DNA of 64,000 nucleotides from Thalassomonas viridans (GTDB lineage: Bacteria; Pseudomonadota; Gammaproteobacteria; Enterobacterales; Alteromonadaceae). The notes beneath the pieces were generated by a model that did no database searches, was not told where the DNA came from, and saw only the letters and a program-made list of their open reading frames with translations. Of the stretch, positions 1-64,000 are shown in pieces (positions within the stretch are counted from its first letter, which is position 1; each line of letters opens with the position of its first letter). The stretch spans positions 682,001-746,000 of the forward strand of contig NZ_CP059734.1 in the NCBI RefSeq assembly GCF_000948985.2. Direction: 5' to 3'. The translations under genes were made by a program, and so were the position numbers.

Positions 1-81
1 AAAAATACTTTTTGAAACCTTAGTCAGCATATTTCCCTGTAAACCGTAATTTATTACCGAAAATAAGAGAAGGAATGAAAG

Positions 82-468
82 ATGGAGTTAGCAGTTAATA
101 CTTTAAATGTTGAAATGACCAGTGAAGCTATTTCACAGATAAAGCAGAAGGCCCGTAAAGTGTTTTCGAGGGTGAGCGATAATATCATGGCGGTTAAATT
201 AACCCTGGATGATGTTAACGGGCCAAAAGGCGGCAGGGATAAAAAATGTATGGTGATCGTGCATTGCCACGGCATGCCGAGTGTTGTTGCCTCGAATAAT
301 GAGCAATCTATTATTGGTGCGGTTAATTTAGCCCTAACCAAGGCGCATACGGCTTTAGTAAAAAAAATTAAACGTAGCCAAACAAACCGGCCCCAGTTTA
401 AAAAGGCTGAAGAAGATGAAACAATAGCACAGATCCGGGAGGAGTATATCAATAAAAAATTAGGCTAA
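82..468 (+). CDS. HPF/RaiA-like ribosome-associated protein
   Basis: 128 residues, compact and lysine-rich. The pattern fits the sigma-54 modulation / HPF-RaiA superfamily: an N-terminal beta strand (residues 1-12), a helix with SQIKQKARKVFSRV (about 17-31), then strands including CMVIVHCHG (about 54-62) and a second amphipathic helix around 75-95. Proteins of this fold bind the 30S subunit and help ribosome hibernation or translation arrest. The start is supported by an AAGGA sequence about 8 bases upstream. It stands alone, with a hairpin downstream and a convergent gene after it. It could be a diverged paralogue rather than the main hibernation factor, because it lacks the usual long C-terminal extension. 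Family assignment is fairly sure; the exact role is inferred. Confidence 0.7.
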   Translation: MELAVNTLNVEMTSEAISQIKQKARKVFSRVSDNIMAVKLTLDDVNGPKGGRDKKCMVIVHCHGMPSVVASNNEQSIIGAVNLALTKAHTALVKKIKRSQTNRPQFKKAEEDETIAQIREEYINKKLG

Positions 469-507
469 GTTTTGGCTGTTAAGTATTAGCTTGTGATGTT
501 TTTAAAA

Positions 508-528
508 GCCCGGTTTCTTTAACCGGGC
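508..528 (-). terminator. Hairpin terminator between convergent genes
   Basis: Perfect 8-bp stem GCCCGGTT/AACCGGGC with a 5-base loop. On the minus strand it is followed by TTTT, so it best serves the minus-strand PEP-CTERM gene. The plus side has no T tract. Confidence 0.6.
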
Positions 529-565
529 CAACTAGATGATAATAACAGATCATCGTCCGTATCAG

Positions 566-1147
566 CTAAACTCTCTCCGTTATTGGCACCTCCGTTATTG
601 GTATGTGGTGGCTAGTCTTTTGCCTCTGGTATTTCAGCTGCCTGCAGCCAAGCAAGAGCAAAGCCAGGGTAAAAGAAAGCAGGGTGCCGGGTTCGGACAC
701 TTCGGTTTGTATGGTCCAGGTGCCGCCAACGCCAAAGTCGACGCCGGGTAATAACGAGCCTCCCCCGGTATTCCACTCACCGTCGGTAAAGTTGTTGAAT
801 ACGGCGACACCTGCGAAAATAGTGTTTACATGTGTCAGCGGAGTCCCGCTAAATACAGGTAAAGCGCCAGACCAAAGATTCAGGGCCAAATCCCCCGGGA
901 TAGTGTACGAGCCACTTGATGAAAAATAACTCCAGGAGATAACTTCGCCCGTGTTGACTGTTGTTCCCGGCGTGTAGGTGTCTACCAGTTCCAATACCCC
1001 GGTGGCAAAGCCGGTACAGTTGCCTGCACATTCGCCGCTCCAATTGTAGATGATGCTGGCATTGGCTGTTACGGCGCCAAGACCAGATAACACCAGACAG
1101 ATAATGACGAGAGTTTTTCGGGCATATGATTTTATCAGTACGAACAT
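566..1147 (-). CDS. PEP-CTERM sorting-domain protein
   Basis: Secreted protein of about 193 residues. The start is set at the ATG preceded by GGAGG with an 8-base spacer; a longer upstream frame has no such site. The N-terminus is a signal peptide (charged residues, then VIICLVLSGLGAVTANA). The body is rich in G, T, N and S, with two close cysteines (GECAGNC). The C-terminus has the tripartite sorting signal: SEPGTL, a hydrophobic helix (LLSFTLALLLLG), then a basic tail (KYQRQK). PEP-CTERM proteins are processed by exosortase and are often linked to exopolysaccharide export. No exosortase gene is in this window. The ligand or role of the body is unknown. Two more proteins with such a tail are encoded at 22.4 kb and 32.9 kb. 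Confidence 0.75.
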   Translation of the reverse strand: MFVLIKSYARKTLVIICLVLSGLGAVTANASIIYNWSGECAGNCTGFATGVLELVDTYTPGTTVNTGEVISWSYFSSSGSYTIPGDLALNLWSGALPVFSGTPLTHVNTIFAGVAVFNNFTDGEWNTGGGSLLPGVDFGVGGTWTIQTEVSEPGTLLSFTLALLLLGCRQLKYQRQKTSHHIPITEVPITERV

Positions 1148-1549
1148 ACTCAAGGCCTCCATAAAGATGATTATAAAGGTTGAAGTGAAGTATTCTGCAA
1201 CTTTAGCAGACTGCTTGCTTGCAAAGCGCACAATACGCTTGGGGCAATATGCGCCGTGTCATGTTAAACCGCTTAGTGGTGTTTATGGGGGTTAAACGAT
1301 CGGCACGGCAAAATTATCGCCCGATATAGGGCAACAATATCTATGCCTGTTTAGCAAAGCTGTTGTGATTTCTCGGCTTTGTTTTTGCGTTAATATGAAC
1401 AAGATTGAGTATTGTAAAGCTTTTTGACGCCAGGTTATGCCGGGGGAAAATAACTTGTTGGTCTGGGTTTCGGCTGGATTATACTTTTAGGGGTTATCTC
1501 CCGGATGATTTTTACGCCGATATCGGCAAAAACAAAGAAGAGGACGGTT
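1148..1549. other. Intergenic region between divergent genes
   Basis: About 400 bases between divergently read genes; it must hold both promoters. I see no convincing gene, repeat or structured element in it. Confidence 0.4.
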
Positions 1550-1993
1550 ATGGCAAAGGTTAAGCACAGGGTAGGTATCGACGGGGCTATCGACAAAATA
1601 TTTTCGATGTTGATCAGCAATGAAGGGCTTTGTGGCTGGTGGGCATCTGCAGCCGACATTAGTGCGCAAACGGGCGGCAGCGCTAAGCTGACGTTTAGCG
1701 ACCTGGCGGTGTTAAACTTTGAATACCTGGATATTCAGGAGAATGCTAAAGTTGCGCTGAAATGCGTTGACGGGCCGGGCCCCTGGCAAGACTCTGAGCT
1801 GATTTTTGAATTAGTGCAGGCGCAAGAGCAGGTATTCGTAACGCTAAGCCATCGGAACCCCGCAGCCAGTGACGAAGACTTCCTTTATTTCAGTACTAAA
1901 TGGTCTTGTTATTTACTTAGCCTTAAGGCTCTGGTCGAAACCGGTAAGGGCAGACCATATCCGGATGATATTAAAATTCATGTCGGCGATTAG
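1550..1993 (+). CDS. SRPBCC / AHSA1-like protein
   Basis: 148 residues starting MAKVKHRVGID. The ATG is chosen because AAGAAGAGGA lies just upstream and because the fold begins at the KVKHRVGIDGAIDKIFSML segment, typical of the START/SRPBCC superfamily (first strand, then the helix that closes the cavity). The following WWASAADISAQTGGSAKLTF and the C-terminal helix (FSTKWSCYLLSLKALVETGKG, about 118-138) match activator-of-Hsp90-homology-type family members. These are small lipid- or ligand-binding proteins; no ligand can be read from sequence. Single gene, no operon partners. Confidence 0.7.
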   Translation: MAKVKHRVGIDGAIDKIFSMLISNEGLCGWWASAADISAQTGGSAKLTFSDLAVLNFEYLDIQENAKVALKCVDGPGPWQDSELIFELVQAQEQVFVTLSHRNPAASDEDFLYFSTKWSCYLLSLKALVETGKGRPYPDDIKIHVGD

Positions 1994-2303
1994 CGTTTTA
2001 GCATTCCTGTTGCGGTGAAACATTTAATCTTTTCAACTTTTTATCGCTTGTTTTGGCGAATTTCGATGTTCAAGGTTCTGAACTTTTTTGTTAATTTCGG
2101 CAAATTCATTTCAAAGATAGCAATAAATATCAAAAAATCATGAAAGGCTTGCACTATAGTAACTGCTGTTGCAAATAAGCGTTTGTAAACCATGCGCACA
2201 AGCCTTGTTTGTAGCAACTCATTAGAGATTGATTTTGACCAGGTAATACACGGCAATGTAGCCCGGCCTGCTTGTCGGCTATAAATGAAGAAGGGTTCCG
2301 GTA
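1994..2303. other. Intergenic spacer
   Basis: About 310 bases of AT-rich sequence ahead of the AraC-type gene, presumably holding its promoter. No other supported feature. Confidence 0.35.
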
Positions 2304-3167
2304 ATGGAAAGATTTTTTAAAAGCATAGAATTTGTCGAACGGAATTTATACGACAAGTTCACCATTCATGAAATGGCGGCGGCATCACATTACTCAAGCT
2401 ATCATTTTAGCCGAATTTTTAAGGCGCTGGTTGGGGATACTCCCAAGCAATATGTGCGCAAGCGCAGGCTAACCGTTGCCGCCAAAAGACTGCTGACGGA
2501 AGACATCAGCATTTTCGACCTGGCCATCGACTGTATGTTCGACTCCCAGGAGGCGTTTACCCGGGCCTTTAAAGACTTGTTTAACATTACCCCGGGACAA
2601 TACCGCAAGCAAAACGATCCTTTCCGTTTGTTATATCAGGATCAATTCAGCCCCAACATGCTGCACCATTTACAGTATAAATTGTCGATGGAGCCGATGA
2701 TATTAACTCAACCGGCAATGAAAATTGTCGGTATCGCCAGTGAGTACCGGGAGGACGACCTCGATTTGTTCCGGCTGTGGTCGGCTTTTGCGCCCTACAA
2801 GGACAAGATCCCCAACCAGGTGGGAGAGAACGTTTTTGGTATTTATGACTCCTATCAGGAGCAGGACGATGAGGTCAAATTTTGTTATATCTGCGCCGCT
2901 GAAGTCGCCAATTTTGATGATGTGCCCCAGGGCATGATCACCAGGGAAATTCCCGAACAGCTTTATGCCAGGTTTATTCATAAAGGCCTTATTGCCGAAC
3001 TCGACAAAACCCTGAAATATATTTGGGGCAGCTGGTTGCCGGACTCACCTTATGAATATGTAGAAAAACCCGATTTTGAACTTTATACCCCGAACGCAAG
3101 TTGTGGTGAGCCGGATGAAGACAAAACCGTGTACTTGCACATTCCTGTTACACCGAAAACTAAATAA
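2304..3167 (+). CDS. AraC-family regulator with GyrI-like effector domain
   Basis: 287 residues. Residues about 1-105 are an AraC/XylS double helix-turn-helix (MERFFKSIEFVERNLYDKFTIHEMAAASHYSSYHFSRIFK ... IFDLAIDCMFDSQEAFTRAFKDLFNITPGQYRK). Residues about 130-285 match the GyrI-like / AraC effector-binding domain, beginning at PAMKIVGIASEY and ending with VYLHIPVTPK. This arrangement (DNA-binding domain first) is that of Rob/MarA-like regulators with a small-molecule sensor. A GAAGGG site precedes the ATG. It lies upstream of the MMPL transporter operon in the same direction with a 173-base gap, so it may regulate that operon; this is inference from position only. Confidence 0.85.
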   Translation: MERFFKSIEFVERNLYDKFTIHEMAAASHYSSYHFSRIFKALVGDTPKQYVRKRRLTVAAKRLLTEDISIFDLAIDCMFDSQEAFTRAFKDLFNITPGQYRKQNDPFRLLYQDQFSPNMLHHLQYKLSMEPMILTQPAMKIVGIASEYREDDLDLFRLWSAFAPYKDKIPNQVGENVFGIYDSYQEQDDEVKFCYICAAEVANFDDVPQGMITREIPEQLYARFIHKGLIAELDKTLKYIWGSWLPDSPYEYVEKPDFELYTPNASCGEPDEDKTVYLHIPVTPKTK

Positions 3168-3340
3168 CCGGCCTGACTGGCCGGGCGTAAACCCAGAAAA
3201 CTGATACCCAGAAAACACAAACCAAGAAATTAAAGCGTAAACCTAAGGACCAGACTAAGAAGCTAATAATCCTAGTCTATTTTTTCACTCATCAGCATAC
3301 CAACCAGTCGGTTTGTTGGTGTCTTAACCGGAGTTGTCTC

Positions 3341-5707
3341 ATGCAATTGCCACAAAACAATAATGCCAATTGGACCAGTCGCTACGCCGACTGGCTGATT
3401 CGTTACCGTTGGCTCGTTATGATAGCGGCGATATTACTGGCTGTTGCCGCCGGCAGTGGCGGCCGTTTTATTACCCCGAATAACGATTACCGCGTTTTTT
3501 TCAGTCCGCAAAATCCCCAGCTGCAAGCCTTTGAGCAGATACAGCGTACCTATACCAAAACCGATAATATTTTGATTGCCATTGCCCCTAAAAACGGTGA
3601 GGCATTTTCGAAAGATATCCTGGCGGCGGTGGAAGAAGCTACCGAGAAAAGCTGGAAACTGCCGTTTGCCTTAAGGGTAGATTCCGTGAGCAACTTCCAG
3701 CATACCATAGCCGAACAGGACGATTTGATCGTGGCCGATCTGGTGGAAAATGCCCAGGGGTTAACCCTCAAGCAAATCGAACAGGCGAAAAAAGCCGCGC
3801 TGGCCGAGCCTGTGCTGCGCAATATACTGGTCAACGAAGATGCCTCGGTTACCGGGATCAATATCACTTTCCAGATGCCGCAAAAAGCCCTGGACGAAGC
3901 GCCGCAGGCGGTGAATGCGGCACGTGCCCTGGCAGCCGAGCTGGAAGCCAAGTATGAGGTGGAGGTGTATTTAACCGGCATGGTGATGCTGACCAACGCC
4001 TTTTTCGAAGCTTCCATGAGCGATATGGGCTCGCTGGTGCCGGCCATGTATTTGATTATCTTAGTGATCACTTTCTTATTAGTGAGATCTGTCTCAGCCA
4101 CTATCGGCACCTTCCTGGTGATCATGTTCTCTATCATGACGGGCATGGGGCTGGCGGGTTACGCCGGTATCCAGTTAACCCCGCCTTCATCGGCCGCCAT
4201 GACCATTATTATGACCCTGGCGGTGGCCGATTCCGTGCATATTTTGGTGACTATGATGGCAGGTTTGCGCCGGGGATTGAGTAAACACGAGGCAATCCGT
4301 GAAAGTGTGCGCGTTAACTTTAACCCCGTGCTGCTGACCTCGGTCACCACCGCTATCGGCTTTTTATCGATGAACTTCAGCGATACCCCGCCGTTCCATG
4401 ACCTGGGGAATATGACGGCCATGGGGGTCACCGGCGCCCTGATTTTCTCACTGACGTTTTTGCCTGCCCTGATGTCGGTACTGCCCGTTAAAGCTAAAGT
4501 CAGCAACAGCAAGTTTTCATCCCGTATGGACAGTATGGCGGAGTTTGTGATCCGCAGGCAGCGCCCGATCTTGTTGGGCTCTGTGGTGCTTTCGGTGGCG
4601 ATTTTAAGCTTTATTCCGAACAATACCTTTGACGATAACTTTTTAAGCTATTTCGACAACAGCATTTCATTCCGCACCGACAGCGAGTTTGTTAATAACA
4701 ACCTGACCGGGATCTACCAGCTGCAATATTCGCTTGATGCCGGCAAAGACAACGGCGTCAGCGACCCTGAGTTCCTGCACAAGCTAAACAGCTTTATCGA
4801 GTGGTTACGCCAGCAGCCGGAAGTGCGCCACGTTAATACCATAGGCGACACCTTTAAGCGCCTGAATAAGAACATGCACCAGGATAACGCCGACTTTTAC
4901 CGCTTACCGTCGGACCCAGAGCTGGCTGCGCAATACCTGCTGTTATACGAACTGTCTTTGCCTTACGGCCTGGATCTCAACAACCAGCTAAACATCAGCA
5001 AATCTTCCACCCAGGTCATAGTCACCCTGAATGACATGGGGTCGGTACAGCTGCGCGACATTGCCGAGCGCGGCACACAGTGGCTTAAAAACAATACCGG
5101 CATTACTTCTTATGGTGTGGGGCCGGCGATCATGTTCGCCTATATCACAGAGCGTAACATTACCGGCATGATTTACGGCACCTTGTCGGCGCTGGTGCTG
5201 ATCTCCCTGCTGATCATGGTGGCCTTGCGCAGCTTCAGGATCGGCCTGTTGAGCTTAATTCCCAACCTACTGCCCGCAGGTCTTGCTTTTGGTATTTGGG
5301 GCTTTTTTGTCGGCGAAGTCAATATGGCGGTGTCTATGGTCACCGGTATGGCGCTCGGCATAGTCGTTGACGATACCATACATTTCCTCAGCAAGTACCT
5401 GCGGGCCAGAAGGGAAGAGGGCATGAACGCAGAGCAGGCGGTACGTTACGCCTTCTCTACCGTAGGGGTTGCCATCATAGTCACCTCTGTGATTTTAATT
5501 GCCGGTTTTGCCGTGCTGTCGCAATCGGCGTTTGGCCTTAATTCCATCATGGCCACGCTGACCGCGCTGTCGATTGCCGTAGCCATTATTGCCGACTTCC
5601 TGCTGCTGCCGGCACTGCTGTTAAAGATCGACGGTAAAACCGTCAGAGCGTCTGCAACCCATTCATTATCAGATAAAGAACAAGGTGAAAACTATGCGTC
5701 TGCCTAA
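3341..5707 (+). CDS. MMPL-family RND transporter
   Basis: 788 residues in the inner membrane. It shows the duplicated RND plan: TM1 (about 21-40), a large periplasmic loop, a TM bundle at about 230-380 (AMTIIMTLAVADSVHILVTMM), a second single TM near 415, a second periplasmic loop, and a C-terminal bundle at about 620-770 with GMALGIVVDDTIHFLSKYLRA. The conserved Asp residues in the two ADS / DDT segments are the usual proton-relay positions. CGGAG precedes the ATG. The stop overlaps the next gene by 14 bases. With a LolA-like periplasmic protein and an outer membrane protein downstream, it fits a lipid or lipoprotein-like cargo route to the outer membrane; the substrate is not evident. Confidence 0.9.
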   Translation: MQLPQNNNANWTSRYADWLIRYRWLVMIAAILLAVAAGSGGRFITPNNDYRVFFSPQNPQLQAFEQIQRTYTKTDNILIAIAPKNGEAFSKDILAAVEEATEKSWKLPFALRVDSVSNFQHTIAEQDDLIVADLVENAQGLTLKQIEQAKKAALAEPVLRNILVNEDASVTGINITFQMPQKALDEAPQAVNAARALAAELEAKYEVEVYLTGMVMLTNAFFEASMSDMGSLVPAMYLIILVITFLLVRSVSATIGTFLVIMFSIMTGMGLAGYAGIQLTPPSSAAMTIIMTLAVADSVHILVTMMAGLRRGLSKHEAIRESVRVNFNPVLLTSVTTAIGFLSMNFSDTPPFHDLGNMTAMGVTGALIFSLTFLPALMSVLPVKAKVSNSKFSSRMDSMAEFVIRRQRPILLGSVVLSVAILSFIPNNTFDDNFLSYFDNSISFRTDSEFVNNNLTGIYQLQYSLDAGKDNGVSDPEFLHKLNSFIEWLRQQPEVRHVNTIGDTFKRLNKNMHQDNADFYRLPSDPELAAQYLLLYELSLPYGLDLNNQLNISKSSTQVIVTLNDMGSVQLRDIAERGTQWLKNNTGITSYGVGPAIMFAYITERNITGMIYGTLSALVLISLLIMVALRSFRIGLLSLIPNLLPAGLAFGIWGFFVGEVNMAVSMVTGMALGIVVDDTIHFLSKYLRARREEGMNAEQAVRYAFSTVGVAIIVTSVILIAGFAVLSQSAFGLNSIMATLTALSIAVAIIADFLLLPALLLKIDGKTVRASATHSLSDKEQGENYASA

Positions 5708-6500
5708 CACGAAAATCTTCAATACTGCCTTGCTGGCGGTAACCATTGCCGGCAGTTTGCTGCTGCCGGCTCATGCCCAAAGCCCTCAGGAAAAGGGCCT
5801 GGCGATAGCCGTCGAGGCCGATAAACGCGACCTTGGTTTCGGCGATGTCACCGCAAGCATGGAAATGATCCTGCGCAACCAATACGGCGAAGAAGTCAAA
5901 CGGGAGATGCGCAACAAAACCATGGAGCAGGACAACGACGGCGATAAATCTCTGATCGTGTTCGACAACCCGCGGGATGTTAAAGGTTCGGCCTTTTTAT
6001 CCTTCACCCATAAAAACCGATCGGATGACCAGTGGCTGTATCTACCGGCGTTAAAACGGGTGAAGCGTATCGCCTCAAGCAACAAGTCTGGCCCTTTTAT
6101 GGGCAGCGAGTTTGCGTTTGAAGACATTTCTTCGCAGGAGGTCGAGAAATACAGCTACAACTATTTGCGCGATGAAACCCTGGACGGACGCGAGCACTTT
6201 GTGATTGAACGCGATCCGGTTGACGCCAAGTCCGGTTATGCCCGCCAGGTGGCGTGGATCGATAAGGACGAATACCGTACCTGGAAGGTGGATTTTTACG
6301 ACAGGAAAAATGAATTGCTGAAAACCCTCAAGGTCAGCGGCTACAACCAGTACCTGAACAAGTACTGGCGTGCCGATTCCTGGCTGATGACCAATCACCA
6401 GACCCAAAAGGAGACGGTATTAAACTTTAGCAATTATGTGTTTAACAACGGCTTTACCGATCGTGACTTTAATAAAAACAGTCTGAAACGTGCCAAATAA
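5694..6500 (+). CDS. Outer membrane lipoprotein-sorting (LolA-like) protein
   Basis: About 268 residues. The ATG at 5694 is preferred over the in-frame GTG 9 bases upstream because AAGGTG sits 6 bases before it. Signal peptide to about residue 28 (LLAVTIAGSLLLPAHAQ). The body matches the LolA-like 'outer membrane lipoprotein-sorting protein' family often coupled to MMPL transporters: IAVEADKRDLGFGDVTASMEM, then YLPALKRVKRIASSNKSGPFMGSEFAFEDI, then IDKDEYRTWKVDFYDRKNELLKTL. The half-barrel fold binds acyl chains. It overlaps the transporter gene, so the two are translationally coupled. Presumed role: periplasmic carrier of a lipid cargo handed over by the MMPL protein (inference). Confidence 0.8.
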   Translation: MRLPNTKIFNTALLAVTIAGSLLLPAHAQSPQEKGLAIAVEADKRDLGFGDVTASMEMILRNQYGEEVKREMRNKTMEQDNDGDKSLIVFDNPRDVKGSAFLSFTHKNRSDDQWLYLPALKRVKRIASSNKSGPFMGSEFAFEDISSQEVEKYSYNYLRDETLDGREHFVIERDPVDAKSGYARQVAWIDKDEYRTWKVDFYDRKNELLKTLKVSGYNQYLNKYWRADSWLMTNHQTQKETVLNFSNYVFNNGFTDRDFNKNSLKRAK

Positions 6501-6576
6501 ACATTAACGGGGTTATGCCGATACGGCTTCCTGCGCCTGTGCGCTGTGGTGGTTGTATTGGCATTTTATCAGGACT

Positions 6577-7803
6577 ATGGCAAAAAAATTTTTTCCGGTG
6601 AAAAACTTAACGTCTGCTGGTGCCTTTGGCTTAGGGGCTGTGGCACTTCTGGCTGCCGGCAGCGTTTTGGCAAATGAATTCAGCGGCCATGTTGCAAGCC
6701 AGACCCGGTTGTTTATGCAGGCGCCGGCCCATCAAAAGCAGCAGCAAAACGACGCGTCGGCCTCGGCTAACCTGGAATATTACCACGACTGGGACGGCGG
6801 CAATCAACGCATTGCCTTTAGCGGTTTTTCCCGCTACGACAATAACGACAGCGAGCGCACCCACAGCGACATACGCGAGTTATATTACTGGCGGGCGTTT
6901 GCACATTTCGAGTTATATGCCGGTGCACGCCAGGTGTTCTGGGGGGTGACCGAAACCGTGCATCTGGTGGATATTGTCAACCAGGATGACGCTATCGAAA
7001 ATATCGACGGCGAAGACAAATTAGGCCAGCCCATGGTAAGCGTGCTGGTGGAGCGTGACTGGGGCACTTTGGAAGCTTTTGCCCTGCTCGGTTTCCGGGA
7101 GCGTACCTTTGCCGGTGACAAGGGCCGGTTAAGGCCGCAAATGCAGATAGATGCCAATAATGCGCTTTATCAGTCATCCGCCGGTCAGCAGCATCTGGAT
7201 TTTGCCCTGCGCTGGAGCCAGGTGTTCGGCGACTGGGATGTCGGCATCAGTCATTTTGACGGTACCTCCCGGGATCCCCTGTTTATTGCCACGCCAAGTG
7301 CGGATCAGGAGACGACCTTAACGCCCTTTTATGCGCAAATTCAGCAATCGGGTATCGATGTTCAGGCGACACTGGGGGATTGGGCGCTAAAACTGGAAGC
7401 TGTTTCCGTCAAAGAAAAGGCCGCCGGGCGAAACACCGCCCTGGTTTCCGGTTTTGAATATACCTTGTTTGGTATCGGTAACACAGACGCCGATTTGGGG
7501 CTGCTGATGGAATACCAGTTTGACGACCGTAGCGGCATTCGCCGGCGCAACAGCCAAAACGATCTGGCCCTCGGCATGCGTTATACCCTTAATGATGTTG
7601 AAGGCACCGAGCTGTTATTTTCCCTGAGCCGGGACTTAGACAACAGCAGCCGTTTTTATTCCCTGGAAGCGAGCAGAAGGTTGAATAACTATTGGACCAT
7701 AAATGCCGAAGCGCGCCTTTTCAGTAATATGGATGAAAATGATCCAGGTTTTGATTTGCGTGATGACGATTATCTTGAGTTAGAGCTACGCCGTTATTTT
7801 TAA
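6577..7803 (+). CDS. Outer membrane beta-barrel protein
   Basis: About 408 residues with a signal peptide (MAKKFFPVKNLTSAGAFGLGAVALLAAGSVLA, cleavage before NEF). The remainder alternates hydrophobic and polar residues in many antiparallel strands and ends in the aromatic C-terminal signature LELELRRYF expected for outer membrane barrels. It has the repeated acidic turns of DUF1302-like porins. The start is uncertain: neither ATG 6577 nor the TTG at 6553 has a good ribosome site. Third gene of the MMPL/LolA-like operon (76-base gap), suggesting the outer membrane endpoint of that route. Exact family not recognised. Confidence 0.65.
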   Translation: MAKKFFPVKNLTSAGAFGLGAVALLAAGSVLANEFSGHVASQTRLFMQAPAHQKQQQNDASASANLEYYHDWDGGNQRIAFSGFSRYDNNDSERTHSDIRELYYWRAFAHFELYAGARQVFWGVTETVHLVDIVNQDDAIENIDGEDKLGQPMVSVLVERDWGTLEAFALLGFRERTFAGDKGRLRPQMQIDANNALYQSSAGQQHLDFALRWSQVFGDWDVGISHFDGTSRDPLFIATPSADQETTLTPFYAQIQQSGIDVQATLGDWALKLEAVSVKEKAAGRNTALVSGFEYTLFGIGNTDADLGLLMEYQFDDRSGIRRRNSQNDLALGMRYTLNDVEGTELLFSLSRDLDNSSRFYSLEASRRLNNYWTINAEARLFSNMDENDPGFDLRDDDYLELELRRYF

Positions 7804-7895
7804 GCTGGGTTTGGTGGTGAGATTGTTGCTATGCAGGCGACAATTCAGTCTTGTGTTGGTTAGGGGGCCGGACATATTAGGAAGATAAACAGGCC

Positions 7896-9125
7896 CTAGT
7901 CATTGTTTATGGTGTTATTTAAAAAAATACTCGCTCTGGCTTGTTCAAGTTTATAGGTTGTTTGCTCGATATTTCCCGTGATGATAAATTCAGCCAGTAG
8001 AGGTATGGCTTTTTTTTCAAAGGCGGGTAAGGTCTCACGATCAAAATATTGAGCAAGGCCTTTGGCTTGTTTTAACAGCTTTGCTCCGAATTGAATAAAG
8101 TCGTTTTGACCTATCGTGGCGGCATTGTGGGGGGGAAGATAACCTAATGCTTTATTGAGCATAGATTGAATTTCGGGCTGGGAGATAAATTTGATAAAGG
8201 CTTCGGCTTCTTTTATTTTCCTGGTGTTTTTTGCGATCATAAAGACCTCCGTTGGCGCCTTTTCATACAAGGGGATATTGGCGATTTGGGGAAAGGGCAT
8301 AAAGCTAAAGTCTTGTATGAGTTGTTGGGGTAACTTGTTGGTTACGAAATTACCGATCAATATAAACCCGAACCATTCCCGGTAAAGTCCGGGTAAGATT
8401 TCATCCCAGGTAAACCGCTGACTTCCCTGGTTGAAAAACTTTTTGTCTATCAGTCTTTTCCATTCTATTAGTACCTCCTGTACCCGCGGATGATAAAATG
8501 AAATCTTGCCGTTAAGCAGCTGTTGGTGAAATTCCAGGCCATTGATTCTCAGGTTCAGGTAATCAAACCATGCAGCCGCCGGCCAGCTGTTTTTTGTTCC
8601 TATGGCTATCGGGGTTATTCCTGCGTTTTTCATTTTTTCACATAACGCGATGAAAGCCTGCCAGTCTTTCGGCACCCCGCCGTATTTTTTTATCAGGGAT
8701 TTTTTATAAAGAAGGCCCCAGTGATAATAGGAAACGGGCACGGCATAGACTTCCTTGTTATAGGTTACGCTGCTTTTGGTGTGTGCGAAGTGCCTGTCCA
8801 TATTCTCTTCATGCCAGAGCCGGGTAAGAGGGCGTATAACGTCTTTTTCGGCGTAAAAAAAGAGCCTTTGTGATGCTTGCCAGTGAAGAACATCCGGAGT
8901 GTCTTTGCCGCCTAACAGCCATATGGGTAATATGTGTTTGTAGTCCGTATCAGATTTCGCAACCATCCTGACTTTAATGCCGGTCTTTTGGGAGAAGATG
9001 TGAAAAACTTCGTGGTAGGCGGCCCTTTGTTTCGGGGTCAGCAGTACGCTAACCTTGATTTCCCCTGCATATACAGCCGATATTAACATTCCTGCCAACA
9101 GCATAAGAACTGGTATGATTTTCAT
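7896..9125 (-). CDS. Extracellular solute-binding protein (sugar ABC type)
   Basis: About 409 residues. Signal peptide MKIIPVLMLLAGMLISAVYAG. The mature part has the cluster-1 periplasmic binding protein plan: IKVSVLLTPKQRAAYHEVFHIFSQKTGIKV, then TPDVLHW, YAVPVSYYHWGLLYKKSLIKKYGGVPKDWQAF, then GITPIAIGTKNSWPAAAWF, ending with a helical C-lobe. Such proteins bind sugars or oligosaccharides for ABC import. No permease or ATPase gene is nearby, so it is an orphan: it may share a distant transporter or feed a sensor. The start at the internal ATG was chosen for the signal peptide; another ATG lies 27 bases upstream. Neither has a clear ribosome site. Confidence 0.8.
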   Translation of the reverse strand: MKIIPVLMLLAGMLISAVYAGEIKVSVLLTPKQRAAYHEVFHIFSQKTGIKVRMVAKSDTDYKHILPIWLLGGKDTPDVLHWQASQRLFFYAEKDVIRPLTRLWHEENMDRHFAHTKSSVTYNKEVYAVPVSYYHWGLLYKKSLIKKYGGVPKDWQAFIALCEKMKNAGITPIAIGTKNSWPAAAWFDYLNLRINGLEFHQQLLNGKISFYHPRVQEVLIEWKRLIDKKFFNQGSQRFTWDEILPGLYREWFGFILIGNFVTNKLPQQLIQDFSFMPFPQIANIPLYEKAPTEVFMIAKNTRKIKEAEAFIKFISQPEIQSMLNKALGYLPPHNAATIGQNDFIQFGAKLLKQAKGLAQYFDRETLPAFEKKAIPLLAEFIITGNIEQTTYKLEQARASIFLNNTINND

Positions 9126-9418
9126 ATCACAGGCTGTTAGTGTCTTAATCATAAAGCACAGTTAAACGAATGAATAACCCTTGCCGTTTAAGCTTGGTTT
9201 TTTCGATGTAATAGGGATAGCATGCTTTTATGGAGAACACCAAAAAATGGCGGTCCGTTGTTTGGTTATCATGTTTTATGACACCATGACCTTTTTCTTG
9301 CCCCGGCTCTTGCGGAACTGGCCAAGCTTTGTGCAAACGCCCGGTAAGCGCTGTACACACGAGGCATTCCGGTGTAATGTGCGTCCTTTTGCTGTAATCA
9401 AGGCTGGGTAAAAGGTTT

Positions 9419-10072
9419 ATGGGTAGTGCTTTTTCGCGTCGTTTTCTGGAATTAGTGGAGCAGTTTGCCGGCGGCAATAAGCGCCAGTTTGCTGAGTTAA
9501 CCGGCAAGTCCCCTTCGCATATTTACCGTATTTGCCGCGGTTTGGGTCGTCCTTCCATGGCTTATTTGGAGCATTTATACGGCCTGTTTTCGGTGGATTT
9601 GAACTGGTTGCTGACCGGTGAACGTGCCCATGACAACCCGGTGCAGCACAGCAGTGATGATCTGTTGTTAGTGCCTAAGCTTGATGTCGAGGCCAGTGCC
9701 GGTTTCGGTGCTGTTAACGGCGGTGAAGAAGTAACCGAGCAATTTGCGTTAAACAAGCGCTGGTTAAGCTCGCACTTAGGCGTACACGGCGAGCAGCTGG
9801 CCTTTGTCTCGGTAAGGGGAGACAGTATGCTGCCCACGTTACATCACGGCGATATGGTGCTGGTGGACCTGGGGCAGAAACAGCCGGGACGCGAAGGTAT
9901 CTATGTGCTGCAAACCCAGGATGGCTTGATGGCAAAGCGGTTAAAGCAAAAGTCAGATCATGTGGAAGTGAACAGCGACAACCCGGAATATCCGAGTTGG
10001 AAAATCGATCACGACAATGCCGAACAGCATGCCGTTGCCGGGCGTATTGTCTGGTGCGGACGAAGCCTGTAA
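9419..10072 (+). CDS. LexA/CI-like self-cleaving transcriptional repressor
   Basis: 217 residues. The N-terminal helix-turn-helix is at about 8-65 (KRQFAELTGKSPSHIYRICRGLGRPS). A C-terminal S24 peptidase fold is at about 85-215 with catalytic Ser136 (GDSMLPTL) and Lys173 (MAKRL). A possible Ala-Gly self-cleavage site is A94-G95 in SAGFG. This is the architecture of phage CI-type and LexA-like repressors that self-cleave on RecA activation. An AAAGG site precedes the ATG. No phage genes are adjacent, so it is probably a chromosomal stress regulator (compare the RdgB/PrtR type); its target is unknown. It is divergent from the solute-binding gene. Confidence 0.85.
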   Translation: MGSAFSRRFLELVEQFAGGNKRQFAELTGKSPSHIYRICRGLGRPSMAYLEHLYGLFSVDLNWLLTGERAHDNPVQHSSDDLLLVPKLDVEASAGFGAVNGGEEVTEQFALNKRWLSSHLGVHGEQLAFVSVRGDSMLPTLHHGDMVLVDLGQKQPGREGIYVLQTQDGLMAKRLKQKSDHVEVNSDNPEYPSWKIDHDNAEQHAVAGRIVWCGRSL

Positions 10073-10097
10073 TCCCCGGCCGTTGTTTAAATCCGGG

Positions 10098-11300
10098 TTA
10101 TGGGGTATTGGTAAAAGGGTTTTGCACAACCCGGTTCCTGCCGTCTTTTTTTGCCTGGTAAAGAGCGGCATCCACACGCGATATCAATTGCGCTAAACTT
10201 TCCGGGACTGTGAAAGCCGCCACGCCAAAACTGGCGGTTTGTTTCCTTACGATTGGAAAGTCGGCATCTTCAACCGTGTTACGTAATTTTTCGGCGAGCT
10301 GATTGCATTCCCTGAGATCGGTTTCCGGGCACACGATAATAAATTCTTCGCCGCCCCAGCGGGCAACCTGGTCATTCCTGCGGGTATGCTGGATCAGCAG
10401 TTTGGCAAACAGGCTCAGCACCAGGTCGCCGGTTTGATGCCCGAACTTGTCATTGACCAGCTTAAAGTGATCTATGTCGATCAGGATCACGCTGAATATA
10501 TTGCCGTAACGCCTGGCTCTGTTTATTTCCGTTTCAAGTACGGCATCGGCTTTATGGCGGTTAAACAGCCCGGTGAGTTTATCGGTGACCGCAGCCTTGG
10601 CTAGTTTGTCGTTGCTTTGCCTGAGTTTGGCAATCAGGCTTAAAATAGCGGTTCTCGCCAGCTCAAAACTGCGACCGACCAAACCTATTTCACTGTTTTC
10701 CCGCCAGCGAAAGGCCCGGTCTAACTCATTGTCTTGAAAGTTTTTTGCCTGATAGGCCAGGCGGTTCAGGGGCTTGAAAATAATAAAGTGTACTAACGGA
10801 AACATGATGATCAGGTTTACCGCAAAAGTATAACCGAATACCTTAAGCATTAACTCCCGCTTGTTTTTCATTTCCTTTTGCTGGCGAATATTGTTGAAAA
10901 CCACCTTAACCACACCTATGTTGTTGTCGTCGTACGACACATCGGCCAGGTTGGTAAAAAGCATGCCGGATTTTCTTTCTGGTATATCTATGTTGATAAA
11001 GGGCATGTCGTTTAAACTATCGTAAATGTCCACCGAGACTATGCTGGGATCTTGTTTGATCAGGGTAAGCACCAGACCGGCATTATTGGGGGAGAGAAAA
11101 TAAATGGGCTCGGCCATGGCTGCGGCGATTTTTTCCGTCAGCTGGCTGCGTTCAAGGGCAAACTCCTGATAGAGTTTCTTTTCCAATGCCGATATTACGT
11201 AAAGGCCGGCGCCGCCAAAAGAGCACAAAAGTGCCAGTAAGATCCCTAAGATAATGGTTATTTTGATTGAGTGATGCTTTAGTTTAAAAAATGATCCCAT
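10098..11300 (-). CDS. Membrane GGDEF diguanylate cyclase
   Basis: 400 residues. TM1 at about 11-36, a periplasmic sensor region at about 37-145 (double-Cache-like or short four-helix; contains YFLSPNNAGLVLTLIKQDPSIVSVDIYD), TM2 at about 150-172, a HAMP-like linker, and a GGDEF domain at about 235-395. The active site GGEEF is intact (RWGGEEFIIVCPETD) and the metal-binding DIDHFK is present, so it should make c-di-GMP. The start overlaps the upstream BMP-type binding-protein gene by 17 bases, so the two are translationally coupled. That suggests the binding protein supplies a signal to this sensor (inference). c-di-GMP from such enzymes could reach the LapD protein encoded at 44.5 kb. Confidence 0.9.
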   Translation of the reverse strand: MGSFFKLKHHSIKITIILGILLALLCSFGGAGLYVISALEKKLYQEFALERSQLTEKIAAAMAEPIYFLSPNNAGLVLTLIKQDPSIVSVDIYDSLNDMPFINIDIPERKSGMLFTNLADVSYDDNNIGVVKVVFNNIRQQKEMKNKRELMLKVFGYTFAVNLIIMFPLVHFIIFKPLNRLAYQAKNFQDNELDRAFRWRENSEIGLVGRSFELARTAILSLIAKLRQSNDKLAKAAVTDKLTGLFNRHKADAVLETEINRARRYGNIFSVILIDIDHFKLVNDKFGHQTGDLVLSLFAKLLIQHTRRNDQVARWGGEEFIIVCPETDLRECNQLAEKLRNTVEDADFPIVRKQTASFGVAAFTVPESLAQLISRVDAALYQAKKDGRNRVVQNPFTNTP

Positions 11301-12303
11301 GTTGGTCGGTACATTGCTGTGTGATCACATAATTGGGCAAATCGATCTTTTTTAAAATGATGTCAGCCCGTAATTGATCGATTTCACTCTTGAGCTGCCC
11401 GGAAATTAACGGGGCATTGTGCCGGTCAAACGCCAGCCCGACGCCGTTTTCCTGCAAGCCTAGTATTTTCAGCTGCTCCCGCCAGATATTACGATGGGCG
11501 GCAACTAAAGCCCGGTAGACGGCATCGCCGACATTGACTAAAACCGAGGTTAATACGCTGCCCGGGTACAAAGCATTCTGGTTGCTGTCGCTTCCTATAC
11601 TATATACCCCTTTTTCATCCGCCGCCCTTAATGCCCCCTGAGAACTGGCCCCGGCGGCGGGATATAAGACATCGGCACCGTTTTCTATCTGCCGGATCGC
11701 CATGTCATAGGCTAATTCCGGGCTGTTCCAGCCGTCGAGGGCATCGCTGATAAAGTTAAATTCAACTTTTATCCGGGCATAGGCGTGTCGCGCCCCTTTA
11801 ATATAGCCACAAAGGGTATTGCGGATACCTGAAATATCCCTGCCGCCGATAAAGCCGAGCTTTTTACTGCTGCTTTTTTTCGCTGCCAGGTAACCGGCCA
11901 AAAATGCCGCTTCCTGATAGGAAAACATGAAAAAATGGGCATTGGGGACATTATAACTGCCGTTAAAGACGATAAACCTGAGTTTAGGCTCCAGCCGGAC
12001 AATTTTACGCATGGTTTCATTGTCGAAATCGTTGATCATTATCGGGTTAAAGCCGGCTTTGGCATGTGCCAGTACGGCTTCGATTAAGGTTTTGGCGTTT
12101 GGTGTTAACTTATTGTTAAAAATTCTCGCCTCTTTGACCGGGATGCCGAATTTCTGTTCAAACTTCTTAATGCCGGTATGAACTGACTCGTTCCAGGCGT
12201 TATCCAGGATCACTTCACCGTCGTATATCATCACAGGTTTGAAGTCATTGGCGGCAGCAAAGCCGGAGCAGCAGAGTAACAATAACAGCGCTTTTAACTT
12301 CAT
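11284..12303 (-). CDS. BMP-family periplasmic binding protein
   Basis: About 339 residues. Signal peptide MKLKALLLLLCCSGFAAA. The mature part fits the BMP / Med-like purine-nucleoside-type binding fold (type I periplasmic binding protein): KPVMIYDGEVILDNAWNESVHTGIKKFEQKFGI, FIVFNGSYNVPNAHFFMFSYQEAAFLAGYLAA, KLGFIGGRDISGIRNTLCGYIKGARHA, GADVLYPAAGASSQGALRAADEKGVYSIGSDSNQ. In ABC systems such proteins bind nucleosides. Here no transporter is present and the stop overlaps a GGDEF sensor gene, so a signal-receptor role is more likely. An alternative GTG start lies 30 bases upstream. Confidence 0.85.
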   Translation of the reverse strand: MKLKALLLLLCCSGFAAANDFKPVMIYDGEVILDNAWNESVHTGIKKFEQKFGIPVKEARIFNNKLTPNAKTLIEAVLAHAKAGFNPIMINDFDNETMRKIVRLEPKLRFIVFNGSYNVPNAHFFMFSYQEAAFLAGYLAAKKSSSKKLGFIGGRDISGIRNTLCGYIKGARHAYARIKVEFNFISDALDGWNSPELAYDMAIRQIENGADVLYPAAGASSQGALRAADEKGVYSIGSDSNQNALYPGSVLTSVLVNVGDAVYRALVAAHRNIWREQLKILGLQENGVGLAFDRHNAPLISGQLKSEIDQLRADIILKKIDLPNYVITQQCTDQHGIIF

Positions 12304-12581
12304 GAAACAGTTAAGCGATAGGGGTATTAACACGAAGAATAGTTCGAGTTTTTACTAAAGTCTATTCGCGGGTGAGATGCTTAAATAAGCAATCGGGCCG
12401 ACAAATGCAGTCAGGCTTTGTCAGTGACAACAAGGGAAGTTTGGCGGAATTTACCTACAAATTATAATGAACGCCTGAACTTCAGCTAAAGCCTGGTGAT
12501 TTTTATGAATTGGACTGATATTTACCTTATTGCTACATTAAGTTAACGCTGTCGGCTGTTGTTGTAACAGCTCATTGTGGC

Positions 12582-12790
12582 GTGTCAATATTGTCCCGTT
12601 TTAAACAGTCATCCTGCCTGCTGCGTTATGACGGCAATGAATTGAAACTTTTCCCCGGGCCGGAGCAATTTACCAGCCCGAATGTCGATGTGGTGGTTGA
12701 AGGACAGTCGGGACGGCTGTGGATTGCAACTTTAGATAATGGCCTGGTTTTATTTGATACCCGCTCGGCCAGGTTAACCTTTTTTGTTAA
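12582..12790 (+). pseudogene. Fragment of a two-component-regulator propeller protein
   Basis: An open stretch reads LLRYDGNELKLFPGPEQFTSPNVDVVVEGQSGRLWIATLDNGLVLFD. The G-R-L-W-I-A-T-x-x-N-G-L repeat is the hallmark of Reg_prop sensor beta-propellers found at the N-terminus of hybrid histidine kinases. Only about one and a half repeats remain before the frame drifts and stops near 12848. No kinase or signal peptide surrounds it. It looks like the leftover of a deleted sensor gene in the gap between the BMP-type gene and the PLP-enzyme gene. Confidence 0.5.
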
Positions 12791-12973
12791 CCAATACTGC
12801 CCACTGTTATTTTCAAGTTGTCGCTTTATTGTAATAATAGCCCCATAGAGTGCTGTCCCTGGTGTTACCGGGGAGTAGCTCGAACAGTATTAAACGGCTG
12901 GTTTATGCTTTTGGCATAACACTTTGTTGCATAAACCGCCGGTTATAAATTCTCTTACAATAATGAGACTGAT

Positions 12974-14257
12974 ATGTCAGATAACTATAAAAAACGTGCA
13001 ATTGGTGAGCATCAATTACAACCTGAATCTTTAATGATGGGATATGGTTATGATCCCCGGTTATCAGAAGGTTCTATTAAGTGTCCTAATTTCCAGACAT
13101 CCACCTTTGTGTTTGAGTCGGCAGAGCAGGGTAAGCATTTTTTCGATGTTGCCTCGGGCCGCATCCAGCTTGACGAAGGCCAGCAGGCCGGCCTGGTTTA
13201 CTCCCGTTTTAATAACCCGACCATAGAAATTGCAGAAAACCGTATTGCGGTCTGGGACGGGGCAGAAGACTGCCTGGTTACCGGCAGCGGTATGTCGGCC
13301 ATCTCCACCGTGCTGTTGGCGCTTTCCAAGCCGGGAGATGTCATTGTTTACTCCGAGCCTATTTACGGCGGCACAGATACCTTGATCAACGGTATTTTGG
13401 CGCAAATGAACATTAAAGCGGTCGGCTTTATTTCCAGCGAAGGCACAGATGCCCTGGCGCAGGCGCTGGATAAGGCGAGCCAGTTGGGTAATGTTTCCGT
13501 GGTGATGGTGGAAACGCCCGACAACCCTACCAATAACCTGATTGATATAGAAAAGTGCCGCCAGCTTATCGACACCTTTACCGGCAATACCGACCGGCAA
13601 AGCAGCCGTCCTGTGCTGGCGGTTGACAATACCATGTTGGGACCGTTGTGGCAGCAGCCGTTAAAACACGGCGCCGATTTATGCCTGTATTCCCTGACCA
13701 AATATGTGGGCGGCCATTCAGATCTTATCGGCGGCAGCTGTTCCGGCAGTAAAGATCTGATTGCCAGGATCAGGAAAGTCAGGAACAGTATCGGTACGAC
13801 GATGGACTCCCACACCGCCTGGCTGATTTTACGCTCGCTGGAAACCTTAAAAATTCGCATGCAGGCGGCAACCTCAGGCGCGAAAGCCGTGGTTGAGTTT
13901 TTACAGGCCCATGAGCAGGTAACCCGCATTGATTACCCGGGATTATTAACGGAAGATGATCCGCAATATCAGGTGTATAACAAACAATGTATCGGCGCCG
14001 GTTCCACTTTCTCCTTTGAAGTAAAAGGCGGCGAAGAAGCGGCATTTAAAGTGCTGAACCGCCTGAAACTGGTCAAGCTTGCCGTCAGTCTGGGGGGCAC
14101 GGAAAGCCTGGCACAGCATCCGGCTGCGATGACGCATTCCGGCGTACCTAAAGAGCGCCGTGAACTGATAGGGATCACCGACGGTTTGATCCGGATCTCT
14201 GTCGGCATTGAAGAGCCGGAAGACATTATTGCCGACCTTGCCCAGGCAATGGCATAA
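12974..14257 (+). CDS. Cys/Met metabolism PLP enzyme (cystathionine gamma-synthase / methionine gamma-lyase family)
   Basis: 427 residues, full length for the family. PLP-enzyme fold type I features: YSRFNNPTIEIAENRIA (substrate and phosphate region), GSGMSAISTVLLAL, the YGGT motif, VETPDNPTNN, the Asp of VLAVDNTMLGP, and the Schiff-base lysine K243 in YSLTKYVGGHSDLIGG. C-terminal SLGGTESLAQHPAAMTH and RISVGIE are also typical. It could make cystathionine or split methionine to methanethiol, ammonia and 2-oxobutyrate; sequence alone does not decide. Single gene with about 390 bases after it. Confidence 0.88.
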   Translation: MSDNYKKRAIGEHQLQPESLMMGYGYDPRLSEGSIKCPNFQTSTFVFESAEQGKHFFDVASGRIQLDEGQQAGLVYSRFNNPTIEIAENRIAVWDGAEDCLVTGSGMSAISTVLLALSKPGDVIVYSEPIYGGTDTLINGILAQMNIKAVGFISSEGTDALAQALDKASQLGNVSVVMVETPDNPTNNLIDIEKCRQLIDTFTGNTDRQSSRPVLAVDNTMLGPLWQQPLKHGADLCLYSLTKYVGGHSDLIGGSCSGSKDLIARIRKVRNSIGTTMDSHTAWLILRSLETLKIRMQAATSGAKAVVEFLQAHEQVTRIDYPGLLTEDDPQYQVYNKQCIGAGSTFSFEVKGGEEAAFKVLNRLKLVKLAVSLGGTESLAQHPAAMTHSGVPKERRELIGITDGLIRISVGIEEPEDIIADLAQAMA

Positions 14258-14649
14258 CAGGAATATGGTTTAAGGGCCAATTAAGTCCGCAGTAGGCGGT
14301 TATTCTTGCTGCGGGCAATGTAACTATATGAAATATGGATAGTTGGCCATGCAAATTATTCATTTGTTTACAGGGATAAACGGAATTAGCATAACTGTGG
14401 TACGCAAATGGATTTCGCATCACGCCTTAACGGACGCAGGTATTAAATAACCTGAGCCAGCAAATGCTTAAATAGCAATAGGTTAGCTATTGAAGCACCT
14501 TATTTAACAATTAATGATTGTTTATCATGGCACCAGTGCTGCGCTTTTAACGCCGAGAACCGTTAAAAGCGCGGTGCTGGCTGGTTCAGATTATCCCGAG
14601 TTCAGGTTAAATACGCATACAAGAGCTAGCAGATAAATAAGGGAGTTTT
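14258..14649. other. Intergenic region with a long hairpin
   Basis: 392 bases between the PLP-enzyme gene and the DUF2855 gene. No gene seen. It contains a long inverted repeat at 14533-14580: arms of about 20 bases centred on GCGCTTTTAACG / CGTTAAAAGCGC with an 8-base loop; the outer part pairs with some G-U and mismatches. No T tract follows, so it is not a classical terminator. Confidence 0.55.
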
Positions 14650-15741
14650 ATGTCAGCAATAACCACAGCAGTATTTGAAGTAGATAAAAGTAATCTCACC
14701 AAAACCCGCATTCTTCACCAGCAAATTGAGCCTGACCTGGCCGAAAACGAAGTTTTGCTGGCAATCGATAAATTTGCCCTAACCGCCAATAATGTCAGCT
14801 ATTGCCTGACCGGAGACAGTTTAGGTTACTGGCGTTTTTTCCCCGCTGACGATAATTGGGGCCGGATCCCTGCCATGGGCTATGCCGAGGTCATTGCATC
14901 TAACTGTGCCGGTATTGAAACAGGTGAGCGGGTGTGGGGCTTTTTACCTATGGCAAGTCATGTAAAAATTGTTGCGGGTAAAGTGACCCCTTCCGGCTTT
15001 ATGGACATCAGTCCCCACAGGGAAGGCTTAGCGCCGGTTTATGCCACCTTTGACCGGGTCAGTGCTAATCCCTTTTACCGGGCCGAGCGGGAAGACTTTG
15101 AGATGCTGCTCAGGGGCCTGTTTACCACCTCCTGGCTGGTGGATGACTTTATGTCTGATAACCGGTATTTTGGCGCCGAGCAATACCTGATCACCAGTGC
15201 TTCCAGTAAAACCAGTATCGCCCTGGCGTTTGCGGTGCGGGAAAGGAATGAGCAAAGAAGCGTCGGCATTACCTCTGCGGCTAACCTGGCTTTTGTTGAG
15301 GGGCTGGGATGTTATGACCAGGTGATCACCTATGACGATATAACTTCGCTCGACAGCGCTAAGGCGTCCGTTTTAGTGGATATGGCGGGCAGTTTTACTA
15401 CCTTGATGGCTATTCACCGGCATTTTGGCGGCCAGCTGCGTTACTCCTGTAAAATTGGCGCTACCCACCATAATGATTTGTCGGGCGAGGGAGAGCTGCC
15501 CGGGGTTAAACCGGTTTTCTTTTTTGCACCTACCCAAGTGCAAAAGCGCACCCGGGACTGGGGACGTGGCGAAGTGATGAAACGTTTGGGGGCGGCGCTG
15601 GTGCGTTATATTGAATTTTGCCGGTCGATATTGACCATAAAACATACTTGCAGTGACGACGAGATAGCCAAGGTGTTTCAAGAGGTGTTGACGGGAGAGG
15701 GGCAAGCCTCTGTGGGCCATGTCATATCATTACGGAAATGA
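14650..15741 (+). CDS. DUF2855 family protein
   Basis: 363 residues, matching the DUF2855 family, which is distantly related to medium-chain dehydrogenases/reductases. Visible features: an N-terminal GroES-like part (ENEVLLAIDKFALTANNVSYCLTGDSLGYWRFFPADDNWGRIPAMGYAEVI, about 34-84), GERVWGFLPMASHV (about 95-109), a Rossmann-like middle (YLITSASSKTSIALAFAV, about 178-196) and PVFFFAPTQVQKR near 288-300. No zinc ligands are obvious. Reaction unknown. A GGGAG site lies just before the ATG. Confidence 0.8.
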   Translation: MSAITTAVFEVDKSNLTKTRILHQQIEPDLAENEVLLAIDKFALTANNVSYCLTGDSLGYWRFFPADDNWGRIPAMGYAEVIASNCAGIETGERVWGFLPMASHVKIVAGKVTPSGFMDISPHREGLAPVYATFDRVSANPFYRAEREDFEMLLRGLFTTSWLVDDFMSDNRYFGAEQYLITSASSKTSIALAFAVRERNEQRSVGITSAANLAFVEGLGCYDQVITYDDITSLDSAKASVLVDMAGSFTTLMAIHRHFGGQLRYSCKIGATHHNDLSGEGELPGVKPVFFFAPTQVQKRTRDWGRGEVMKRLGAALVRYIEFCRSILTIKHTCSDDEIAKVFQEVLTGEGQASVGHVISLRK

Positions 15742-15980
15742 TGTAGAGACAAGCGCCATGAAATAAAGTGGCGGGTGTGCTCCCCTGGCGGATAAGGGGA
15801 AAGAATATTTCAGGATAATGCCCGGTTTGGCGCCTGGATTGTTTTGTTGCTTTGAATGTAAGATCCGGAAGAGGTTTGGCTATATGTCCCGGCATGTGTA
15901 TGATAACGATTCATCAGACTGCTGTGGTATGTCTAAATTTTACTAAGAATCCCGGATATTTGCTTAAGAGTACACAAGTC

Positions 15981-17243
15981 ATGATTTTTAATTTTTCCCT
16001 TTTTTCCTTTTCGGCGCAAAGTACCAGGCGGTGCCGACGGCTGGTAAGCCTGGCAGCACTGTTATCCGCTGCTTCTGTTAACAGTCATGCGCAATCACCA
16101 TCAATTCCCGTTTTTCAGCAAGAAGAATTCGAGCAATGTAAAGCCGCGCTAAAGCAGCAAGCACAGCAGCATGGCGTTACCAGCGAGCAGGTTTTACAGA
16201 GTTTGAGCCAGGTGCAGCACGACCATAAAGTTATTGAGTATGACCGGCGTCAACCGGAATTCAGTGAGTCATTCGGCAGCTATTTTAATAAACGCGTAAA
16301 TTCATGGCGGGTAGACAAAGGCCGTAAGATGCTGGCGGAACACAAAAAACTGCTGGCTAAGCTACATAAAAGCTACGGCATACCGCCCCAATACCTGATT
16401 GCTTTTTGGGGACTGGAAACCAACTTTGGCTCATATAAGGGCAAGATGTCGGTTATTCGCTCTTTGGTTACCTTGGCCTGCGATCAAAGGCGTCAGGCGT
16501 TTTTTACCGGTGAACTTATCACGGCATTGAAATTGGCGCAAAGAGAGCAACTGGCGCCGGAGCAAATGCTGGGCTCCTGGGCCGGCGCCATGGGACACAC
16601 GCAATTTATGCCTTCGGCCTATATGCAATATGCCGTTGATGGCGACGGTGACGGCAAAGTAAATTTATGGGAGAGTGTCGATGATGCCCTGACTTCTGCG
16701 GCAAACTTTTTACATCATTTAGGCTGGAAACCCGGTTTCCGCTGGGGCCGTGAAGTTGTGCTCGATGAAAAATTTGCCTATCAGCATTCCGGGGTGGGCA
16801 AACCTAAAACCATGAATGCCTGGCGTGAGCTGGGGGTGGTTAAAACCGACGGCAGCGCTGTCGATAAGCTTGATATCAAAGCCTCCCTTATCGTACCTGC
16901 GGGTTATAAAGGGCCGGCCTTTTTGGTTTATGATAACTTTTCTGTGATCATGCGCTGGAATTATTCCGAGTTTTACGCCCTTGCCGTAGGGCATTTAGCC
17001 GACCGCCTTGCCGGGGGAGGCCAGTTACATCGTCCGCCGGTGAAAACTGCTAATTTAACTTTGGCGCAACTTATGTCGCTACAGCTAAAACTGACCGAGC
17101 TGGGTTTTGATGTCGGCAAGGCCGACGGCATTTTGGGGCCGGCAACAAAGAAAGGGATCCGGGCTTTTCAGTCTTCACGTAAAATGATTGCCGATGGCTT
17201 TCCGCACCAGGATCTGCTGACAACGCTTGATATCGAGTTGTAA
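15981..17243 (+). CDS. Lytic murein transglycosylase with peptidoglycan-binding domain
   Basis: About 420 residues from the ATG at 15981, chosen because a signal peptide follows it (RRLVSLAALLSAASVNSHAQ); the upstream extension has no ribosome site. The catalytic domain is MltB-like (GH103, SLT_2): YGIPPQYLIAFWGLETNFGSYKGKMSVIRSLVTLACDQRR holds the catalytic Glu in GLETNFG, then GSWAGAMGHTQFMPSAYMQYAVDGDGDGKVNLW. A PG_binding_1 domain forms the last about 60 residues (LQLKLTELGFDVGKADGILGPATKKGIRAFQ). It cleaves glycan strands to 1,6-anhydro products in the periplasm. Convergent with the next gene. Confidence 0.92.
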   Translation: MIFNFSLFSFSAQSTRRCRRLVSLAALLSAASVNSHAQSPSIPVFQQEEFEQCKAALKQQAQQHGVTSEQVLQSLSQVQHDHKVIEYDRRQPEFSESFGSYFNKRVNSWRVDKGRKMLAEHKKLLAKLHKSYGIPPQYLIAFWGLETNFGSYKGKMSVIRSLVTLACDQRRQAFFTGELITALKLAQREQLAPEQMLGSWAGAMGHTQFMPSAYMQYAVDGDGDGKVNLWESVDDALTSAANFLHHLGWKPGFRWGREVVLDEKFAYQHSGVGKPKTMNAWRELGVVKTDGSAVDKLDIKASLIVPAGYKGPAFLVYDNFSVIMRWNYSEFYALAVGHLADRLAGGGQLHRPPVKTANLTLAQLMSLQLKLTELGFDVGKADGILGPATKKGIRAFQSSRKMIADGFPHQDLLTTLDIEL

Positions 17244-17281
17244 AAAGCATGCTGGCGGAGAAATTGCCGAGGTAAATCATC

Positions 17282-17330
17282 CCGGGTTATTACTTTCAGG
17301 TTCAGCCGGCATCTGTAAGTGATAACCCGG
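17282..17330. terminator. Inverted repeat between convergent genes
   Basis: CCGGGTTAT...ACTT pairs with AAGT...ATAACCCGG across a loop of about 20 bases. It sits between two converging genes, so a bidirectional terminator is the simplest reading. There is no strong T tract. Confidence 0.45.
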
Positions 17331-17359
17331 CTTACCTGAGATGTTACAACACAGGGCTG

Positions 17360-18349
17360 TTACAATACGTTGTCCGCCGTTATGTTTTTCAGGCATTCCA
17401 GCTGTGCTTTTTCAGGCTCCCAGTTGTTGCCCATACAAGGGTGCCGGTTGCCGGGCTCCATTTTCATAAAGTGCACGATTAGCCTGGCGCTTGCCGATAT
17501 CGCATCAGTTAACCGTGCGGTGGCGAATGCCGTATATGTCGTCTTTGGTATGTCATATGTTGTGCCGTTGCATTCGAATTTGTTTTCGCTGCCGAACTTA
17601 TCTTCCCCGTCGCAGCCATAATGGCCAAAGCCATGATCGATAATCTCTGTCGGCCAAAAGAGCGTCCAGTCACAAGTGGCCTTTGACGGCTGACAATGCT
17701 GGCTGTGCTTTTCTTTAAGGCTGGTTAAGGTTCTAACTCTTACTTCGGTGAGCAAGTCCTGTACTTGTTTCAGCTTGGCAGCTGCTAATTCGGCGCATAT
17801 TTTTTGATAATCTATATCCAGTGCTGAGCCTTTGCGTTTAAAGCTATCCCAGCTGTCAAAATGGTCCGGGTTGGCGATTTTTGAGGGATGGAAAATAGGA
17901 ACAGCATGTGCCGGAGATGCCAGGTCCTGTACATAATGCAGCATAGCGCCGATGGCGGGGATGCGTGCAGTGAAGGTTTTTTCCTTGATCGCCTGATCTT
18001 CCAGATAGGCTACCCAGCGGTCGAAGGTAGTATCCACCACTATCTTGCCATAACCAATGGCGCGCTTTTTATCGGGAACCGGGTTACCTGAGCCTGCCAT
18101 AGGCATAGGAAAATGCCATAAAACCGCTTTGTTAAGCAGCTTGTCCTGGGCAAGGTTGACTTTGACCAGTTCATCAAGCTGTGCTTGTGAAATGTTATTT
18201 TTTATTTTGCATTTGCTGAGGGCCTTGATTGACTCTTGGGTGATCAACTTATGGTTGGGCTTTGAATGCGCCTGTAGCGCCGGGGAGAATAACAGCGTTG
18301 CTAAGATACATAAGGTGCAAAGGTAAGCCGAGAACATTTTGCCCGCCAT
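17360..18349 (-). CDS. Zinc-dependent phospholipase C / S1-P1-like protein
   Basis: 329 residues with a signal peptide (LCTLCILATLLFSPALQAHS). The histidine/aspartate pattern is that of the all-helical PLC / S1-P1 nuclease fold: H in HKLITQESIKAL, then AIGAMLHYVQDLASPAHAVPIFHPSKIANPDHFDSW with HxxxD and PxH motifs that bind the zinc cluster. Cysteines are abundant in the second half (HCQPSKATCDW, YGCDGEDKF, FECNGTTYD), suggesting disulfides in a secreted or periplasmic enzyme. It probably hydrolyses phospholipids or nucleic acids; which one is not decidable here. Divergent from the esterase gene. Confidence 0.65.
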   Translation of the reverse strand: MAGKMFSAYLCTLCILATLLFSPALQAHSKPNHKLITQESIKALSKCKIKNNISQAQLDELVKVNLAQDKLLNKAVLWHFPMPMAGSGNPVPDKKRAIGYGKIVVDTTFDRWVAYLEDQAIKEKTFTARIPAIGAMLHYVQDLASPAHAVPIFHPSKIANPDHFDSWDSFKRKGSALDIDYQKICAELAAAKLKQVQDLLTEVRVRTLTSLKEKHSQHCQPSKATCDWTLFWPTEIIDHGFGHYGCDGEDKFGSENKFECNGTTYDIPKTTYTAFATARLTDAISASARLIVHFMKMEPGNRHPCMGNNWEPEKAQLECLKNITADNVL

Positions 18350-18565
18350 CGTATGGTTCCTTTTATTGTTTGCCGGTTTTGCCTGGTTTTGTTTTTAAGG
18401 TGAATTTAACTGCTATCTGGTTATTTACCATTTAACCTGATAATTCCGGTATCTATCTCAGGAGTGTTCGATTTTCACATATGTTTTGCTATAACGGAAG
18501 TCGCTTGATTCAGGTGCTGTAACTTGATGATTAAGCAATATTCTTTTTGAAATGAAGGGAAAATA

Positions 18566-19741
18566 ATGTTGAAGATTTTAAACATCTTGCTGTTGGCGGT
18601 GATAGGTACTGTCTTGCCTGTTGGGGCATTTGAGCTGATTGAAGAGCCTATAACTCTGGAAATAGGCAGCCGGATTTCGTTCGCTTCCAAGGTATTACAT
18701 GAAGAACGGGAGCTGTTGGTGCATCTGCCCGAAGGTTATGCACAGTCGGGAAAACGCTATCCTGTGCTTTACTTACTGGACGGCGAGCGGCATTTTTATC
18801 ATGCGATTACGGCAAGTAAACTGTTGCAGGAACAAGCGAGAATTCCCGAGTTGATCATTGTCGGCATTGCCAACCTAGAGGGGAAAAGGAGCCGGGATTT
18901 AGGCGCTGAAAAGGAGACCTTTACCCGGTTTCTTCAAAATGAGCTGATGGCCTATGTCGATAGCCATTACCGGACCACGGGACTTAATACCTTGTATGGT
19001 CATTCCCTGGCGGGATATTTTACCGTAGATCTGCTAGCCCGCCAGCCGAAGCTGTTTGAAAATTATATTGCCGCCAGCCCGCCGTTAACGGGGGACGGGG
19101 ATGGCATTTATACTCAGCTGTTGGAATTGGATAAAGTACAGCAAGCAAATGAAAAGTCGCTTTATTTTACCCTGGCCAGCCAGGCCGAAGAAGGTAGAAG
19201 CGTTACCGCGGCGTTAAACCGTTTTGTCGACGCCTTAACGGCAAAAGCACCGGCTGCGCTGAACTGGCATTACGAGTTTATGCCCCGGCAAACACATATC
19301 ACTACCTATTACCCGACTTTTTTTAACGGTATGACTTATGTGTTTAACGACTATCAGGCTCCCGTTTTTTCCGGTTACCGGCAATACCTGGATTTCGGCG
19401 CTATGCCCGGGTTGCAGGCTTATTATAAAAAGCGCGGGCAAAAATATGGCGAAAGGGACAGTATCCCGCAAAGTACCTTAACTTCCGTTGCCGCTATGCT
19501 CTTAAATGAAGGCCAGGCAGAAAAAGCGCTTAAGATTTATCTTACGGTTACTGAAGAGTATCCGGACTCAGCCCTGGCATATAGTGGCTTGGGAAAGACT
19601 TATCAGATTATGGAACAGTACGATAAATCAGTCCAGGCTCACCGTAAGTCGGTAGAGCTCTCGGTTCAAATGGCGCCAGACTGGCAGAAGTTCTTCAAGT
19701 CCCGGTTGGAAAAAGCCAGGGAATTAGCACAAAAGCATTAA
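18566..19741 (+). CDS. Alpha/beta-hydrolase (esterase D / Fes type) with C-terminal TPR
   Basis: 391 residues with an N-terminal signal peptide (LLLAVIGTVLPVGA). An esterase domain of the PF00756 type covers about 25-270: YPVLYLLDGERHFYHA, nucleophile Ser147 in YGHSLAGYF, and the catalytic His in PRQTHITTYYP near 265. After it, about 300-385, come tetratricopeptide-like helices (AAMLLNEGQAEKALKIYLTVTEEYPDSALAYSGLGKTYQIMEQYDKSVQAHRKS). This esterase-TPR combination is common in marine gammaproteobacteria; substrates are usually acyl or siderophore esters. AAGGGAA precedes the ATG. Confidence 0.85.
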   Translation: MLKILNILLLAVIGTVLPVGAFELIEEPITLEIGSRISFASKVLHEERELLVHLPEGYAQSGKRYPVLYLLDGERHFYHAITASKLLQEQARIPELIIVGIANLEGKRSRDLGAEKETFTRFLQNELMAYVDSHYRTTGLNTLYGHSLAGYFTVDLLARQPKLFENYIAASPPLTGDGDGIYTQLLELDKVQQANEKSLYFTLASQAEEGRSVTAALNRFVDALTAKAPAALNWHYEFMPRQTHITTYYPTFFNGMTYVFNDYQAPVFSGYRQYLDFGAMPGLQAYYKKRGQKYGERDSIPQSTLTSVAAMLLNEGQAEKALKIYLTVTEEYPDSALAYSGLGKTYQIMEQYDKSVQAHRKSVELSVQMAPDWQKFFKSRLEKARELAQKH

Positions 19742-19954
19742 GGCTTTGCTGTACTGGCGGACTTGTATTGCGGCAATGTTGAGAAGACTTTGCCAGTTAG
19801 GGGAAGTAAACCGGCAATAAAGCGGTCATGGGTATTGTCTTTGTCTTAGCTTGGTCTTTAATGAAGGTAACAGTTTAAATCTGTTGTTTTTATTATATTG
19901 AGATTTAAGCAAAGCTAATTTGCGGAACCCGTTTTCTCTTAAGAGTAAGGAATC

Positions 19955-20797
19955 ATGACTGTGAAAAATGAATACACCCCGCCAGCCGTTTGGCAGTGGG
20001 ACCAGGAAAGTGGCGGCGAGTTTGCCAATATTAACCGTCCGGTTTCAGGCGCTACCCATGAAGCAAAATTGCCGGTTGGCGAACACCCTTTGCAGCTTTA
20101 TTCGTTGGGCACTCCGAATGGCATTAAGGTGACCATATTGTTGGAGGAATTACTGGCGTTAGGTAAGAATGATGCCGAGTACGACGCCTGGCTGATAGAT
20201 ATCTCTGAGGGGGATCAGTTCGGCAGCGGTTTTGTTGAAATCAATCCTAACTCTAAAATTCCCGCCTTGGTCGATCACAGTGGCGATACCCCGATACGGA
20301 TATTTGAATCCGGTTCTATCATGCTATACCTGGCGGAGTTGTTTGAGGCGTTTTTACCAAGCGAGCTTGTCGCCAGAACCGAGTGTATGTCCTGGCTATT
20401 CTGGCAGATGGGCAGCGCGCCGTTCCTGGGGGGCGGTTTTGGTCATTTTTATGCCTATGCGCCTGAAAAGCTGGAATACCCGATCAACCGTTATGCTATG
20501 GAAGTGAAGCGCCAGCTTGATGTGCTCGACAAGCATTTGTCCAAGCACCGTTATTTGTGCGGTGACGAATATACCATTGCCGATATAGCGAACTATTCCT
20601 GGTACGGGGCTCTGGTGTTGGGGCGCCTTTATGAGGCCGCGGAATTCCTGGATGTTGCTTCCTACAAGCATGTTTTACGGTGGGCCAGTGAAATTGATGA
20701 GCGGCCGGCGGTACAGCGTGGCCGCCGGGTGAACCGTATCTGGGGGGATGAAGACACTCAGCTTAGGGAACGTCACTCCAAAGCCGATTTGGATTAA
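19955..20797 (+). CDS. yghU: Glutathione-dependent disulfide-bond oxidoreductase YghU-like
   Basis: 280 residues, close to the size of E. coli YghU. N-terminal extension YTPPAVWQWDQESGGEFANINRPVSGATHEAKLPVGEHPLQLYSLGTPNGIKVTILLEEL is diagnostic: nu-class GST with the TPNGxK segment in place of a catalytic Tyr/Ser. ESGSIMLYLAELF is the glutathione-contact region, and the GST C-terminal helical domain covers about 150-260 (YLCGDEYTIADIANYSWYGAL). These enzymes reduce 2-hydroxyethyl disulfide and hydroperoxides with glutathione in the cytosol. Stand-alone gene. Confidence 0.93.
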   Translation: MTVKNEYTPPAVWQWDQESGGEFANINRPVSGATHEAKLPVGEHPLQLYSLGTPNGIKVTILLEELLALGKNDAEYDAWLIDISEGDQFGSGFVEINPNSKIPALVDHSGDTPIRIFESGSIMLYLAELFEAFLPSELVARTECMSWLFWQMGSAPFLGGGFGHFYAYAPEKLEYPINRYAMEVKRQLDVLDKHLSKHRYLCGDEYTIADIANYSWYGALVLGRLYEAAEFLDVASYKHVLRWASEIDERPAVQRGRRVNRIWGDEDTQLRERHSKADLD

Positions 20798-20900
20798 ACT
20801 GTCCTGACTCCAATTCAGCCGGCCGCTGTTTTTCGTGCTGTCGGTCGGTTGATATTTACGTTAATATTGCAAGGTGTTAACGCAAATCTTATTACATTTC

Positions 20901-22175
20901 ATGAATTTCAAGAAAAAGCTGTGCTTGCTGCTGTTTGTATGCTCATTGGGCAATTTAAAGATAGCAGCAGCTGCCGAACCGAAGGAAGCCGGGTATTCAG
21001 GCGCTGAATTTAAACTGCTTCAGATACTAAAAGATGGTGTCGGCGGCGTTTACGGCCTGGATAACCCAAGAGCGGTAACCGTGGCGGCGGATAACTCCCG
21101 GGTTTTTGTGGTCAGCGGTGACGATAATGCCCTGGCGGTGTTTGCTGCGGATAAGCATTTTACCTTAAGTCAGAACCAGGTATTTAAAAATACGGCTTCC
21201 GGCATTAACGGCTTAGAGGGGGCTTCGGCTGCGGCATTGATAAATCATGGTGAGCAAGTACTGGTGACCGGCTTTTATGACGGAGCCTTAAGCGTCTTCT
21301 CTCGCCGCAATAACCGTTATCTGCTGCAGGAAACCATCAGTGACGGCCTGGATTATAAACTCGTTTTTAGTGGGGCCTCTCTTGGCGATAAGGACTCCCT
21401 GGGACTGCTCGGTGCCTGGGAGGTGATAAGTTCAAACGATGATAAGCAAATATTGGTCGCCGGTTATAAGAGTGATGCAGTCTCGGTTTTTGATGTTACC
21501 GCTGATAACAATATTATTTTTAACCACTTTGTAAAAACCGGTATGCCTGCTGCCGGTGGTCTGGGGAATCCTGTCAGCCTGGCATTGTCTCCTTCGAATG
21601 AAGAACTGTTTGTGCTTGGTTTTGAAAAGCATCGGCTGACGGTTTTTGACCGGGATAAAGAAGGGAAGCTCTCGGCGAAGCAGGTGTTGCAGCAGGGCGT
21701 TGCCGGTGTTGAGCACTTTTTAAATCCGCAAAAAATTGTCGTGTCGCCGGACGGGCAGTTTTTGTATGTTGCCTGCTCCGGCAGTAATGCGCTTGTGGTC
21801 TTTCGTAAAGGGCCAAATGGCCGTTATGCTTTTTTGCAGGCGATAACCGACTCTGGACTTGGCGGTGGCCTAAAGGGGGCGGCCAGCCTGGCGTTGTCGC
21901 CTGACGGAACCCGGTTCTATGCGGCGGGTGAAGGGGATACCGGTCTGCTTATTTTTGAAACCCGGATTGGCGGAGGGCTCAAACTGCTCGGCCGCTTGCC
22001 GGAGGAAAATAGCCCGATAGCGGAATTGAGGGGAATTTCCTCGATTAATGTCAGCCAAGATGGCCGTTATCTGCTGCTGACAGCAGCTAAAGATGATGCT
22101 TTATTTGTTTTTAAGGTTATGAACACAAAGCATAATAGGGTGAATGTTTGCTTAAAAAGCCCGAACTGCCGGTGA
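20901..22175 (+). CDS. Beta-propeller (lactonase/YVTN-like) secreted protein
   Basis: About 424 residues with a signal peptide (KKLCLLLFVCSLGNLKIAAAA). The rest is a series of about seven blades with the pattern hxxSPDGxxhYVxxxxxxxLxVFxR: LSPSNEELFVLGFEKHRLTVFDRDKEGKL, VSPDGQFLYVACSGSNALVVFRKGPNGRY, LSPDGTRFYAAGEGDTGLLIFETRIGG, VSQDGRYLLLTAAKDDALFVFKV. This fits 6-phosphogluconolactonase-like or YVTN propeller repeats. Function unknown; probably a periplasmic or extracellular binding scaffold. A GTG 27 bases upstream is an alternative start. A bidirectional terminator follows. Confidence 0.8.
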   Translation: MNFKKKLCLLLFVCSLGNLKIAAAAEPKEAGYSGAEFKLLQILKDGVGGVYGLDNPRAVTVAADNSRVFVVSGDDNALAVFAADKHFTLSQNQVFKNTASGINGLEGASAAALINHGEQVLVTGFYDGALSVFSRRNNRYLLQETISDGLDYKLVFSGASLGDKDSLGLLGAWEVISSNDDKQILVAGYKSDAVSVFDVTADNNIIFNHFVKTGMPAAGGLGNPVSLALSPSNEELFVLGFEKHRLTVFDRDKEGKLSAKQVLQQGVAGVEHFLNPQKIVVSPDGQFLYVACSGSNALVVFRKGPNGRYAFLQAITDSGLGGGLKGAASLALSPDGTRFYAAGEGDTGLLIFETRIGGGLKLLGRLPEENSPIAELRGISSINVSQDGRYLLLTAAKDDALFVFKVMNTKHNRVNVCLKSPNCR

Positions 22176-22191
22176 AGTGGTTCGGGCTTTT
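22155..22191. terminator. Bidirectional Rho-independent terminator
   Basis: AAAAGCCCGAAC pairs perfectly with GTTCGGGCTTTT around a 13-base loop, with A and T runs on either side. It lies immediately after the propeller gene's last codons and ahead of the convergent PEP-CTERM gene. Confidence 0.85.
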
Positions 22192-22366
22192 AGCTCCGGC
22201 TTTAGTCTGGTTTTACGTCAGGCTGGCCGGAACATCACTTCCAAGCTATTCTCTCATGCGTCTTGGCAGAGCGTGTATTGTTGTAGTCATGCCCTGGAAA
22301 AGGAGAAAGATAACCCGGTAGTAAAAGGCCGGTAGAGTCGGGCATGACGGGTGATAATGGCTGGTA

Positions 22367-23230
22367 TTAGTTGTTACAGGCTAATGGTTTCCTCTTTCTG
22401 TTAAGGTTACGGTTAAAAGCACTCATGGTTAAAAGTCCCAGTAACAGCAAAATAAGGCTGGCCGGCGTTGGTACCGATGCCTGCTGTAGCCAATGTTCGC
22501 CCAGGCCCGGTTGTACTTCGGTAAATTCGGTGATAAAAAAGTCCGCATAATCGTCAGAGGGGGGAGTGTGCCGGTTGGCGTTGATGTCGCCATAAGAGCC
22601 GGGTACTACAACAGTGTCAGGATTTGGGGCTTGCTCCCACTGGCCAAATCCTTGCAGACCTAATAAGGGCAAGCCGGTAATGGTTTGCATCAGGATGTCT
22701 GTATCGGCAATAAAGAAATGAATATCGATAAAAGCATCGAAAACCGTTTCGAAGCTTCCGGATACGGTTGTTTCATTATCCAGGGTCAGGGTTAACTGCC
22801 CGACTGAAGGCATGGTAGGCGTAAGTACAATTGACAAATCAAAATCGGTACCGCCTATATCAACGGGGTCTACGCTGATCAGGGAGAGTGCTACCAGCTC
22901 TACGTCGACAGTATCGGAACTGCCTTCCCCCGTCAGTTCTGCATCTTGCAGGCGTCTGACTATGGTGTCGGTATGACCCGGCCCTGTTGGGTCACTGGTA
23001 AAGTTGACAATACCTATTTCGGGCATGGGCGATCCGGGAAAGCCGAAGTCCAAAAAGGTCTCGGGAGTGGTCTCCAGATAGTCGGAGCCGGCCATAATGA
23101 TTGTCGCCGAAAGCGGCGAGCAAAATGTTAACAGTATGGCCATGACCGCGGCTTTCAGGGATGGTTGCTGTGGTAATGGTGTGTTACCTATGGCAGATAA
23201 CAATGATAATATCTTGGTTTTCCTGAGCAT
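22367..23230 (-). CDS. PEP-CTERM-type secreted protein
   Basis: 287 residues. The N-terminal signal region is long (SLKAAVMAILLTFCSPLSATI). The central part is rich in D, T and P, with no recognised domain. The C-terminus carries a variant sorting signal: VPTPASLILLLLGLLTMSAFNRNLNRKRK, with VPTPA replacing the usual VPEPS, followed by a hydrophobic helix and an Arg/Lys cluster. AGGA lies 9 bases before the ATG. Surface-associated or exported by exosortase; ligand unknown. Confidence 0.7.
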   Translation of the reverse strand: MLRKTKILSLLSAIGNTPLPQQPSLKAAVMAILLTFCSPLSATIIMAGSDYLETTPETFLDFGFPGSPMPEIGIVNFTSDPTGPGHTDTIVRRLQDAELTGEGSSDTVDVELVALSLISVDPVDIGGTDFDLSIVLTPTMPSVGQLTLTLDNETTVSGSFETVFDAFIDIHFFIADTDILMQTITGLPLLGLQGFGQWEQAPNPDTVVVPGSYGDINANRHTPPSDDYADFFITEFTEVQPGLGEHWLQQASVPTPASLILLLLGLLTMSAFNRNLNRKRKPLACNN

Positions 23231-23506
23231 AGTTGCAATTCCTCATTATCAAGTGACAAGCTCTGTCTTGCTAGCTCATAACAAACAGATAATGTATAAA
23301 ATTGATATGTATCAGTAACAAGACAGACTTTGAAGCAAGGGCATAATTCATGCCCGGTTAAATAAAAACAATCCGGCCCAACACGTTAAAGCATTTATCA
23401 GGTTTTAATCTTACCCTGCTGTAAAGTAATCCAACAATGCCGGGTTTCTTCCGGGGGACTTTTGTTGGCGGGAAATTTTTCCTTACGTCCGAAAATCTCG
23501 TTATCG

Positions 23507-23524
23507 TGTAAGATATTTCCTACA
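23507..23524 (+). promoter_or_regulatory. GacA/UvrY-type upstream activating box
   Basis: TGTAAGATATTTCCTACA matches the GacA consensus TGTAAG-N6-CTTACA with one change in the right arm. It lies about 170 bases upstream of the first GGA-rich base of the CsrB-like RNA, a distance typical of csr/rsm RNA genes. AT-rich DNA between them could host IHF. Confidence 0.65.
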
Positions 23525-23691
23525 AACAAGTGCGAGATAAAGGTGTTTTTCTATTGGTTATATATTTGACGTTTTTTAAGTTGTTGAAATTTATTGGTAA
23601 AATTTGTTTTGTTTACCGTGCGTGTTATCACGTCAAAAAAATTTAACAACACCTGCCTAATAAAAAAATTACATTCGCGTAATATTAACTT

Positions 23692-24012
23692 CGTCAGGAT
23701 GACACAGGGCAGGAAGCTCTACAGGAAGACTTCAGGATGAGGTCAGGTGACAGGAAGTTACGAAGGAAGCAAAGCAGGGAAGTATATCGGTCAGGAAGAC
23801 TGATGAAGCAGGGATAGCTTTGGAACCCACAGTTATGTGTGCAAACATCAGGAAGATGTTTGATCCCGGACGGGATATGGAAGTGACAGGAGTTGCTAAA
23901 ATAAACCAGGGATAGGTTGATCCAGGGAAATTCAGGAAGGAATGAGGACACTAAATAAGTGCAGGAAGCACTAAGCTAGTAAGAAAATGCAACTCTCTTG
24001 AGTTGCATTTTT
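23692..24012 (+). ncRNA. csrB: CsrB/RsmZ-type CsrA-sequestering RNA
   Basis: A non-coding stretch of about 320 bases with roughly twenty GGA triplets, many in the form CAGGAAG or CAGGATG, spaced every 10-20 bases, and a strong terminal hairpin. That is the signature of CsrB/CsrC/RsmY/RsmZ RNAs, whose many GGA loops titrate the translational repressor CsrA. A TAATAT -10 element at 23680-23685 would place the 5' end near 23692. With the GacA-like box upstream, expression is probably controlled by a GacS/GacA (BarA/UvrY) system located elsewhere. The family call is confident; the exact 5' end is inferred. Confidence 0.88.
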
Positions 24013-24013
24013 G
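23984..24013 (+). terminator. Terminator of the CsrB-like RNA
   Basis: 12-bp stem AAAATGCAACTC/GAGTTGCATTTT with a TCTT loop, followed by further T. Strong Rho-independent terminator. Confidence 0.9.
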
Positions 24014-24499
24014 CTTTTGGGCGTTAGAAAACCCTGTTGCTTTCTTACCGGTTAATCTATACCAATTCACATTAGATCTTACGCATCTTAAATTAGAATG
24101 CTATTTCTGCTGATAGTGAGTGCATCTGCGAATGCCGCATCCGAGACATATCGTGTATACAAAAAGCAGGCTATAGAGAACTGCTTTGCGCCATTAATGA
24201 ACCTTCAGGCGAATAAGGTACACGGGCCTGTATGCTGCAAGAACTACCTTCACTTTACTTTTCCAATATCACCATTAAGTCATTGCATATGTTTAGTTTC
24301 TGAAAATCTTATTTTTCTCTGTATATAATTGAGCGTCGATACTCGCTTGCAACAAATAACGATGATAAGTAAAAAGAATAAATTAAAAAGTTATGAAGTT
24401 TCATATTGGCTGGTGCGAGTAGATAATTTCCTTACTTATCCTGGGTTCGCGCTTGTTAATGTCAAGTTAATATGTTGAAGAATAGCTATTATTTTTTTA
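24014..24499. other. Intergenic spacer
   Basis: About 490 AT-rich bases between the CsrB-like RNA and the LytS-type gene. A 76-codon frame at 24098-24328 begins with a signal-like segment but has no ribosome site or recognisable family, so I do not call it. A CTATACCAATTC motif at about 24058 recurs near 30016. Confidence 0.35.
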
Positions 24500-25597
24500 A
24501 TGATGTTAGACTCTTTAAAAATTCATTTGAGACAGATAAGTATGTTGCTTCGAGATTACTTTTATAGATACCCGCTTGTTTTCCTTCAAATTGGAGGATG
24601 GGGCGCCTATATCGTGATTGATATTTTAGGGCATATACGCGCTGGTTATTACCTCTACGCACAGAGCGTGACTTATGGTGTAGCAGCCTTTATTTTGACA
24701 AGCTGCGTTGCATTTCTCAGTAGTAAGAATAAAAACTCCAGCGTTATATTTCAATCGCTCTATTTTGTACTTATTTTATATATTGCGGCGATTGTTTGGC
24801 ATAAGATTTATAAAGTTATCCATTTTCAATTAGAAGAGCAGCTTACAGTAAAGGTTACCCAGGTATTTGAACAAAGCTTTTTAGAATGGACAAAAACAGG
24901 ATATATGCCATTGTTTTTGTTTCTCGTTTGGGGAGGGTTTTACCTCGGCATTAAATGGTACATGACCCACCAAGCTCAGCAAAACAAGCTAACGCGAGCT
25001 TTGCTCGATAAAAAACAGGCACAATTGGAAACACTGCGCTATCAATTAAACCCACATTTTTTATTTAACGTACTCAATAGCATAGATGTTAGCGTGTTAA
25101 GCAATGACAGGGATACCGCTCATCATATGCTCTCACACCTGAGTAAGTTTCTCCGCAACACCTTACAGGATGGTGAAAACGATAAGGTGACTTTAGAAAA
25201 GGAATTCGAAGTAATACAAAATTTTGTATCAATCGAACAGCTACGGTTTGGTGAGGCTCTTGAGGTGCAAATTAATTTGGACGATGCTTGTCGAAGCGCA
25301 CTTATCCCTCCGATGTTATTACAACCTTTGATGGAAAATGCCATTAAATATGCGTGGTCGCAAAAAGAGACGGGGTATGTTTCCATTTCGGCGTCAAAAC
25401 TCGCGCAAACTTTAAAAATAATTATCAGAAACAATAAAGCAGCAGTGGAAGCGGTAAACAAGGGAACGGGAACCGGCTTGAAAAATACTCAAGAGCGGCT
25501 CCAGTTGGCCTATGGCAAGGACGCCTCAATCCAGACTTTCGAGCTCGATCATAGCTTTGAAGTGGAAGTTAATATTCCATGGGAAGAATATCTATAA
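24500..25597 (+). CDS. LytS-type sensor histidine kinase (His_kinase family)
   Basis: 365 residues. The N-terminal half is membrane-bound, with about four TM segments (about 20-45, 52-72, 82-103, 135-152) and no periplasmic domain. The C-terminal half is the PF06580 kinase: phosphoacceptor in LRYQLNPHFLFNVLNSIDV (near 185), N-box PPMLLQPLMENAIKYAW, and G-box GTGTGLKNTQERLQLAYG. These kinases pair with LytTR regulators, and one follows 74 bases downstream. No clear ribosome site. The coding sequence looks AT-richer than the genes on either side, hinting at a separate origin. Confidence 0.9.
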   Translation: MMLDSLKIHLRQISMLLRDYFYRYPLVFLQIGGWGAYIVIDILGHIRAGYYLYAQSVTYGVAAFILTSCVAFLSSKNKNSSVIFQSLYFVLILYIAAIVWHKIYKVIHFQLEEQLTVKVTQVFEQSFLEWTKTGYMPLFLFLVWGGFYLGIKWYMTHQAQQNKLTRALLDKKQAQLETLRYQLNPHFLFNVLNSIDVSVLSNDRDTAHHMLSHLSKFLRNTLQDGENDKVTLEKEFEVIQNFVSIEQLRFGEALEVQINLDDACRSALIPPMLLQPLMENAIKYAWSQKETGYVSISASKLAQTLKIIIRNNKAAVEAVNKGTGTGLKNTQERLQLAYGKDASIQTFELDHSFEVEVNIPWEEYL

Positions 25598-25671
25598 CGC
25601 GCCTGGTTCGTTATGAACCCCGTAACGCTTTGTTATTTTCAAAATTAACTCCAAAAGGATAAACACTTATC

Positions 25672-26427
25672 ATGCCTATTCGATGCCTGTCTATAGATGA
25701 CGAGCCACATGCACGACAAGGAGTCAAATTAGCATTAGCCCCCTATAAGGACTTTCAACTTGTTGACCAGTTTGGCTCTGTTGATGAAGTGCTTAACGCA
25801 GATATCTCAGACATAGATATTATATTTTTGGATATAGAAATGCCGAGAAAAAGTGGTTTCGCCATACTAAATGAATGGCAAGGTCCACTGCCATTAATTG
25901 TTTTTGTCACCGCTTATGACCAATACGCCATTAAAGCATTTGAACAGCAAGCACTGGACTATGTCTTGAAACCAATTGATGAAAATCGATTTGCCGATGT
26001 TATAGACAGAGCCCGAAAGCATGTGTTACAAAACAATGAATCTGCGAATACAGAATCCCTGTTAAAAACCATTGAAACGTTAAAGGAGCAAATTTCCAAG
26101 ACTGCTAAGAGTATCAGTGTGAAAACAGATGACGGATATGTCAGGCTCAAGGTCAGCCAAATCATCTATATTGAATCCGTAGGCGATCATGTTTGTATTC
26201 ATGTGCAGGACAGGCAGCTAATCACTCGCCAAACGTTAAAATACTATATCGCTGAGCTATCCGAATTTGGCTTTTATCAGGTACATAAATCATACCTGGC
26301 TAATGCACAACATGTAAAACAAGCGATAAAGTTACGTTTTAGTGACTATAAACTTGTCCTGTCTAATGGTAAAAATATTCGACTGAGCCGTCGCTACAAC
26401 TCAGTCCTTAGCCAGCTTATTGCTTAA
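25672..26427 (+). CDS. LytTR-family response regulator
   Basis: 251 residues. Receiver domain at about 1-120 with phosphoacceptor Asp54 (IIFLDIEMPRKSG) and the conserved Lys in LDYVLKPID. A short coiled linker follows, then a LytTR DNA-binding domain at about 145-250 (ISVKTDDGYVRLKVSQIIYIESVGDHVCIHV ... FYQVHKSYLANAQHVK ... RLSRRYNSVL). AAGGA precedes the start. Partner of the upstream kinase. Its stop overlaps the end of the convergent metallo-beta-lactamase-fold gene by 4 bases, so the targets may lie in this locus. Confidence 0.93.
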   Translation: MPIRCLSIDDEPHARQGVKLALAPYKDFQLVDQFGSVDEVLNADISDIDIIFLDIEMPRKSGFAILNEWQGPLPLIVFVTAYDQYAIKAFEQQALDYVLKPIDENRFADVIDRARKHVLQNNESANTESLLKTIETLKEQISKTAKSISVKTDDGYVRLKVSQIIYIESVGDHVCIHVQDRQLITRQTLKYYIAELSEFGFYQVHKSYLANAQHVKQAIKLRFSDYKLVLSNGKNIRLSRRYNSVLSQLIA

Positions 26428-27896
26428 TCCAGGCAAATTTTGTTATTCGCCGGGCACGGTTTGACTCGGTAGCCGGCGAGTACTTTCTCTAAATCAGCAT
26501 GACTCAATATTCTGGGCCCATGTGCATGGGCGTACTTTTGTACTGGAATATTTAGTCTTTCAATTTCACTATGGAAGCTTTTTATTGTGTTGTTTGCTCC
26601 TGGCAGTGCTGCTATTAGGTTGGTGCCAAAGTGATCAGCGCTAAAGACTAATTTAGCGGATGGGATAAAAAACAATAGATAGTTCTCTGCATGCACTGTA
26701 TGGATGTTATAAACCTCCACCAGGCCATTAGCCAAATGCATTTTATTGTCTACGACCCTGATTTTATTCTGCTGCTTATCTACAAATAAACTTTCGATGA
26801 TGTTGCGATGTGCAGGTGCTATAACAACAGAAGCTCCCATTTCTTCCAGCTCTTTTATTGCGCCAAGGTGACCTCTATGATGATCAGGTATCACCTGCTC
26901 TTTAATGGGCTTTTTACTGCCTACGTAATTGTTAACGGCTTCAAGCCTTTTTTTCAGCCCGGGTAAGCCACCCGCACCAATATAAAAATCGCCGGCATCA
27001 ATAAAAATTGAAAAATTGTTGCCTTCACCCGCCAAATAGACTCTATCAGCGAGTTGATGAACACTCATTTTTGAGCGCTCGATAAGCCCTTTTAGTCGGG
27101 TGGATGCTTTGGGAATTGAAAAGGATTGTTGATTCACTTTATTGACTTCAATAGTTCTCGAAAGTGTAATAAAGCTCGGTTTACCCTTGACGAGCATATT
27201 CATATCAGTTGCGAAGGTCAACCCTTGTATCTGCTTGTGCTTGCCGTACTCATAAACTCGTCCTGTAGTTCGGTCGTTGTCTTTTGACATGCGCAAAATT
27301 AAGCCGGATGAAGCGTCAATATCAAGAAAATACTGATTATTTTTTTCTGCGACGAATGACAGGGTATGTATAGGTTTTCCAGTAACAGAGTTACGTGAAA
27401 TTAACTTTACAGAATCACGGTGCCTTTCCAGACGTCGAGCCAAAATAGTGTCAATCATTTGCATCATGTTTGCGCCAACAACATCAGCCGTTAAGGCGCT
27501 ATTTTCTACGTGAGTTCCTCGTAGATGGTTGATGCTCCAGCCCGTTTTGCCATCAAATAGGATCTGGCTCAGTCGGTTGCCATTGCTATCTTGCCGCCAG
27601 TTGTTAACGCTTTTTCTGCCAGAGTTAAAGTCAATGGCCAGTGTAGAATAAAGTGTAGATATTGAATTAAACATAGGGTTTGGGCCCTGATCCATTGAAA
27701 AAACTTTATATCTGTCATGAACCTTTAGCGACTTTAGCTCCGTGAGTTTTTTGCCTCCATAAGTTTGAATGACTTTATTGACTAATTCATCTTTATCGAA
27801 GCTTTCCGGCATAGCAAATGCTGATATCGCAAAAAGAAAACTGATGCTGGCAAACGTCAACAATCTTCCCATGTAAATAATAGTGTTATTGTTCAA
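26424..27896 (-). CDS. Metallo-beta-lactamase-fold protein, secreted
   Basis: About 490 residues. I place the start at a TTG (27896) because GAGGA lies 7 bases before it; the first ATG, at 27872, has no ribosome site. A signal peptide follows (LLTFASISFLFAISAFA). N-terminal about 250 residues resemble an outer-membrane-lipoprotein-type half barrel (WSINHLRGTHVE, YFLDIDASSGLILRMSKDNDRTTGRVYEYGKHKQIQGL). The C-terminal about 210 residues are a metallo-beta-lactamase fold: IPDHHRGHLGAIKELEEMGASVVIAPAHRN, VFSADHFGTNL, and HAHGPRILS. The HxHxDH motif is altered to DHHRGH, so the metal site may be unusual. Substrate unknown. Confidence 0.7.
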   Translation of the reverse strand: MNNNTIIYMGRLLTFASISFLFAISAFAMPESFDKDELVNKVIQTYGGKKLTELKSLKVHDRYKVFSMDQGPNPMFNSISTLYSTLAIDFNSGRKSVNNWRQDSNGNRLSQILFDGKTGWSINHLRGTHVENSALTADVVGANMMQMIDTILARRLERHRDSVKLISRNSVTGKPIHTLSFVAEKNNQYFLDIDASSGLILRMSKDNDRTTGRVYEYGKHKQIQGLTFATDMNMLVKGKPSFITLSRTIEVNKVNQQSFSIPKASTRLKGLIERSKMSVHQLADRVYLAGEGNNFSIFIDAGDFYIGAGGLPGLKKRLEAVNNYVGSKKPIKEQVIPDHHRGHLGAIKELEEMGASVVIAPAHRNIIESLFVDKQQNKIRVVDNKMHLANGLVEVYNIHTVHAENYLLFFIPSAKLVFSADHFGTNLIAALPGANNTIKSFHSEIERLNIPVQKYAHAHGPRILSHADLEKVLAGYRVKPCPANNKICLD

Positions 27897-28323
27897 AGTG
27901 AATTCCTCATTTATCTGGATCAAAAGCAAATTCACGGTACTAAATTCGTGACTATAGTGGGTGCTTTATAAGATGTGCGGCTTTGCTCGTGGGATGACAG
28001 GCTCAAATTTAAGGTAAAGAAAACATGATGGAAATAATTAAACTGGCTACGGCTATATTGAGGCTAATGATAAAGTTGTGGATATTTAACCGATTGATAA
28101 TAAAGTATAAATGAGATAGGGTTGAAAAATGATATTAGCCGGAAATATCATTGCCTATTGGTGATAGCTGGAGTTAGGGATAATCTGGTTTTTAACGAAA
28201 TTCATCCATAGCCGTAACTGTGCTGATAGGCGCGTGCATTACAGACCGAATTGTCGGTGTGGTAATAAAGAAAGCAGTTGGTAAAGTGTCAGGCTTTTTC
28301 GAAAAGCCACAGATGGAGAAAAT
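27897..28323. other. Intergenic spacer
   Basis: About 430 bases, AT-rich, between divergent genes. Nothing convincing beyond the expected promoters. Confidence 0.3.
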
Positions 28324-28518
28324 ATGAAGCGTTTTGAATATAAGGTTATTGATTCAAAAGATGTTGAAACTGCCGGATTGTTTAGAGGCAGAAAGCGTGA
28401 AGATGTAGAAAAATATCTCAATGCTTTAGGCGCTCAAGGATGGGAAGTTGTCAATGTCGATTTTCGTGAGCTGGAAGGGGGGTTAGAGTTTGCCGGGATT
28501 ATGAAAAAAGAAGTTTAG
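28324..28518 (+). CDS. DUF4177-like small protein
   Basis: 64 residues: MKRFEYKVIDSKDVETAGLFRGRKREDVEKYLNALGAQGWEVVNVDFRE. The FEYKV opening, the LNxLGAQGWEVV core and the short beta-rich tail are those of DUF4177, a small cytosolic family of unknown function. A GGAG site lies 7-8 bases before the ATG. Stand-alone. Confidence 0.8.
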   Translation: MKRFEYKVIDSKDVETAGLFRGRKREDVEKYLNALGAQGWEVVNVDFRELEGGLEFAGIMKKEV

Positions 28519-28604
28519 TTGTGGTGAATTGCTGTTGTAGCTGCTAGCTATCTGAAAATCGGGGCATGCAAGTTCCTTCTCGAAAACATTGGCAGCCCCT
28601 GCTC

Positions 28605-28637
28605 TTTGAAATAAAACAGCCTCACCCAAAGAGGCAG
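28605..28637 (-). terminator. Terminator of the DUF5690-like gene
   Basis: Read on the minus strand, GCCTC tttgggt GAGGC is followed by TGTTTTATTT just after the end of the membrane-protein gene. Confidence 0.65.
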
Positions 28638-28651
28638 CCCTATTAAAATTA

Positions 28652-29950
28652 CTACCCCAGCTGTGGGTTCAACCTTAAAGGTTTTACTACCTTGTGATGA
28701 AAATACCAGGCCGACACTAATACCAGGCTGCAACCGGTTATGCTGATCAAATATGAACTGTTGATCATAAAGTCTAGCCAGCTGAGCTTTACATCAAAAA
28801 AGCTCTTGTACAGTAAAATACCGACACTGCCGGCGTATCCCATGGCATCGGCGAGATAAATCAAAAAGCCGGCGTTCCCCTTGTCGTTAATCACCGACAA
28901 CATGCGGTCAAACAGCAAACAGTTAAAGGGGATATAGGCCAGGTAAATGCCGGTAGAATGGATGATCATCCATGCCTGCCCGGACAAATAACAGAACTGG
29001 TAAGCCAGGGTGCTCAAGCCGATAACGGCAATGCCGGTAAAAATAAAGCCGTGGTTGGCCATAAAGGCGCGCATATTGTTTTTCACAAACATCAACAGGC
29101 CCAGGGTCAGCAAAATGAAAAGCGAGGTATAAAGAGCCGCAGTGGAAAATATTGCCGGTGTATTGCCAAAGCCTAAGCTTGTCCATAGTTCGGCAGCAAA
29201 GTTATCGGTGTAATCCCGGATGCCGGTTAATAACATATAGGTGAAGATCAGGGCGATCAAACCCGGGGCGTATTTAGTGAAAAAGGCCATACGGGCTTTG
29301 CCGTCCATAGGCTGGCGTTCATGCCGTGCGGCTATATCTTGCGCTGAAGGTTTGGGGATTTGCATTAAAAAGAACACAGAGATAAACAAGGGCAGGGTGA
29401 ACACTAAGCCGGTAATGGCCGGCATCCAGAATTCGGTGATGTCATGGCTGAGCATTAACCATTGGCCCACGGTTTTTACCACCCCGGAAGAGACGATAAA
29501 GCTGACGCTCAAACCGGCGCCTAAAATCTCTGATACCCGCCGCCCTTCTAAAAAGCTGAACACCAGGCCCCAGATCATGCCAAGGGGCAGGCCGTTTAGA
29601 AATAAGGTTAATAATTTCCAGTCCGGCGGCACCATGGCAAATAATACCAGGGCAAGTTCCGCTGTCATTACCAGGGTTAAAATTGCCAGTGCCCGGCCGC
29701 CGGCGTTCATTTCCGAGATCACCTTAATGCCGATAAATTTGGACAGGGCATAGCCGAGTACCTGCGCCAGGATCAGTGCGGTTTTGAAATCTATGCCGTA
29801 AGAAAAATCCGCCATGCCCTCATAATTGCTGGCGGTAAAAGGCTTGCGAAAGGCATACATGGAAAAATATGTCATAAAGGCTGCCATGGTTGCATAAACC
29901 GTAAACCACAGCGTGCTGCACTGGCTTAACCACAGGGGAATTTTTTTCAT
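28652..29950 (-). CDS. DUF5690-like 12-TM membrane protein (MFS-like)
   Basis: 432 residues with about twelve TM segments and an MFS-like layout. The start has YATMAAFMTYFSMYAFRKPFTASNYEG, reminiscent of organophosphate:Pi antiporters (FRKPF). Other blocks are NGLPLGMIWGLVFSFLEGRRVSEILGAGLSVSFIVSSGVVKTVG and YIPFNCLLFDRMLSVINDKGNAGFLIYLADAMGYAGSV. I tentatively place it in DUF5690. It is divergent from a PhnZ-like oxygenase gene 212 bases away, which suggests a transporter for a phosphonate or similar organophosphorus compound (inference). Confidence 0.7.
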   Translation of the reverse strand: MKKIPLWLSQCSTLWFTVYATMAAFMTYFSMYAFRKPFTASNYEGMADFSYGIDFKTALILAQVLGYALSKFIGIKVISEMNAGGRALAILTLVMTAELALVLFAMVPPDWKLLTLFLNGLPLGMIWGLVFSFLEGRRVSEILGAGLSVSFIVSSGVVKTVGQWLMLSHDITEFWMPAITGLVFTLPLFISVFFLMQIPKPSAQDIAARHERQPMDGKARMAFFTKYAPGLIALIFTYMLLTGIRDYTDNFAAELWTSLGFGNTPAIFSTAALYTSLFILLTLGLLMFVKNNMRAFMANHGFIFTGIAVIGLSTLAYQFCYLSGQAWMIIHSTGIYLAYIPFNCLLFDRMLSVINDKGNAGFLIYLADAMGYAGSVGILLYKSFFDVKLSWLDFMINSSYLISITGCSLVLVSAWYFHHKVVKPLRLNPQLG

Positions 29951-30162
29951 AACCTGCTCATGTCATTTTAAAGTGCGGTTAGCTTAACGGAACTTTATGA
30001 CAGAAATGTTGTGGTCTATACCAATTCGTTTGTGAAACTTTTATGACGAACTTTGCCTGTGGCTTGTACGGGGGAGATAACTTAAATAGACTAAAAATCA
30101 ATTTGGTCTATACCAGCGGAGTGTTGATTTAGTTTAAAGCTAACCTGGGACGCAAGCTCGTT

Positions 30163-30714
30163 ATGAACAATATTATTGAAGAAATTGAATCACTTTATCT
30201 GAATTACGGCAGCCAGTCTTATGAGGAAAAATGTACCCAGCTGCAACACGCACAGCAATGCGGCACCCTGGCGCTGGAGCAGGGCTTTGACGATGAACTG
30301 GTGTTAGCGGCTTTTTTACATGACATAGGCCATTTTGTTGCCCAGCGCGATAAAGCTGCCGGTTTTACCGATTTCGGCCATCCGGCACACGATGATATCG
30401 GCGCTGAATTTCTGGCGAAAAATGGTTTTTCTGAGCGTATTGTTATGCTGGTAAAGGAACATGTGAAGGTAAAACGTTATCTGGCGGCCATACAACCGGG
30501 TTATCTTGAGCAGTTATCTCACGCCAGCACGGTGACCCTGACACAGCAAGGGGGCGCTATGACTGCTAAAGAGGTTGAAAGCTACCGGAAAATGCCGTTT
30601 CTGGAAGATATCATTACACTGCGCAGGCTTGACGACAGCGGCAAGATGCCGCAAATGGCCTGTAAGCCCTTAGACTACTGGTTAGAGCAGATTGCTGAAA
30701 GGTTGAATTTGTAA
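30163..30714 (+). CDS. PhnZ-like HD-domain mixed-valent diiron oxygenase
   Basis: 183 residues. The metal ligands expected for PhnZ-type oxygenases are all visible: His29, His53-Asp54 (LHDIGH), His76, His100 (KEHVKVKRY) and Asp157 (LRRLDD). Their spacing matches that recalled for PhnZ (H34, H58, D59, H80, H104, D161) to within one residue. Tyr20-Glu21-Glu22 sit where PhnZ has its Tyr/Glu lid. The segment YLEQLSHASTVTLTQQGGAMTAKEVESY is also characteristic. PhnZ cleaves 2-amino-1-hydroxyethylphosphonate to glycine and phosphate with O2. Here no PhnY hydroxylase is adjacent, so the substrate may differ (compare TmpB). Confidence 0.8.
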   Translation: MNNIIEEIESLYLNYGSQSYEEKCTQLQHAQQCGTLALEQGFDDELVLAAFLHDIGHFVAQRDKAAGFTDFGHPAHDDIGAEFLAKNGFSERIVMLVKEHVKVKRYLAAIQPGYLEQLSHASTVTLTQQGGAMTAKEVESYRKMPFLEDIITLRRLDDSGKMPQMACKPLDYWLEQIAERLNL

Positions 30715-30732
30715 ACTTTACCTTTAGCCTGG

Positions 30733-31587
30733 TTATTGGGCTTCATTTGAAGGATCTAACAACAAGCGCTTAGGCAGTAGTTCATGTTCAACAGTCACCA
30801 TAAGGTTATAGCTTAAGCCTAAGTTTGCTAGTGCAACCGCATCATCACAGATAAATTCGTAATCTGTGTCCCATAGGTTGTCTCCTGGGATCCTGACTTT
30901 TTTATAGAAAGTTAATACCTGTTCCAGCCCTTGGTTAAATAAGAGCTCATTCCCGGTGAGGATGCCGGAAAGGGTTTTGCTCAGGTTAAAGTAATTGGCC
31001 TTATAACCTTGTTTGGGGGGCTTGGTGGCAAAGCTTTCAAGGGTTAGCTCTAGTAAGGATTGGCCCTGTGTTTTTTCAAGTAAAATGGCATGTTTGAGGG
31101 CATGGGCGTAGCGGTTGATGCAGGGCTCCATTTTCTTTCCGTTTTTACGATCTTGAAACAAAGTGGCAAGTTTTTGGGCAGTATCAAAATTGGCTGCTAC
31201 TAGAGAAAAATTAAAACCGTAAATACCATTGAGTTCATCAACATCAGACCAGCTGACGTAGCCCCATCGGGCTCGGGTTGCTTTTTCCGGTGGCAGCTTA
31301 TCCCCGACATAGTCAGGATCATCTCTATCGTAGGCCATACGGAAGCTTTTCTTAATACATTTTGCCGCCGTGTTAAATTCATGTCTTACTGATGACAGGG
31401 GCTCTTTGTTTAAACATCTGGCTCTGCCAAGATCGGCATAGTCTATAGCGACGGCGGTATAAATACCCTGGATAGAAATATTTTTCTTCCGGTAATAACC
31501 TTCATCAGCCAGTTTTTGTTTACGATGTATGCTTTCGTGGGATTCATTCAGCCAATAATCTATTTGTTCTTGTTCGGGTTCATTCAT
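30733..31587 (-). CDS. Probable immunity protein (Imm49-like)
   Basis: 284 residues, soluble, helical, no signal peptide. It starts 8 bases inside the end of the PAAR-effector gene, the classic position of a cognate immunity gene. Features such as HRKQKLADEGYYRKKNISIQGIYTAVAIDYADLGRA and the C-terminal FICDDAVALANLGLSYNL resemble immunity family Imm49, whose members accompany polymorphic toxins. The family name is my best recollection and not certain; the neutralising role follows mainly from the overlap and synteny. Confidence 0.6.
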   Translation of the reverse strand: MNEPEQEQIDYWLNESHESIHRKQKLADEGYYRKKNISIQGIYTAVAIDYADLGRARCLNKEPLSSVRHEFNTAAKCIKKSFRMAYDRDDPDYVGDKLPPEKATRARWGYVSWSDVDELNGIYGFNFSLVAANFDTAQKLATLFQDRKNGKKMEPCINRYAHALKHAILLEKTQGQSLLELTLESFATKPPKQGYKANYFNLSKTLSGILTGNELLFNQGLEQVLTFYKKVRIPGDNLWDTDYEFICDDAVALANLGLSYNLMVTVEHELLPKRLLLDPSNEAQ

Positions 31588-32455
31588 TTTTAAATGTCTC
31601 CTCGATGGCTGATTTTAGCTTTTCAAAGTCTTCAAGTATAAATTCATCTATCATTTCAGTGATATCTCCAACGTCATCACGTTCGTACACTCGTACCAGA
31701 CCTTTATCCGTATTGGTGTGGGTTGATAGGTGTCGTTTATCACCGCCGGAAGCTTTTACTTCTTTCCACAAATCTATTTCATCTTGGGTGTAAGGGCCGC
31801 CCTGGCGGTTGGAAGGCTCATCTATTTTTTTATGTTTTCTCCTGCTCATTAATTTTGCTCTACTTTTATTTTTGTGTTTAGAGCATTGTTTATATCCCTC
31901 GTTGTTTTTCGCTATTGCTGTGCTGTTTTTATTACAACCTTTGGATTCAAGTTCGGTTAATATGCCAGAGTTATCTTGTGCCATATCATCAGGGCCGTGG
32001 TAACGGTCTATATATCTGGGATCTGTTTTAAGTCCCAGGCGCTTTTTCGCTTGTATCATACCTGCCTTGCCCAGAGCTTCGCCGGGTGAGCGGGTATTTA
32101 TTAATGCGCCTGCCAATGTATCTTTAAAGCTATTAAAGTTTGTTGTTTCAACAGGTACACTGGCACTATCGCCAATCAGCACAGTCGGGTTACCCTCTGT
32201 TATTTTACCGCCATGGGCTGTGCCGTCCCCCAGCCGTGCTGCTCCTTTACCGTTGATAAATACCCCGGTTGAACCTTGTGTAATTTTGTCTGGCGGCCCG
32301 ACACAAACCAGCGTGTCGCCGATACGGGCGGCGGGTAGATTGCCAATCAGAACATTCGGTGAGCCGTTGACGATGGGGCCACCAATATGAGGCACATTGC
32401 CGGTTACTTTCGGGCAAAGATGCATATGGGTTACGGTTGCTGCGGGTAATGCCAT
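31580..32455 (-). CDS. PAAR-domain effector with C-terminal PD-(D/E)XK-like nuclease toxin
   Basis: About 291 residues. Residues about 1-95 are a PAAR cone that tips the type VI spike: MALPAATVTHMHLCPKVTGNVPHIGGPIVNGSPNVLIGNLPAARIGDTL ... GSTGVFINGKGAARLGDGTAHGG. A linker carries QAKKRLGLKTDPRYIDRY. The toxin part begins YHGPDDMAQDNSGILTELESKG: an Asp followed by E-S-K fits the D...(E)xK core of restriction-endonuclease-fold toxins. The tail is Lys-rich. A TTG start 21 bases upstream also has a GGAG site. No type VI structural genes are present in this window, so it is an orphan effector served by an apparatus elsewhere. Confidence 0.8.
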   Translation of the reverse strand: MALPAATVTHMHLCPKVTGNVPHIGGPIVNGSPNVLIGNLPAARIGDTLVCVGPPDKITQGSTGVFINGKGAARLGDGTAHGGKITEGNPTVLIGDSASVPVETTNFNSFKDTLAGALINTRSPGEALGKAGMIQAKKRLGLKTDPRYIDRYHGPDDMAQDNSGILTELESKGCNKNSTAIAKNNEGYKQCSKHKNKSRAKLMSRRKHKKIDEPSNRQGGPYTQDEIDLWKEVKASGGDKRHLSTHTNTDKGLVRVYERDDVGDITEMIDEFILEDFEKLKSAIEETFKNE

Positions 32456-32864
32456 TTGAAATCGTCCCTGTTTCAAGTTGACTCCGCATATCTGCGGTTA
32501 AAAAGCTAAAAATACTTAGGTGGCTAAGCTTTTGTATTATTTTCCAAAGCTATAGTTTGTAGAGTAAACCAAAGAGAAATAATCGACCAGGAATAAAACA
32601 TGATTTCACCAGCCTGGTTTAGGTCATAGGCCGCTATTTAGTAGAAGATTTTTCGTAGATATTACCGGCACCTGCGAGTAATAACGCGTAATATTTTTTT
32701 CTGTGAATTCTGCTACATTAGTTTACAGGAGTTATTGCTTCTCCATGGTTTCGGACCGTCTGTTTAGTGCCCGCCTCTTTGTTGTATGGATACCTAGCTA
32801 ACCCTGTATTACACGTATTTTTATCCCGTGAATTTTTAATACTTTCAATGGAAGGGAAGAGATT
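32456..32864. other. Intergenic spacer
   Basis: About 410 bases between divergent genes (effector and PEP-CTERM protein). AT-rich; no supported feature. Confidence 0.3.
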
Positions 32865-33422
32865 ATGAAGCGTAAATACTTAAATCCAGCACTGATATTA
32901 CTGATTTTGTTTGTAACCAGCCTGGCGGGTAAAGCCTATGCCGGGTTAATTGTCGGTGAACATTATACCGATGCCTCAGGCACCGCCTGGGAGTATGTCG
33001 GCTCTTATGACTTGGCACAAGGGCCTGGCTGGCAGGATGTTAACAGGGAAGCGGAGCTAAAGCCTTATAACGGTCTAGAAGCCGCCGAGCTGCTTTTTGG
33101 CGTGCTCGATGCTGGTAATGAATATGCTATCAGCTCCAATGTTTTCCGGGAATCCGAAACTTATGAGGTTAACCACCTGGCCTGGTATGACGGGGTTATT
33201 TCCTATATTCATGAAAAGAGCGAATCTTTGGCTGCCGATAAACATAATGACGGCCTTTACAATGTGGAAGGGGACTTTTCTGCCTATATCTCCGACCGGG
33301 GCGTGGTCGGGGAGCATATCAATCATGTTTTTAAAACGGTAGACCTTCCCGAACCTTCAACCCTGATGATCTTTATATTGGCTTTAGCCGGGTTGGCTGC
33401 CCGTCGCTTTAAGCTCAGTTAG
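32865..33422 (+). CDS. PEP-CTERM sorting-domain protein
   Basis: 185 residues. Signal peptide PALILLILFVTSLAGKAYA. The body includes GTAWEYVGSYDLAQGPGWQDVNREAELKPYNGLEAAELLFG, a small extracellular motif seen in several PEP-CTERM proteins. It ends with a canonical sorting signal: LPEPSTLMIFILALAGLAARRFK. GGAAGGGAAG lies ahead of the ATG. Separated by 179 bases from the adhesin operon and probably independent of it. Confidence 0.85.
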   Translation: MKRKYLNPALILLILFVTSLAGKAYAGLIVGEHYTDASGTAWEYVGSYDLAQGPGWQDVNREAELKPYNGLEAAELLFGVLDAGNEYAISSNVFRESETYEVNHLAWYDGVISYIHEKSESLAADKHNDGLYNVEGDFSAYISDRGVVGEHINHVFKTVDLPEPSTLMIFILALAGLAARRFKLS

Positions 33423-33601
33423 CATTTTAAGCACGAAAAGTTGAAAAGTCCGAGCTGTGCGTACCGGAATTAATATTTACTATACTGGTTAAGCATCCGA
33501 AAAAGGTATAGCCGCCAGGACTACAGGTTTTAATCCTCTGTTTCGGCAGTTGCGAACTGCCAGGTTAGCAGGGATGAGCAAATGATTAAGGAGCTTGTTT
33601 C

Positions 33602-36600
33602 ATGGAAGAAGACAAAATGTCAAAAAATGCTCATAACCCCGATAGCAGAGAACAGAGCAGCTCCGTCCCGGACGAAGAATTATTGCCACAGTCCGGTGAG
33701 TTTATCGCGCCGGAGACTGTGCCGAATCGGGTAAAAGCCACCGAAGCAGGATTGGAAGAAGGCACTGAGGCAACTCCTGCTGTTACCGAAGCTAACCTTG
33801 CCGAAGAAAACCTGACGGCCAATGAAATTTCAGCACTTCAGGATCTGATCGAGTCCGGCGACGATTTAGAGCTGCCGGATACCACGGCAGGGGGCCTGAC
33901 CGGCAATGAAGGCACCGGTTTTGTTACCTTAAACAGAACCGGGGATGAAACCCTTGCCCGTGCAGGTTATGACACCGCAGGGCAAGAAAATACCTTATTG
34001 CCAAGAGGTGATCTCCTGCAAGACACCTTACAACCCACCGTCACCCAAAGCGATGAAAACATCGGCGAAGAAGAGCAAACCCTCACAGGAAATGTGCTTG
34101 ATAATGACAGTGACGCCGACGATGTCTTAACCGTGCAGTCATATACCCTGGCCGGTGATGCCAGTGTTTATGCCGCCGGGCAAACGGCAAGCGTGGAAGG
34201 GGGCAGTCTAACCGTAAACAGCGACGGCAGCTATAGTTTTATTCCGGCAAACAACTGGAACGGTACTTTGCCGGTTATCAGCTATGCCACCAATACCGGC
34301 GCAACCGATACCTTAACCCTGACTTTGACCCCGGTTTCCGATCTCAGTGACGGGGACGAAGCGGTAAGCACCAACGAAGATACCGCCGTCAGCGGTAACG
34401 TCCTGGCCAATGCTGGCAGTGAAGACGGCATTCCCGAAGTGATCAGTTTTACCGTGTCTGATATCAATTTTGCCGCAGGCACGGCGGCCACCCTGGAGCA
34501 GGGAATATTAACCATCAATCCTGACGGCAGTTATACCTTTATTCCCGGTGATAACTTTAACGGTGATGTACCGGTTGTAACCTATAGCGTTTTTGACGGC
34601 ATAAACACAGAGACTTCCACCTTAACCATAGAGGTGCTGCCGGTTTCAGACCTCAGTGACGGGGATGAGTCGGTTATTACCAATGAAGACACTGAGGTCA
34701 GCGGTAATGTCCTTGCCAACGCCGGCAGTACGGACGGCATACCGGAAGTCACAGGTTTTACCGTTTCCGGCACCAGCTTTGATGTGGGCACCGCGGCCAT
34801 ACTTGAGCAGGGAGCCTTAACCGTTAACAGGGACGGCAGCTACAGCTTCGTGCCAAGCGATAACTTTAACGGCGATGTACCTGTTGTGGCCTATACCGTG
34901 TTTGACGGTATAAACACAGAAACCTCCACCTTAACCATAGAAGTGTTGCCGGTTTCCGATCTGAGCGATGAGGACGAGTCGGTAAGCACGAATGAAGATA
35001 CTGCCGTCAGCGGCAATGTGTTGGACAACGCCGCCAGCAGCGACGGTATACCCGGAATCACTGATTTTTCCGTAGCTGGTATTAGTTTCGGCGCCGGCAC
35101 CACAGCAACGCTTGAGCAGGGGGCATTAACCCTGAATTCCGACGGCAGTTATACCTTTGTGCCAAGTGATAATTTTAACGGCGATGTGCCTGTAGTTACT
35201 TATACCGTGTTTGACGGCATAAACACCGAAACTTCCACTTTAACCATAGAGGTGCTGCCGGTTTCGGATCTCAGCGACGGGAATGAGTCGGTAAGCACCA
35301 ATGAAGACACCGCCGTCAGCGGTAATATCCTGAATAACGCCATAAGCAGTGACGGCACACCTGAAATCACAGGTTTTAGCGTTGCCAATACCAACTTTGA
35401 GGTAGGCACGGCAGCTGTACTGCAGCAGGGGATATTAACCATTAACAGCGATGGCAGTTATATTTTTGTGCCGAGCGACAATTTTAACGGCAATGTGCCT
35501 GTGGTCACTTATACCGTATTCGACGGTATCAATAACGACACCTCAACGTTAACCATCAACGTTACCCCGGTTTCAGATCTAAATGACGGCAATGAATCGG
35601 TAAGCACCAATGAAGACACGCCGGTAAGCGGCAATGTGCTGGCTAATGCCGGTAGCAGCGACGGCACACCGCAAGTCACAGGTTTTAGCATATCCGGCAC
35701 CAGTTTCTCCATCGGCTCTACCGTGTCGCTTGAACAAGGTTTGCTAACCCTTAACAGTGACGGCAGCTATCACTTTATTCCCGCCGATAACTTTCACGGT
35801 AACGTGCCGGTTACCACTTACACCGTATTTGACGGTGTTAATACCGATACTTCCACCTTAACCATTAATGTACTTGAACTTAATGCCGAGCCTGTGGCTG
35901 AGGATGACAGTTTCAGTGTTAATCAGGGGGAAACCGTGACCGGTAACGTCATCAGCCATGATGACGGTGACGGCATAACCGACATTGAGCCCGATGGCGT
36001 TGATCTGACCGTCAGCCAGGTCAACGGTATTGATTTAATATTTGGCGTCGATGGCTTCGCCGAAGTGGATATTCAGGACGGCACCTTACGTATCAATGCC
36101 CAGGGGGATTTCAGCTATAGCAATAGCGGCTTTGTCTTAGGGTCAAATCCGCCGGATTTTACTTATACCTTAACCAATGGCACAGACAGCGATACCGCCA
36201 CTGTCACCATTAACGTCCTTGATGCGGCCCCGCAAGCCAATGATGACCGCAACTATGTCCTGCTGCAACAGACGGATGACGGCAAAGCCGACGGTAACAG
36301 CGTCAGGGGAAATATTATCGATGACGAGCTGGCAAGCTCCGGAGATCGGGCCGATACCTCGCCGGACGGCGTAGTGATCCTCAGCCGGGTCCAGTTTAAC
36401 GATACCTGGTATACCTTTGGCGTTGACATGAACTCGCATGAAATTGCCACGGATTACGGCACGTTAACGATTTTTGCCAACGGCCAGTACCTGTTCGAAC
36501 CGCAAGACGGCATGGATATGCCGGACGGGCGTCAGGAGCTGGTGTTCAACTATGAGATTATCGATGGCGATCTTCATGAGCCGGAAACGGATACCGCCAC

Positions 36601-38065
36601 CCTGACGATAGAGATCCGGCCCCCGGCGCCGACATTAACCGACGGTAACGAAGTGGTCAGCACCAATGAAGATACCCCGGTCAGCGGTAATGTCCTGCTC
36701 AATACCGGTGATGCCAGCGGTACGCCGCAGGTAACCAGCTTTACCGTATTGAATACCGCTTATGCCGCCGGAGCCGTTGCCCTGCTTGAGCAGGGAAGTT
36801 TAACCATTGACAGTGACGGTAGCTATAGCTTTATTCCGGCCGATAATTTTTACGGTGATGTGCCCCAGGTAAGCTATAGCGTATCAGACGGCAGCAATAC
36901 CGACACTTCCACTTTAACCATCAGCGTGTCGCCGGACAATGATAAGCCCGTGGCCGCCGATGACAGCTTTAGCCTTATTCAGGGGCAAACCATAGGCGGT
37001 AACGTTATCAGCCATGACGACGGCGATGGCGTTACCGATCATGACGCTGACAGCGCCAGCCTGAGTGTCACTCAAGTCAATGGCCAGGATCTCGTGTTCG
37101 GCGCTGACGGTTACGCCGATATCGCAGTGGAAGGCGGTAACTTACGCATCAATGCCCAGGGAGATTTCAGCTACAGCAATACAGGTTTTATCCTGGGGTC
37201 AAGCCTGCCCGGCTTTGACTATACCTTAAGCGACGGCAGCGAGCTTGATACCGCCACGGTAACCTTTAACGTCGAAGACAGTGCGCCGGTGGCCAATGAC
37301 GACACCAACTATATTTTGCTACAGGCGGCGGGGGGCGGAAAAGGCGTCGGCACCAGCGTCCGCGGCAATATTCTCAGTGAAAACCAGGCGAGTTCGGGAG
37401 ACAGGGCCGACAGCTCGCCGGACGGTACAGTGATTCTCAGCCAGATCCACTTTAACGGCACCTGGTATTCATTTGACGCCGCCGGCTCCCATAGAATAGA
37501 AACCGAATACGGCGCCCTAACCATCTGGGACTCCGGAGAGTATGTGTTTGATCCCATAGGTCTTATGGACATGCCCAGCGAATCCTTGCTGCTGGCTTTC
37601 GATTACGAAACCAAAGACGGCGATAACCTGCACCCGGAAACGGATACCGCAACCCTGACCATAGAGATACGGCCACCGGTCAATTTAGTGAGGCCTGAGG
37701 CTGAGATTGCCGAGCCGGGGGAGCACTTGATTCAGGCGGGCGACCAGCCGGGCTTGCTTGAAACCACCCTGGCAGGCGGCACCTTGATTGATGTGTATGC
37801 CGGTGATGCAAACCAGGTGGTTGCGGATTTGTCCCAGCCGGAAAACAGCTATCTTGAACTTGGCGATGTGCTTACTCTTGAGGTTGGCAATACCCTGGAT
37901 CAATATCTGTCGGCGACAATGGGGGAAGGGGAGGATGACAATCCGGAACAAGCATCAAACCGGGACAGTGAGGACAGCAGCTTGTCCAGCCCCCTGGGGG
38001 GCAGCGAAAGCTTACCTATAGCACCGCCGCTTGACGAACTGAATTCACCGGACGTTTTATCCTGA
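33602..38065 (+). CDS. Lap-type repeat adhesin (type I secreted)
   Basis: 1487 residues, strongly acidic, no signal peptide, as expected for type I secretion. Residues about 1-90 are low-complexity and acidic. Residues 77-125 resemble the end of the LapA/Bap retention module: EISALQDLIESGDDLELPD, then TTAGG (94-98) in place of the LapG site TAAG, then GFVTLNRTGDETLARAGYDT. Then a cadherin/VCBS-like repeat region: five 103-residue tandem repeats (about 247-761), two longer modules, a sixth repeat (about 1012-1115) and the same two modules again. The last about 120 residues have no RTX nonapeptides. It is small for a Lap adhesin. AAGGAG precedes the ATG. Secretion, LapG and LapD genes follow in order. 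Confidence 0.85.
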   Translation: MEEDKMSKNAHNPDSREQSSSVPDEELLPQSGEFIAPETVPNRVKATEAGLEEGTEATPAVTEANLAEENLTANEISALQDLIESGDDLELPDTTAGGLTGNEGTGFVTLNRTGDETLARAGYDTAGQENTLLPRGDLLQDTLQPTVTQSDENIGEEEQTLTGNVLDNDSDADDVLTVQSYTLAGDASVYAAGQTASVEGGSLTVNSDGSYSFIPANNWNGTLPVISYATNTGATDTLTLTLTPVSDLSDGDEAVSTNEDTAVSGNVLANAGSEDGIPEVISFTVSDINFAAGTAATLEQGILTINPDGSYTFIPGDNFNGDVPVVTYSVFDGINTETSTLTIEVLPVSDLSDGDESVITNEDTEVSGNVLANAGSTDGIPEVTGFTVSGTSFDVGTAAILEQGALTVNRDGSYSFVPSDNFNGDVPVVAYTVFDGINTETSTLTIEVLPVSDLSDEDESVSTNEDTAVSGNVLDNAASSDGIPGITDFSVAGISFGAGTTATLEQGALTLNSDGSYTFVPSDNFNGDVPVVTYTVFDGINTETSTLTIEVLPVSDLSDGNESVSTNEDTAVSGNILNNAISSDGTPEITGFSVANTNFEVGTAAVLQQGILTINSDGSYIFVPSDNFNGNVPVVTYTVFDGINNDTSTLTINVTPVSDLNDGNESVSTNEDTPVSGNVLANAGSSDGTPQVTGFSISGTSFSIGSTVSLEQGLLTLNSDGSYHFIPADNFHGNVPVTTYTVFDGVNTDTSTLTINVLELNAEPVAEDDSFSVNQGETVTGNVISHDDGDGITDIEPDGVDLTVSQVNGIDLIFGVDGFAEVDIQDGTLRINAQGDFSYSNSGFVLGSNPPDFTYTLTNGTDSDTATVTINVLDAAPQANDDRNYVLLQQTDDGKADGNSVRGNIIDDELASSGDRADTSPDGVVILSRVQFNDTWYTFGVDMNSHEIATDYGTLTIFANGQYLFEPQDGMDMPDGRQELVFNYEIIDGDLHEPETDTATLTIEIRPPAPTLTDGNEVVSTNEDTPVSGNVLLNTGDASGTPQVTSFTVLNTAYAAGAVALLEQGSLTIDSDGSYSFIPADNFYGDVPQVSYSVSDGSNTDTSTLTISVSPDNDKPVAADDSFSLIQGQTIGGNVISHDDGDGVTDHDADSASLSVTQVNGQDLVFGADGYADIAVEGGNLRINAQGDFSYSNTGFILGSSLPGFDYTLSDGSELDTATVTFNVEDSAPVANDDTNYILLQAAGGGKGVGTSVRGNILSENQASSGDRADSSPDGTVILSQIHFNGTWYSFDAAGSHRIETEYGALTIWDSGEYVFDPIGLMDMPSESLLLAFDYETKDGDNLHPETDTATLTIEIRPPVNLVRPEAEIAEPGEHLIQAGDQPGLLETTLAGGTLIDVYAGDANQVVADLSQPENSYLELGDVLTLEVGNTLDQYLSATMGEGEDDNPEQASNRDSEDSSLSSPLGGSESLPIAPPLDELNSPDVLS
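34340..35884 (+). repeat. Five tandem 309-bp repeats in the adhesin gene
   Basis: Copies begin at about 34340, 34649, 34958, 35267 and 35576, exactly 309 bases (103 codons) apart. Each encodes D-L-S-D-G-x-E-x-V-S-T-N-E-D-T at its start and Y-x-V-F-D-G-I-N-x-x-T-S-T-L-T-I at its end. A diverged sixth copy lies at about 36640-36945. Such regions can expand or contract by recombination. Confidence 0.92.
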
Positions 38066-38153
38066 ATCAATAAATACGGAGTTTTTACCGGATTTTTACC
38101 ATAGCAATCTACCATAGCTATCTACCAGAGAAATTGAAGGGACTTAATTTTTA

Positions 38154-40337
38154 GTGCAGGCAACAAACCAATGGACAATTAATGCTTCACAGCCGCTATC
38201 GGCAGCGCCTTTGCTCGATAGCCTGGTCCTGCTTTGCCAGCATTTCGGCAATCCCTGTTCGGCTGAGGCTTTGTCTGCCGGTTTGCCGCTCGACGGCGGC
38301 GAACTCTCCCCCGAGCTTTTACCCCAGGCCGCTGCCCGCGCCGGCCTCAGTGCCCGCCTGGTCCGCAAGGGATTAAATGAATTACCGGCCATGCTGCTGC
38401 CCTGTATCTTGCTGCTTAAAGATAAAAATGCCTGCGTATTGCAGGAGCTGGATCTGGCGCAAAACCAGGCGGTTATTTCTTTGCCGGAAACCGGGGGAGA
38501 AGAGCGGCTTACGGTTGCCGAGCTTGAAGCACATTTTGTCGGCTACCTGTTTTTGATCAAACAGGTATACCGCGGCGACCGCCATTTTGATGTGCATGTC
38601 CACAAGTCAAACGAGCATTGGCTGTGGCAACACCTTAAAAGTTCGGCGCCCATCTACCGGGATGTGCTTATAGCCTCGGTTATGGTGAATATTTTTGCCC
38701 TGGTGTCGCCGCTTTTTGTCATGAACATTTATGACAAGGTCGTGCCTAACCTGGCCTTCGACTCCCTCTGGGTACTGGCCGTAGGGGCGGGCATTGCTTT
38801 TATCTTTGACCTTGTCCTCAAGCAATTGCGTGGCTACCTTATTGATGTCGCCGGAAAAAAAGTGGATATCGATATCTCGTCGAAATTGTTTGCCAAGGCC
38901 ATCGGCGTACCGCTGGAAAAGCGCGCCGCCAGTGTCGGCGGCATGGCGAAACAGCTGAGCGAGTTCGACAGCATTAGGGAATTTCTGTCGTCGGCAACGG
39001 TGACCGCCCTGGTGGATTTGCCTTTTGCCGCTTTGTTTATGCTCTGCATCTACCTGGTCGCCGGGGATCTGGTGTTGTTTCCCCTGGTGTCCTGTCTGCT
39101 GATCATCGGCTATACGGTTTTTTGCCAGCCGAAGCTGCGCAGTGCCATCGAACAAAGCAACAAATTTTCCGGCCTGCGCCACGGGCATTTAATCGAATGC
39201 CTGGGGGCCATAGAACCGATCAAGGCCAACGGCGCAGAAGGCGTAGTGCAGAGCACCTGGCAGCAAATGACGGGACACAGCGCCAGCTGGCAGCTTAAAG
39301 CCAAAATGATCACCAACTCTGTGGTTAACTTTGCCGGTCTTATCGTACAAGTTTCTGTAGTCGGCGTAGTGGTGTTAGGGGTCTACCGGGTGTCGGACAA
39401 TTTGATTTCTATGGGAGGCATTATCGCTGCCGTGCTGCTGACCGCACGGGCCATAGCACCGGTGGCCAAACTTGCCGGGCTGATGACCCGCTCCAACCAG
39501 GCTATCAGCGCCCTGAAACAGCTTGATGCGCTAATGGTGCTGGAAGGGGAATTTGAAGATAAGGCCCATCTGCCGAGCAGGGCCAAACTATCCGGCAATA
39601 TCACCCTGGATAATGTCGGCTTTAGCTATCCCGGCGCCGATCGCGCCAGTTTACAGCAAATCTCATCCAGTATCCGCCCGGGAGAGAAAATTGCCATTGT
39701 CGGCAGTAACGGCTCGGGCAAAACGACTTTGGCCAAGCTGTTAGCCGGGCTGCTGCAACCGACCAGCGGCAGCCTGCAATTCGATGGCGTCAATCACAGG
39801 CAAATCCACCCCGGCGATCTGCGCCGCAACCTGGGCTATTTACCCCAGGATATCACCCTGTTTCACGGCACCATACGGGATAATATCCTTTTCGGCACCC
39901 GGCAAATAACCGAATATCAACTGATCCGGGCGGTACAGCTGTCCGGCGTACACGCCTTTACCGACCACCAGACTTTGGGGCTGGATCAACAGGTGGGGGA
40001 ATGCGGCCGCGCCTTATCCCGGGGACAGCGCCAGTCGGTGGCCCTGGCCCGGGCCATTTTAAACTCCCCGCCGATTTTATTGCTGGACGAGCCTACCGCC
40101 AGCCTGGACGCCCGCGCGGAAAAACAGTTTATGCAGGCTGTCGGCGCCACCGCCAAAGACCGTACCTTGCTGCTGATCACCCATAAAATGGAGTTACTGC
40201 GCCTGGTGGACCGTATCCTGGTGCTGGATAAGGGCAAACTGGTGATGGACGGCCCCAAAGACAAAGTACTGCAGCAGCTTAGCGGCGGCCAGGCCAAGCA
40301 ACGTAGTGACCAGGCTAAGCAGAAGGTGGGCTTATGA
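38154..40337 (+). CDS. lapB: Type I secretion ABC transporter (LapB-like)
   Basis: 727 residues with a GTG start. Residues about 10-135 are a C39-like domain lacking the catalytic cysteine (a 'CLD', used to hold the substrate). About 155-430 is the six-helix ABC membrane domain. About 470-710 is the ATPase with Walker A GSNGSGKTT, Walker B ILLLDEPTASLD and the H-loop THKME. The signature motif reads LSRGQRQ rather than LSGGQ, an uncommon change. It energises export of the upstream adhesin. The stop overlaps the HlyD gene start (ATGA). Confidence 0.93.
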   Translation: MQATNQWTINASQPLSAAPLLDSLVLLCQHFGNPCSAEALSAGLPLDGGELSPELLPQAAARAGLSARLVRKGLNELPAMLLPCILLLKDKNACVLQELDLAQNQAVISLPETGGEERLTVAELEAHFVGYLFLIKQVYRGDRHFDVHVHKSNEHWLWQHLKSSAPIYRDVLIASVMVNIFALVSPLFVMNIYDKVVPNLAFDSLWVLAVGAGIAFIFDLVLKQLRGYLIDVAGKKVDIDISSKLFAKAIGVPLEKRAASVGGMAKQLSEFDSIREFLSSATVTALVDLPFAALFMLCIYLVAGDLVLFPLVSCLLIIGYTVFCQPKLRSAIEQSNKFSGLRHGHLIECLGAIEPIKANGAEGVVQSTWQQMTGHSASWQLKAKMITNSVVNFAGLIVQVSVVGVVVLGVYRVSDNLISMGGIIAAVLLTARAIAPVAKLAGLMTRSNQAISALKQLDALMVLEGEFEDKAHLPSRAKLSGNITLDNVGFSYPGADRASLQQISSSIRPGEKIAIVGSNGSGKTTLAKLLAGLLQPTSGSLQFDGVNHRQIHPGDLRRNLGYLPQDITLFHGTIRDNILFGTRQITEYQLIRAVQLSGVHAFTDHQTLGLDQQVGECGRALSRGQRQSVALARAILNSPPILLLDEPTASLDARAEKQFMQAVGATAKDRTLLLITHKMELLRLVDRILVLDKGKLVMDGPKDKVLQQLSGGQAKQRSDQAKQKVGL

Positions 40338-41707
40338 AGATAAGCCAGCAAGACTTAGCCATGGCGGACGATGTCTACGGCGCCATGCTGATTCAGGCGC
40401 CGGGCCTGCACAGGCTGATCATCTGGGCCATGGCGGGCCTGGTGCTGAGTTTTCTGCTCTGGTCCCATTTTGCCGCCCTGGAGCAGTTTACCTCGGGGAC
40501 GGGCAAGGTGATCCCTTCCTCCCAGGTGCAGATTATTCAGAGCCTGGACGGCGGCATTTTGCAAAAGCTCTTTGTCCAGGAAGGCATGCAGGTGAGCAAA
40601 GGCCAGCCAATCGCCAGCATAGATGATACCCGTTTCCGCTCGGATGTGGCGGAGCAAAAGCAGGAGCTGGACAGCCTGCGGGCCAATATTATCCGCTTAC
40701 GGGCCGAATTGGCCAGTATCTTTATCGGCGCCAATGACGATTGGCAGCGGCAAATCGAAATCAGTAAGAAAGTGCCGGAATACCCGCAGGACCTCAGCGA
40801 AAATGCGCCGCTGATGGTTAAGCAGCAGCAGGAAGAATACTCCGGCCGGCTGGATAACCTTATCAACCAGCTTGCCATCCAGGGCCAGCAAATACAGCAG
40901 CGCAAGCAGGAAATGGCGGAGCAGGTGTCGAAAATCAACACCCTGGAGATCAGCCATAAACTGGCTACCAAAGAGCTTGCCCTGACCCGGCCGCTGGCGG
41001 AAAAAAACATCGTCTCGAAAATCGAACTCTACAAGCTGGAGCGCAGCGTCAACGAACTGCAGGGTGAGCTTAGCGCCATCCGCCTGTTAACCCCCAAGCT
41101 GAAATCCGCTTTTGAAGAAGCGATATTAACCCGCCGCGATACCGCCCTAAGCTACCGCCGGGAAGCCCGGGCCGAGCTTAACGAGCTACAAAATAAACTG
41201 TCGAGAATGAACGAGGCCCAGGTCGGCGCCCAGGACAAGGTGGCCAAGGCGTTAATTTTGTCTCCCGTGGTCGGCACCATTAAAACCATACATATCAATA
41301 CTCTGGGCGGGGTAGTCAAACCCGGGGAAACCATAGCCGAAATCGTGCCGACCCAGGACAGGTTAATGGTGGAAGCGAAAATAAAACCCAGGGACATAGG
41401 CTTTATTTATCCCGGTTTGCCTGCGGTGGTCAAAATTACCGCCTACGATTTTGCCCGCTATGGCGGCCTGACCGGCAAAGTGGAGCATATCAGCGCCGAT
41501 ACCACGCGGGATGAAGAAGGCAACAGCTTTTACCTGATCCGGGTGCGCACCGACGCTTCCAGCATCAGGAACAAGGATAACGAAGAAATGCCGATTATTC
41601 CGGGCATGATGACAGATGTCGACGTGATCACCGGAAAACGCACCATATTGGAATATATCCTGACCCCGATATTAAGGGCGAATAAGGCGGCGCTCAGGGA
41701 AGGCTGA
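40334..41707 (+). CDS. lapC: HlyD-family membrane fusion protein (LapC-like)
   Basis: 457 residues. One TM near 27-47 (LIIWAMAGLVLSFLLWSHF), a barrel-sandwich hybrid starting GKVIPSSQVQIIQSLDGGILQKLFVQEGMQVSKGQPIASID, a long coiled-coil hairpin at about 100-310, and a beta-barrel domain ending SAAxx-type GTIKTIHINTLGGVVKPGETIAEIVPTQDRLMVEAKI. It is the periplasmic adaptor linking the ABC transporter to the outer membrane channel in type I secretion. The start overlaps the upstream gene by 4 bases; the TolC-like gene follows after 33 bases. Confidence 0.93.
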   Translation: MKISQQDLAMADDVYGAMLIQAPGLHRLIIWAMAGLVLSFLLWSHFAALEQFTSGTGKVIPSSQVQIIQSLDGGILQKLFVQEGMQVSKGQPIASIDDTRFRSDVAEQKQELDSLRANIIRLRAELASIFIGANDDWQRQIEISKKVPEYPQDLSENAPLMVKQQQEEYSGRLDNLINQLAIQGQQIQQRKQEMAEQVSKINTLEISHKLATKELALTRPLAEKNIVSKIELYKLERSVNELQGELSAIRLLTPKLKSAFEEAILTRRDTALSYRREARAELNELQNKLSRMNEAQVGAQDKVAKALILSPVVGTIKTIHINTLGGVVKPGETIAEIVPTQDRLMVEAKIKPRDIGFIYPGLPAVVKITAYDFARYGGLTGKVEHISADTTRDEEGNSFYLIRVRTDASSIRNKDNEEMPIIPGMMTDVDVITGKRTILEYILTPILRANKAALREG

Positions 41708-41740
41708 TACCAATTAATAACACTAAAAAATGGAATTGTT

Positions 41741-43138
41741 ATGAATAAAGTACTTACCACACTCAACCAAGGCGCTCTGGCCGGCTTATTGGCCGTAGCG
41801 GCTTTATCTGCTACGGATACCAGGGCGCAAAGCCTGGAGCAGGCGGTGGCGCAGGCGCTGGACAGCCATCCCCAGGTACGCCAGGCGTTTGCCCGTTTTA
41901 AAGCCAAGGAAGAAGATGTTAACCGTGCAAAAGCCAACTATTTGCCGACGGTAGATTTAACCGCGGGTTACGGTTATGAATATACCGACTATCCGGGCAA
42001 CCGCAGAATTGCCGGCAATCATGATGACGGGAAAACCGAACTGGACCGGGGGGAGTTCGGTATCAGTATCAGGCAGATTATTTTCGACGGCATGTTCTCC
42101 GGCAATGAAGTGGACCGTACCCTGTTTGAAGCCAGCGCCGAGCAGTGGACGCTGATCAGTACCGCTGAAGATCTCGCCCTTGAGGTCAGCAAAGCCTACC
42201 TCAATTATTTAAAAACCCGGGAGCTGGTTACCCTGGCGGAAAAGAATATTGCGTCGCACCAGGAAATTTACGGGCAAATCAAAGAACGTACCGATTCCGG
42301 CCTGGGCAGTATCGCCGACCTGTCCCAGGTGTCAGGGCGTTTGGCCCGGGCCCAGTCCAACCTGATCGCCGCCCGCAATAATGTCCTGGATGCCAGGACG
42401 CAATTTATCCGCCTGACCAACAAGCCGCCGGAAAATTTGGCCCGCCCGGTGCCGGATGCCGATATGCTGCCGAAAAACAGCAACAGCGGCCTCAGCCTGG
42501 CAATCGCCAGGCATCCGGTGATCAAATCGGCGCAGCAGGATATCAATGCCGCCCGTTCGTTTAAAAAAACGGTGAAGGCCAATTACTACCCGACGCTGAC
42601 CTTTGAACTCAATGCCAATGCCGATAACGACATCGGCGGTGAAAAGGGCTTTGCCAGCAGCGACGGCGGCCACCGCAACGATGTCACCGCCATGCTGCGG
42701 GTGAGATATAACCTGTTTGCCGGCGGCAAAGACAAGGCGCAGGAGCGCAATGCCGCCTATAAAGTGTCGCAGGCAGAGGAAATCAACTACAGCGCCCACC
42801 GCCAGGTTACGGAAAGTTTCGGCCTGGCCTGGAATGCCTACGAAATGTTAGAGCGGCAAAAAAAATATATCAAACAACACATTATAAGCTCTAAAGAAAC
42901 CCAGCTGACCTATAAAGAGCAATTCAGTCTGGGGCAGAGGAGTCTGCTTGACCTGCTGGATACCGAAAACGAATTGTTCCAGGCACGCCAGGACTATCTT
43001 GAAGCCGACTTTGACGAGCTTAGCGCCAGATACCGTTTATTGAATGTAACCGGCCAGTTGCTCGACTCTTTACGCATTACCCGCTCGGCCAGCTGGCAGG
43101 GAGAGCACGACTATGATCAGGGAGCGAACCATGAATAA
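41741..43138 (+). CDS. lapE: TolC-family outer membrane secretion channel (LapE/AggA-like)
   Basis: 465 residues with a signal peptide (GALAGLLAVAALSATDTRAQS). TolC-type features are two structural repeats of long alpha-helical hairpins (SLEQAVAQALDSHPQVRQAFARFKAKEEDVNRAKANYLPTVDLTAGYGY; and KTVKANYYPTLTFELNANADND) and the outer membrane strand pairs. The C-terminal LLDLLDTENELFQARQDYLEADFDEL motif is typical of the AggA/LapE type. It completes the type I apparatus. Its end overlaps the OmpA-like gene by 8 bases. Confidence 0.93.
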   Translation: MNKVLTTLNQGALAGLLAVAALSATDTRAQSLEQAVAQALDSHPQVRQAFARFKAKEEDVNRAKANYLPTVDLTAGYGYEYTDYPGNRRIAGNHDDGKTELDRGEFGISIRQIIFDGMFSGNEVDRTLFEASAEQWTLISTAEDLALEVSKAYLNYLKTRELVTLAEKNIASHQEIYGQIKERTDSGLGSIADLSQVSGRLARAQSNLIAARNNVLDARTQFIRLTNKPPENLARPVPDADMLPKNSNSGLSLAIARHPVIKSAQQDINAARSFKKTVKANYYPTLTFELNANADNDIGGEKGFASSDGGHRNDVTAMLRVRYNLFAGGKDKAQERNAAYKVSQAEEINYSAHRQVTESFGLAWNAYEMLERQKKYIKQHIISSKETQLTYKEQFSLGQRSLLDLLDTENELFQARQDYLEADFDELSARYRLLNVTGQLLDSLRITRSASWQGEHDYDQGANHE

Positions 43139-43790
43139 CCGCCTTGTGAACACTTCTGCAAATTTTGCTTTTTGGACCCCCGCCTTGCCGGCTTTATTGC
43201 TGGTTTTGTTACTGGCTTTAGTGCTAAGCGCCTGCGCCCAGGCCCCCCTGGTGGAGATGGAGCCGGAAGTTGTCCAGGTAAACGACCTGCGCGACTATGA
43301 CAGCGACGGCGTGGTTAAGGCGCGGGATAAATGTAAGGAAACCGTGCCCGGCGCCGCGATAGACAATTACGGTTGCGGCACTCGAACCACAAGCCGGGAA
43401 CCCCTGAACATCAATATCAAGTTTGCCAATAATTCCTATGAAATTCCGGATGAAGCCTATGGCGAAATCAAGAAACTCGCAGACTTTCTTGAAAAACATC
43501 AAACCTTGAATGTGATGATCGAAGGGCACACAAGCAAGACCGGCGGCGAGCAGTTGAACCAAACCCTGTCCGACAACCGCGCCAACGCCGTGGCCCGGGT
43601 ACTGGTGGATAAGTTTAATATTCCCCGGCAGCGGGTGTCTTCGGTGGGCTTTGGCTTTAAGCGCCTTGAGCAAACCGGGGACAGCGAAGCCGTGCATGCG
43701 GTTAACCGCCGCATTATGGCGGAGCTGGCCTACAGTACGCACAAGGATGAAATGATGTGGACTATCTATACCGTAGACCGGGCAGAGTAA
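43131..43790 (+). CDS. OmpA-domain outer membrane lipoprotein
   Basis: 219 residues from the ATG at 43131, chosen for a GGGAG site 6 bases before it. Lipobox LVLSAC at about 33-38, so the mature protein is lipid-anchored. A TSP3-like calcium segment follows (DYDSDGVVKARDKCKETVPGAAIDNYGCG), then an OmpA peptidoglycan-binding domain (INIKFANNSYEIPDEAYGEIKKLADFLEKHQTLNVMIEGHTSKTGGEQLNQTLSDNRANAVARVL). It probably fastens the secretion machinery or adhesin complex to the cell wall. OmpA-like genes are common in Bap/Lap loci. Confidence 0.9.
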   Translation: MNNRLVNTSANFAFWTPALPALLLVLLLALVLSACAQAPLVEMEPEVVQVNDLRDYDSDGVVKARDKCKETVPGAAIDNYGCGTRTTSREPLNINIKFANNSYEIPDEAYGEIKKLADFLEKHQTLNVMIEGHTSKTGGEQLNQTLSDNRANAVARVLVDKFNIPRQRVSSVGFGFKRLEQTGDSEAVHAVNRRIMAELAYSTHKDEMMWTIYTVDRAE

Positions 43791-43805
43791 CGGTTAACGC
43801 TTAAC

Positions 43806-44513
43806 ATGAGAAGTCGTTGTACCTTAACAAAACGGTCATCCGCTGTGGTGCGGGGATTTGTCCTGGGCATGCTGTTGCTGTGGGTGCTTTACGCCAGATC
43901 CGGGCCGGATCTGGACGGACAAAAAATATTGGCGTCACTGGAAAAAAATTACGGGGAAAGGGCGAAAAAGCGCGGCAAAGCCTGGCTCAAGCTGATGAAA
44001 ACCGAGGCCGAAACCAGTGAGCTGGATAAATTAGGCAAGGTGAACCGCTTTTTTAACCTGTTCCATTTTACCGACGATATCAAGCTTTGGGGTGTCGATA
44101 ATTACTGGGCCAGCCCGGTGGAATTTATCGGGGTCAACGGCGGCGATTGCGAAGACTTTGCCATTGCCAAATATTTCACCCTGCTGGAGTTGGGCATAGC
44201 GGATGAAAAAATGCGCATCACTATGGTCAAGGCGGTGAGCATTAAAAAGTACCATATGGTGCTGGCCTATTATCAGACCCCGGGATCTGTTCCGCTGATT
44301 TTGGACAACCTGGACGGCGCGGTGAAAACGGCGGATAAGCGTAAGGATCTTATTCCCGTTTATAGCTTTAACGCCAGCCAGTTATGGCTGAACAAGGAAA
44401 AGGGGCGGGGTATTCTTTCCGGCAAGTCTTCCCGCCTGACCCTGTGGCGCGATCTGCGCCAGCGCATCAGTTCGGCAACCCTTAAACAACCTAAGTTAAA
44501 ACTGGAGTTTTAA
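43806..44513 (+). CDS. lapG: LapG-type periplasmic cysteine protease (BTLCP)
   Basis: 235 residues with an N-terminal signal anchor (about 15-31). Bacterial transglutaminase-like cysteine proteinase features: conserved DDIKLWGVDNYWASPVEFIGVNGGDCEDFAIAKY with catalytic Cys115, His150 (KYHMVLAYY) and Asp167 (LILDNLDG). The acidic residues around DDIKLWG are the calcium site known in LapG proteins. LapG cuts the retention module of the adhesin and so releases it from the surface. Adjacent LapD-like gene starts 4 bases after the stop. Confidence 0.94.
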   Translation: MRSRCTLTKRSSAVVRGFVLGMLLLWVLYARSGPDLDGQKILASLEKNYGERAKKRGKAWLKLMKTEAETSELDKLGKVNRFFNLFHFTDDIKLWGVDNYWASPVEFIGVNGGDCEDFAIAKYFTLLELGIADEKMRITMVKAVSIKKYHMVLAYYQTPGSVPLILDNLDGAVKTADKRKDLIPVYSFNASQLWLNKEKGRGILSGKSSRLTLWRDLRQRISSATLKQPKLKLEF

Positions 44514-44517
44514 AGTT

Positions 44518-46464
44518 ATGACCCTGTTTAAAGAAATAAACTCACTGCTGTTTGGACTGTTTTTACTGGTCATGTCGAGTTTGGTTTATTTTCAGTTTAC
44601 CCAGGCCCGTGACTTTATGAGCCAGCAAATGAAGTCCGATCTTAATAATACCATGACCTCATTGGGACTTATGCTCAAGCCGCATTTGGAAACCGGGGAT
44701 ATGGCCAGCGCCGAAACCCTGGTAAATGTGATTTTCGAGGGCGGTTTTTACCAAAGAGTCACCCTGAAATGGCTGGTGAATGACAAAGAACAAACCTGGG
44801 ACAATCCCGTGGTGATCCAGGGGGTGCCCCAGTGGTTTGTCGATCTGGACCTGTTTGAGGCGCAAAAGGAGCAAACCTTGATCACCTCCGGCTGGATGCA
44901 GCTGGCAACCCTGGAAATTGAGGGGCATCCGGCACTGGGTTACCAGGAGTTATGGCGGGTGATGAATGACACCCTGATGATTTTATCCCTGTTGTTTATT
45001 CTCAGTATCCTGGCGGTGAGGGTAAGGCTTAACCGCATTCTTAAACCTTTGCACCAGGTTGCCGAGCAGGCAAAAGAGATCGCCCAGTGTAAGTTCGGCC
45101 AAGACATTGAAGTGCCGAAAACAAGGGAATTAAAGGATGTTGTCGGCGCGATCAATGTGATGTCGGGTCAGCTGAAACATGTGTTCTCGACCCTGGATCA
45201 GGAAATCCACGAGCTTAAAGAGGAAAAGCTGATTGACCGGGTATCCGGCTTAGCCAACCGTCAATACCTGTCGGCGCAAATGCACAACTGGCTAGACGAA
45301 CCCGGTTACGGCGGGCTGATATTGGCCAAACTCGATTGCCTGGAAGAAATTTATGCCAAATACGGCTACCAGGGGCGGGATGAAATGATCATGGGCCTGG
45401 CCAAGCGCATGCAGCTTGAGTTGCCGGAAATTGCCGAGGGCATTATCGCCCGTATCGCCAACACCGAATTTGCCTTTTTGCTTACCCGGGCAGAACGCCA
45501 GCAAATGGAGCTCTATCTGCAAACCCTGATTAGGCTGATTAACCAGGAAGTCAGCAAAGCCGGCTGTCCTCCCAACAGCAATTTTGCTTTAGGGGTAAGC
45601 CAGCGTGTCGCCCACATGTCAGTGGTGGATTTATTGTCACAGTCAGACAATGCGCTGCAGCAGGCCCTAAGGGACAATAAAATCAGCCAGTGGCTCGATA
45701 CCGAGCAGGCGCAAAGGTACAGCCGCGAGCAGTGGCGCACTAAGTTGCTGGATGCGATCAACAACAAACAGTCCAGCTTTCAGTGGCAGGCTATTTTCGG
45801 GTTAAACATGCAGAAAATTATTCAGCGGGAAATGTATTGCCGTTTAACCATAGACCAGGAGCTGGTCAGGGCCTTTGAGTTTATGCCCTTTGTCGAGCTT
45901 CTGTCGCTGGGCAGTCAGCTTGACCGCTGCCTGCTGGAGTCGATAGAACAACAAAAGCTGTTAGAGCAGGCACAGCAGCCGGTGGCAATTAACCTCACCC
46001 ACGACAGCCTGCAAGACGGCGAATTTGTGCAGTGGCTTGGCGGGTTCCTGAAAAAATCACCCTATGCCCGCCGGATGCTTTTTGAAATACCCGAACCTGC
46101 GGTGCTCAGTGCTTTCGGGCGCTGCCGCTATCTGGCGGAAACGGTCAGGTCTGCCGGGGCAAAAGTCGGTATAGATCAGTGCGGGCGTCAGCTCGGCTCA
46201 CTTGATTATCTGCAGAAGCTGCAACCGGACTATATCAAGCTGGACCAGTCTTTTGTTTTTTATGAAAAATCCAACCAGAGCCTGGAAATGTGCCGGGCAT
46301 TGATTAATGTCGCCAGGGGGTTAAACATAAACGTGATTATCACCGGTATTGAAGATCAGCTGCAGCTGGAGCATTTCTCCAGCTTAAAAGCCGACGGTTA
46401 TCAAGGTTATATCTCGACACCCGAAGATGTTTTGCCGGAGACGGCGGCGGATAGGGTGCATTAG
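44518..46464 (+). CDS. lapD: LapD-type c-di-GMP receptor with degenerate GGDEF and EAL
   Basis: 648 residues. TM1 at about 8-26, a LapD/MoxY periplasmic domain at about 27-150 with the conserved Trp126 (SGWMQ) that in LapD contacts LapG, TM2 at about 151-170, HAMP, a GGDEF-like domain whose site reads ANTEF (314-318), and an EAL-like domain whose motif reads EMYCR (438-442). Both catalytic signatures are lost, so it should bind rather than make or break c-di-GMP. When bound, it sequesters LapG and preserves adhesion (family knowledge). Last gene of the operon. Confidence 0.93.
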   Translation: MTLFKEINSLLFGLFLLVMSSLVYFQFTQARDFMSQQMKSDLNNTMTSLGLMLKPHLETGDMASAETLVNVIFEGGFYQRVTLKWLVNDKEQTWDNPVVIQGVPQWFVDLDLFEAQKEQTLITSGWMQLATLEIEGHPALGYQELWRVMNDTLMILSLLFILSILAVRVRLNRILKPLHQVAEQAKEIAQCKFGQDIEVPKTRELKDVVGAINVMSGQLKHVFSTLDQEIHELKEEKLIDRVSGLANRQYLSAQMHNWLDEPGYGGLILAKLDCLEEIYAKYGYQGRDEMIMGLAKRMQLELPEIAEGIIARIANTEFAFLLTRAERQQMELYLQTLIRLINQEVSKAGCPPNSNFALGVSQRVAHMSVVDLLSQSDNALQQALRDNKISQWLDTEQAQRYSREQWRTKLLDAINNKQSSFQWQAIFGLNMQKIIQREMYCRLTIDQELVRAFEFMPFVELLSLGSQLDRCLLESIEQQKLLEQAQQPVAINLTHDSLQDGEFVQWLGGFLKKSPYARRMLFEIPEPAVLSAFGRCRYLAETVRSAGAKVGIDQCGRQLGSLDYLQKLQPDYIKLDQSFVFYEKSNQSLEMCRALINVARGLNINVIITGIEDQLQLEHFSSLKADGYQGYISTPEDVLPETAADRVH

Positions 46465-46600
46465 ATCCCGGATGGACTTTTTATTTGCTAAATGCACAGG
46501 GCCAACTATCTTTGACTGCAACAGGCAGGGGGAATTACCTGCATGACAGACCGAGGCCGGCACTGGCCGCTTTATACCGGTAAAATGGAGGGGGCGAACG

Positions 46601-46876
46601 ATGAAAACCATTAATCTGGCCGATAATATTTACAGATATGCGGCAGACCTGTTAAAGGCAAACAAGCTTGAAGGGCAGAAGGTAGAAGACATTCAGGTGG
46701 GAGACTATGTTTACGAGGCCATCCTGACCTTTGACCCTATCAGGCTCACCGCCAACAAAGAAAAGAAATACCAGGTTACCGCTATTGAGCGCGACGAGGG
46801 GAAATACGGGCAGGATCTTTATCAGCTTAGTAATGGCAAATACCTGGACCGCATATCCGCGCTCAAGGCCGATTAA
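46601..46876 (+). CDS. Small hypothetical protein
   Basis: 91 residues, soluble, no signal peptide: starts MKTINLADNIYRYAADLLKANKLEGQKVEDIQVGDYVYEAIL. Mixed alpha/beta with many charged residues. GGAGG lies about 9 bases before the ATG, so it is likely translated. No family recognised. It is separated from the LapD gene by 136 bases. Confidence 0.6.
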   Translation: MKTINLADNIYRYAADLLKANKLEGQKVEDIQVGDYVYEAILTFDPIRLTANKEKKYQVTAIERDEGKYGQDLYQLSNGKYLDRISALKAD

Positions 46877-47008
46877 GCGGCTTTCATTGGGTTTTTATTC
46901 TGTGATGAATATCGGCAAAAAGCGATAGAGTTCTACCGGCGGCTGTTCTATAACATATACATAGTGGTGCCAGCCACCGGGTTAACAGAGAAAAACCGGG
47001 AGGAGTTT

Positions 47009-47428
47009 ATGTCCAACTGTTTGCATCTTGCCATTCCGGCGGGCGATTTAGACCAGGCGAAAAAATTTTATTGCGATGTACTTGGCTGTAAAACCGGTAA
47101 CAGTGAAGCAGGCCGATGGATCGACATCGATTTTTGGGGCAACGAACTCACCCTGCACCAGAGTGAAGAAGCCCTGCCGAAAGTACGGCACGATGTCGAC
47201 ATGGGGGCGGTAGCCGTTCCCCACTTCGGTATACATTTAAACGAGCAGGAATTTCAGGCGTTAAAAGCACGCATTGAAGCGGCGGGACTAACTTATCTGG
47301 ACAAACCTTACCGCCGTTTTGTCGGCAGCAAATATGAGCAGGAAACCTTGTTTATTGAAGATCCTAACGGCAACGTGCTGGAAATGAAAACCATGGTCAA
47401 CCCCGAAGTTTTATTTAAAGTGGAGTAA
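47009..47428 (+). CDS. VOC / glyoxalase-like dioxygenase family protein
   Basis: 139 residues from the ATG at 47009, which has GGGAGGAG just upstream; the longer frame does not. VOC fold: N-terminal HLAIPAGDLDQAKKFYCDVLGCKTG with the usual metal-site His, a second His in HFGIHLNEQEFQALKARIEAAG, and FIEDPNGNVLEMKTM with the C-terminal Glu. A small metal-dependent enzyme, substrate unknown. Upstream of alkB but 250 bases away. Confidence 0.85.
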   Translation: MSNCLHLAIPAGDLDQAKKFYCDVLGCKTGNSEAGRWIDIDFWGNELTLHQSEEALPKVRHDVDMGAVAVPHFGIHLNEQEFQALKARIEAAGLTYLDKPYRRFVGSKYEQETLFIEDPNGNVLEMKTMVNPEVLFKVE

Positions 47429-47678
47429 ACCAAACCTCCGGCACTAAAGCCAATGGCGCAAGCTGCCGGTGCCTGCCTCAAGGGGAGCAGATCCCCGGTT
47501 GTAACTTTATCTGTAATTGCTCTTTATCAGTGAGATGATTTCCATTCCCGGGGCACTAGTATAAGTGAACCTGGAGCGGGAAAGTTTTACTGGTTGTTTT
47601 ATGGCAAATGAGTTGCCTGCTTCAAGAAATATTGGCAGTAAACCTTTAAACATAAAAATCAGTATTGTGGAGCGCAAG

Positions 47679-48863
47679 ATGAACAAAGCCGGTACTTTTG
47701 TTGCCAAAGACGGCACTGTTTACGTGGACAGGAAACGCTACCTTTGGTTGTTTTCCCTATTGCTGCCCTGTATTGCTGTGACCGGGCCGCTTTTATATAT
47801 CGCATCTAACCGGGAATATCTGCTCTGGTTATTCTTCCTTTCAACTTACATTACTTTTCCCCTGATGGATTATCTGCTGGGGGAAGACAAAAGCAGCCCG
47901 CCGACATCTGTTATCGATTTGCTGGAAGCGGATATGTATTACCGCAGGATCGCCAGATTAAACGTGCCCGTGATTATTGCCGCATTTATCTTTTGCGCCT
48001 GGTTTGTCGCCAGTTATCCGCTCAGCTTGTCAGGCTACCTGGCGGTGGCGCTGCTGGCAGGCAACATTGGCGGTTACGGCATAAATATCGGCCATGAGCT
48101 GGGCCACAAGCGCAATAAGCTGGATACATGGCTGGCGAAAATCGTGCTCGCACCTGCGGCATACGGCCACTTTTTAATAGAGCATAACCGGGGCCACCAT
48201 AAACATGTTGCCACACCGCAAGATACCGCATCGGCGCAAATGGGGGAAAGCATTTATCGTTTTGCCTTAAGGGAATTGCCCGGGGCAATATCGCGCGCCT
48301 GGAGCATAGAAAAGCGGCGCCTGGGCAAAGCTGGTAAACCTGTGTGGTCGCCCGAAAATGAATACCTGCAGGCCATGTTCATGACCTTGGCCTTTTTCAC
48401 CGTGCTGGTAGTGTGGCTTGGCCTGGCCGTTGTGCCTTATTTAGGCATTTGTGCCTGCTGCTCGATGTGGCAACTGACATCGGCTAATTATATCGAGCAT
48501 TACGGCTTGCTGAGACAAAAACTCCCGGAAGGGCGGTATGAGCAGATACAGCCGCATCATAGCTGGAACAGTGATCATATCTTTTCAAACTGGGCGCTGT
48601 TCCATTTGCAGCGCCATTCAGATCATCATGCCAATGCCACGCGCAGCTATCAGGCGCTGCGTCATTTTGAGGGGCTGCCCACTTTGCCAAGCGGGTATTT
48701 CGGTATGTATACCCTGGCATACCTGCCCTGGTTATGGTTTAAAGTGATGGACAAGCGCTTGTTGCAGGTAACCGGTGGTGATATCAGTAAAATAAATATA
48801 CTGGCACAAAAACGGAAAAAATTGATAAAGAAATATCAGCTTGCTTATCAAGCTCTGATCTAA
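47679..48863 (+). CDS. alkB: Alkane 1-monooxygenase (AlkB)
   Basis: About 394 residues from the ATG at 47679 (GGAG six bases before). Integral membrane diiron hydroxylase with about six TM helices. All histidine boxes are present: HELGHK, EHNRGHHKHVATPQD, and LQRHSDHHA, plus the AlkB-type NYIEHYGLLR. It hydroxylates medium-chain n-alkanes at the terminal carbon with rubredoxin as electron donor; no rubredoxin gene lies beside it. The C-terminal third occurs again, as a broken copy, at about 62.5 kb. Confidence 0.93.
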   Translation: MNKAGTFVAKDGTVYVDRKRYLWLFSLLLPCIAVTGPLLYIASNREYLLWLFFLSTYITFPLMDYLLGEDKSSPPTSVIDLLEADMYYRRIARLNVPVIIAAFIFCAWFVASYPLSLSGYLAVALLAGNIGGYGINIGHELGHKRNKLDTWLAKIVLAPAAYGHFLIEHNRGHHKHVATPQDTASAQMGESIYRFALRELPGAISRAWSIEKRRLGKAGKPVWSPENEYLQAMFMTLAFFTVLVVWLGLAVVPYLGICACCSMWQLTSANYIEHYGLLRQKLPEGRYEQIQPHHSWNSDHIFSNWALFHLQRHSDHHANATRSYQALRHFEGLPTLPSGYFGMYTLAYLPWLWFKVMDKRLLQVTGGDISKINILAQKRKKLIKKYQLAYQALI

Positions 48864-49099
48864 GTTGAACATGAACAAGATATGTAATGTGTTTCTTTTA
48901 CTGGAAATATCGGTTAACGCAGTAAGTTATTGCTTTGCTTGAATTAGTGTTTATTACTTCCTGTTCAGCTGATGTTTTTTGTGCCGGAAACCGTATTTCT
49001 CCTGTGTTTTGATAAAAATGTCTTCTGTGAATACTTTCCCCTCCAATGCCTTTTCTGGAACATATTACTGACGACATACCACAAAACTTATAAAACCTT

Positions 49100-49442
49100 A
49101 GTAACCGCTATAAGATACCTTGAGTAATAGGCACATCATCCTGATGGGAAAGGCATCGCGGCAGCGTTCAATCATGTGATACTTCACTTGGAATGCTTAG
49201 CGAAGTACGCTGTTGTCGCTTCTCTTAAAAAATCCCGTTCCCGCTTCATCTTTGCCAATTATTGCTTCAACTGGGCAAGTTCCTCATCTCTGGGGCTAGC
49301 ATTGCCAGAAAAGGCAGTTTTCGTTGGCTTAGAAAACTCTTTTACCCACCGCCGCAACAGATAGATTCGATTGTCCATTTAGTTTTTCTAAATTTCTTAT
49401 GGCTTAGTTTTGTGACCTAATTATGACAGCCATTATGTGAGG
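49100..49442 (-). mobile_element. IS3-family insertion-sequence remnant (orfA and start of orfB)
   Basis: Read on the minus strand from 49378: MDNRIYLLRRWVKEFSKPTKTAFSGNASPRDEELAQLKQ, a TAA stop, then LAKMKRERDFLREATTAYFAKHSK and a stop at 49184. This is the OrfA of an IS3-type element with one nonsense codon. It continues as MIERCRDAFPIRMMC..., the start of OrfB, which breaks off after about 20 codons near 49100. The left terminal stretch (about 49371-49441) recurs almost identically at about 52481-52551. Inactive. Confidence 0.75.
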
Positions 49443-49706
49443 TTAAACAAGCCTCTTATTTGACGTAATGGTGAACAGTAGTTTTGTGAAGGGCTCAAGT
49501 TGAATGGGACGGACGATATTGCATGAGTCATGGTTTTAAATGCAGGGGAAGGTCATGGAGTTAAGCCTTCTTTCCCTTTAGTTGCCTTAAAATTATCTGA
49601 CTTCCTAGAAGTGATTTTTGTATTTCTTACTTTTTCTCCGCTCAAAAGCTCTTAAGCAAAGATAACACTTAATTTATTCATTTTTATAGAGGTAAAACGA
49701 AGTTTT
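49443..49706. other. Intergenic region between IS debris and PLC-lectin gene
   Basis: About 260 bases, no gene seen; presumably contains the promoter of the downstream gene. Confidence 0.3.
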
Positions 49707-52082
49707 ATGAAGCATACGAAGTATATAAGCCTGTCAGGTATTGCGTTAGCTGTATCTATAGGTTTGGTTTCGACCACAGCCCAGGCGGGAATTTTTGATG
49801 ACGTGGGAGATTGGTTCGAGGACAGGTTTGAGGATATAAAGGATATCGCCGGTGATGCGGGTGATTTTTTTGAAGCGCTCGGAGGGGATGCGGAAGATAT
49901 TTATGAAGATGCCAATAATGGAGTTTCGAAAGGCTTGGATAAAGTTGGTGATCTTAAAAAGAAAATTAAACGGCATGTGGATCCGGCGGCAAATATTGCC
50001 GTTAACTTCGTCCAAAGTATTCAGGGGTTCGAACTGGAAAGGCCTGAAATCGTACCGGATCCACGGGTAACTGCGTATCGGGATCGCTGGGCCTGGAAAG
50101 CACTGCACATGCAGCAAAGGTTAGCGCTAAATACGCCCTTAACCGAAATCAGTAGCCTGGCAAGTCATAATACCTATAACTCTAAAGTGTATCAGTTTAA
50201 AGGTGCTTATGCCGATCCAAACCATAAGTTATCGATCTATGACCAATTGCGCTTAGGGGTGGAAGCCATTGAGTTGGATATGCATTATTCATTGGCTGCA
50301 GATGTAGATGTCGATATTGATGTCGATCTGGACATTAGAGATCCCGAATTTGATATAGATGTTGATCTTGATTTAGATGAAGAGTTAATTTTATGTCATT
50401 CGACGGTCGGCACAGACGCGGTAAGCATAGATCCTGGTTGTCATCCTTTGGACCGCCACTTCACCGAAGGTTTAAAAGAGATCCGCACTTTCCTGGAGTT
50501 ACCCGAATCCAGAACTTCTGTGATTATGGTCTATTTGGAAGACTTTGCGGATGACAGGTATTCTCGTGTTCACAATGAATTAGAAGATATATTAGGAGAT
50601 AAGATTTATCGCAGTGGCGGTGGTTGCCAAGAGATCCCTGCAACCTTGACTAAAGCTCAGGTATTAGCTGCGGGCAAACAAGTTATTATTCGAAAAGGCG
50701 GAGATTGTGCAACAGGAACTGAGTTAGACCAGATGGTTTACGATGACTGGGGAGATTTACGCAGGAATCGTACCGAAGATCAAACAGGTTTCGCTTTCAC
50801 TGCCGGGTCTGAGAAAGTTTTTACTCCAGCGCAAATTAGAAACTGGCACCTGGAAGGGCAAAACTTTATTAACCTGGATCAGTTGGATGTCGATGATCCC
50901 AGGTTGAAAGCTGCAATCTGGTCGTGGGCTGAAGGTCACCCGACTGTTAATGATGACCAGAATTGTGCAGTGATGAATGAAGGAGGCAGGTGGTATGCTG
51001 GCACCTGTACTCATGACCGTCGCCATGCATGCCGTAATGTGTTGGATGGTAGCTGGAAAGTAAGTACGGAAAAAGGTGACTGGTCTGATGGCGGTAAGCA
51101 TTGTGGCTGGTTTGGCTCTGAATATATCTTTGATGTGCCAAGAAGTGCACCTGAAAACCAGGCGCTAAAAGAAGCTGCTGATGGTAGGCATGTGTTCTTG
51201 AAGTTTGCTGACGGTAAAAGCGAAGGGTACTTTGTCACTGGTGATAGTGACGTTGAATTAGGTTTCCGAGCTTTAAGAAACGGGTCTACAAATCAGTGTT
51301 TGTCTGCGAGAGATGATGACGCAGTGTATTATGATGACTGTAATTTCGAGCCCAAAGTAAAGTGGTTATTTGTTAACGGCTCTATGTTAAACCAGTTAGG
51401 CAAGTGCTTGACTTATACTGATCAGAATGGTCAAAACAACCTCATTATGGATGATTGTAATGTTGCTAGTAATGACAACCAAAAGTTTGTTTTTGAGAGT
51501 GACAAGTTAGTGCTTGCCAGCAATCCAGATCTGAAACTTTGGTATGCTCATACTCCCAGATTGACGACTAACTATAGCGCATCCCAGGAATGGTTAAGCA
51601 ATTCACCTAAGTATGTACAGATAGTTAGCAAGCGAACAACCACCTGTCTGATTACTGATAATGGTGAAGTTAAAATTGAGGATGATGGTGGGTCAGGGTT
51701 CCCTTGTTCCGATGAGTTCAGGGCAGCTGGTATATGGGAGGTAGACTATTTAGAAAATAACTATTATCAATTTAAGAATGTCGCTACGGGCCAATGTTTA
51801 GTCAAGCGAAATGGCTATAAGCGATTCCAGGTGGTAGAACTTGATACATGTATCAACAATAGCTTATCTGATAATGAACGAGACCAAAGATCCTGGGCAT
51901 TGTTAGGTATGGGCTATGCTTTCCAGCTTGCTAATAAACGTTATGATGATTTAGTTATTCGCTCGGGGGAGGAGAAGTCTATGGTTTATGCGTCAAGCCT
52001 TGGTGAAGATGCTAGAGCAACTATGTGGGAATTGGTTGTGCCTGCAGAGTATGAATTAAGGGGGGCTGGAATAGAACAGTAA
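49707..52082 (+). CDS. Secreted PI-PLC-like protein with lectin-like domains
   Basis: 791 residues. Signal peptide SGIALAVSIGLVSTTAQA, then an acidic helical region (about 28-95). Residues about 140-380 look like a PI-PLC X domain: SSLASHNTYNS with candidate catalytic His154, YDQLRLGVEAIELDMHYS, and ILCHSTVG with His231. Between them is an unusual Asp-repeat loop, 199-226. Around 388-446 lies a C-type-lectin-like segment (AIWSWAEGHPTVNDDQNCAVMNEGGRWYAGTCTHDRRHACR). About 525-760 resembles ricin-type trefoil repeats (NQCLSARDDDAVYYDDC; GKCLTYTDQNGQNNLIMDDC; GQCLVKRNGYKRFQVVELDTC). Flanked by IS remnants. Probably a secreted lipid- and carbohydrate-binding hydrolase or toxin-like protein (inference). 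Confidence 0.7.
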   Translation: MKHTKYISLSGIALAVSIGLVSTTAQAGIFDDVGDWFEDRFEDIKDIAGDAGDFFEALGGDAEDIYEDANNGVSKGLDKVGDLKKKIKRHVDPAANIAVNFVQSIQGFELERPEIVPDPRVTAYRDRWAWKALHMQQRLALNTPLTEISSLASHNTYNSKVYQFKGAYADPNHKLSIYDQLRLGVEAIELDMHYSLAADVDVDIDVDLDIRDPEFDIDVDLDLDEELILCHSTVGTDAVSIDPGCHPLDRHFTEGLKEIRTFLELPESRTSVIMVYLEDFADDRYSRVHNELEDILGDKIYRSGGGCQEIPATLTKAQVLAAGKQVIIRKGGDCATGTELDQMVYDDWGDLRRNRTEDQTGFAFTAGSEKVFTPAQIRNWHLEGQNFINLDQLDVDDPRLKAAIWSWAEGHPTVNDDQNCAVMNEGGRWYAGTCTHDRRHACRNVLDGSWKVSTEKGDWSDGGKHCGWFGSEYIFDVPRSAPENQALKEAADGRHVFLKFADGKSEGYFVTGDSDVELGFRALRNGSTNQCLSARDDDAVYYDDCNFEPKVKWLFVNGSMLNQLGKCLTYTDQNGQNNLIMDDCNVASNDNQKFVFESDKLVLASNPDLKLWYAHTPRLTTNYSASQEWLSNSPKYVQIVSKRTTTCLITDNGEVKIEDDGGSGFPCSDEFRAAGIWEVDYLENNYYQFKNVATGQCLVKRNGYKRFQVVELDTCINNSLSDNERDQRSWALLGMGYAFQLANKRYDDLVIRSGEEKSMVYASSLGEDARATMWELVVPAEYELRGAGIEQ

Positions 52083-52129
52083 TTTGAACTTTTGGTTTAA
52101 TTTGGTTTAAGTTGAGCAAAAGCTATCTG

Positions 52130-52552
52130 TAGAAGTGACCTATAAAGTCGGACACTTTTATCAAGCGGCAGCTAAGGCCTGATTTCGATACGCTATCGGA
52201 TTCAGGCCTTTTTACTTTGCTGCATTTGTGATTGTTATTTTCGACGGAGACTTTTACAAACTCTGTGCGTAGATTCGGGGTAAGACCCTGTCTATTTGCT
52301 CCTTATATCGCTTGAGGACATACCAGACTGCGCAATTAAACATGCCTTTGTTAGTTCAGTAGCTTTCAATTCGCCAGCCCTAAAAGCAACATCTAAAACC
52401 CAATGTAGCTGAATTTCAGCCGCTCCCTCCAGCATACAGGACTGGAGTGACATAGCTCCTTTGTTAGTGGATAGGTTTGTCCATTTAGTTTTTCTAAATT
52501 TTCTTTGGGTTAGTTTTATGACCTAATTATGACAGCCATTATGTGAGTTAAG
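52130..52552 (-). mobile_element. Internally deleted IS-like remnant
   Basis: Noncoding stretch between the PLC-lectin gene and the SDR gene. It carries a near-identical copy of the 49371-49441 end sequence (52481-52551). On the minus strand it also has LNPIAYRNQALAAA followed by a stop (about 52168-52210), like the C-terminus of an IS3-type OrfB. Between them the frame AEIQLHWVLDVAF (about 52375-52415) resembles the HWxLDVxF motif of ISAs1-type transposases. No intact gene. Different IS debris appears joined here. Confidence 0.5.
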
Positions 52553-52673
52553 GGCACTTAGCAAAGCCAAAGCAACGACATTGAAACAAGCTGATTTGCT
52601 TACAAACACCACCGGTGGTGTTGCATGCATAACCCTCAAAAATACCTAATCCCCTTAAAACAGGAGTAATTAC

Positions 52674-53489
52674 ATGACAAATAAACCTAAGGTCATCTTA
52701 GTCACAGGGACCTCCCGCGGTATTGGTAAAGCCAGTGCCGATAAATTGACCCAGCAAGGTCATATCGTATATGGCTGCTCCCGTTACCAGGAAGGCTTGA
52801 CTGATCGTCACCTGCAACTTGATGTGACCGATTACGAAGCCTGTCTTGCCGCCATCAACAGGATCGTTAGTGTTGAAGGGCGGATAGATGCTATTGTCAA
52901 CAATGTCGGATACCACCTGATGGGGGCGTCCGAGGAGACAAGTATCGAAGAGATCCGTGACCAGTTTGAGGTTAACTTCTTCGGCTCGCTGAATGTCATC
53001 AAGGCTGCAACATCCCATTTAGTCAATCAGCGTTCCGGCCATATCATTAATATCACATCTTTACCTGCGAGAGTCGCCTTGCCCTTCATGTCCGCATATT
53101 GCGCCAGCAAGTACGCGCTGGAAGGCTATTCCCGCTCTCTTAGAGCTGAATTGCTGCCATTCGGTGTGTATGTTGCTAATGTGGTTCCAGGTGCCGTTGA
53201 TGTGGGCACAACCGACTACTCTGTAAAGGTCACTGCTACACCTTCAGGTATCTTTGAACCCTTGCGTCGTGACATCACAGAGGTTGTTCGTACCGGCCAA
53301 CATGAAGATGTCACTTCAGTAACTGAACTTGTTGATACTATTGCGAATATTATGTCTAACCCTACCCCTGCGTTCACCAATCTGCTGGGTAAAGCGGCCA
53401 ATGAATTTATCTACGCTGACAAATATCTCCCCGAAGAGAGCGTCGAAGCCATGATCCGCAGCTTCATAGGTCTTCCGGAAACTATTTAA
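52674..53489 (+). CDS. Short-chain dehydrogenase/reductase
   Basis: 271 residues, classical SDR. Cofactor motif TGTSRGIGK (about 12-20), the NNVGY segment replacing NNAG, the active-site Ser in NITSLPARVALPFMSAYCASKYALEGYSRSLRAELLPFG, with Tyr and Lys in YCASK. PGAVDVGTT follows. Substrate unknown. AGGAG lies 8 bases before the ATG. First gene of a three-gene run with two unrecognised proteins. Confidence 0.9.
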   Translation: MTNKPKVILVTGTSRGIGKASADKLTQQGHIVYGCSRYQEGLTDRHLQLDVTDYEACLAAINRIVSVEGRIDAIVNNVGYHLMGASEETSIEEIRDQFEVNFFGSLNVIKAATSHLVNQRSGHIINITSLPARVALPFMSAYCASKYALEGYSRSLRAELLPFGVYVANVVPGAVDVGTTDYSVKVTATPSGIFEPLRRDITEVVRTGQHEDVTSVTELVDTIANIMSNPTPAFTNLLGKAANEFIYADKYLPEESVEAMIRSFIGLPETI

Positions 53490-53514
53490 CGAACAACAAC
53501 AGGAGCCAATCCAA

Positions 53515-54837
53515 ATGCCTACACTAACTCTCGTCCAGGATATGGATGCCAATCAGGAAGCCGTATGGGATGTCTGGGCAGATTTTGGCAACACCGTCAA
53601 CTTGTTAATAACTGAGTTGTCGAATGATGGCTCATTATCAAGGTTTAATGGCGGCAGTGTGATTGAGAATAAAACCGTCCTTTTTTATGCCTACCGTCAG
53701 ATATTGGTTGAAGCCGGTGCCATAAGCTCAGTAACTGATACTCCGGTTTTTGAAGAAAGTCATGGCAGCCTCTCGGCTTATGTCGATTTTGCTCTTAGCC
53801 GCAGTTTGGCTACAGGCGAGCGGGCGGAAACCTTGCGGGCAATCAATGCCGGTTACAGCATGCTCGATAATATAAGTATCGAGAACGATGTTCTTGCCTT
53901 CCTGGAAAATTATGAAGTACCGGATGAAGCCAGAATAAGAGCTGCTGCTGAAGATGCCCTTGCGCACTACAGTGCTAATCAGGCACGCATTGACAAGATA
54001 GAAAACAGGGTTATTACCGAGGCCGAAACTTTTCTTGCGCTTGATGAAACTGTTGTACGCTCTGCTGCAGAGGTGGATACATTAATTGAGAGTTACATCA
54101 GTCAACAGCTGGTTAATGGCTTAACAGCTGAAAAGCTTACTAAGATTGAGCAGGCTCTGAGGTTGGGAAGTGTACTCGACGATATACAGGAATATCGTCG
54201 TTCTGGTAATGCCGATAGTGTATTCATTCAGAAAGGCACTAATTTTACTGGCGATGGCATTGACTCCGCAATAGCGCCTTTACTTAAGGATAATCGTGTC
54301 TTATTCAACGATGAACTTGATGCAAATTTTTCTTTAGGGTTGAATACAGAGGGTAATGCACTTGAATTAAGATTTGATACCGGATCTGATGTCAGAGTCG
54401 CCGTGGTGAACTTGACCAATAATGTTGAGTCCTATTTCCTGTTGGAAGATTCGCTTTCACTATTTTCAAAACGCCTCAATAATACTAATTTACAGAACCT
54501 GCCTGATAATTTCATTGCTCCGGGAATAAACGGGCGGGAATTAGGCTTGCTGCCAGCTATTACTGTGGATCAGGATTTACGTCTGATCACAGATGCCGCC
54601 AATGGTGTTTATCAAAATGGCAATGCTCTGGAGATAGTGCTAAACCAAAGGCTGCAGCAGTATTGCAATGATCTGGCGTTAAATTATGACGGGTTTTCCT
54701 TTAATCTGAGTCTTGATAGTATTTTTGATGCTCTGACCGGTGCCGGGTTTGGTGATGAAGCCAATGAATTGCGCACCTTGCTGGCCAATGACTCGGATTT
54801 CCAGCGGCAACAGGGGCTGATAAGTACGGATTGCTAG
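53515..54837 (+). CDS. Hypothetical protein with SRPBCC-like N-terminus
   Basis: 440 residues, soluble, acidic, no signal peptide. The first about 35 residues (TLTLVQDMDANQEAVWDVWADFGNTVNLL) look like the start of an SRPBCC fold, but the rest departs from that family: a long helical region (about 90-240), then mixed segments such as GTNFTGDGIDSAIAPLLKDNRVLFNDELDANFSLGLNTEGNALELRFDTG. Possibly a fusion or a new family. It sits 25 bases after the SDR gene with its own AGGAG, so they are co-expressed. Function unknown. Confidence 0.7.
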   Translation: MPTLTLVQDMDANQEAVWDVWADFGNTVNLLITELSNDGSLSRFNGGSVIENKTVLFYAYRQILVEAGAISSVTDTPVFEESHGSLSAYVDFALSRSLATGERAETLRAINAGYSMLDNISIENDVLAFLENYEVPDEARIRAAAEDALAHYSANQARIDKIENRVITEAETFLALDETVVRSAAEVDTLIESYISQQLVNGLTAEKLTKIEQALRLGSVLDDIQEYRRSGNADSVFIQKGTNFTGDGIDSAIAPLLKDNRVLFNDELDANFSLGLNTEGNALELRFDTGSDVRVAVVNLTNNVESYFLLEDSLSLFSKRLNNTNLQNLPDNFIAPGINGRELGLLPAITVDQDLRLITDAANGVYQNGNALEIVLNQRLQQYCNDLALNYDGFSFNLSLDSIFDALTGAGFGDEANELRTLLANDSDFQRQQGLISTDC

Positions 54838-54865
54838 CAAGTAATGCAGGACGGAGATCAGCGAA

Positions 54866-55153
54866 TTGCAATCACAAGCCCGGGCTGATTTTAGGAAACA
54901 AAATCAGCAGCCGTGTGTTCGGGATGGCTCGCTTGCTCCGCAGGAGCTGGTTATAAGTTATCTGATAAAGAACCCGGCAGGTTTGGAAACTGTAGATATG
55001 TTTGTACAGGGTAGTATGCTTGAAATAGGTCAACTAATACAGGCAAGAGTTAGTTTTCAGGGCTGCAATGGTTGCAGCGAGTTAATTGCCGTTGAGTATA
55101 ATATCATTCGCCAGCAGATAATGTTAGCTGAATTGCGCTTTATGGTTGGCTGA
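54866..55153 (+). CDS. Small hypothetical protein (TTG start)
   Basis: 95 residues. The TTG start is supported by GGAG nine bases upstream and by the short gap to the preceding gene. Contains ELVISYLIKNPAGLETVDMFVQGSMLEIGQLIQARVSFQGCNGCSELIAVEYNIIRQQ, mixed strands and a CNGC pair. No family recognised. A terminator follows, closing the SDR transcription unit. Confidence 0.5.
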   Translation: MQSQARADFRKQNQQPCVRDGSLAPQELVISYLIKNPAGLETVDMFVQGSMLEIGQLIQARVSFQGCNGCSELIAVEYNIIRQQIMLAELRFMVG

Positions 55154-55178
55154 TCATAGGGCGCTTTATACTAGCTCA

Positions 55179-55208
55179 CCCCCCATAATTAAATTATGAG
55201 GGGGTTTT
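55179..55208 (+). terminator. Rho-independent terminator after the SDR operon
   Basis: C-rich arm CCCCCATAATT pairs with AATTATGAGGGG (one bulged A), followed by a run of five T. Confidence 0.75.
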
Positions 55209-55248
55209 TAGATGAAGTCTTAGCCAGGTTGTATGATAAAAATATTGG

Positions 55249-56151
55249 TTAATATCTTTCCCTTTGTTCCATTACTGATTTGATCCAGCTTAGCGCCCAG
55301 GTGACGTGTTTTTTGTGCTGGCTGTTATTGCTGATTCCGGCCCAAAAATGTATGCCTTTAGGCTGGAAACAGCCTAAAGGGGTGAGCAGCTTTCCTGATT
55401 TCAGTTGATCTATGATCATGATAACAGGCGCAAAGGTTAAGCCATGCCCCATGGTACTTGCCTGAATAGCCTCCGACATTAAATCAAAAATAATGGTTTT
55501 TTCTTGTACGAAAGGTTTCAGTTCAGGAAAACTATCGGTCAGGATTTTATTTTTTTGGGGGATCGCATTGAGAAAGGTTTTTCCGTATAAATCATGTATC
55601 TCCTTGATAGGGTTTGTCTTCATGTAATCCGGGCTGCATACCAGTGCCAGTTTACCGCTTGCTATCTGGATCCAGTTACTGCCTGGCCACTGTCCTGCGC
55701 CGTACCTGATAGCAATATCAAACTCTTCATTGTTAAGATCAACCAACCTGTGGGAAGAATGAAAATTAATCGGATATCTTAAATAGGTATTTTGGTACTC
55801 CTCGGCAAGGGGGGTCAGAATACTGTTGGCAATAAAAGGCAAGGTGGTAATACTGACGTTTTCACTTTGATCTTTATGAGGTTCGCCGATGAGCCGTTTG
55901 TAACCGGAAAAATGCCTGCTGACAATATCAAGCGCGGTGAAATAATAATCCCTGCCTGTATCAGTCAGCGACAACCTACCCTTTTCTCGGGCAAATAAAT
56001 TGCAGTCCATGTAGGCTTCCATTTCCTTGATTTTTTGACTTACTGCGGATGCGCTTAGCCCCAACTCCTCTCCCGCTTGTTTAATACTTAAATGCCTGGC
56101 AACGGCTTCGAAATAGGGGACCCACTGAATGGGGGGCGGTCTTCTCTGCAT
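55249..56151 (-). CDS. LysR-family transcriptional regulator
   Basis: 300 residues. N-terminal winged helix-turn-helix (IQWVPYFEAVARHLSIKQAGEELGLSASAVSQKIKEMEAYMDCNLFARE, about 8-57), then the LysR effector domain with two Rossmann-like lobes (NVSITTLPFIANSILTPLAEEYQNTYLRYPINFH; FDIAIRYGAGQWPGSNWIQIASGKLALVCSP). It resembles the GcvA-like subgroup. AAGGAA lies 7-8 bases before the ATG. Convergent with the SDR operon. Confidence 0.92.
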   Translation of the reverse strand: MQRRPPPIQWVPYFEAVARHLSIKQAGEELGLSASAVSQKIKEMEAYMDCNLFAREKGRLSLTDTGRDYYFTALDIVSRHFSGYKRLIGEPHKDQSENVSITTLPFIANSILTPLAEEYQNTYLRYPINFHSSHRLVDLNNEEFDIAIRYGAGQWPGSNWIQIASGKLALVCSPDYMKTNPIKEIHDLYGKTFLNAIPQKNKILTDSFPELKPFVQEKTIIFDLMSEAIQASTMGHGLTFAPVIMIIDQLKSGKLLTPLGCFQPKGIHFWAGISNNSQHKKHVTWALSWIKSVMEQRERY

Positions 56152-57116
56152 AGTATATTTCCTTATACCTATAAAAATATGAAAGGCGGATTATGGCCTG
56201 AGTATATGGCCCGAACCGAGGTGGGGGCGTGTTCAGGCCCGTTGCTATCTGTTGAGATGTAAAGACCCGTGAACTTCAGTCAATATTTCCCAATATGAAA
56301 TATTTTATGTTGATTATCACGGAGGTCGGAGCAGCCTGACTTGTATGGGGGAAACACAGGCAAGGCTGCGTTATGGTATATACCTGCGTATGTCCTTTAA
56401 GGTGATGTGCGCGGCCTGTTACTACTCTAAATCAGGGCTAATCCGGTCTGTTATTCGGTACGCCAGTTCCATAGTTGTAGCTCCAGTCGGCTGGTTCACT
56501 TTATGATTAATTTGCTTGAGTCGTTAAGTAAAGAACCTCTTCCTATAAACATTAATCTATGTGAATACCGGGAAATAAGAGCTATTGAGTGTTCCTTTGC
56601 CTGAAACCGTCTTGAACGGTTGGAACATTACTCCGAAGCCGAAAGAACCCGGAGTATTTTCTTGATTTAATAGTACTTTTATTCACTCTTACGACCCTTT
56701 TCTGTGCCCATTTATACGCAGGAAACTTTGATATTATGCTGCCCTGTCATGGTTGCTCTGACTGGAAAATGCAGCAGGTCGCCCAAAATGCCGCCTTTCA
56801 GCCGGGCCAGGCCATCTATATGTTGGTAACCGTAACGTGCAGTTTATCGGTTTCGGCGAAGGCAACACCGGAGGCGGCCTGGTTGAAATTCTCGATTGCC
56901 GCAAGCCTTTTCCCAAAAATTTGATTTAATGAAATGCACTACCTAGGCTTTAATTAATGTATCAATAGTTAAAGATACCACTGCTGTGCCCTACACCCAT
57001 ATGCTTCAAGAACCTTATGACTATGCGGCAATTTAAGCAGAGTTAAGGGGAGCCCGAATTGTATTTTACCTCGTTCACCCATATCAGGGATTTACCCGAG
57101 CGGTAGAGAGCTTATT
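56152..57116. other. Long intergenic region with a gene fragment
   Basis: About 965 bases upstream of the TonB receptor gene. The only coding-like stretch is 56813-56929 (+), reading HLYVGNRNVQFIGFGEGNTGGGLVEILDCRKPFPKNLI and a stop: probably the tail of a lost repeat protein. The remainder presumably holds promoters; nothing else recognised. Confidence 0.35.
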
Positions 57117-59120
57117 ATGTTAGTTAAGCGCTTATTTAGCGCGTCCCTGTTGGTTATGTCGCTGTTTGCTTATGTATCTTATGGCGAAGAACAGGCAGAC
57201 CCGTTTTTACTCGAAATGAGCCTGGAAAAACTGTTAAATATAAAAGTCTCGTCAGCTTCTTTAACAGAAAAATCCCAACGTTTTTCACCCAGCACCATCT
57301 CTTATATCACCGCTGAAGATATTGCCATGACAGGCGCAAGAACCCTTTCTGATGTATTGAGGTTAGTGCCCGGTATAGACGTGCAGGAGCGCAGAAACGG
57401 CCGGGATATGGTTTGGATCCGGGGCATACCCAGCGGCAGAAATACCAAAATTATGTTAATTGTTGATGGTGTGCCGCATCGCGAGCCGGTATTTGGCGGC
57501 TGGTCTCCGGATGAAGAAGTGCCTTTAAACAACATCGACCATATTGAAGTTATTCGCGGACCGGGCTCAGCCTTATACGGAGGCAATGCCTATTCCGGCC
57601 TGGTATCCATATTTACCCGCGATGAACCGCCGGCAAAGAACCAGGTGAGCTTAACGGCGGGGTCATTTGACAGCCAGCGCCTTAAGGTTGACTTAGGGCA
57701 AAAATGGCAGGACAGCAGCTGGATGTTTTCCGGCGGTTTATATCAGACCGACGGTCATGCTATGGTCAGGGACAGAAGGGGGAATTCAACGGATCATAAC
57801 AACGAAGTTTTTTCGTATAACGCCCATGTAAAAGTGGTGGCTGATAATATTCGGGCTGCCGTCAATATCAACCACTATAACACTGAGTACCCCTTATATT
57901 CCCGCAGGCAAACAAAACCGCAAGATTACGAAATATTAAGCGCCTATATCGAACATCAGGATAGCTGGGAAAAAAGCGAGTGGTTTAACCAAGCCTACCT
58001 TTATCAGGTCGACAGGGAAATGGACAGGCGCCGTTGGGATGAGCAGGGCACAATATTTTTTCAGTCTTCATCCGCCCTCGACACGCAACTACTCGGTATC
58101 ACCAGCCGTTTTACCTATCAGTGGCGCCAGCATGAGTTTCTGCTGGGGGCTGTTGCAGAATCTCTGCAGGTTGATGATTATTCAGAAATAATCAATATCG
58201 ATAATTACCAGCCGGTTCGTGAAGTTCAATCAATATTAAATAAAAACGGTGACTCAACACCAAGCGCAGACAATTATGCACTGTTTATTCAGGATGACAT
58301 TGCCTTGCTGGAAGAGCAGTTAGCATTAACCTTAAGTTTACGCTTTGATGATTACCAGGAATTTGACGCTGAGTTATCGCCGCGCCTTGGCCTGGTGTAT
58401 GCGCCGGATGAAACCTGGACATTTAAAGGCATGTGGGGCGACTCTTTCCGTCCTCCTTCAAATTTGCAGCAATATGAAGTCAGATCCGACGGCAACTCCC
58501 CCGGCAACCCCAATGTCGGGCCCGAAAAAATCACCACCAAGGAAGTTGATATCAGCTACCGGCTCTCGGACGAGCAAAATATCAGTGCCAGGTATTTCCA
58601 CAATTCACTTTCTGACTTTATACAAAGCATCAACACCCAACCCTATATGAATATCGCGGGTTCGACCTCTGTTTCCGGTTATGAATTAGAATATATCGCC
58701 AACTTTCCGATGAAGCAGTTCTCAATATCCAACCTGCAACTTAAGGCAAATATGACCCATGTCAATTCAAACGAAGCTTCCGTTGCCCTAAACAGCGGCA
58801 CCGTTAATGCTATTTTTGACGCCGCCTGGGGCAGTGCTTCTTTTACCTATCACTATTTTGGTCGCAGAAATGCCTCGCCAACCTATCATGACCGGGTGAC
58901 CGACGAGTATTTTAAACAGCTGGACAACAAAGGGGCTTATAGCACATTTGACATGAATATTTTGCTAAGGCAGGTATGGGACTTACCGTTAGATATTGAA
59001 TTTACAGCATTTAACCTGTTCAATAAGCGATACTACAACCCCACCTACGCCCCCGACAGCTATTACGATGTTACCAGGGAGCCCAGGTTTCTTAGTATCG
59101 GTGTTCACTTCACTTTTTAA
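57117..59120 (+). CDS. TonB-dependent outer membrane receptor
   Basis: 667 residues. Signal peptide LFSASLLVMSLFAYVSYG. Plug domain at about 45-175 with TISYITAEDIAMTGARTLSDVLRLVPGIDVQERRNGRDMVWIRGIPSGRNTKIMLIVDGVPHREP and HIEVIRGPGSALYGGNAYSGLVSIFTR. A 22-strand barrel follows, ending in the aromatic VHFTF. No N-terminal signalling domain. The ligand (siderophore, haem, cobalamin, or other) cannot be told from sequence. It is not followed by transport genes. Confidence 0.9.
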   Translation: MLVKRLFSASLLVMSLFAYVSYGEEQADPFLLEMSLEKLLNIKVSSASLTEKSQRFSPSTISYITAEDIAMTGARTLSDVLRLVPGIDVQERRNGRDMVWIRGIPSGRNTKIMLIVDGVPHREPVFGGWSPDEEVPLNNIDHIEVIRGPGSALYGGNAYSGLVSIFTRDEPPAKNQVSLTAGSFDSQRLKVDLGQKWQDSSWMFSGGLYQTDGHAMVRDRRGNSTDHNNEVFSYNAHVKVVADNIRAAVNINHYNTEYPLYSRRQTKPQDYEILSAYIEHQDSWEKSEWFNQAYLYQVDREMDRRRWDEQGTIFFQSSSALDTQLLGITSRFTYQWRQHEFLLGAVAESLQVDDYSEIINIDNYQPVREVQSILNKNGDSTPSADNYALFIQDDIALLEEQLALTLSLRFDDYQEFDAELSPRLGLVYAPDETWTFKGMWGDSFRPPSNLQQYEVRSDGNSPGNPNVGPEKITTKEVDISYRLSDEQNISARYFHNSLSDFIQSINTQPYMNIAGSTSVSGYELEYIANFPMKQFSISNLQLKANMTHVNSNEASVALNSGTVNAIFDAAWGSASFTYHYFGRRNASPTYHDRVTDEYFKQLDNKGAYSTFDMNILLRQVWDLPLDIEFTAFNLFNKRYYNPTYAPDSYYDVTREPRFLSIGVHFTF

Positions 59121-59357
59121 CTTGTTATATATGACATGGCAGGGCGCACCAACTGTTTTGAGAAAATATTGAAGTAAGCCTGGGAACCTTAGATGCTTTA
59201 GCCGGTGTTATTTACGATCCAGGCTGAAATGTTCACCGCCAAGCAGTAGCAACATCAACATCAACAATAAATCGCCCCATAAAATATGCTGTTTTTCTGG
59301 AGACACTTGAAAAATAAACAAACTCTCGGCTCCGTTTGGTTAATAACCCCATGTTTT

Positions 59358-59564
59358 TTAAGGCAAGAGTTCACCGGGCGCTATTGCCAGGGCATCGGCC
59401 AGCTTATACAGGGTTTCCAGGCTGATATTGGCTTTACCCCGCTCGATTCGGCCAATATAACTGCGGGTTAATCCGGCTTTGTCGGCAAGTGCTTCCTGGG
59501 AAACTTTTCCTTTCCTAATCAGTCTTAACTTTTTGCCAAAGCGAACTTTCAGCTTTTCTTCCAT
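59358..59564 (-). CDS. XRE-family helix-turn-helix repressor
   Basis: 68 residues (start at the second methionine, MEEKLKVRFG). A single HTH_3 domain: FGKKLRLIRKGKVSQEALADKAGLTRSYIGRIERGKANISLETLYKLADALAIAPGELLP. It is divergent from the peptide locus. A pair of palindromes lies in between, so it is the likely repressor of both directions. Confidence 0.9.
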   Translation of the reverse strand: MEEKLKVRFGKKLRLIRKGKVSQEALADKAGLTRSYIGRIERGKANISLETLYKLADALAIAPGELLP

Positions 59565-59624
59565 TGTTAATGTCACCACAGTGATAAAAAATTTATCCTG
59601 CCATAATGAAAACTAGTGAGCCAC

Positions 59625-59676
59625 GTACTATTGTACTCATTTTTATCGTGACAGGTACTATAGTACTCGTTATACT
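59625..59676 (+). promoter_or_regulatory. Promoter with a pair of palindromic operators
   Basis: GTACTATTGTAC (59625-59636) and the perfect palindrome GTACTATAGTAC (59655-59666) are exactly 30 bases apart, three helical turns. The second lies inside the 17-base spacer of a promoter with -35 GTGACA (59648-59653) and -10 TATACT (59671-59676). This suits cooperative repression, most likely by the divergent XRE protein. Confidence 0.75.
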
Positions 59677-59851
59677 GCAACCCAGATTGATGATTTGCTC
59701 CGGCCATTTTATTAAAGAACTAATTGAAAGCTGGCAAAAAAGCCGATGCAGAGGCAGCAAACTTTTGCGTTTGCTGATGTGTGAACCGGCTAAGAGCCAT
59801 GTTCTTTATTTGGCGGATTTTATTGAAAAAATAATTATAGAGGGAATTAGT

Positions 59852-60142
59852 ATGTTTGATATTATGGGTGAGGATTTGCGTTATATGCGCCTGAGTGTAG
59901 ACAAATCTACCAAGGAAATGGCACGAAAAACAGGGATCAGCCGGGTTAGCTATGTAAATTGGCAAACCGGTGTTGGTAAGCCAAAGGTGAACCGATTTAT
60001 TGATATTAGCCGTATTTGTTCGTTGAGTATGGCTCCCTTGTTTGAGCAAATCTCGACACTTAGAGATCAATTTAATAAAAGGGACGAAAATGAAACACTT
60101 CGAAAAGTTCGTAAACGCGCCTCAAAAAGGCTCAAAACTTGA
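59852..60142 (+). CDS. Small HTH protein
   Basis: 96 residues from the ATG at 59852, preceded by AGAGGGA. HTH-like core: MGEDLRYMRLSVDKSTKEMARKTGISRVSYVNWQTGVGKPKVNRFIDISRICSLSMAPLF. The tail is Lys/Arg-rich and overlaps the next gene by 53 bases. It follows a leader of about 170 bases after the operator-controlled promoter. Likely a second regulator in the same circuit; a longer frame reaching upstream lacks a ribosome site. Confidence 0.7.
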   Translation: MFDIMGEDLRYMRLSVDKSTKEMARKTGISRVSYVNWQTGVGKPKVNRFIDISRICSLSMAPLFEQISTLRDQFNKRDENETLRKVRKRASKRLKT

Positions 60143-60281
60143 TACTTCAATCAACTTCACTGCCAATATGCTGGCCGGTATTTCCGGCGGCGTAGGTAGC
60201 GGTGGACATACGCCACCAAGACCACAGGTCGCTAACCCGTTGGCGGACGACAACGGAACTTTATCGGTCACCGGCAACTAA
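60090..60281 (+). CDS. Small peptide with Gly-Gly motif, possible precursor peptide
   Basis: 63 residues. An N-terminal, helix-prone, charged part (MKHFEKFVNAPQKGSKLDTS) is followed by INFTANMLAGISGG and then a Gly/Pro/His-rich tail (VGSGGHTPPRPQVANPLADDNG). The ISGG point resembles a double-glycine leader end, so it could be a secreted or modified peptide precursor. It has its own AAGGGACG site although it overlaps the HTH gene. No homologue recognised; function unknown. Confidence 0.55.
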   Translation: MKHFEKFVNAPQKGSKLDTSINFTANMLAGISGGVGSGGHTPPRPQVANPLADDNGTLSVTGN

Positions 60282-60429
60282 GCTGATTTTATCGCAAGCA
60301 GGGTAACCGCCTGCTTAAACAAGTTTTGCCAGGGAAATTTCACCCGCAGCATGCTTGTCCGGAAAAAGCAGCAACCGGCGCCGCTGGCCCGATAGTCAAA
60401 TACAATCCACATTCAATATAAGGATAATT

Positions 60430-60573
60430 ATGAAGACTCAAGCTGTTTTTTTCCGGGTAACCTCTCACCCGCAACAAAATTCACAACAATTTCATCCCAC
60501 GCATTTATACCGGCAACTGTGCCTGCCGGGTAAACGAGCCGTAAAGTCTGCTAAGGGAGGGAGCTTGCTGTGA
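60430..60573 (+). CDS. Small basic peptide
   Basis: 47 residues beginning MKTQAVFFRVTSHPQQNSQQFHP and ending KRAVKSAKGGSLL. AGGA lies 5 bases before the ATG. It ends inside the start of the membrane-protein gene (GTGA overlap), so the two are translationally coupled. Unrecognised; could be a second peptide product or only a coupling leader. Confidence 0.45.
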   Translation: MKTQAVFFRVTSHPQQNSQQFHPTHLYRQLCLPGKRAVKSAKGGSLL

Positions 60574-61238
60574 GCGCTGTAAAGTCTGAAAGTATATTTA
60601 AATTGGCTTTGATTATTGCCATTGTCGCTTTTGCTATGGTCAGTAGAAATACCTTGTTGATCGCTATTGTTTTTACTGCATGTATATTCGCGGTGATGTT
60701 TATTAAGCGGGATGACATTAATATTGTGTACCTATGTGCCGGTTTTATCATTGTAAAGGCCATTGAAGAAAGTCTTTTTACTTTTATTATTGAACCCGGC
60801 TTCAGTGAAGTTTATGCCGATGAAACCCGGAGTACGGTCTGGCTCGGCGCAGTGACATTTGCCACTCACTTTATCATTGATCTGTTGTTATTTTATATGG
60901 TGTTGCTCAGAGCGCCTTTTACCCGCGCCAGATTGGCTGCCCAAAATAAACCTATCGACAAGGTACGTCTTTATAAGGCAGAAGTCGCTTTTGCCAGCCT
61001 GTTTTCAGTGTTTATGTTTGTTGATTTACTGGCACTGGTAGAAAACTTTATCCGTCACCTGGACGATATAGGTTTCAGCACCGAGATTGCGCAAAAATTT
61101 TACGGTTGGAATTGGGTTTATTACAGTTATCTGGATATAAAAACCGTACTTACCGGTTGTGCCTTTATGCTGCTGTGGTCAATGTCTACCGAACTGGCCC
61201 GTGAGCAATATCACCGCCAACTTGAATTGAAGGCTTAA
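60570..61238 (+). CDS. Hypothetical integral membrane protein
   Basis: 222 residues with about six TM segments (about 9-24, 26-44, 49-67, 95-114, 134-155, 190-208). GTG start with GGGAGGGAG upstream, overlapping the peptide gene by 4 bases. It has no motif I can assign; the loop FTRARLAAQNKPIDKVRLYKAE is basic. In this context it may handle, export or respond to the small peptides (inference). Confidence 0.65.
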   Translation: MSAVKSESIFKLALIIAIVAFAMVSRNTLLIAIVFTACIFAVMFIKRDDINIVYLCAGFIIVKAIEESLFTFIIEPGFSEVYADETRSTVWLGAVTFATHFIIDLLLFYMVLLRAPFTRARLAAQNKPIDKVRLYKAEVAFASLFSVFMFVDLLALVENFIRHLDDIGFSTEIAQKFYGWNWVYYSYLDIKTVLTGCAFMLLWSMSTELAREQYHRQLELKA

Positions 61239-61464
61239 AAACTTCTGTTGTGTGATATTCTCGTTGCAGTTCCCATAACTGCTCTAGTAGTTATGCACTA
61301 AAATCTCGTCGGATTTCAGTATTATGAAGTCTGGCGAGGTAATGTTCTTTTTATTCTTTTGTTTTTTCGTAACTTTTTGGGCATTTTATACATATAAACG
61401 TTATAAAAAAACTTGGACAACCAGTGCCGGAGTAAGCCTTGCTAGTTGTAATAATCCCCTTTCG

Positions 61465-62232
61465 CTAGCTAAAAGTCCATGATGAAAACTCAGAAGACAA
61501 AACACTTTGGTGACCCGTCAAGGAGACGGATGTAGGTTCAACAAGCGTGACGGTACCAGAACTATCCAGGGTAAAACCATAAGACATCGCATCAAATGCT
61601 GTAACTTTCTTTTTAGCATCATCTACGCCATTTAAAGCTAAAGTTGCAGTCCACCAGGTTGTCCCGGATGCTGGCACCGGTCGCCATGGTTTATCTTTAA
61701 ATGTAGAAGGGCTGCTGGCATGCTCCGCATCGGTCCAATAAAAGGGTTTGCTATCATCATTTGGCCGTGGGTCCACATAAGGGGTTGTAGTACCACCTAA
61801 TGGCGCATTGGTATCAATTGTTTGCGTCCAACGAAAACCTCCCGGGTAATCAGAGGATGAAAAAAGGTTTTCTCCCTCTACTTCTATCGACAATCCTTTT
61901 TTAGTTGGCGACTTGGTAAATGTTGTCATACTGGTCAGTGATGCATTTTGATCTTGCCCGTCAGGCTCTTCCCTGCCAATTTTATCAGAGCTAGTCAGTA
62001 TCGCCCCTCCGAAAGGCTGAGCAATGGAATCAGCCTTGGTAGGCTTTTTAACACCGCGGGTTCGATATCTTGCTGCGTTCTTCTCCCCATCCATCGGCAA
62101 GCTGCTATCATTGAGGATATTGTGAATCGCAACACGGCTTTTACTAATATGCGGAATAGCATTTACTCTACCCAGAGTACGATTAGTTAGGTTGTGAAAG
62201 TTCCTTTTTCCTTTCTTCTGTAACTCAAACAT
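61465..62232 (-). CDS. Hypothetical protein, unknown family
   Basis: 255 residues from the ATG at 62232, with GAGGAG six bases upstream. No signal peptide; the first about 100 residues are basic and probably disordered (ELQKKGKRNFHNLTNRTLGRV). The C-terminal half is a Trp/Pro-rich globular module: SSSDYPGGFRWTQTIDTNAPLGGTTTPYVDPRPNDDSKPFYWTDAEHASSPSTFKDKPWRPVPASGTTWWTATLALNGVD ... FDAMSYGFTLDSSGTVTLVEP. It looks like an exported or toxin-associated beta domain, but I cannot name it. Not within an operon. Confidence 0.7.
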   Translation of the reverse strand: MFELQKKGKRNFHNLTNRTLGRVNAIPHISKSRVAIHNILNDSSLPMDGEKNAARYRTRGVKKPTKADSIAQPFGGAILTSSDKIGREEPDGQDQNASLTSMTTFTKSPTKKGLSIEVEGENLFSSSDYPGGFRWTQTIDTNAPLGGTTTPYVDPRPNDDSKPFYWTDAEHASSPSTFKDKPWRPVPASGTTWWTATLALNGVDDAKKKVTAFDAMSYGFTLDSSGTVTLVEPTSVSLTGHQSVLSSEFSSWTFS

Positions 62233-62481
62233 GCTTTGCTCCTCTATCAACATAGAGACTTTTCATATGTAACTATAGTTAATCGATAGAGTGGGATAAA
62301 TAATATATTGATGTACTTTTTATAAAGCATGGATTTGATATTTGAATAGCTTCTTTTTTATTTGAGACGTGATTGCCGCCGATGTCTGTGTAGTGAAGGA
62401 ATATATCTGTATTGAGTAACGTCTGGAAAGTGTTTGAAATCACGACAAAGCAGGTAAGCCGCTGTAGTTGCCCTAAAATAA
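62233..62481. other. AT-rich spacer
   Basis: About 250 bases without coding signs, between the unknown protein gene and the alkB pseudogene. Confidence 0.3.
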
Positions 62482-62909
62482 ATATCTGCAGGCTATGTAT
62501 GTGACCCTGGTTTTTTCACTGCGCTGGTAGTGTGGCTCGGCATGGCTGTTGTGCCTTATTTATGCATTTGTGCCTGTTGGCCGATGTGGCAACTGGCATC
62601 TGCCAATTATATCGAGCATTACGGCTTGCAGAGACAACAAATCCCGGAAGGGCGGTACGAGCAGATACAGCTGCATCACAGCTGGAACAGCGATCATATC
62701 TTTTCAAACTGGGCGCTGTTCCATTTGCAGCGTCATTCAGATCATTATGCCAACGCCGCGCGCAGTTATCAGGTGTTGCGCCATTTTAATGGACTGCCTA
62801 CTTTGCCAAGTGGGTATTTCGGCATGTATATCCTGGCTTATCTGCCCAGGTTATGGTTCAAGGTGATGGATAAGTGCCTGCTGCAAGTAACCGGCGGTGG
62901 TATCAGTGT
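62482..62909 (+). pseudogene. Truncated, frameshifted copy of alkB
   Basis: Closely matches 48360-48785 of the intact alkB: WLGMAVVPYLCICACWPMWQLASANYIEHYGLQRQQIPEGRYEQIQLHHSWNSDHIFSNWALFHLQRHSDHYANAARSYQVLRHF. The first two thirds, including the HELGH and HNRGHH boxes, are missing. Near 62505-62520 one base is lost relative to the parent, shifting the frame. The last histidine box is changed from HSDHH to HSDHY. It cannot encode an active enzyme. Confidence 0.88.
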
Positions 62910-62994
62910 GGCTGGGAGGGTCAAGTCTTTCATTTTGCAATAACTTTAAATTCATTTATTAAATCATTGAAAAGAGAATCATTGATAACTCCTC

Positions 62995-63032
62995 CTGCTT
63001 AGCTGCTTAGCTGCTTAGCTGCTTAGCTGCTT
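62995..63032. repeat. Octanucleotide microsatellite
   Basis: AGCTGCTT repeated four full times (63001-63032) plus a partial copy before it. It lies just upstream of the small-RNA array. Confidence 0.9.
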
Positions 63033-63138
63033 TGTGCAAAAAGGATTTACTTTGCAAAAAACAAAATTTGACCCCACAGCCCGAGAGCTATTGAGTATTT
63101 CTTTATTTGGGAGACTCTAGGTCCAATTTTTAAAAAGT

Positions 63139-63251
63139 TAACAACAAAACTTTGTTTTGGGTTTCCTATATATGGGTGGTTTCAATCAACCTATATTTCA
63201 TGAAACTTCACCCGGGACGAGCAATAGTGATTTCACTGTTGCTCGTTTTTT
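63139..63251 (+). ncRNA. Candidate small RNA, array unit 0
   Basis: First of five tandem units. A relaxed box TAACAACAAAAC (63139) is followed by a short hairpin (GGTT/AACC, 63178-63191), the element TTCATGAAACT (TGAAACT at 63201), and a terminator with stem CGAGCAA...AGTGA / TCACT...TTGCTCG (63218-63245) and six T. The terminator stem differs from those of units 1-4. No open frame fits. Function unknown. Confidence 0.55.
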
Positions 63252-63318
63252 GTATCATCTGCTCTTTCTCGGGTGCCGAGCAAATAAAGTACTTTTATTT
63301 AAAAAAACACTGAAAGTT

Positions 63319-63446
63319 ATAAACAAAAATTACCCTGTTGTTTCTTAGCGTTGATGGACGAGTTTTGTATCAATTAATAAATCCTGAAACTATAATGCAA
63401 TTTTGCCAGTAACAGCCTGCGTGCTTGTTACTGGTTTTTTTATTTT
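63319..63446 (+). ncRNA. Candidate small RNA, array unit 1
   Basis: Box ATAAACAAAAA at 63319; TTTCTTAG; weak hairpin TTGAT/ATCAA (63351-63373); AAATCCTGAAACT (TGAAACT at 63384); terminator CCAGTAACA (63406-63414) / TGTTACTGG (63426-63434) with T7. Same subtype as unit 3. Confidence 0.7.
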
Positions 63447-63478
63447 ACACTCAGTTAGAGTGCCTTAGCCGTTTAGCT

Positions 63479-63596
63479 ATAAACAAAAAGTTATTTAGCG
63501 TGTCATACTATGTAATTAGTTTTTTTAAGACTAATTTTCATGAAACTGGAGCTTGAGCCAATAACAACTACGGTGGTTGTTATTGGTTTTTTTATT
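63479..63596 (+). ncRNA. Candidate small RNA, array unit 2
   Basis: Box ATAAACAAAAA at 63479; hairpin AATTAGT/ACTAATT (63514-63536) with TAAG at the loop end; TTCATGAAACT (TGAAACT at 63541); terminator CCAATAACAAC (63558-63568) / GTTGTTATTGG (63576-63586) with T7. The G-C to A-T pair change in the stem relative to units 1, 3 and 4 preserves pairing. Confidence 0.7.
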
Positions 63597-63653
63597 TCTT
63601 CTAACCTTCTTAGAGCCTGTTCAAGTATAGTTTTTAGTCTTTTCAAAAAAATC

Positions 63654-63777
63654 ATAAACAAAAATTTATTAACTGTTTCTTAGAAATGAGAAGTTTTTGT
63701 ATTAACCAACAAATCCTGAAACTAAAATGCATTTTCGCCAGTAACAGCCAACGTGTTTGTTACTGGCTTTTTTATTT
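63654..63777 (+). ncRNA. Candidate small RNA, array unit 3
   Basis: Box ATAAACAAAAA at 63654; GTTTCTTAG as in unit 1; AAATCCTGAAACT (TGAAACT at 63717); terminator GCCAGTAACA (63737-63746) / TGTTACTGGC (63758-63767) with T6. Very similar to unit 1 along its length. Confidence 0.7.
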
Positions 63778-63822
63778 TTAAATTCATTTAATTAAAAAAA
63801 TCCAGTTTTTTTAAAAAAAACT

Positions 63823-63946
63823 ATAAACAAAAACTTTTTTGCCGTTTCTCATGGATGATTAGTTCTTGTAAGACTAACGACTTCTAACTTCGATTGAGCA
63901 GATTTAGCCAGTAACAGTCCATGGGGGGTTACTGGTTTTTTTATTT
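63823..63946 (+). ncRNA. Candidate small RNA, array unit 4
   Basis: Box ATAAACAAAAA at 63823; GTTTCTCATG; hairpin TTAGT/ACTAA (63859-63877) with TAAG at the loop end, as in unit 2; a weakened TCTAACT where other units have TGAAACT; terminator CCAGTAAC (63908-63915) / GTTACTGG (63928-63935) with T7. After it, CTCAGTTA repeats the sequence that follows unit 1, so another unit may start just past 64000. Confidence 0.68.
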
Positions 63947-64000
63947 TATTCTCAGTTACAGTGCTCTAATTAATTTTCGGTTGTTCTTTATATATCTTTT

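Follow-up and report, generated by a model that had tools for sequence, protein, structure and literature searches.

The smaller replicon of Thalassomonas viridans carries a tandem array of five short units that, judged from their sequence, appear to be species-specific sRNA genes of a type III secretion system (T3SS) regulon. The array (u0-u4) spans about positions 63134-63947, on the plus strand, of the window, by which we mean the whole 64,000-nucleotide stretch analysed, bases 682001-746000 of contig C2 (1,218,661 bases) in a genome of two contigs and 7.95 Mb. The five units are a real and complete array, and we consider it probable that they are independent sRNA genes, each with a promoter of the T3SS regulon and its own terminator, switched by an ECF sigma factor and working as sibling base-pairing regulators. 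Each unit would lead from a bipartite promoter of the T3SS type through a body of 43-51 nt to an intrinsic terminator with a U-rich tail, and expression of all five would follow that of the T3SS, most likely through the ECF sigma factor of the T3SS cluster. The original prediction of an sRNA array at this place was right in outline and mistook a conserved box for RNA. The features are listed below, with the 5' end of each RNA assumed to lie 7 nt after the second promoter box and with ranks referring to a T3SS promoter matrix that contains no unit:

63136..63169, plus strand: u0 promoter-like site, with AACA at 63143-63146 and GTTTCCTA at 63161-63168; rank 15 (two boxes) and 39 (all columns) among 2,437,256 C2 positions
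63175..63255, plus strand: u0 predicted RNA of about 81 nt, body type C; terminator stem-loop 63218-63245
63315..63348, plus strand: u1 promoter-like site; rank 5 (two boxes) and 10 (all columns)
63354..63446, plus strand: u1 predicted RNA of about 93 nt, body type A; terminator stem-loop 63406-63434
63475..63508, plus strand: u2 promoter-like site, the weakest of the five; rank 13 (two boxes) and 104 (all columns)
63514..63598, plus strand: u2 predicted RNA of about 85 nt, body type B; terminator stem-loop 63558-63586
63650..63683, plus strand: u3 promoter-like site; rank 5 (two boxes) and 7 (all columns)
63689..63778, plus strand: u3 predicted RNA of about 90 nt, body type A; terminator stem-loop 63737-63767
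63819..63852, plus strand: u4 promoter-like site; rank 1 (two boxes) and 8 (all columns)
63858..63947, plus strand: u4 predicted RNA of about 90 nt, lacking TGAAACT; terminator stem-loop 63908-63935

The layout first described holds in most of its parts. The conserved box ATAAACAAAAA stands exactly at 63319, 63479, 63654 and 63823, u0 has the variant TTAACAACAAAAC at about 63138, and TGAAACT is present in u0-u3 and absent from u4. Every unit does end in its own Rho-independent terminator: five strong intrinsic terminators lie on the plus strand of window 63001-64000 and none on its minus strand, while 300 dinucleotide shuffles of the same stretch gave a mean of 0.007 and a maximum of 1. The stem change between CCAGTAAC/GTTACTGG and CCAATAAC/GTTATTGG is compensatory, as had been claimed; as an argument for selection on RNA structure it is thin, with few changes available, namely one G-C to A-U change common to u2 and c1 (a copy on chromosome 1, see below) and further changes in the divergent u0, and the c1 terminator contains one broken pair. 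Pairwise comparison of u0-u4 and c1 shows relatedness among the unit cores once the terminator is left out (z 3.3 to 10.8); the u0 terminator has at most weak similarity to the others (z 1.7 to 3.0), and the spacers are unrelated (z -1.8 to 2.2), apart from the pair that follows u1 and u4 (z 4.1). Since the units are related and the spacers mostly are not, the unit is the conserved thing. A covariance model built on u1-u4 only, the check proposed at the outset, found u0 at 46.7 bits. No further unit was found in the 14 kb beyond u4, and no sigma-70-like site on the plus strand of the array.

The DNA just upstream of the array holds a fragment of a fatty-acid-desaturase-like protein (PF00487; window 62503-62943), apparently cut short, and, just before u0, an 8-nt unit, CTGCTTAG, repeated four times head-to-tail (window 62995-63034). 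Farther upstream lie a fragment of a DoxX-like gene (window 59208-59324), whose full copy is found beyond the window at C2:746864-747298, and a short Gly-rich ORF (MKHFEKFVNAP...; window 60090-60281) beside a helix-turn-helix-like ORF, which by eye resembles a peptide precursor.

The box itself, initially taken for part of the RNA, is from its sequence context better read as a promoter element, the upstream half of a bipartite DNA promoter with the motif AACA, 14 nt, GTTTCTTA. The same motif precedes T3SS genes located at a distance of 50-168 kb on this replicon, and it also occurs at the matching T3SS promoters of a congener (G001). Two extra sites in the own genome, C2:869204 (24.0 bits) and C2:827959 (21.4 bits), surfaced in a search with a terminator-free covariance model (R3), both upstream of T3SS-region genes and both with the unit box, exactly ten bases and the second conserved word; their R3 scores alone are at the level of chance matches elsewhere, and their support comes from later tests. 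With up to two mismatches, box and second word occur on C2 at 13 places with 10 nt between them; for spacings of 9 and 11 nt the counts are 6 and 3, and with the second word reversed 4. A matrix from the seven units only places seven of its eight best C2 sites outside the array within 790-918 kb (p 1e-6), the T3SS region, which makes up 10.5% of C2; 7 of the 10 top C2 sites of the units-only matrix fall in that region, against a mean of 1.5 and a maximum of 6 for 40 permuted matrices. When nine sites are used, 15 C2 positions reach at least 16 bits, seven of them training sites and six of the other eight in the T3SS region, and 400 kb of chromosome 1 (6% of it) contain no site of at least 16 bits (best 14.6).

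Approached from the T3SS side, a matrix from three T3SS promoter pairs of two species, free of any unit, ranks the units 1, 5, 5, 13 and 15 among 2,437,256 C2 positions when the two boxes are scored and 7, 8, 10, 39 and 104 on all columns, and a leave-one-out test of 18 sites left 17 of them unsurpassed by any non-site C2 position and the eighteenth surpassed by one; the T3SS promoter windows of both tests were first located with matrices or models containing units, so that the motif tests are not fully independent, and an ungapped matrix fixes the spacing by construction, so that only the seven units and the two R3 sites show it freely. One matrix test on C2 was partly circular and given no weight. 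The reverse test with the units-only matrix gave low scores for three of 11 gene promoters (ranks 119, 121 and 160), and a gene-only matrix ranks u2 at 70 only. The 13 best C2 sites comprise five array sites with a terminator within 260 nt and eight T3SS-region sites without one. Subject to the circularity just described, the units thus have in common with T3SS genes the promoter that marks sRNAs of a T3SS regulon, and since the same kind of promoter stands before both, the RNAs are probably made together with the T3SS. Lower-scoring matches at C2:639537, 980637, 283978 and 793631 (15.5-17.0 bits with the 18-site matrix) may be further regulon members or chance.

The T3SS cluster, with its own ECF sigma factor, lies outside the window at C2:795-918 kb; a simple calling rule yields 121 ORFs in C2 790-918 kb. 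SctN, SctC, SctR and SctU score above NCBIfam cut-offs, and SctQ-like and SseC-like proteins above Pfam cut-offs; an SctP-like protein is above the cut-off of Pfam HpaP and below that of NCBIfam, and SycD/LcrH-like (97.2 vs 104.8) and CesT-like (19.4 vs 22) proteins remain below cut-off. The ECF sigma gene (C2:854502-855107, 201 residues; TIGR02937 60.3 bits, cut-off 42.9) is directly before the sctP-like gene, with sctN, sctC, sctR and sctU nearby, so the regulon's cluster holds the kind of sigma factor that an ECF promoter calls for; the assignment of the motif to this factor draws on neighbourhood and on the AAC word. Apart from the query itself, a search with the sigma protein found three further proteins, two of them 71% identical and one 27%, the closest named homologue being that of Thalassomonas sp. 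RHCl1 (71%). Two motif sites of the region are followed by genes for proteins of 301 and 296 aa (C2:817459-818364 and 828154-829044) that belong to no Pfam family; both match the same stretch of the congener's C2 by tblastn and are therefore probably paralogues.

In this congener, 14 of 19 T3SS-region proteins have a tblastn match within the first 800 kb of its C2, and its sigma factor is 69% identical to the own one. As in the own genome, motif sites precede the SycD-like gene and lie between the SctO-like gene and the ORF that follows it, and a third precedes an operon matched by eye; when the intergenic regions of the two genomes are aligned, common blocks lie at the two boxes. The best site of the units-only matrix in the congener (17.9) is outside the T3SS region and equals the mean of permuted matrices (17.9, maximum 24.6), and the four best sites of a 15-site matrix are all in the T3SS region, the best (23.2) exceeding the permuted maximum of 20.9. 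The congener has the same secretion system, sigma factor and promoter motif and no detectable RNA units, which we read as a recent gain of the units and not as proof that they are junk.

Further copies are found on chromosome 1. A sixth unit, c1 (C1:1076516-1076640; 71.9 bits with the covariance model of u1-u4), is followed by a decayed one, c2, which has no terminator (20.7 bits with a model not containing c2). In three congeners the upstream response-regulator gene and the next conserved stretch are about 85-90 bases apart; the own genome has about 2.9 kb between them, a species-specific insertion. The insertion (L037:6840-9623) carries c1, c2 and an ORF and has, near both ends, inverted repeats of 174 nt, 83% alike, that correspond to the ends of an IS element, by eye of the IS630 type. 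Four near-full copies of the element are present on C2, two of them within 790-918 kb; those near 786.5 and 1141 kb are most similar to the left end of the insertion (94%), and the right end is 86-88% identical to all four. From this we infer an IS-mediated transfer from C2 to C1. At the array locus, homology to the two congeners in which the neighbouring operon is present ends just past the last gene of that operon, before the array. That the units might be the RNA component of a defence or mobile system is not borne out by a blastn comparison of the array and c1 loci, which have only the units in common; no gene was seen at both, and what survives of the mobile link is the position of c1 inside an IS-bounded insertion. 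Unit c2 retains its promoter-like site and is followed directly by an ORF of about 150 codons (L037:7657-8247, C1 near 1076656-1077246), possibly a gene of the T3SS regulon; a search with it returned only itself, with nothing in three congeners or plasmids.

With the box as the -35 part of a promoter, the RNAs would measure 81-93 nt for u0-u4 and 84 nt for c1 from the assumed start, and the 110-130 nt originally expected for an RNA starting at the box is probably too long. The bodies between promoter and terminator diverge into three types: type A is formed by u1 and u3 (39 of 48 positions alike), type B by u2 and c1 (38 of 42, with promoter sites that agree in 22 of 34) and type C by u0 and c2 (27 of 39), and the u4 body stands apart, weakly related to the others. 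The left end of c1 is like u4 (27 nt, 96%) and its body like u2, which suggests exchange between units. A central hairpin, proposed as a common fold, was not recovered: once the terminator is removed, folding of u1-u4 and c1 resembles that of shuffles (z -0.45 to +0.74), u0 is the only unit that folds better (z -2.18), and the bodies alone fold no better than shuffles (z -0.8 to +1.6). A shared GTTTC/GAAAC helix, which is broken in u2, u4 and c1, and a shared inner hairpin, which does not hold across units, were rejected. With bodies that fold no better than shuffles, a seed would stay open beside the U-tailed terminator, the form known for Hfq-dependent sRNAs, and the RNAs may bind Hfq. A peptide-coding repeat was also rejected, as the ORF lists of u0-u4 and c1 contain no common reading frame; u2 and c1 alone have in common a 19-codon ATG frame, open to the unit end, in which differences are mostly amino-acid-changing and no ribosome site is seen (both by eye).

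We scanned 834 C2 genes for targets, and no seed beat its 12 shuffles, so that base pairing is put forward here as a proposal. The nearest candidate, the type B body at the start of C2:837882-838490, reaches -21.0 kcal/mol (shuffled best: mean -20.0, extreme -22.1 kcal/mol), and an antisense start-site pattern, matched at four places of the own genome outside the units, yielded no convincing start-site target. The RNAs would act as sibling base-pairing regulators, for example in feedback on secretion or on envelope genes, with tandem copies raising the dose and offering different seeds. The notion of a multi-copy regulatory sRNA family is supported in part, by the promoter-like motif, frameless short body and terminator of each unit and by related units on the other contig; at the level of sequence, the array has the several homologous units, each with promoter-like site and terminator, that make up sibling sRNAs.

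At the sensitivity used, no homologous array was found in relatives, an outcome that the original prediction had counted against itself. Searches were made with the covariance model of u1-u4 (R1) in 98 genomes, with a further model (R2) in 36 genomes and then 395 of the family and with the terminator-free model (R3) in 394 genomes of the order, with rough model E-values and stricter filters in the large searches, and convincing matches were confined to the own genome. Elsewhere, R1 gave matches in 3 of 97 genomes (E 0.055-0.092), R2 in 6 of 35 (E 0.088-0.87) and in 5 of 394 (E 0.00015-0.0078, four of the five in one genus), and R3 in 56 of 393 at E up to 0.02, none above 23.8 bits, where the own units score 49.9-66.2 bits. 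Eight weak R1/R2 loci that were aligned (including L030, L031 and L032) are terminators with little of the core, a weak R2-type locus, L058, is by eye a gene end with its terminator, and both of the two R3 matches inspected among the 56 are coding-like by eye. A phage or plasmid element was rejected, the array having no blastn match among 50,697 phage and 72,556 plasmid records. One unit sequence pattern had no matches in genome contigs; a second matched three viral and two genome contigs, and the four of these five that were inspected (not L056) are coding by eye. R2 found nothing at the five pattern sites, its two matches (22.1 and 13.0 bits) lying elsewhere in L054. A 27-nt stretch of another genome (G028, L023:1501-1527) matches u3 at 96%, with an E-value of 1.2e-5 for one genome, better than chance; it lies antisense in what by eye resembles a radical-SAM gene, and a protein query from it found nothing in the own genome. 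Rfam 15 gave no match at gathering score in the whole window, and with E up to 5 the nine matches in 63050-64000 and six around c1 were all below gathering (best MIR169_2, 22.8 vs 50); the Qrr covariance model (RF00378) reached 17.8 bits (gathering 50, E 2.1). Literature searches by title, with most subscription journals outside their coverage, returned no description of such a system and, for Thalassomonas and type III secretion, nothing on this regulon.

Among the competing readings, the closest keeps the same RNAs and lets the promoter answer to a T3SS activator, for example an AraC-like one, instead of an ECF sigma factor. We regard this as possible, though unlikely: the sigma link is by neighbourhood only and A-rich boxes also occur for AraC-type T3SS activators, but AACA with a second box at a fixed distance fits an ECF promoter and is seen in 18 of 18 sites (with spacing given by construction for the ungapped-matrix sites), and no AraC-type gene was seen by eye among the 121 ORFs of the region. 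It is improbable that the units are a promoter decoy, in which five terminator-closed T3SS promoters soak up sigma factor or activator and damp the regulon while the transcripts are inert. Five promoter-like sites within 0.8 kb, divergent bodies without a common fold and a target scan that found none would suit such a role; against it, a decoy has no need of a conserved body, and u2 and c1 have kept 38 of 42 body positions on different contigs compared with 22 of 34 promoter positions, and u1 and u3 have kept 39 of 48.

Much the same doubt attaches to functionless leftovers of tandem duplication and IS activity, a view favoured by the missing homologues in the relatives searched, the lost terminator of c2 and the placement of c1 in an insertion bounded by IS ends; against it, both promoter boxes and a strong terminator persist in all five units of the array amid diverged spacers. 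Very unlikely is the reading of the box as part of RNAs of about 110-130 nt. The box is the most conserved stretch, and that of u3 can pair with a U-rich stretch in the predicted fold, yet box and second word precede T3SS-region genes in two species with no terminator within 260 nt.

In its copy layout the array resembles LhrC1-5, in its regulatory link InvR, and in the proposed rule of an ECF factor over a T3SS the HrpL regulon. The LhrC family of Listeria monocytogenes has five related sRNAs, transcribed from individual promoters under a single regulator, LisRK; lhrC1-4 share a locus and lhrC5 lies elsewhere (PMC4132741). Our array is like this family in having several related units at one locus, a copy elsewhere and a predicted promoter each; the LhrC sRNAs belong to another phylum, are virtually identical copies and reach their targets via CU-rich UCCC motifs (PMC4132741), whereas the regulator here would be that of the T3SS, no LhrC match appeared in the Rfam searches and no repeated UCCC was seen by eye in the bodies. 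InvR of Salmonella SPI-1 is switched on together with the T3SS through HilD and HilC and, as a negative feedback, represses translation of hilA (PMC11925239); like the predicted units it is an sRNA in a T3SS regulon, and unlike the array it is single-copy and under AraC-type activators (PMC11925239). The units had no InvR match in the searches of Rfam, which may or may not include InvR. By analogy, feedback on secretion, as for InvR, is plausible. Sibling sRNAs such as csRNAs, Qrr, OmrA/B, PrrF1/2 and AbcR1/2 have redundant or separate roles and are in some cases tandem (PMC4211561), and the array is like them in having several related units in tandem in one genome; as tabulated there, their tandem sets are mostly pairs, Qrr genes are distal and csRNAs (2-6) distal or tandem (PMC4211561). 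In Pseudomonas syringae the ECF sigma factor HrpL controls the T3SS via a bipartite promoter box, and the relevant passages deal with protein genes and give CCAC as second half of the hrp box, which differs from GTTTCTTA (PMC3879358). Sibling sRNAs and T3SS-regulon sRNAs are known kinds; their combination is the unusual part, and the regulatory link to the T3SS is the new element.

More speculatively, it is possible, though unlikely, that the units form a cassette-like sRNA bank, with common promoter and terminator ends and exchangeable bodies reshuffled between units and replicons, fired by the T3SS sigma factor. If this were true, RNAs with different seeds would form a modular arm of the T3SS programme. 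With ends alike and middles unlike, the predicted sRNA genes offer a natural case for studying how sibling sRNAs acquire new targets, and the array illustrates that conservation of a box among sRNA copies can reflect a promoter element instead of RNA. The analysis also yields a promoter motif and a candidate sigma factor for the T3SS regulon and, if the units are transcribed, a large tandem sRNA set wired to the T3SS regulon in a marine genus.
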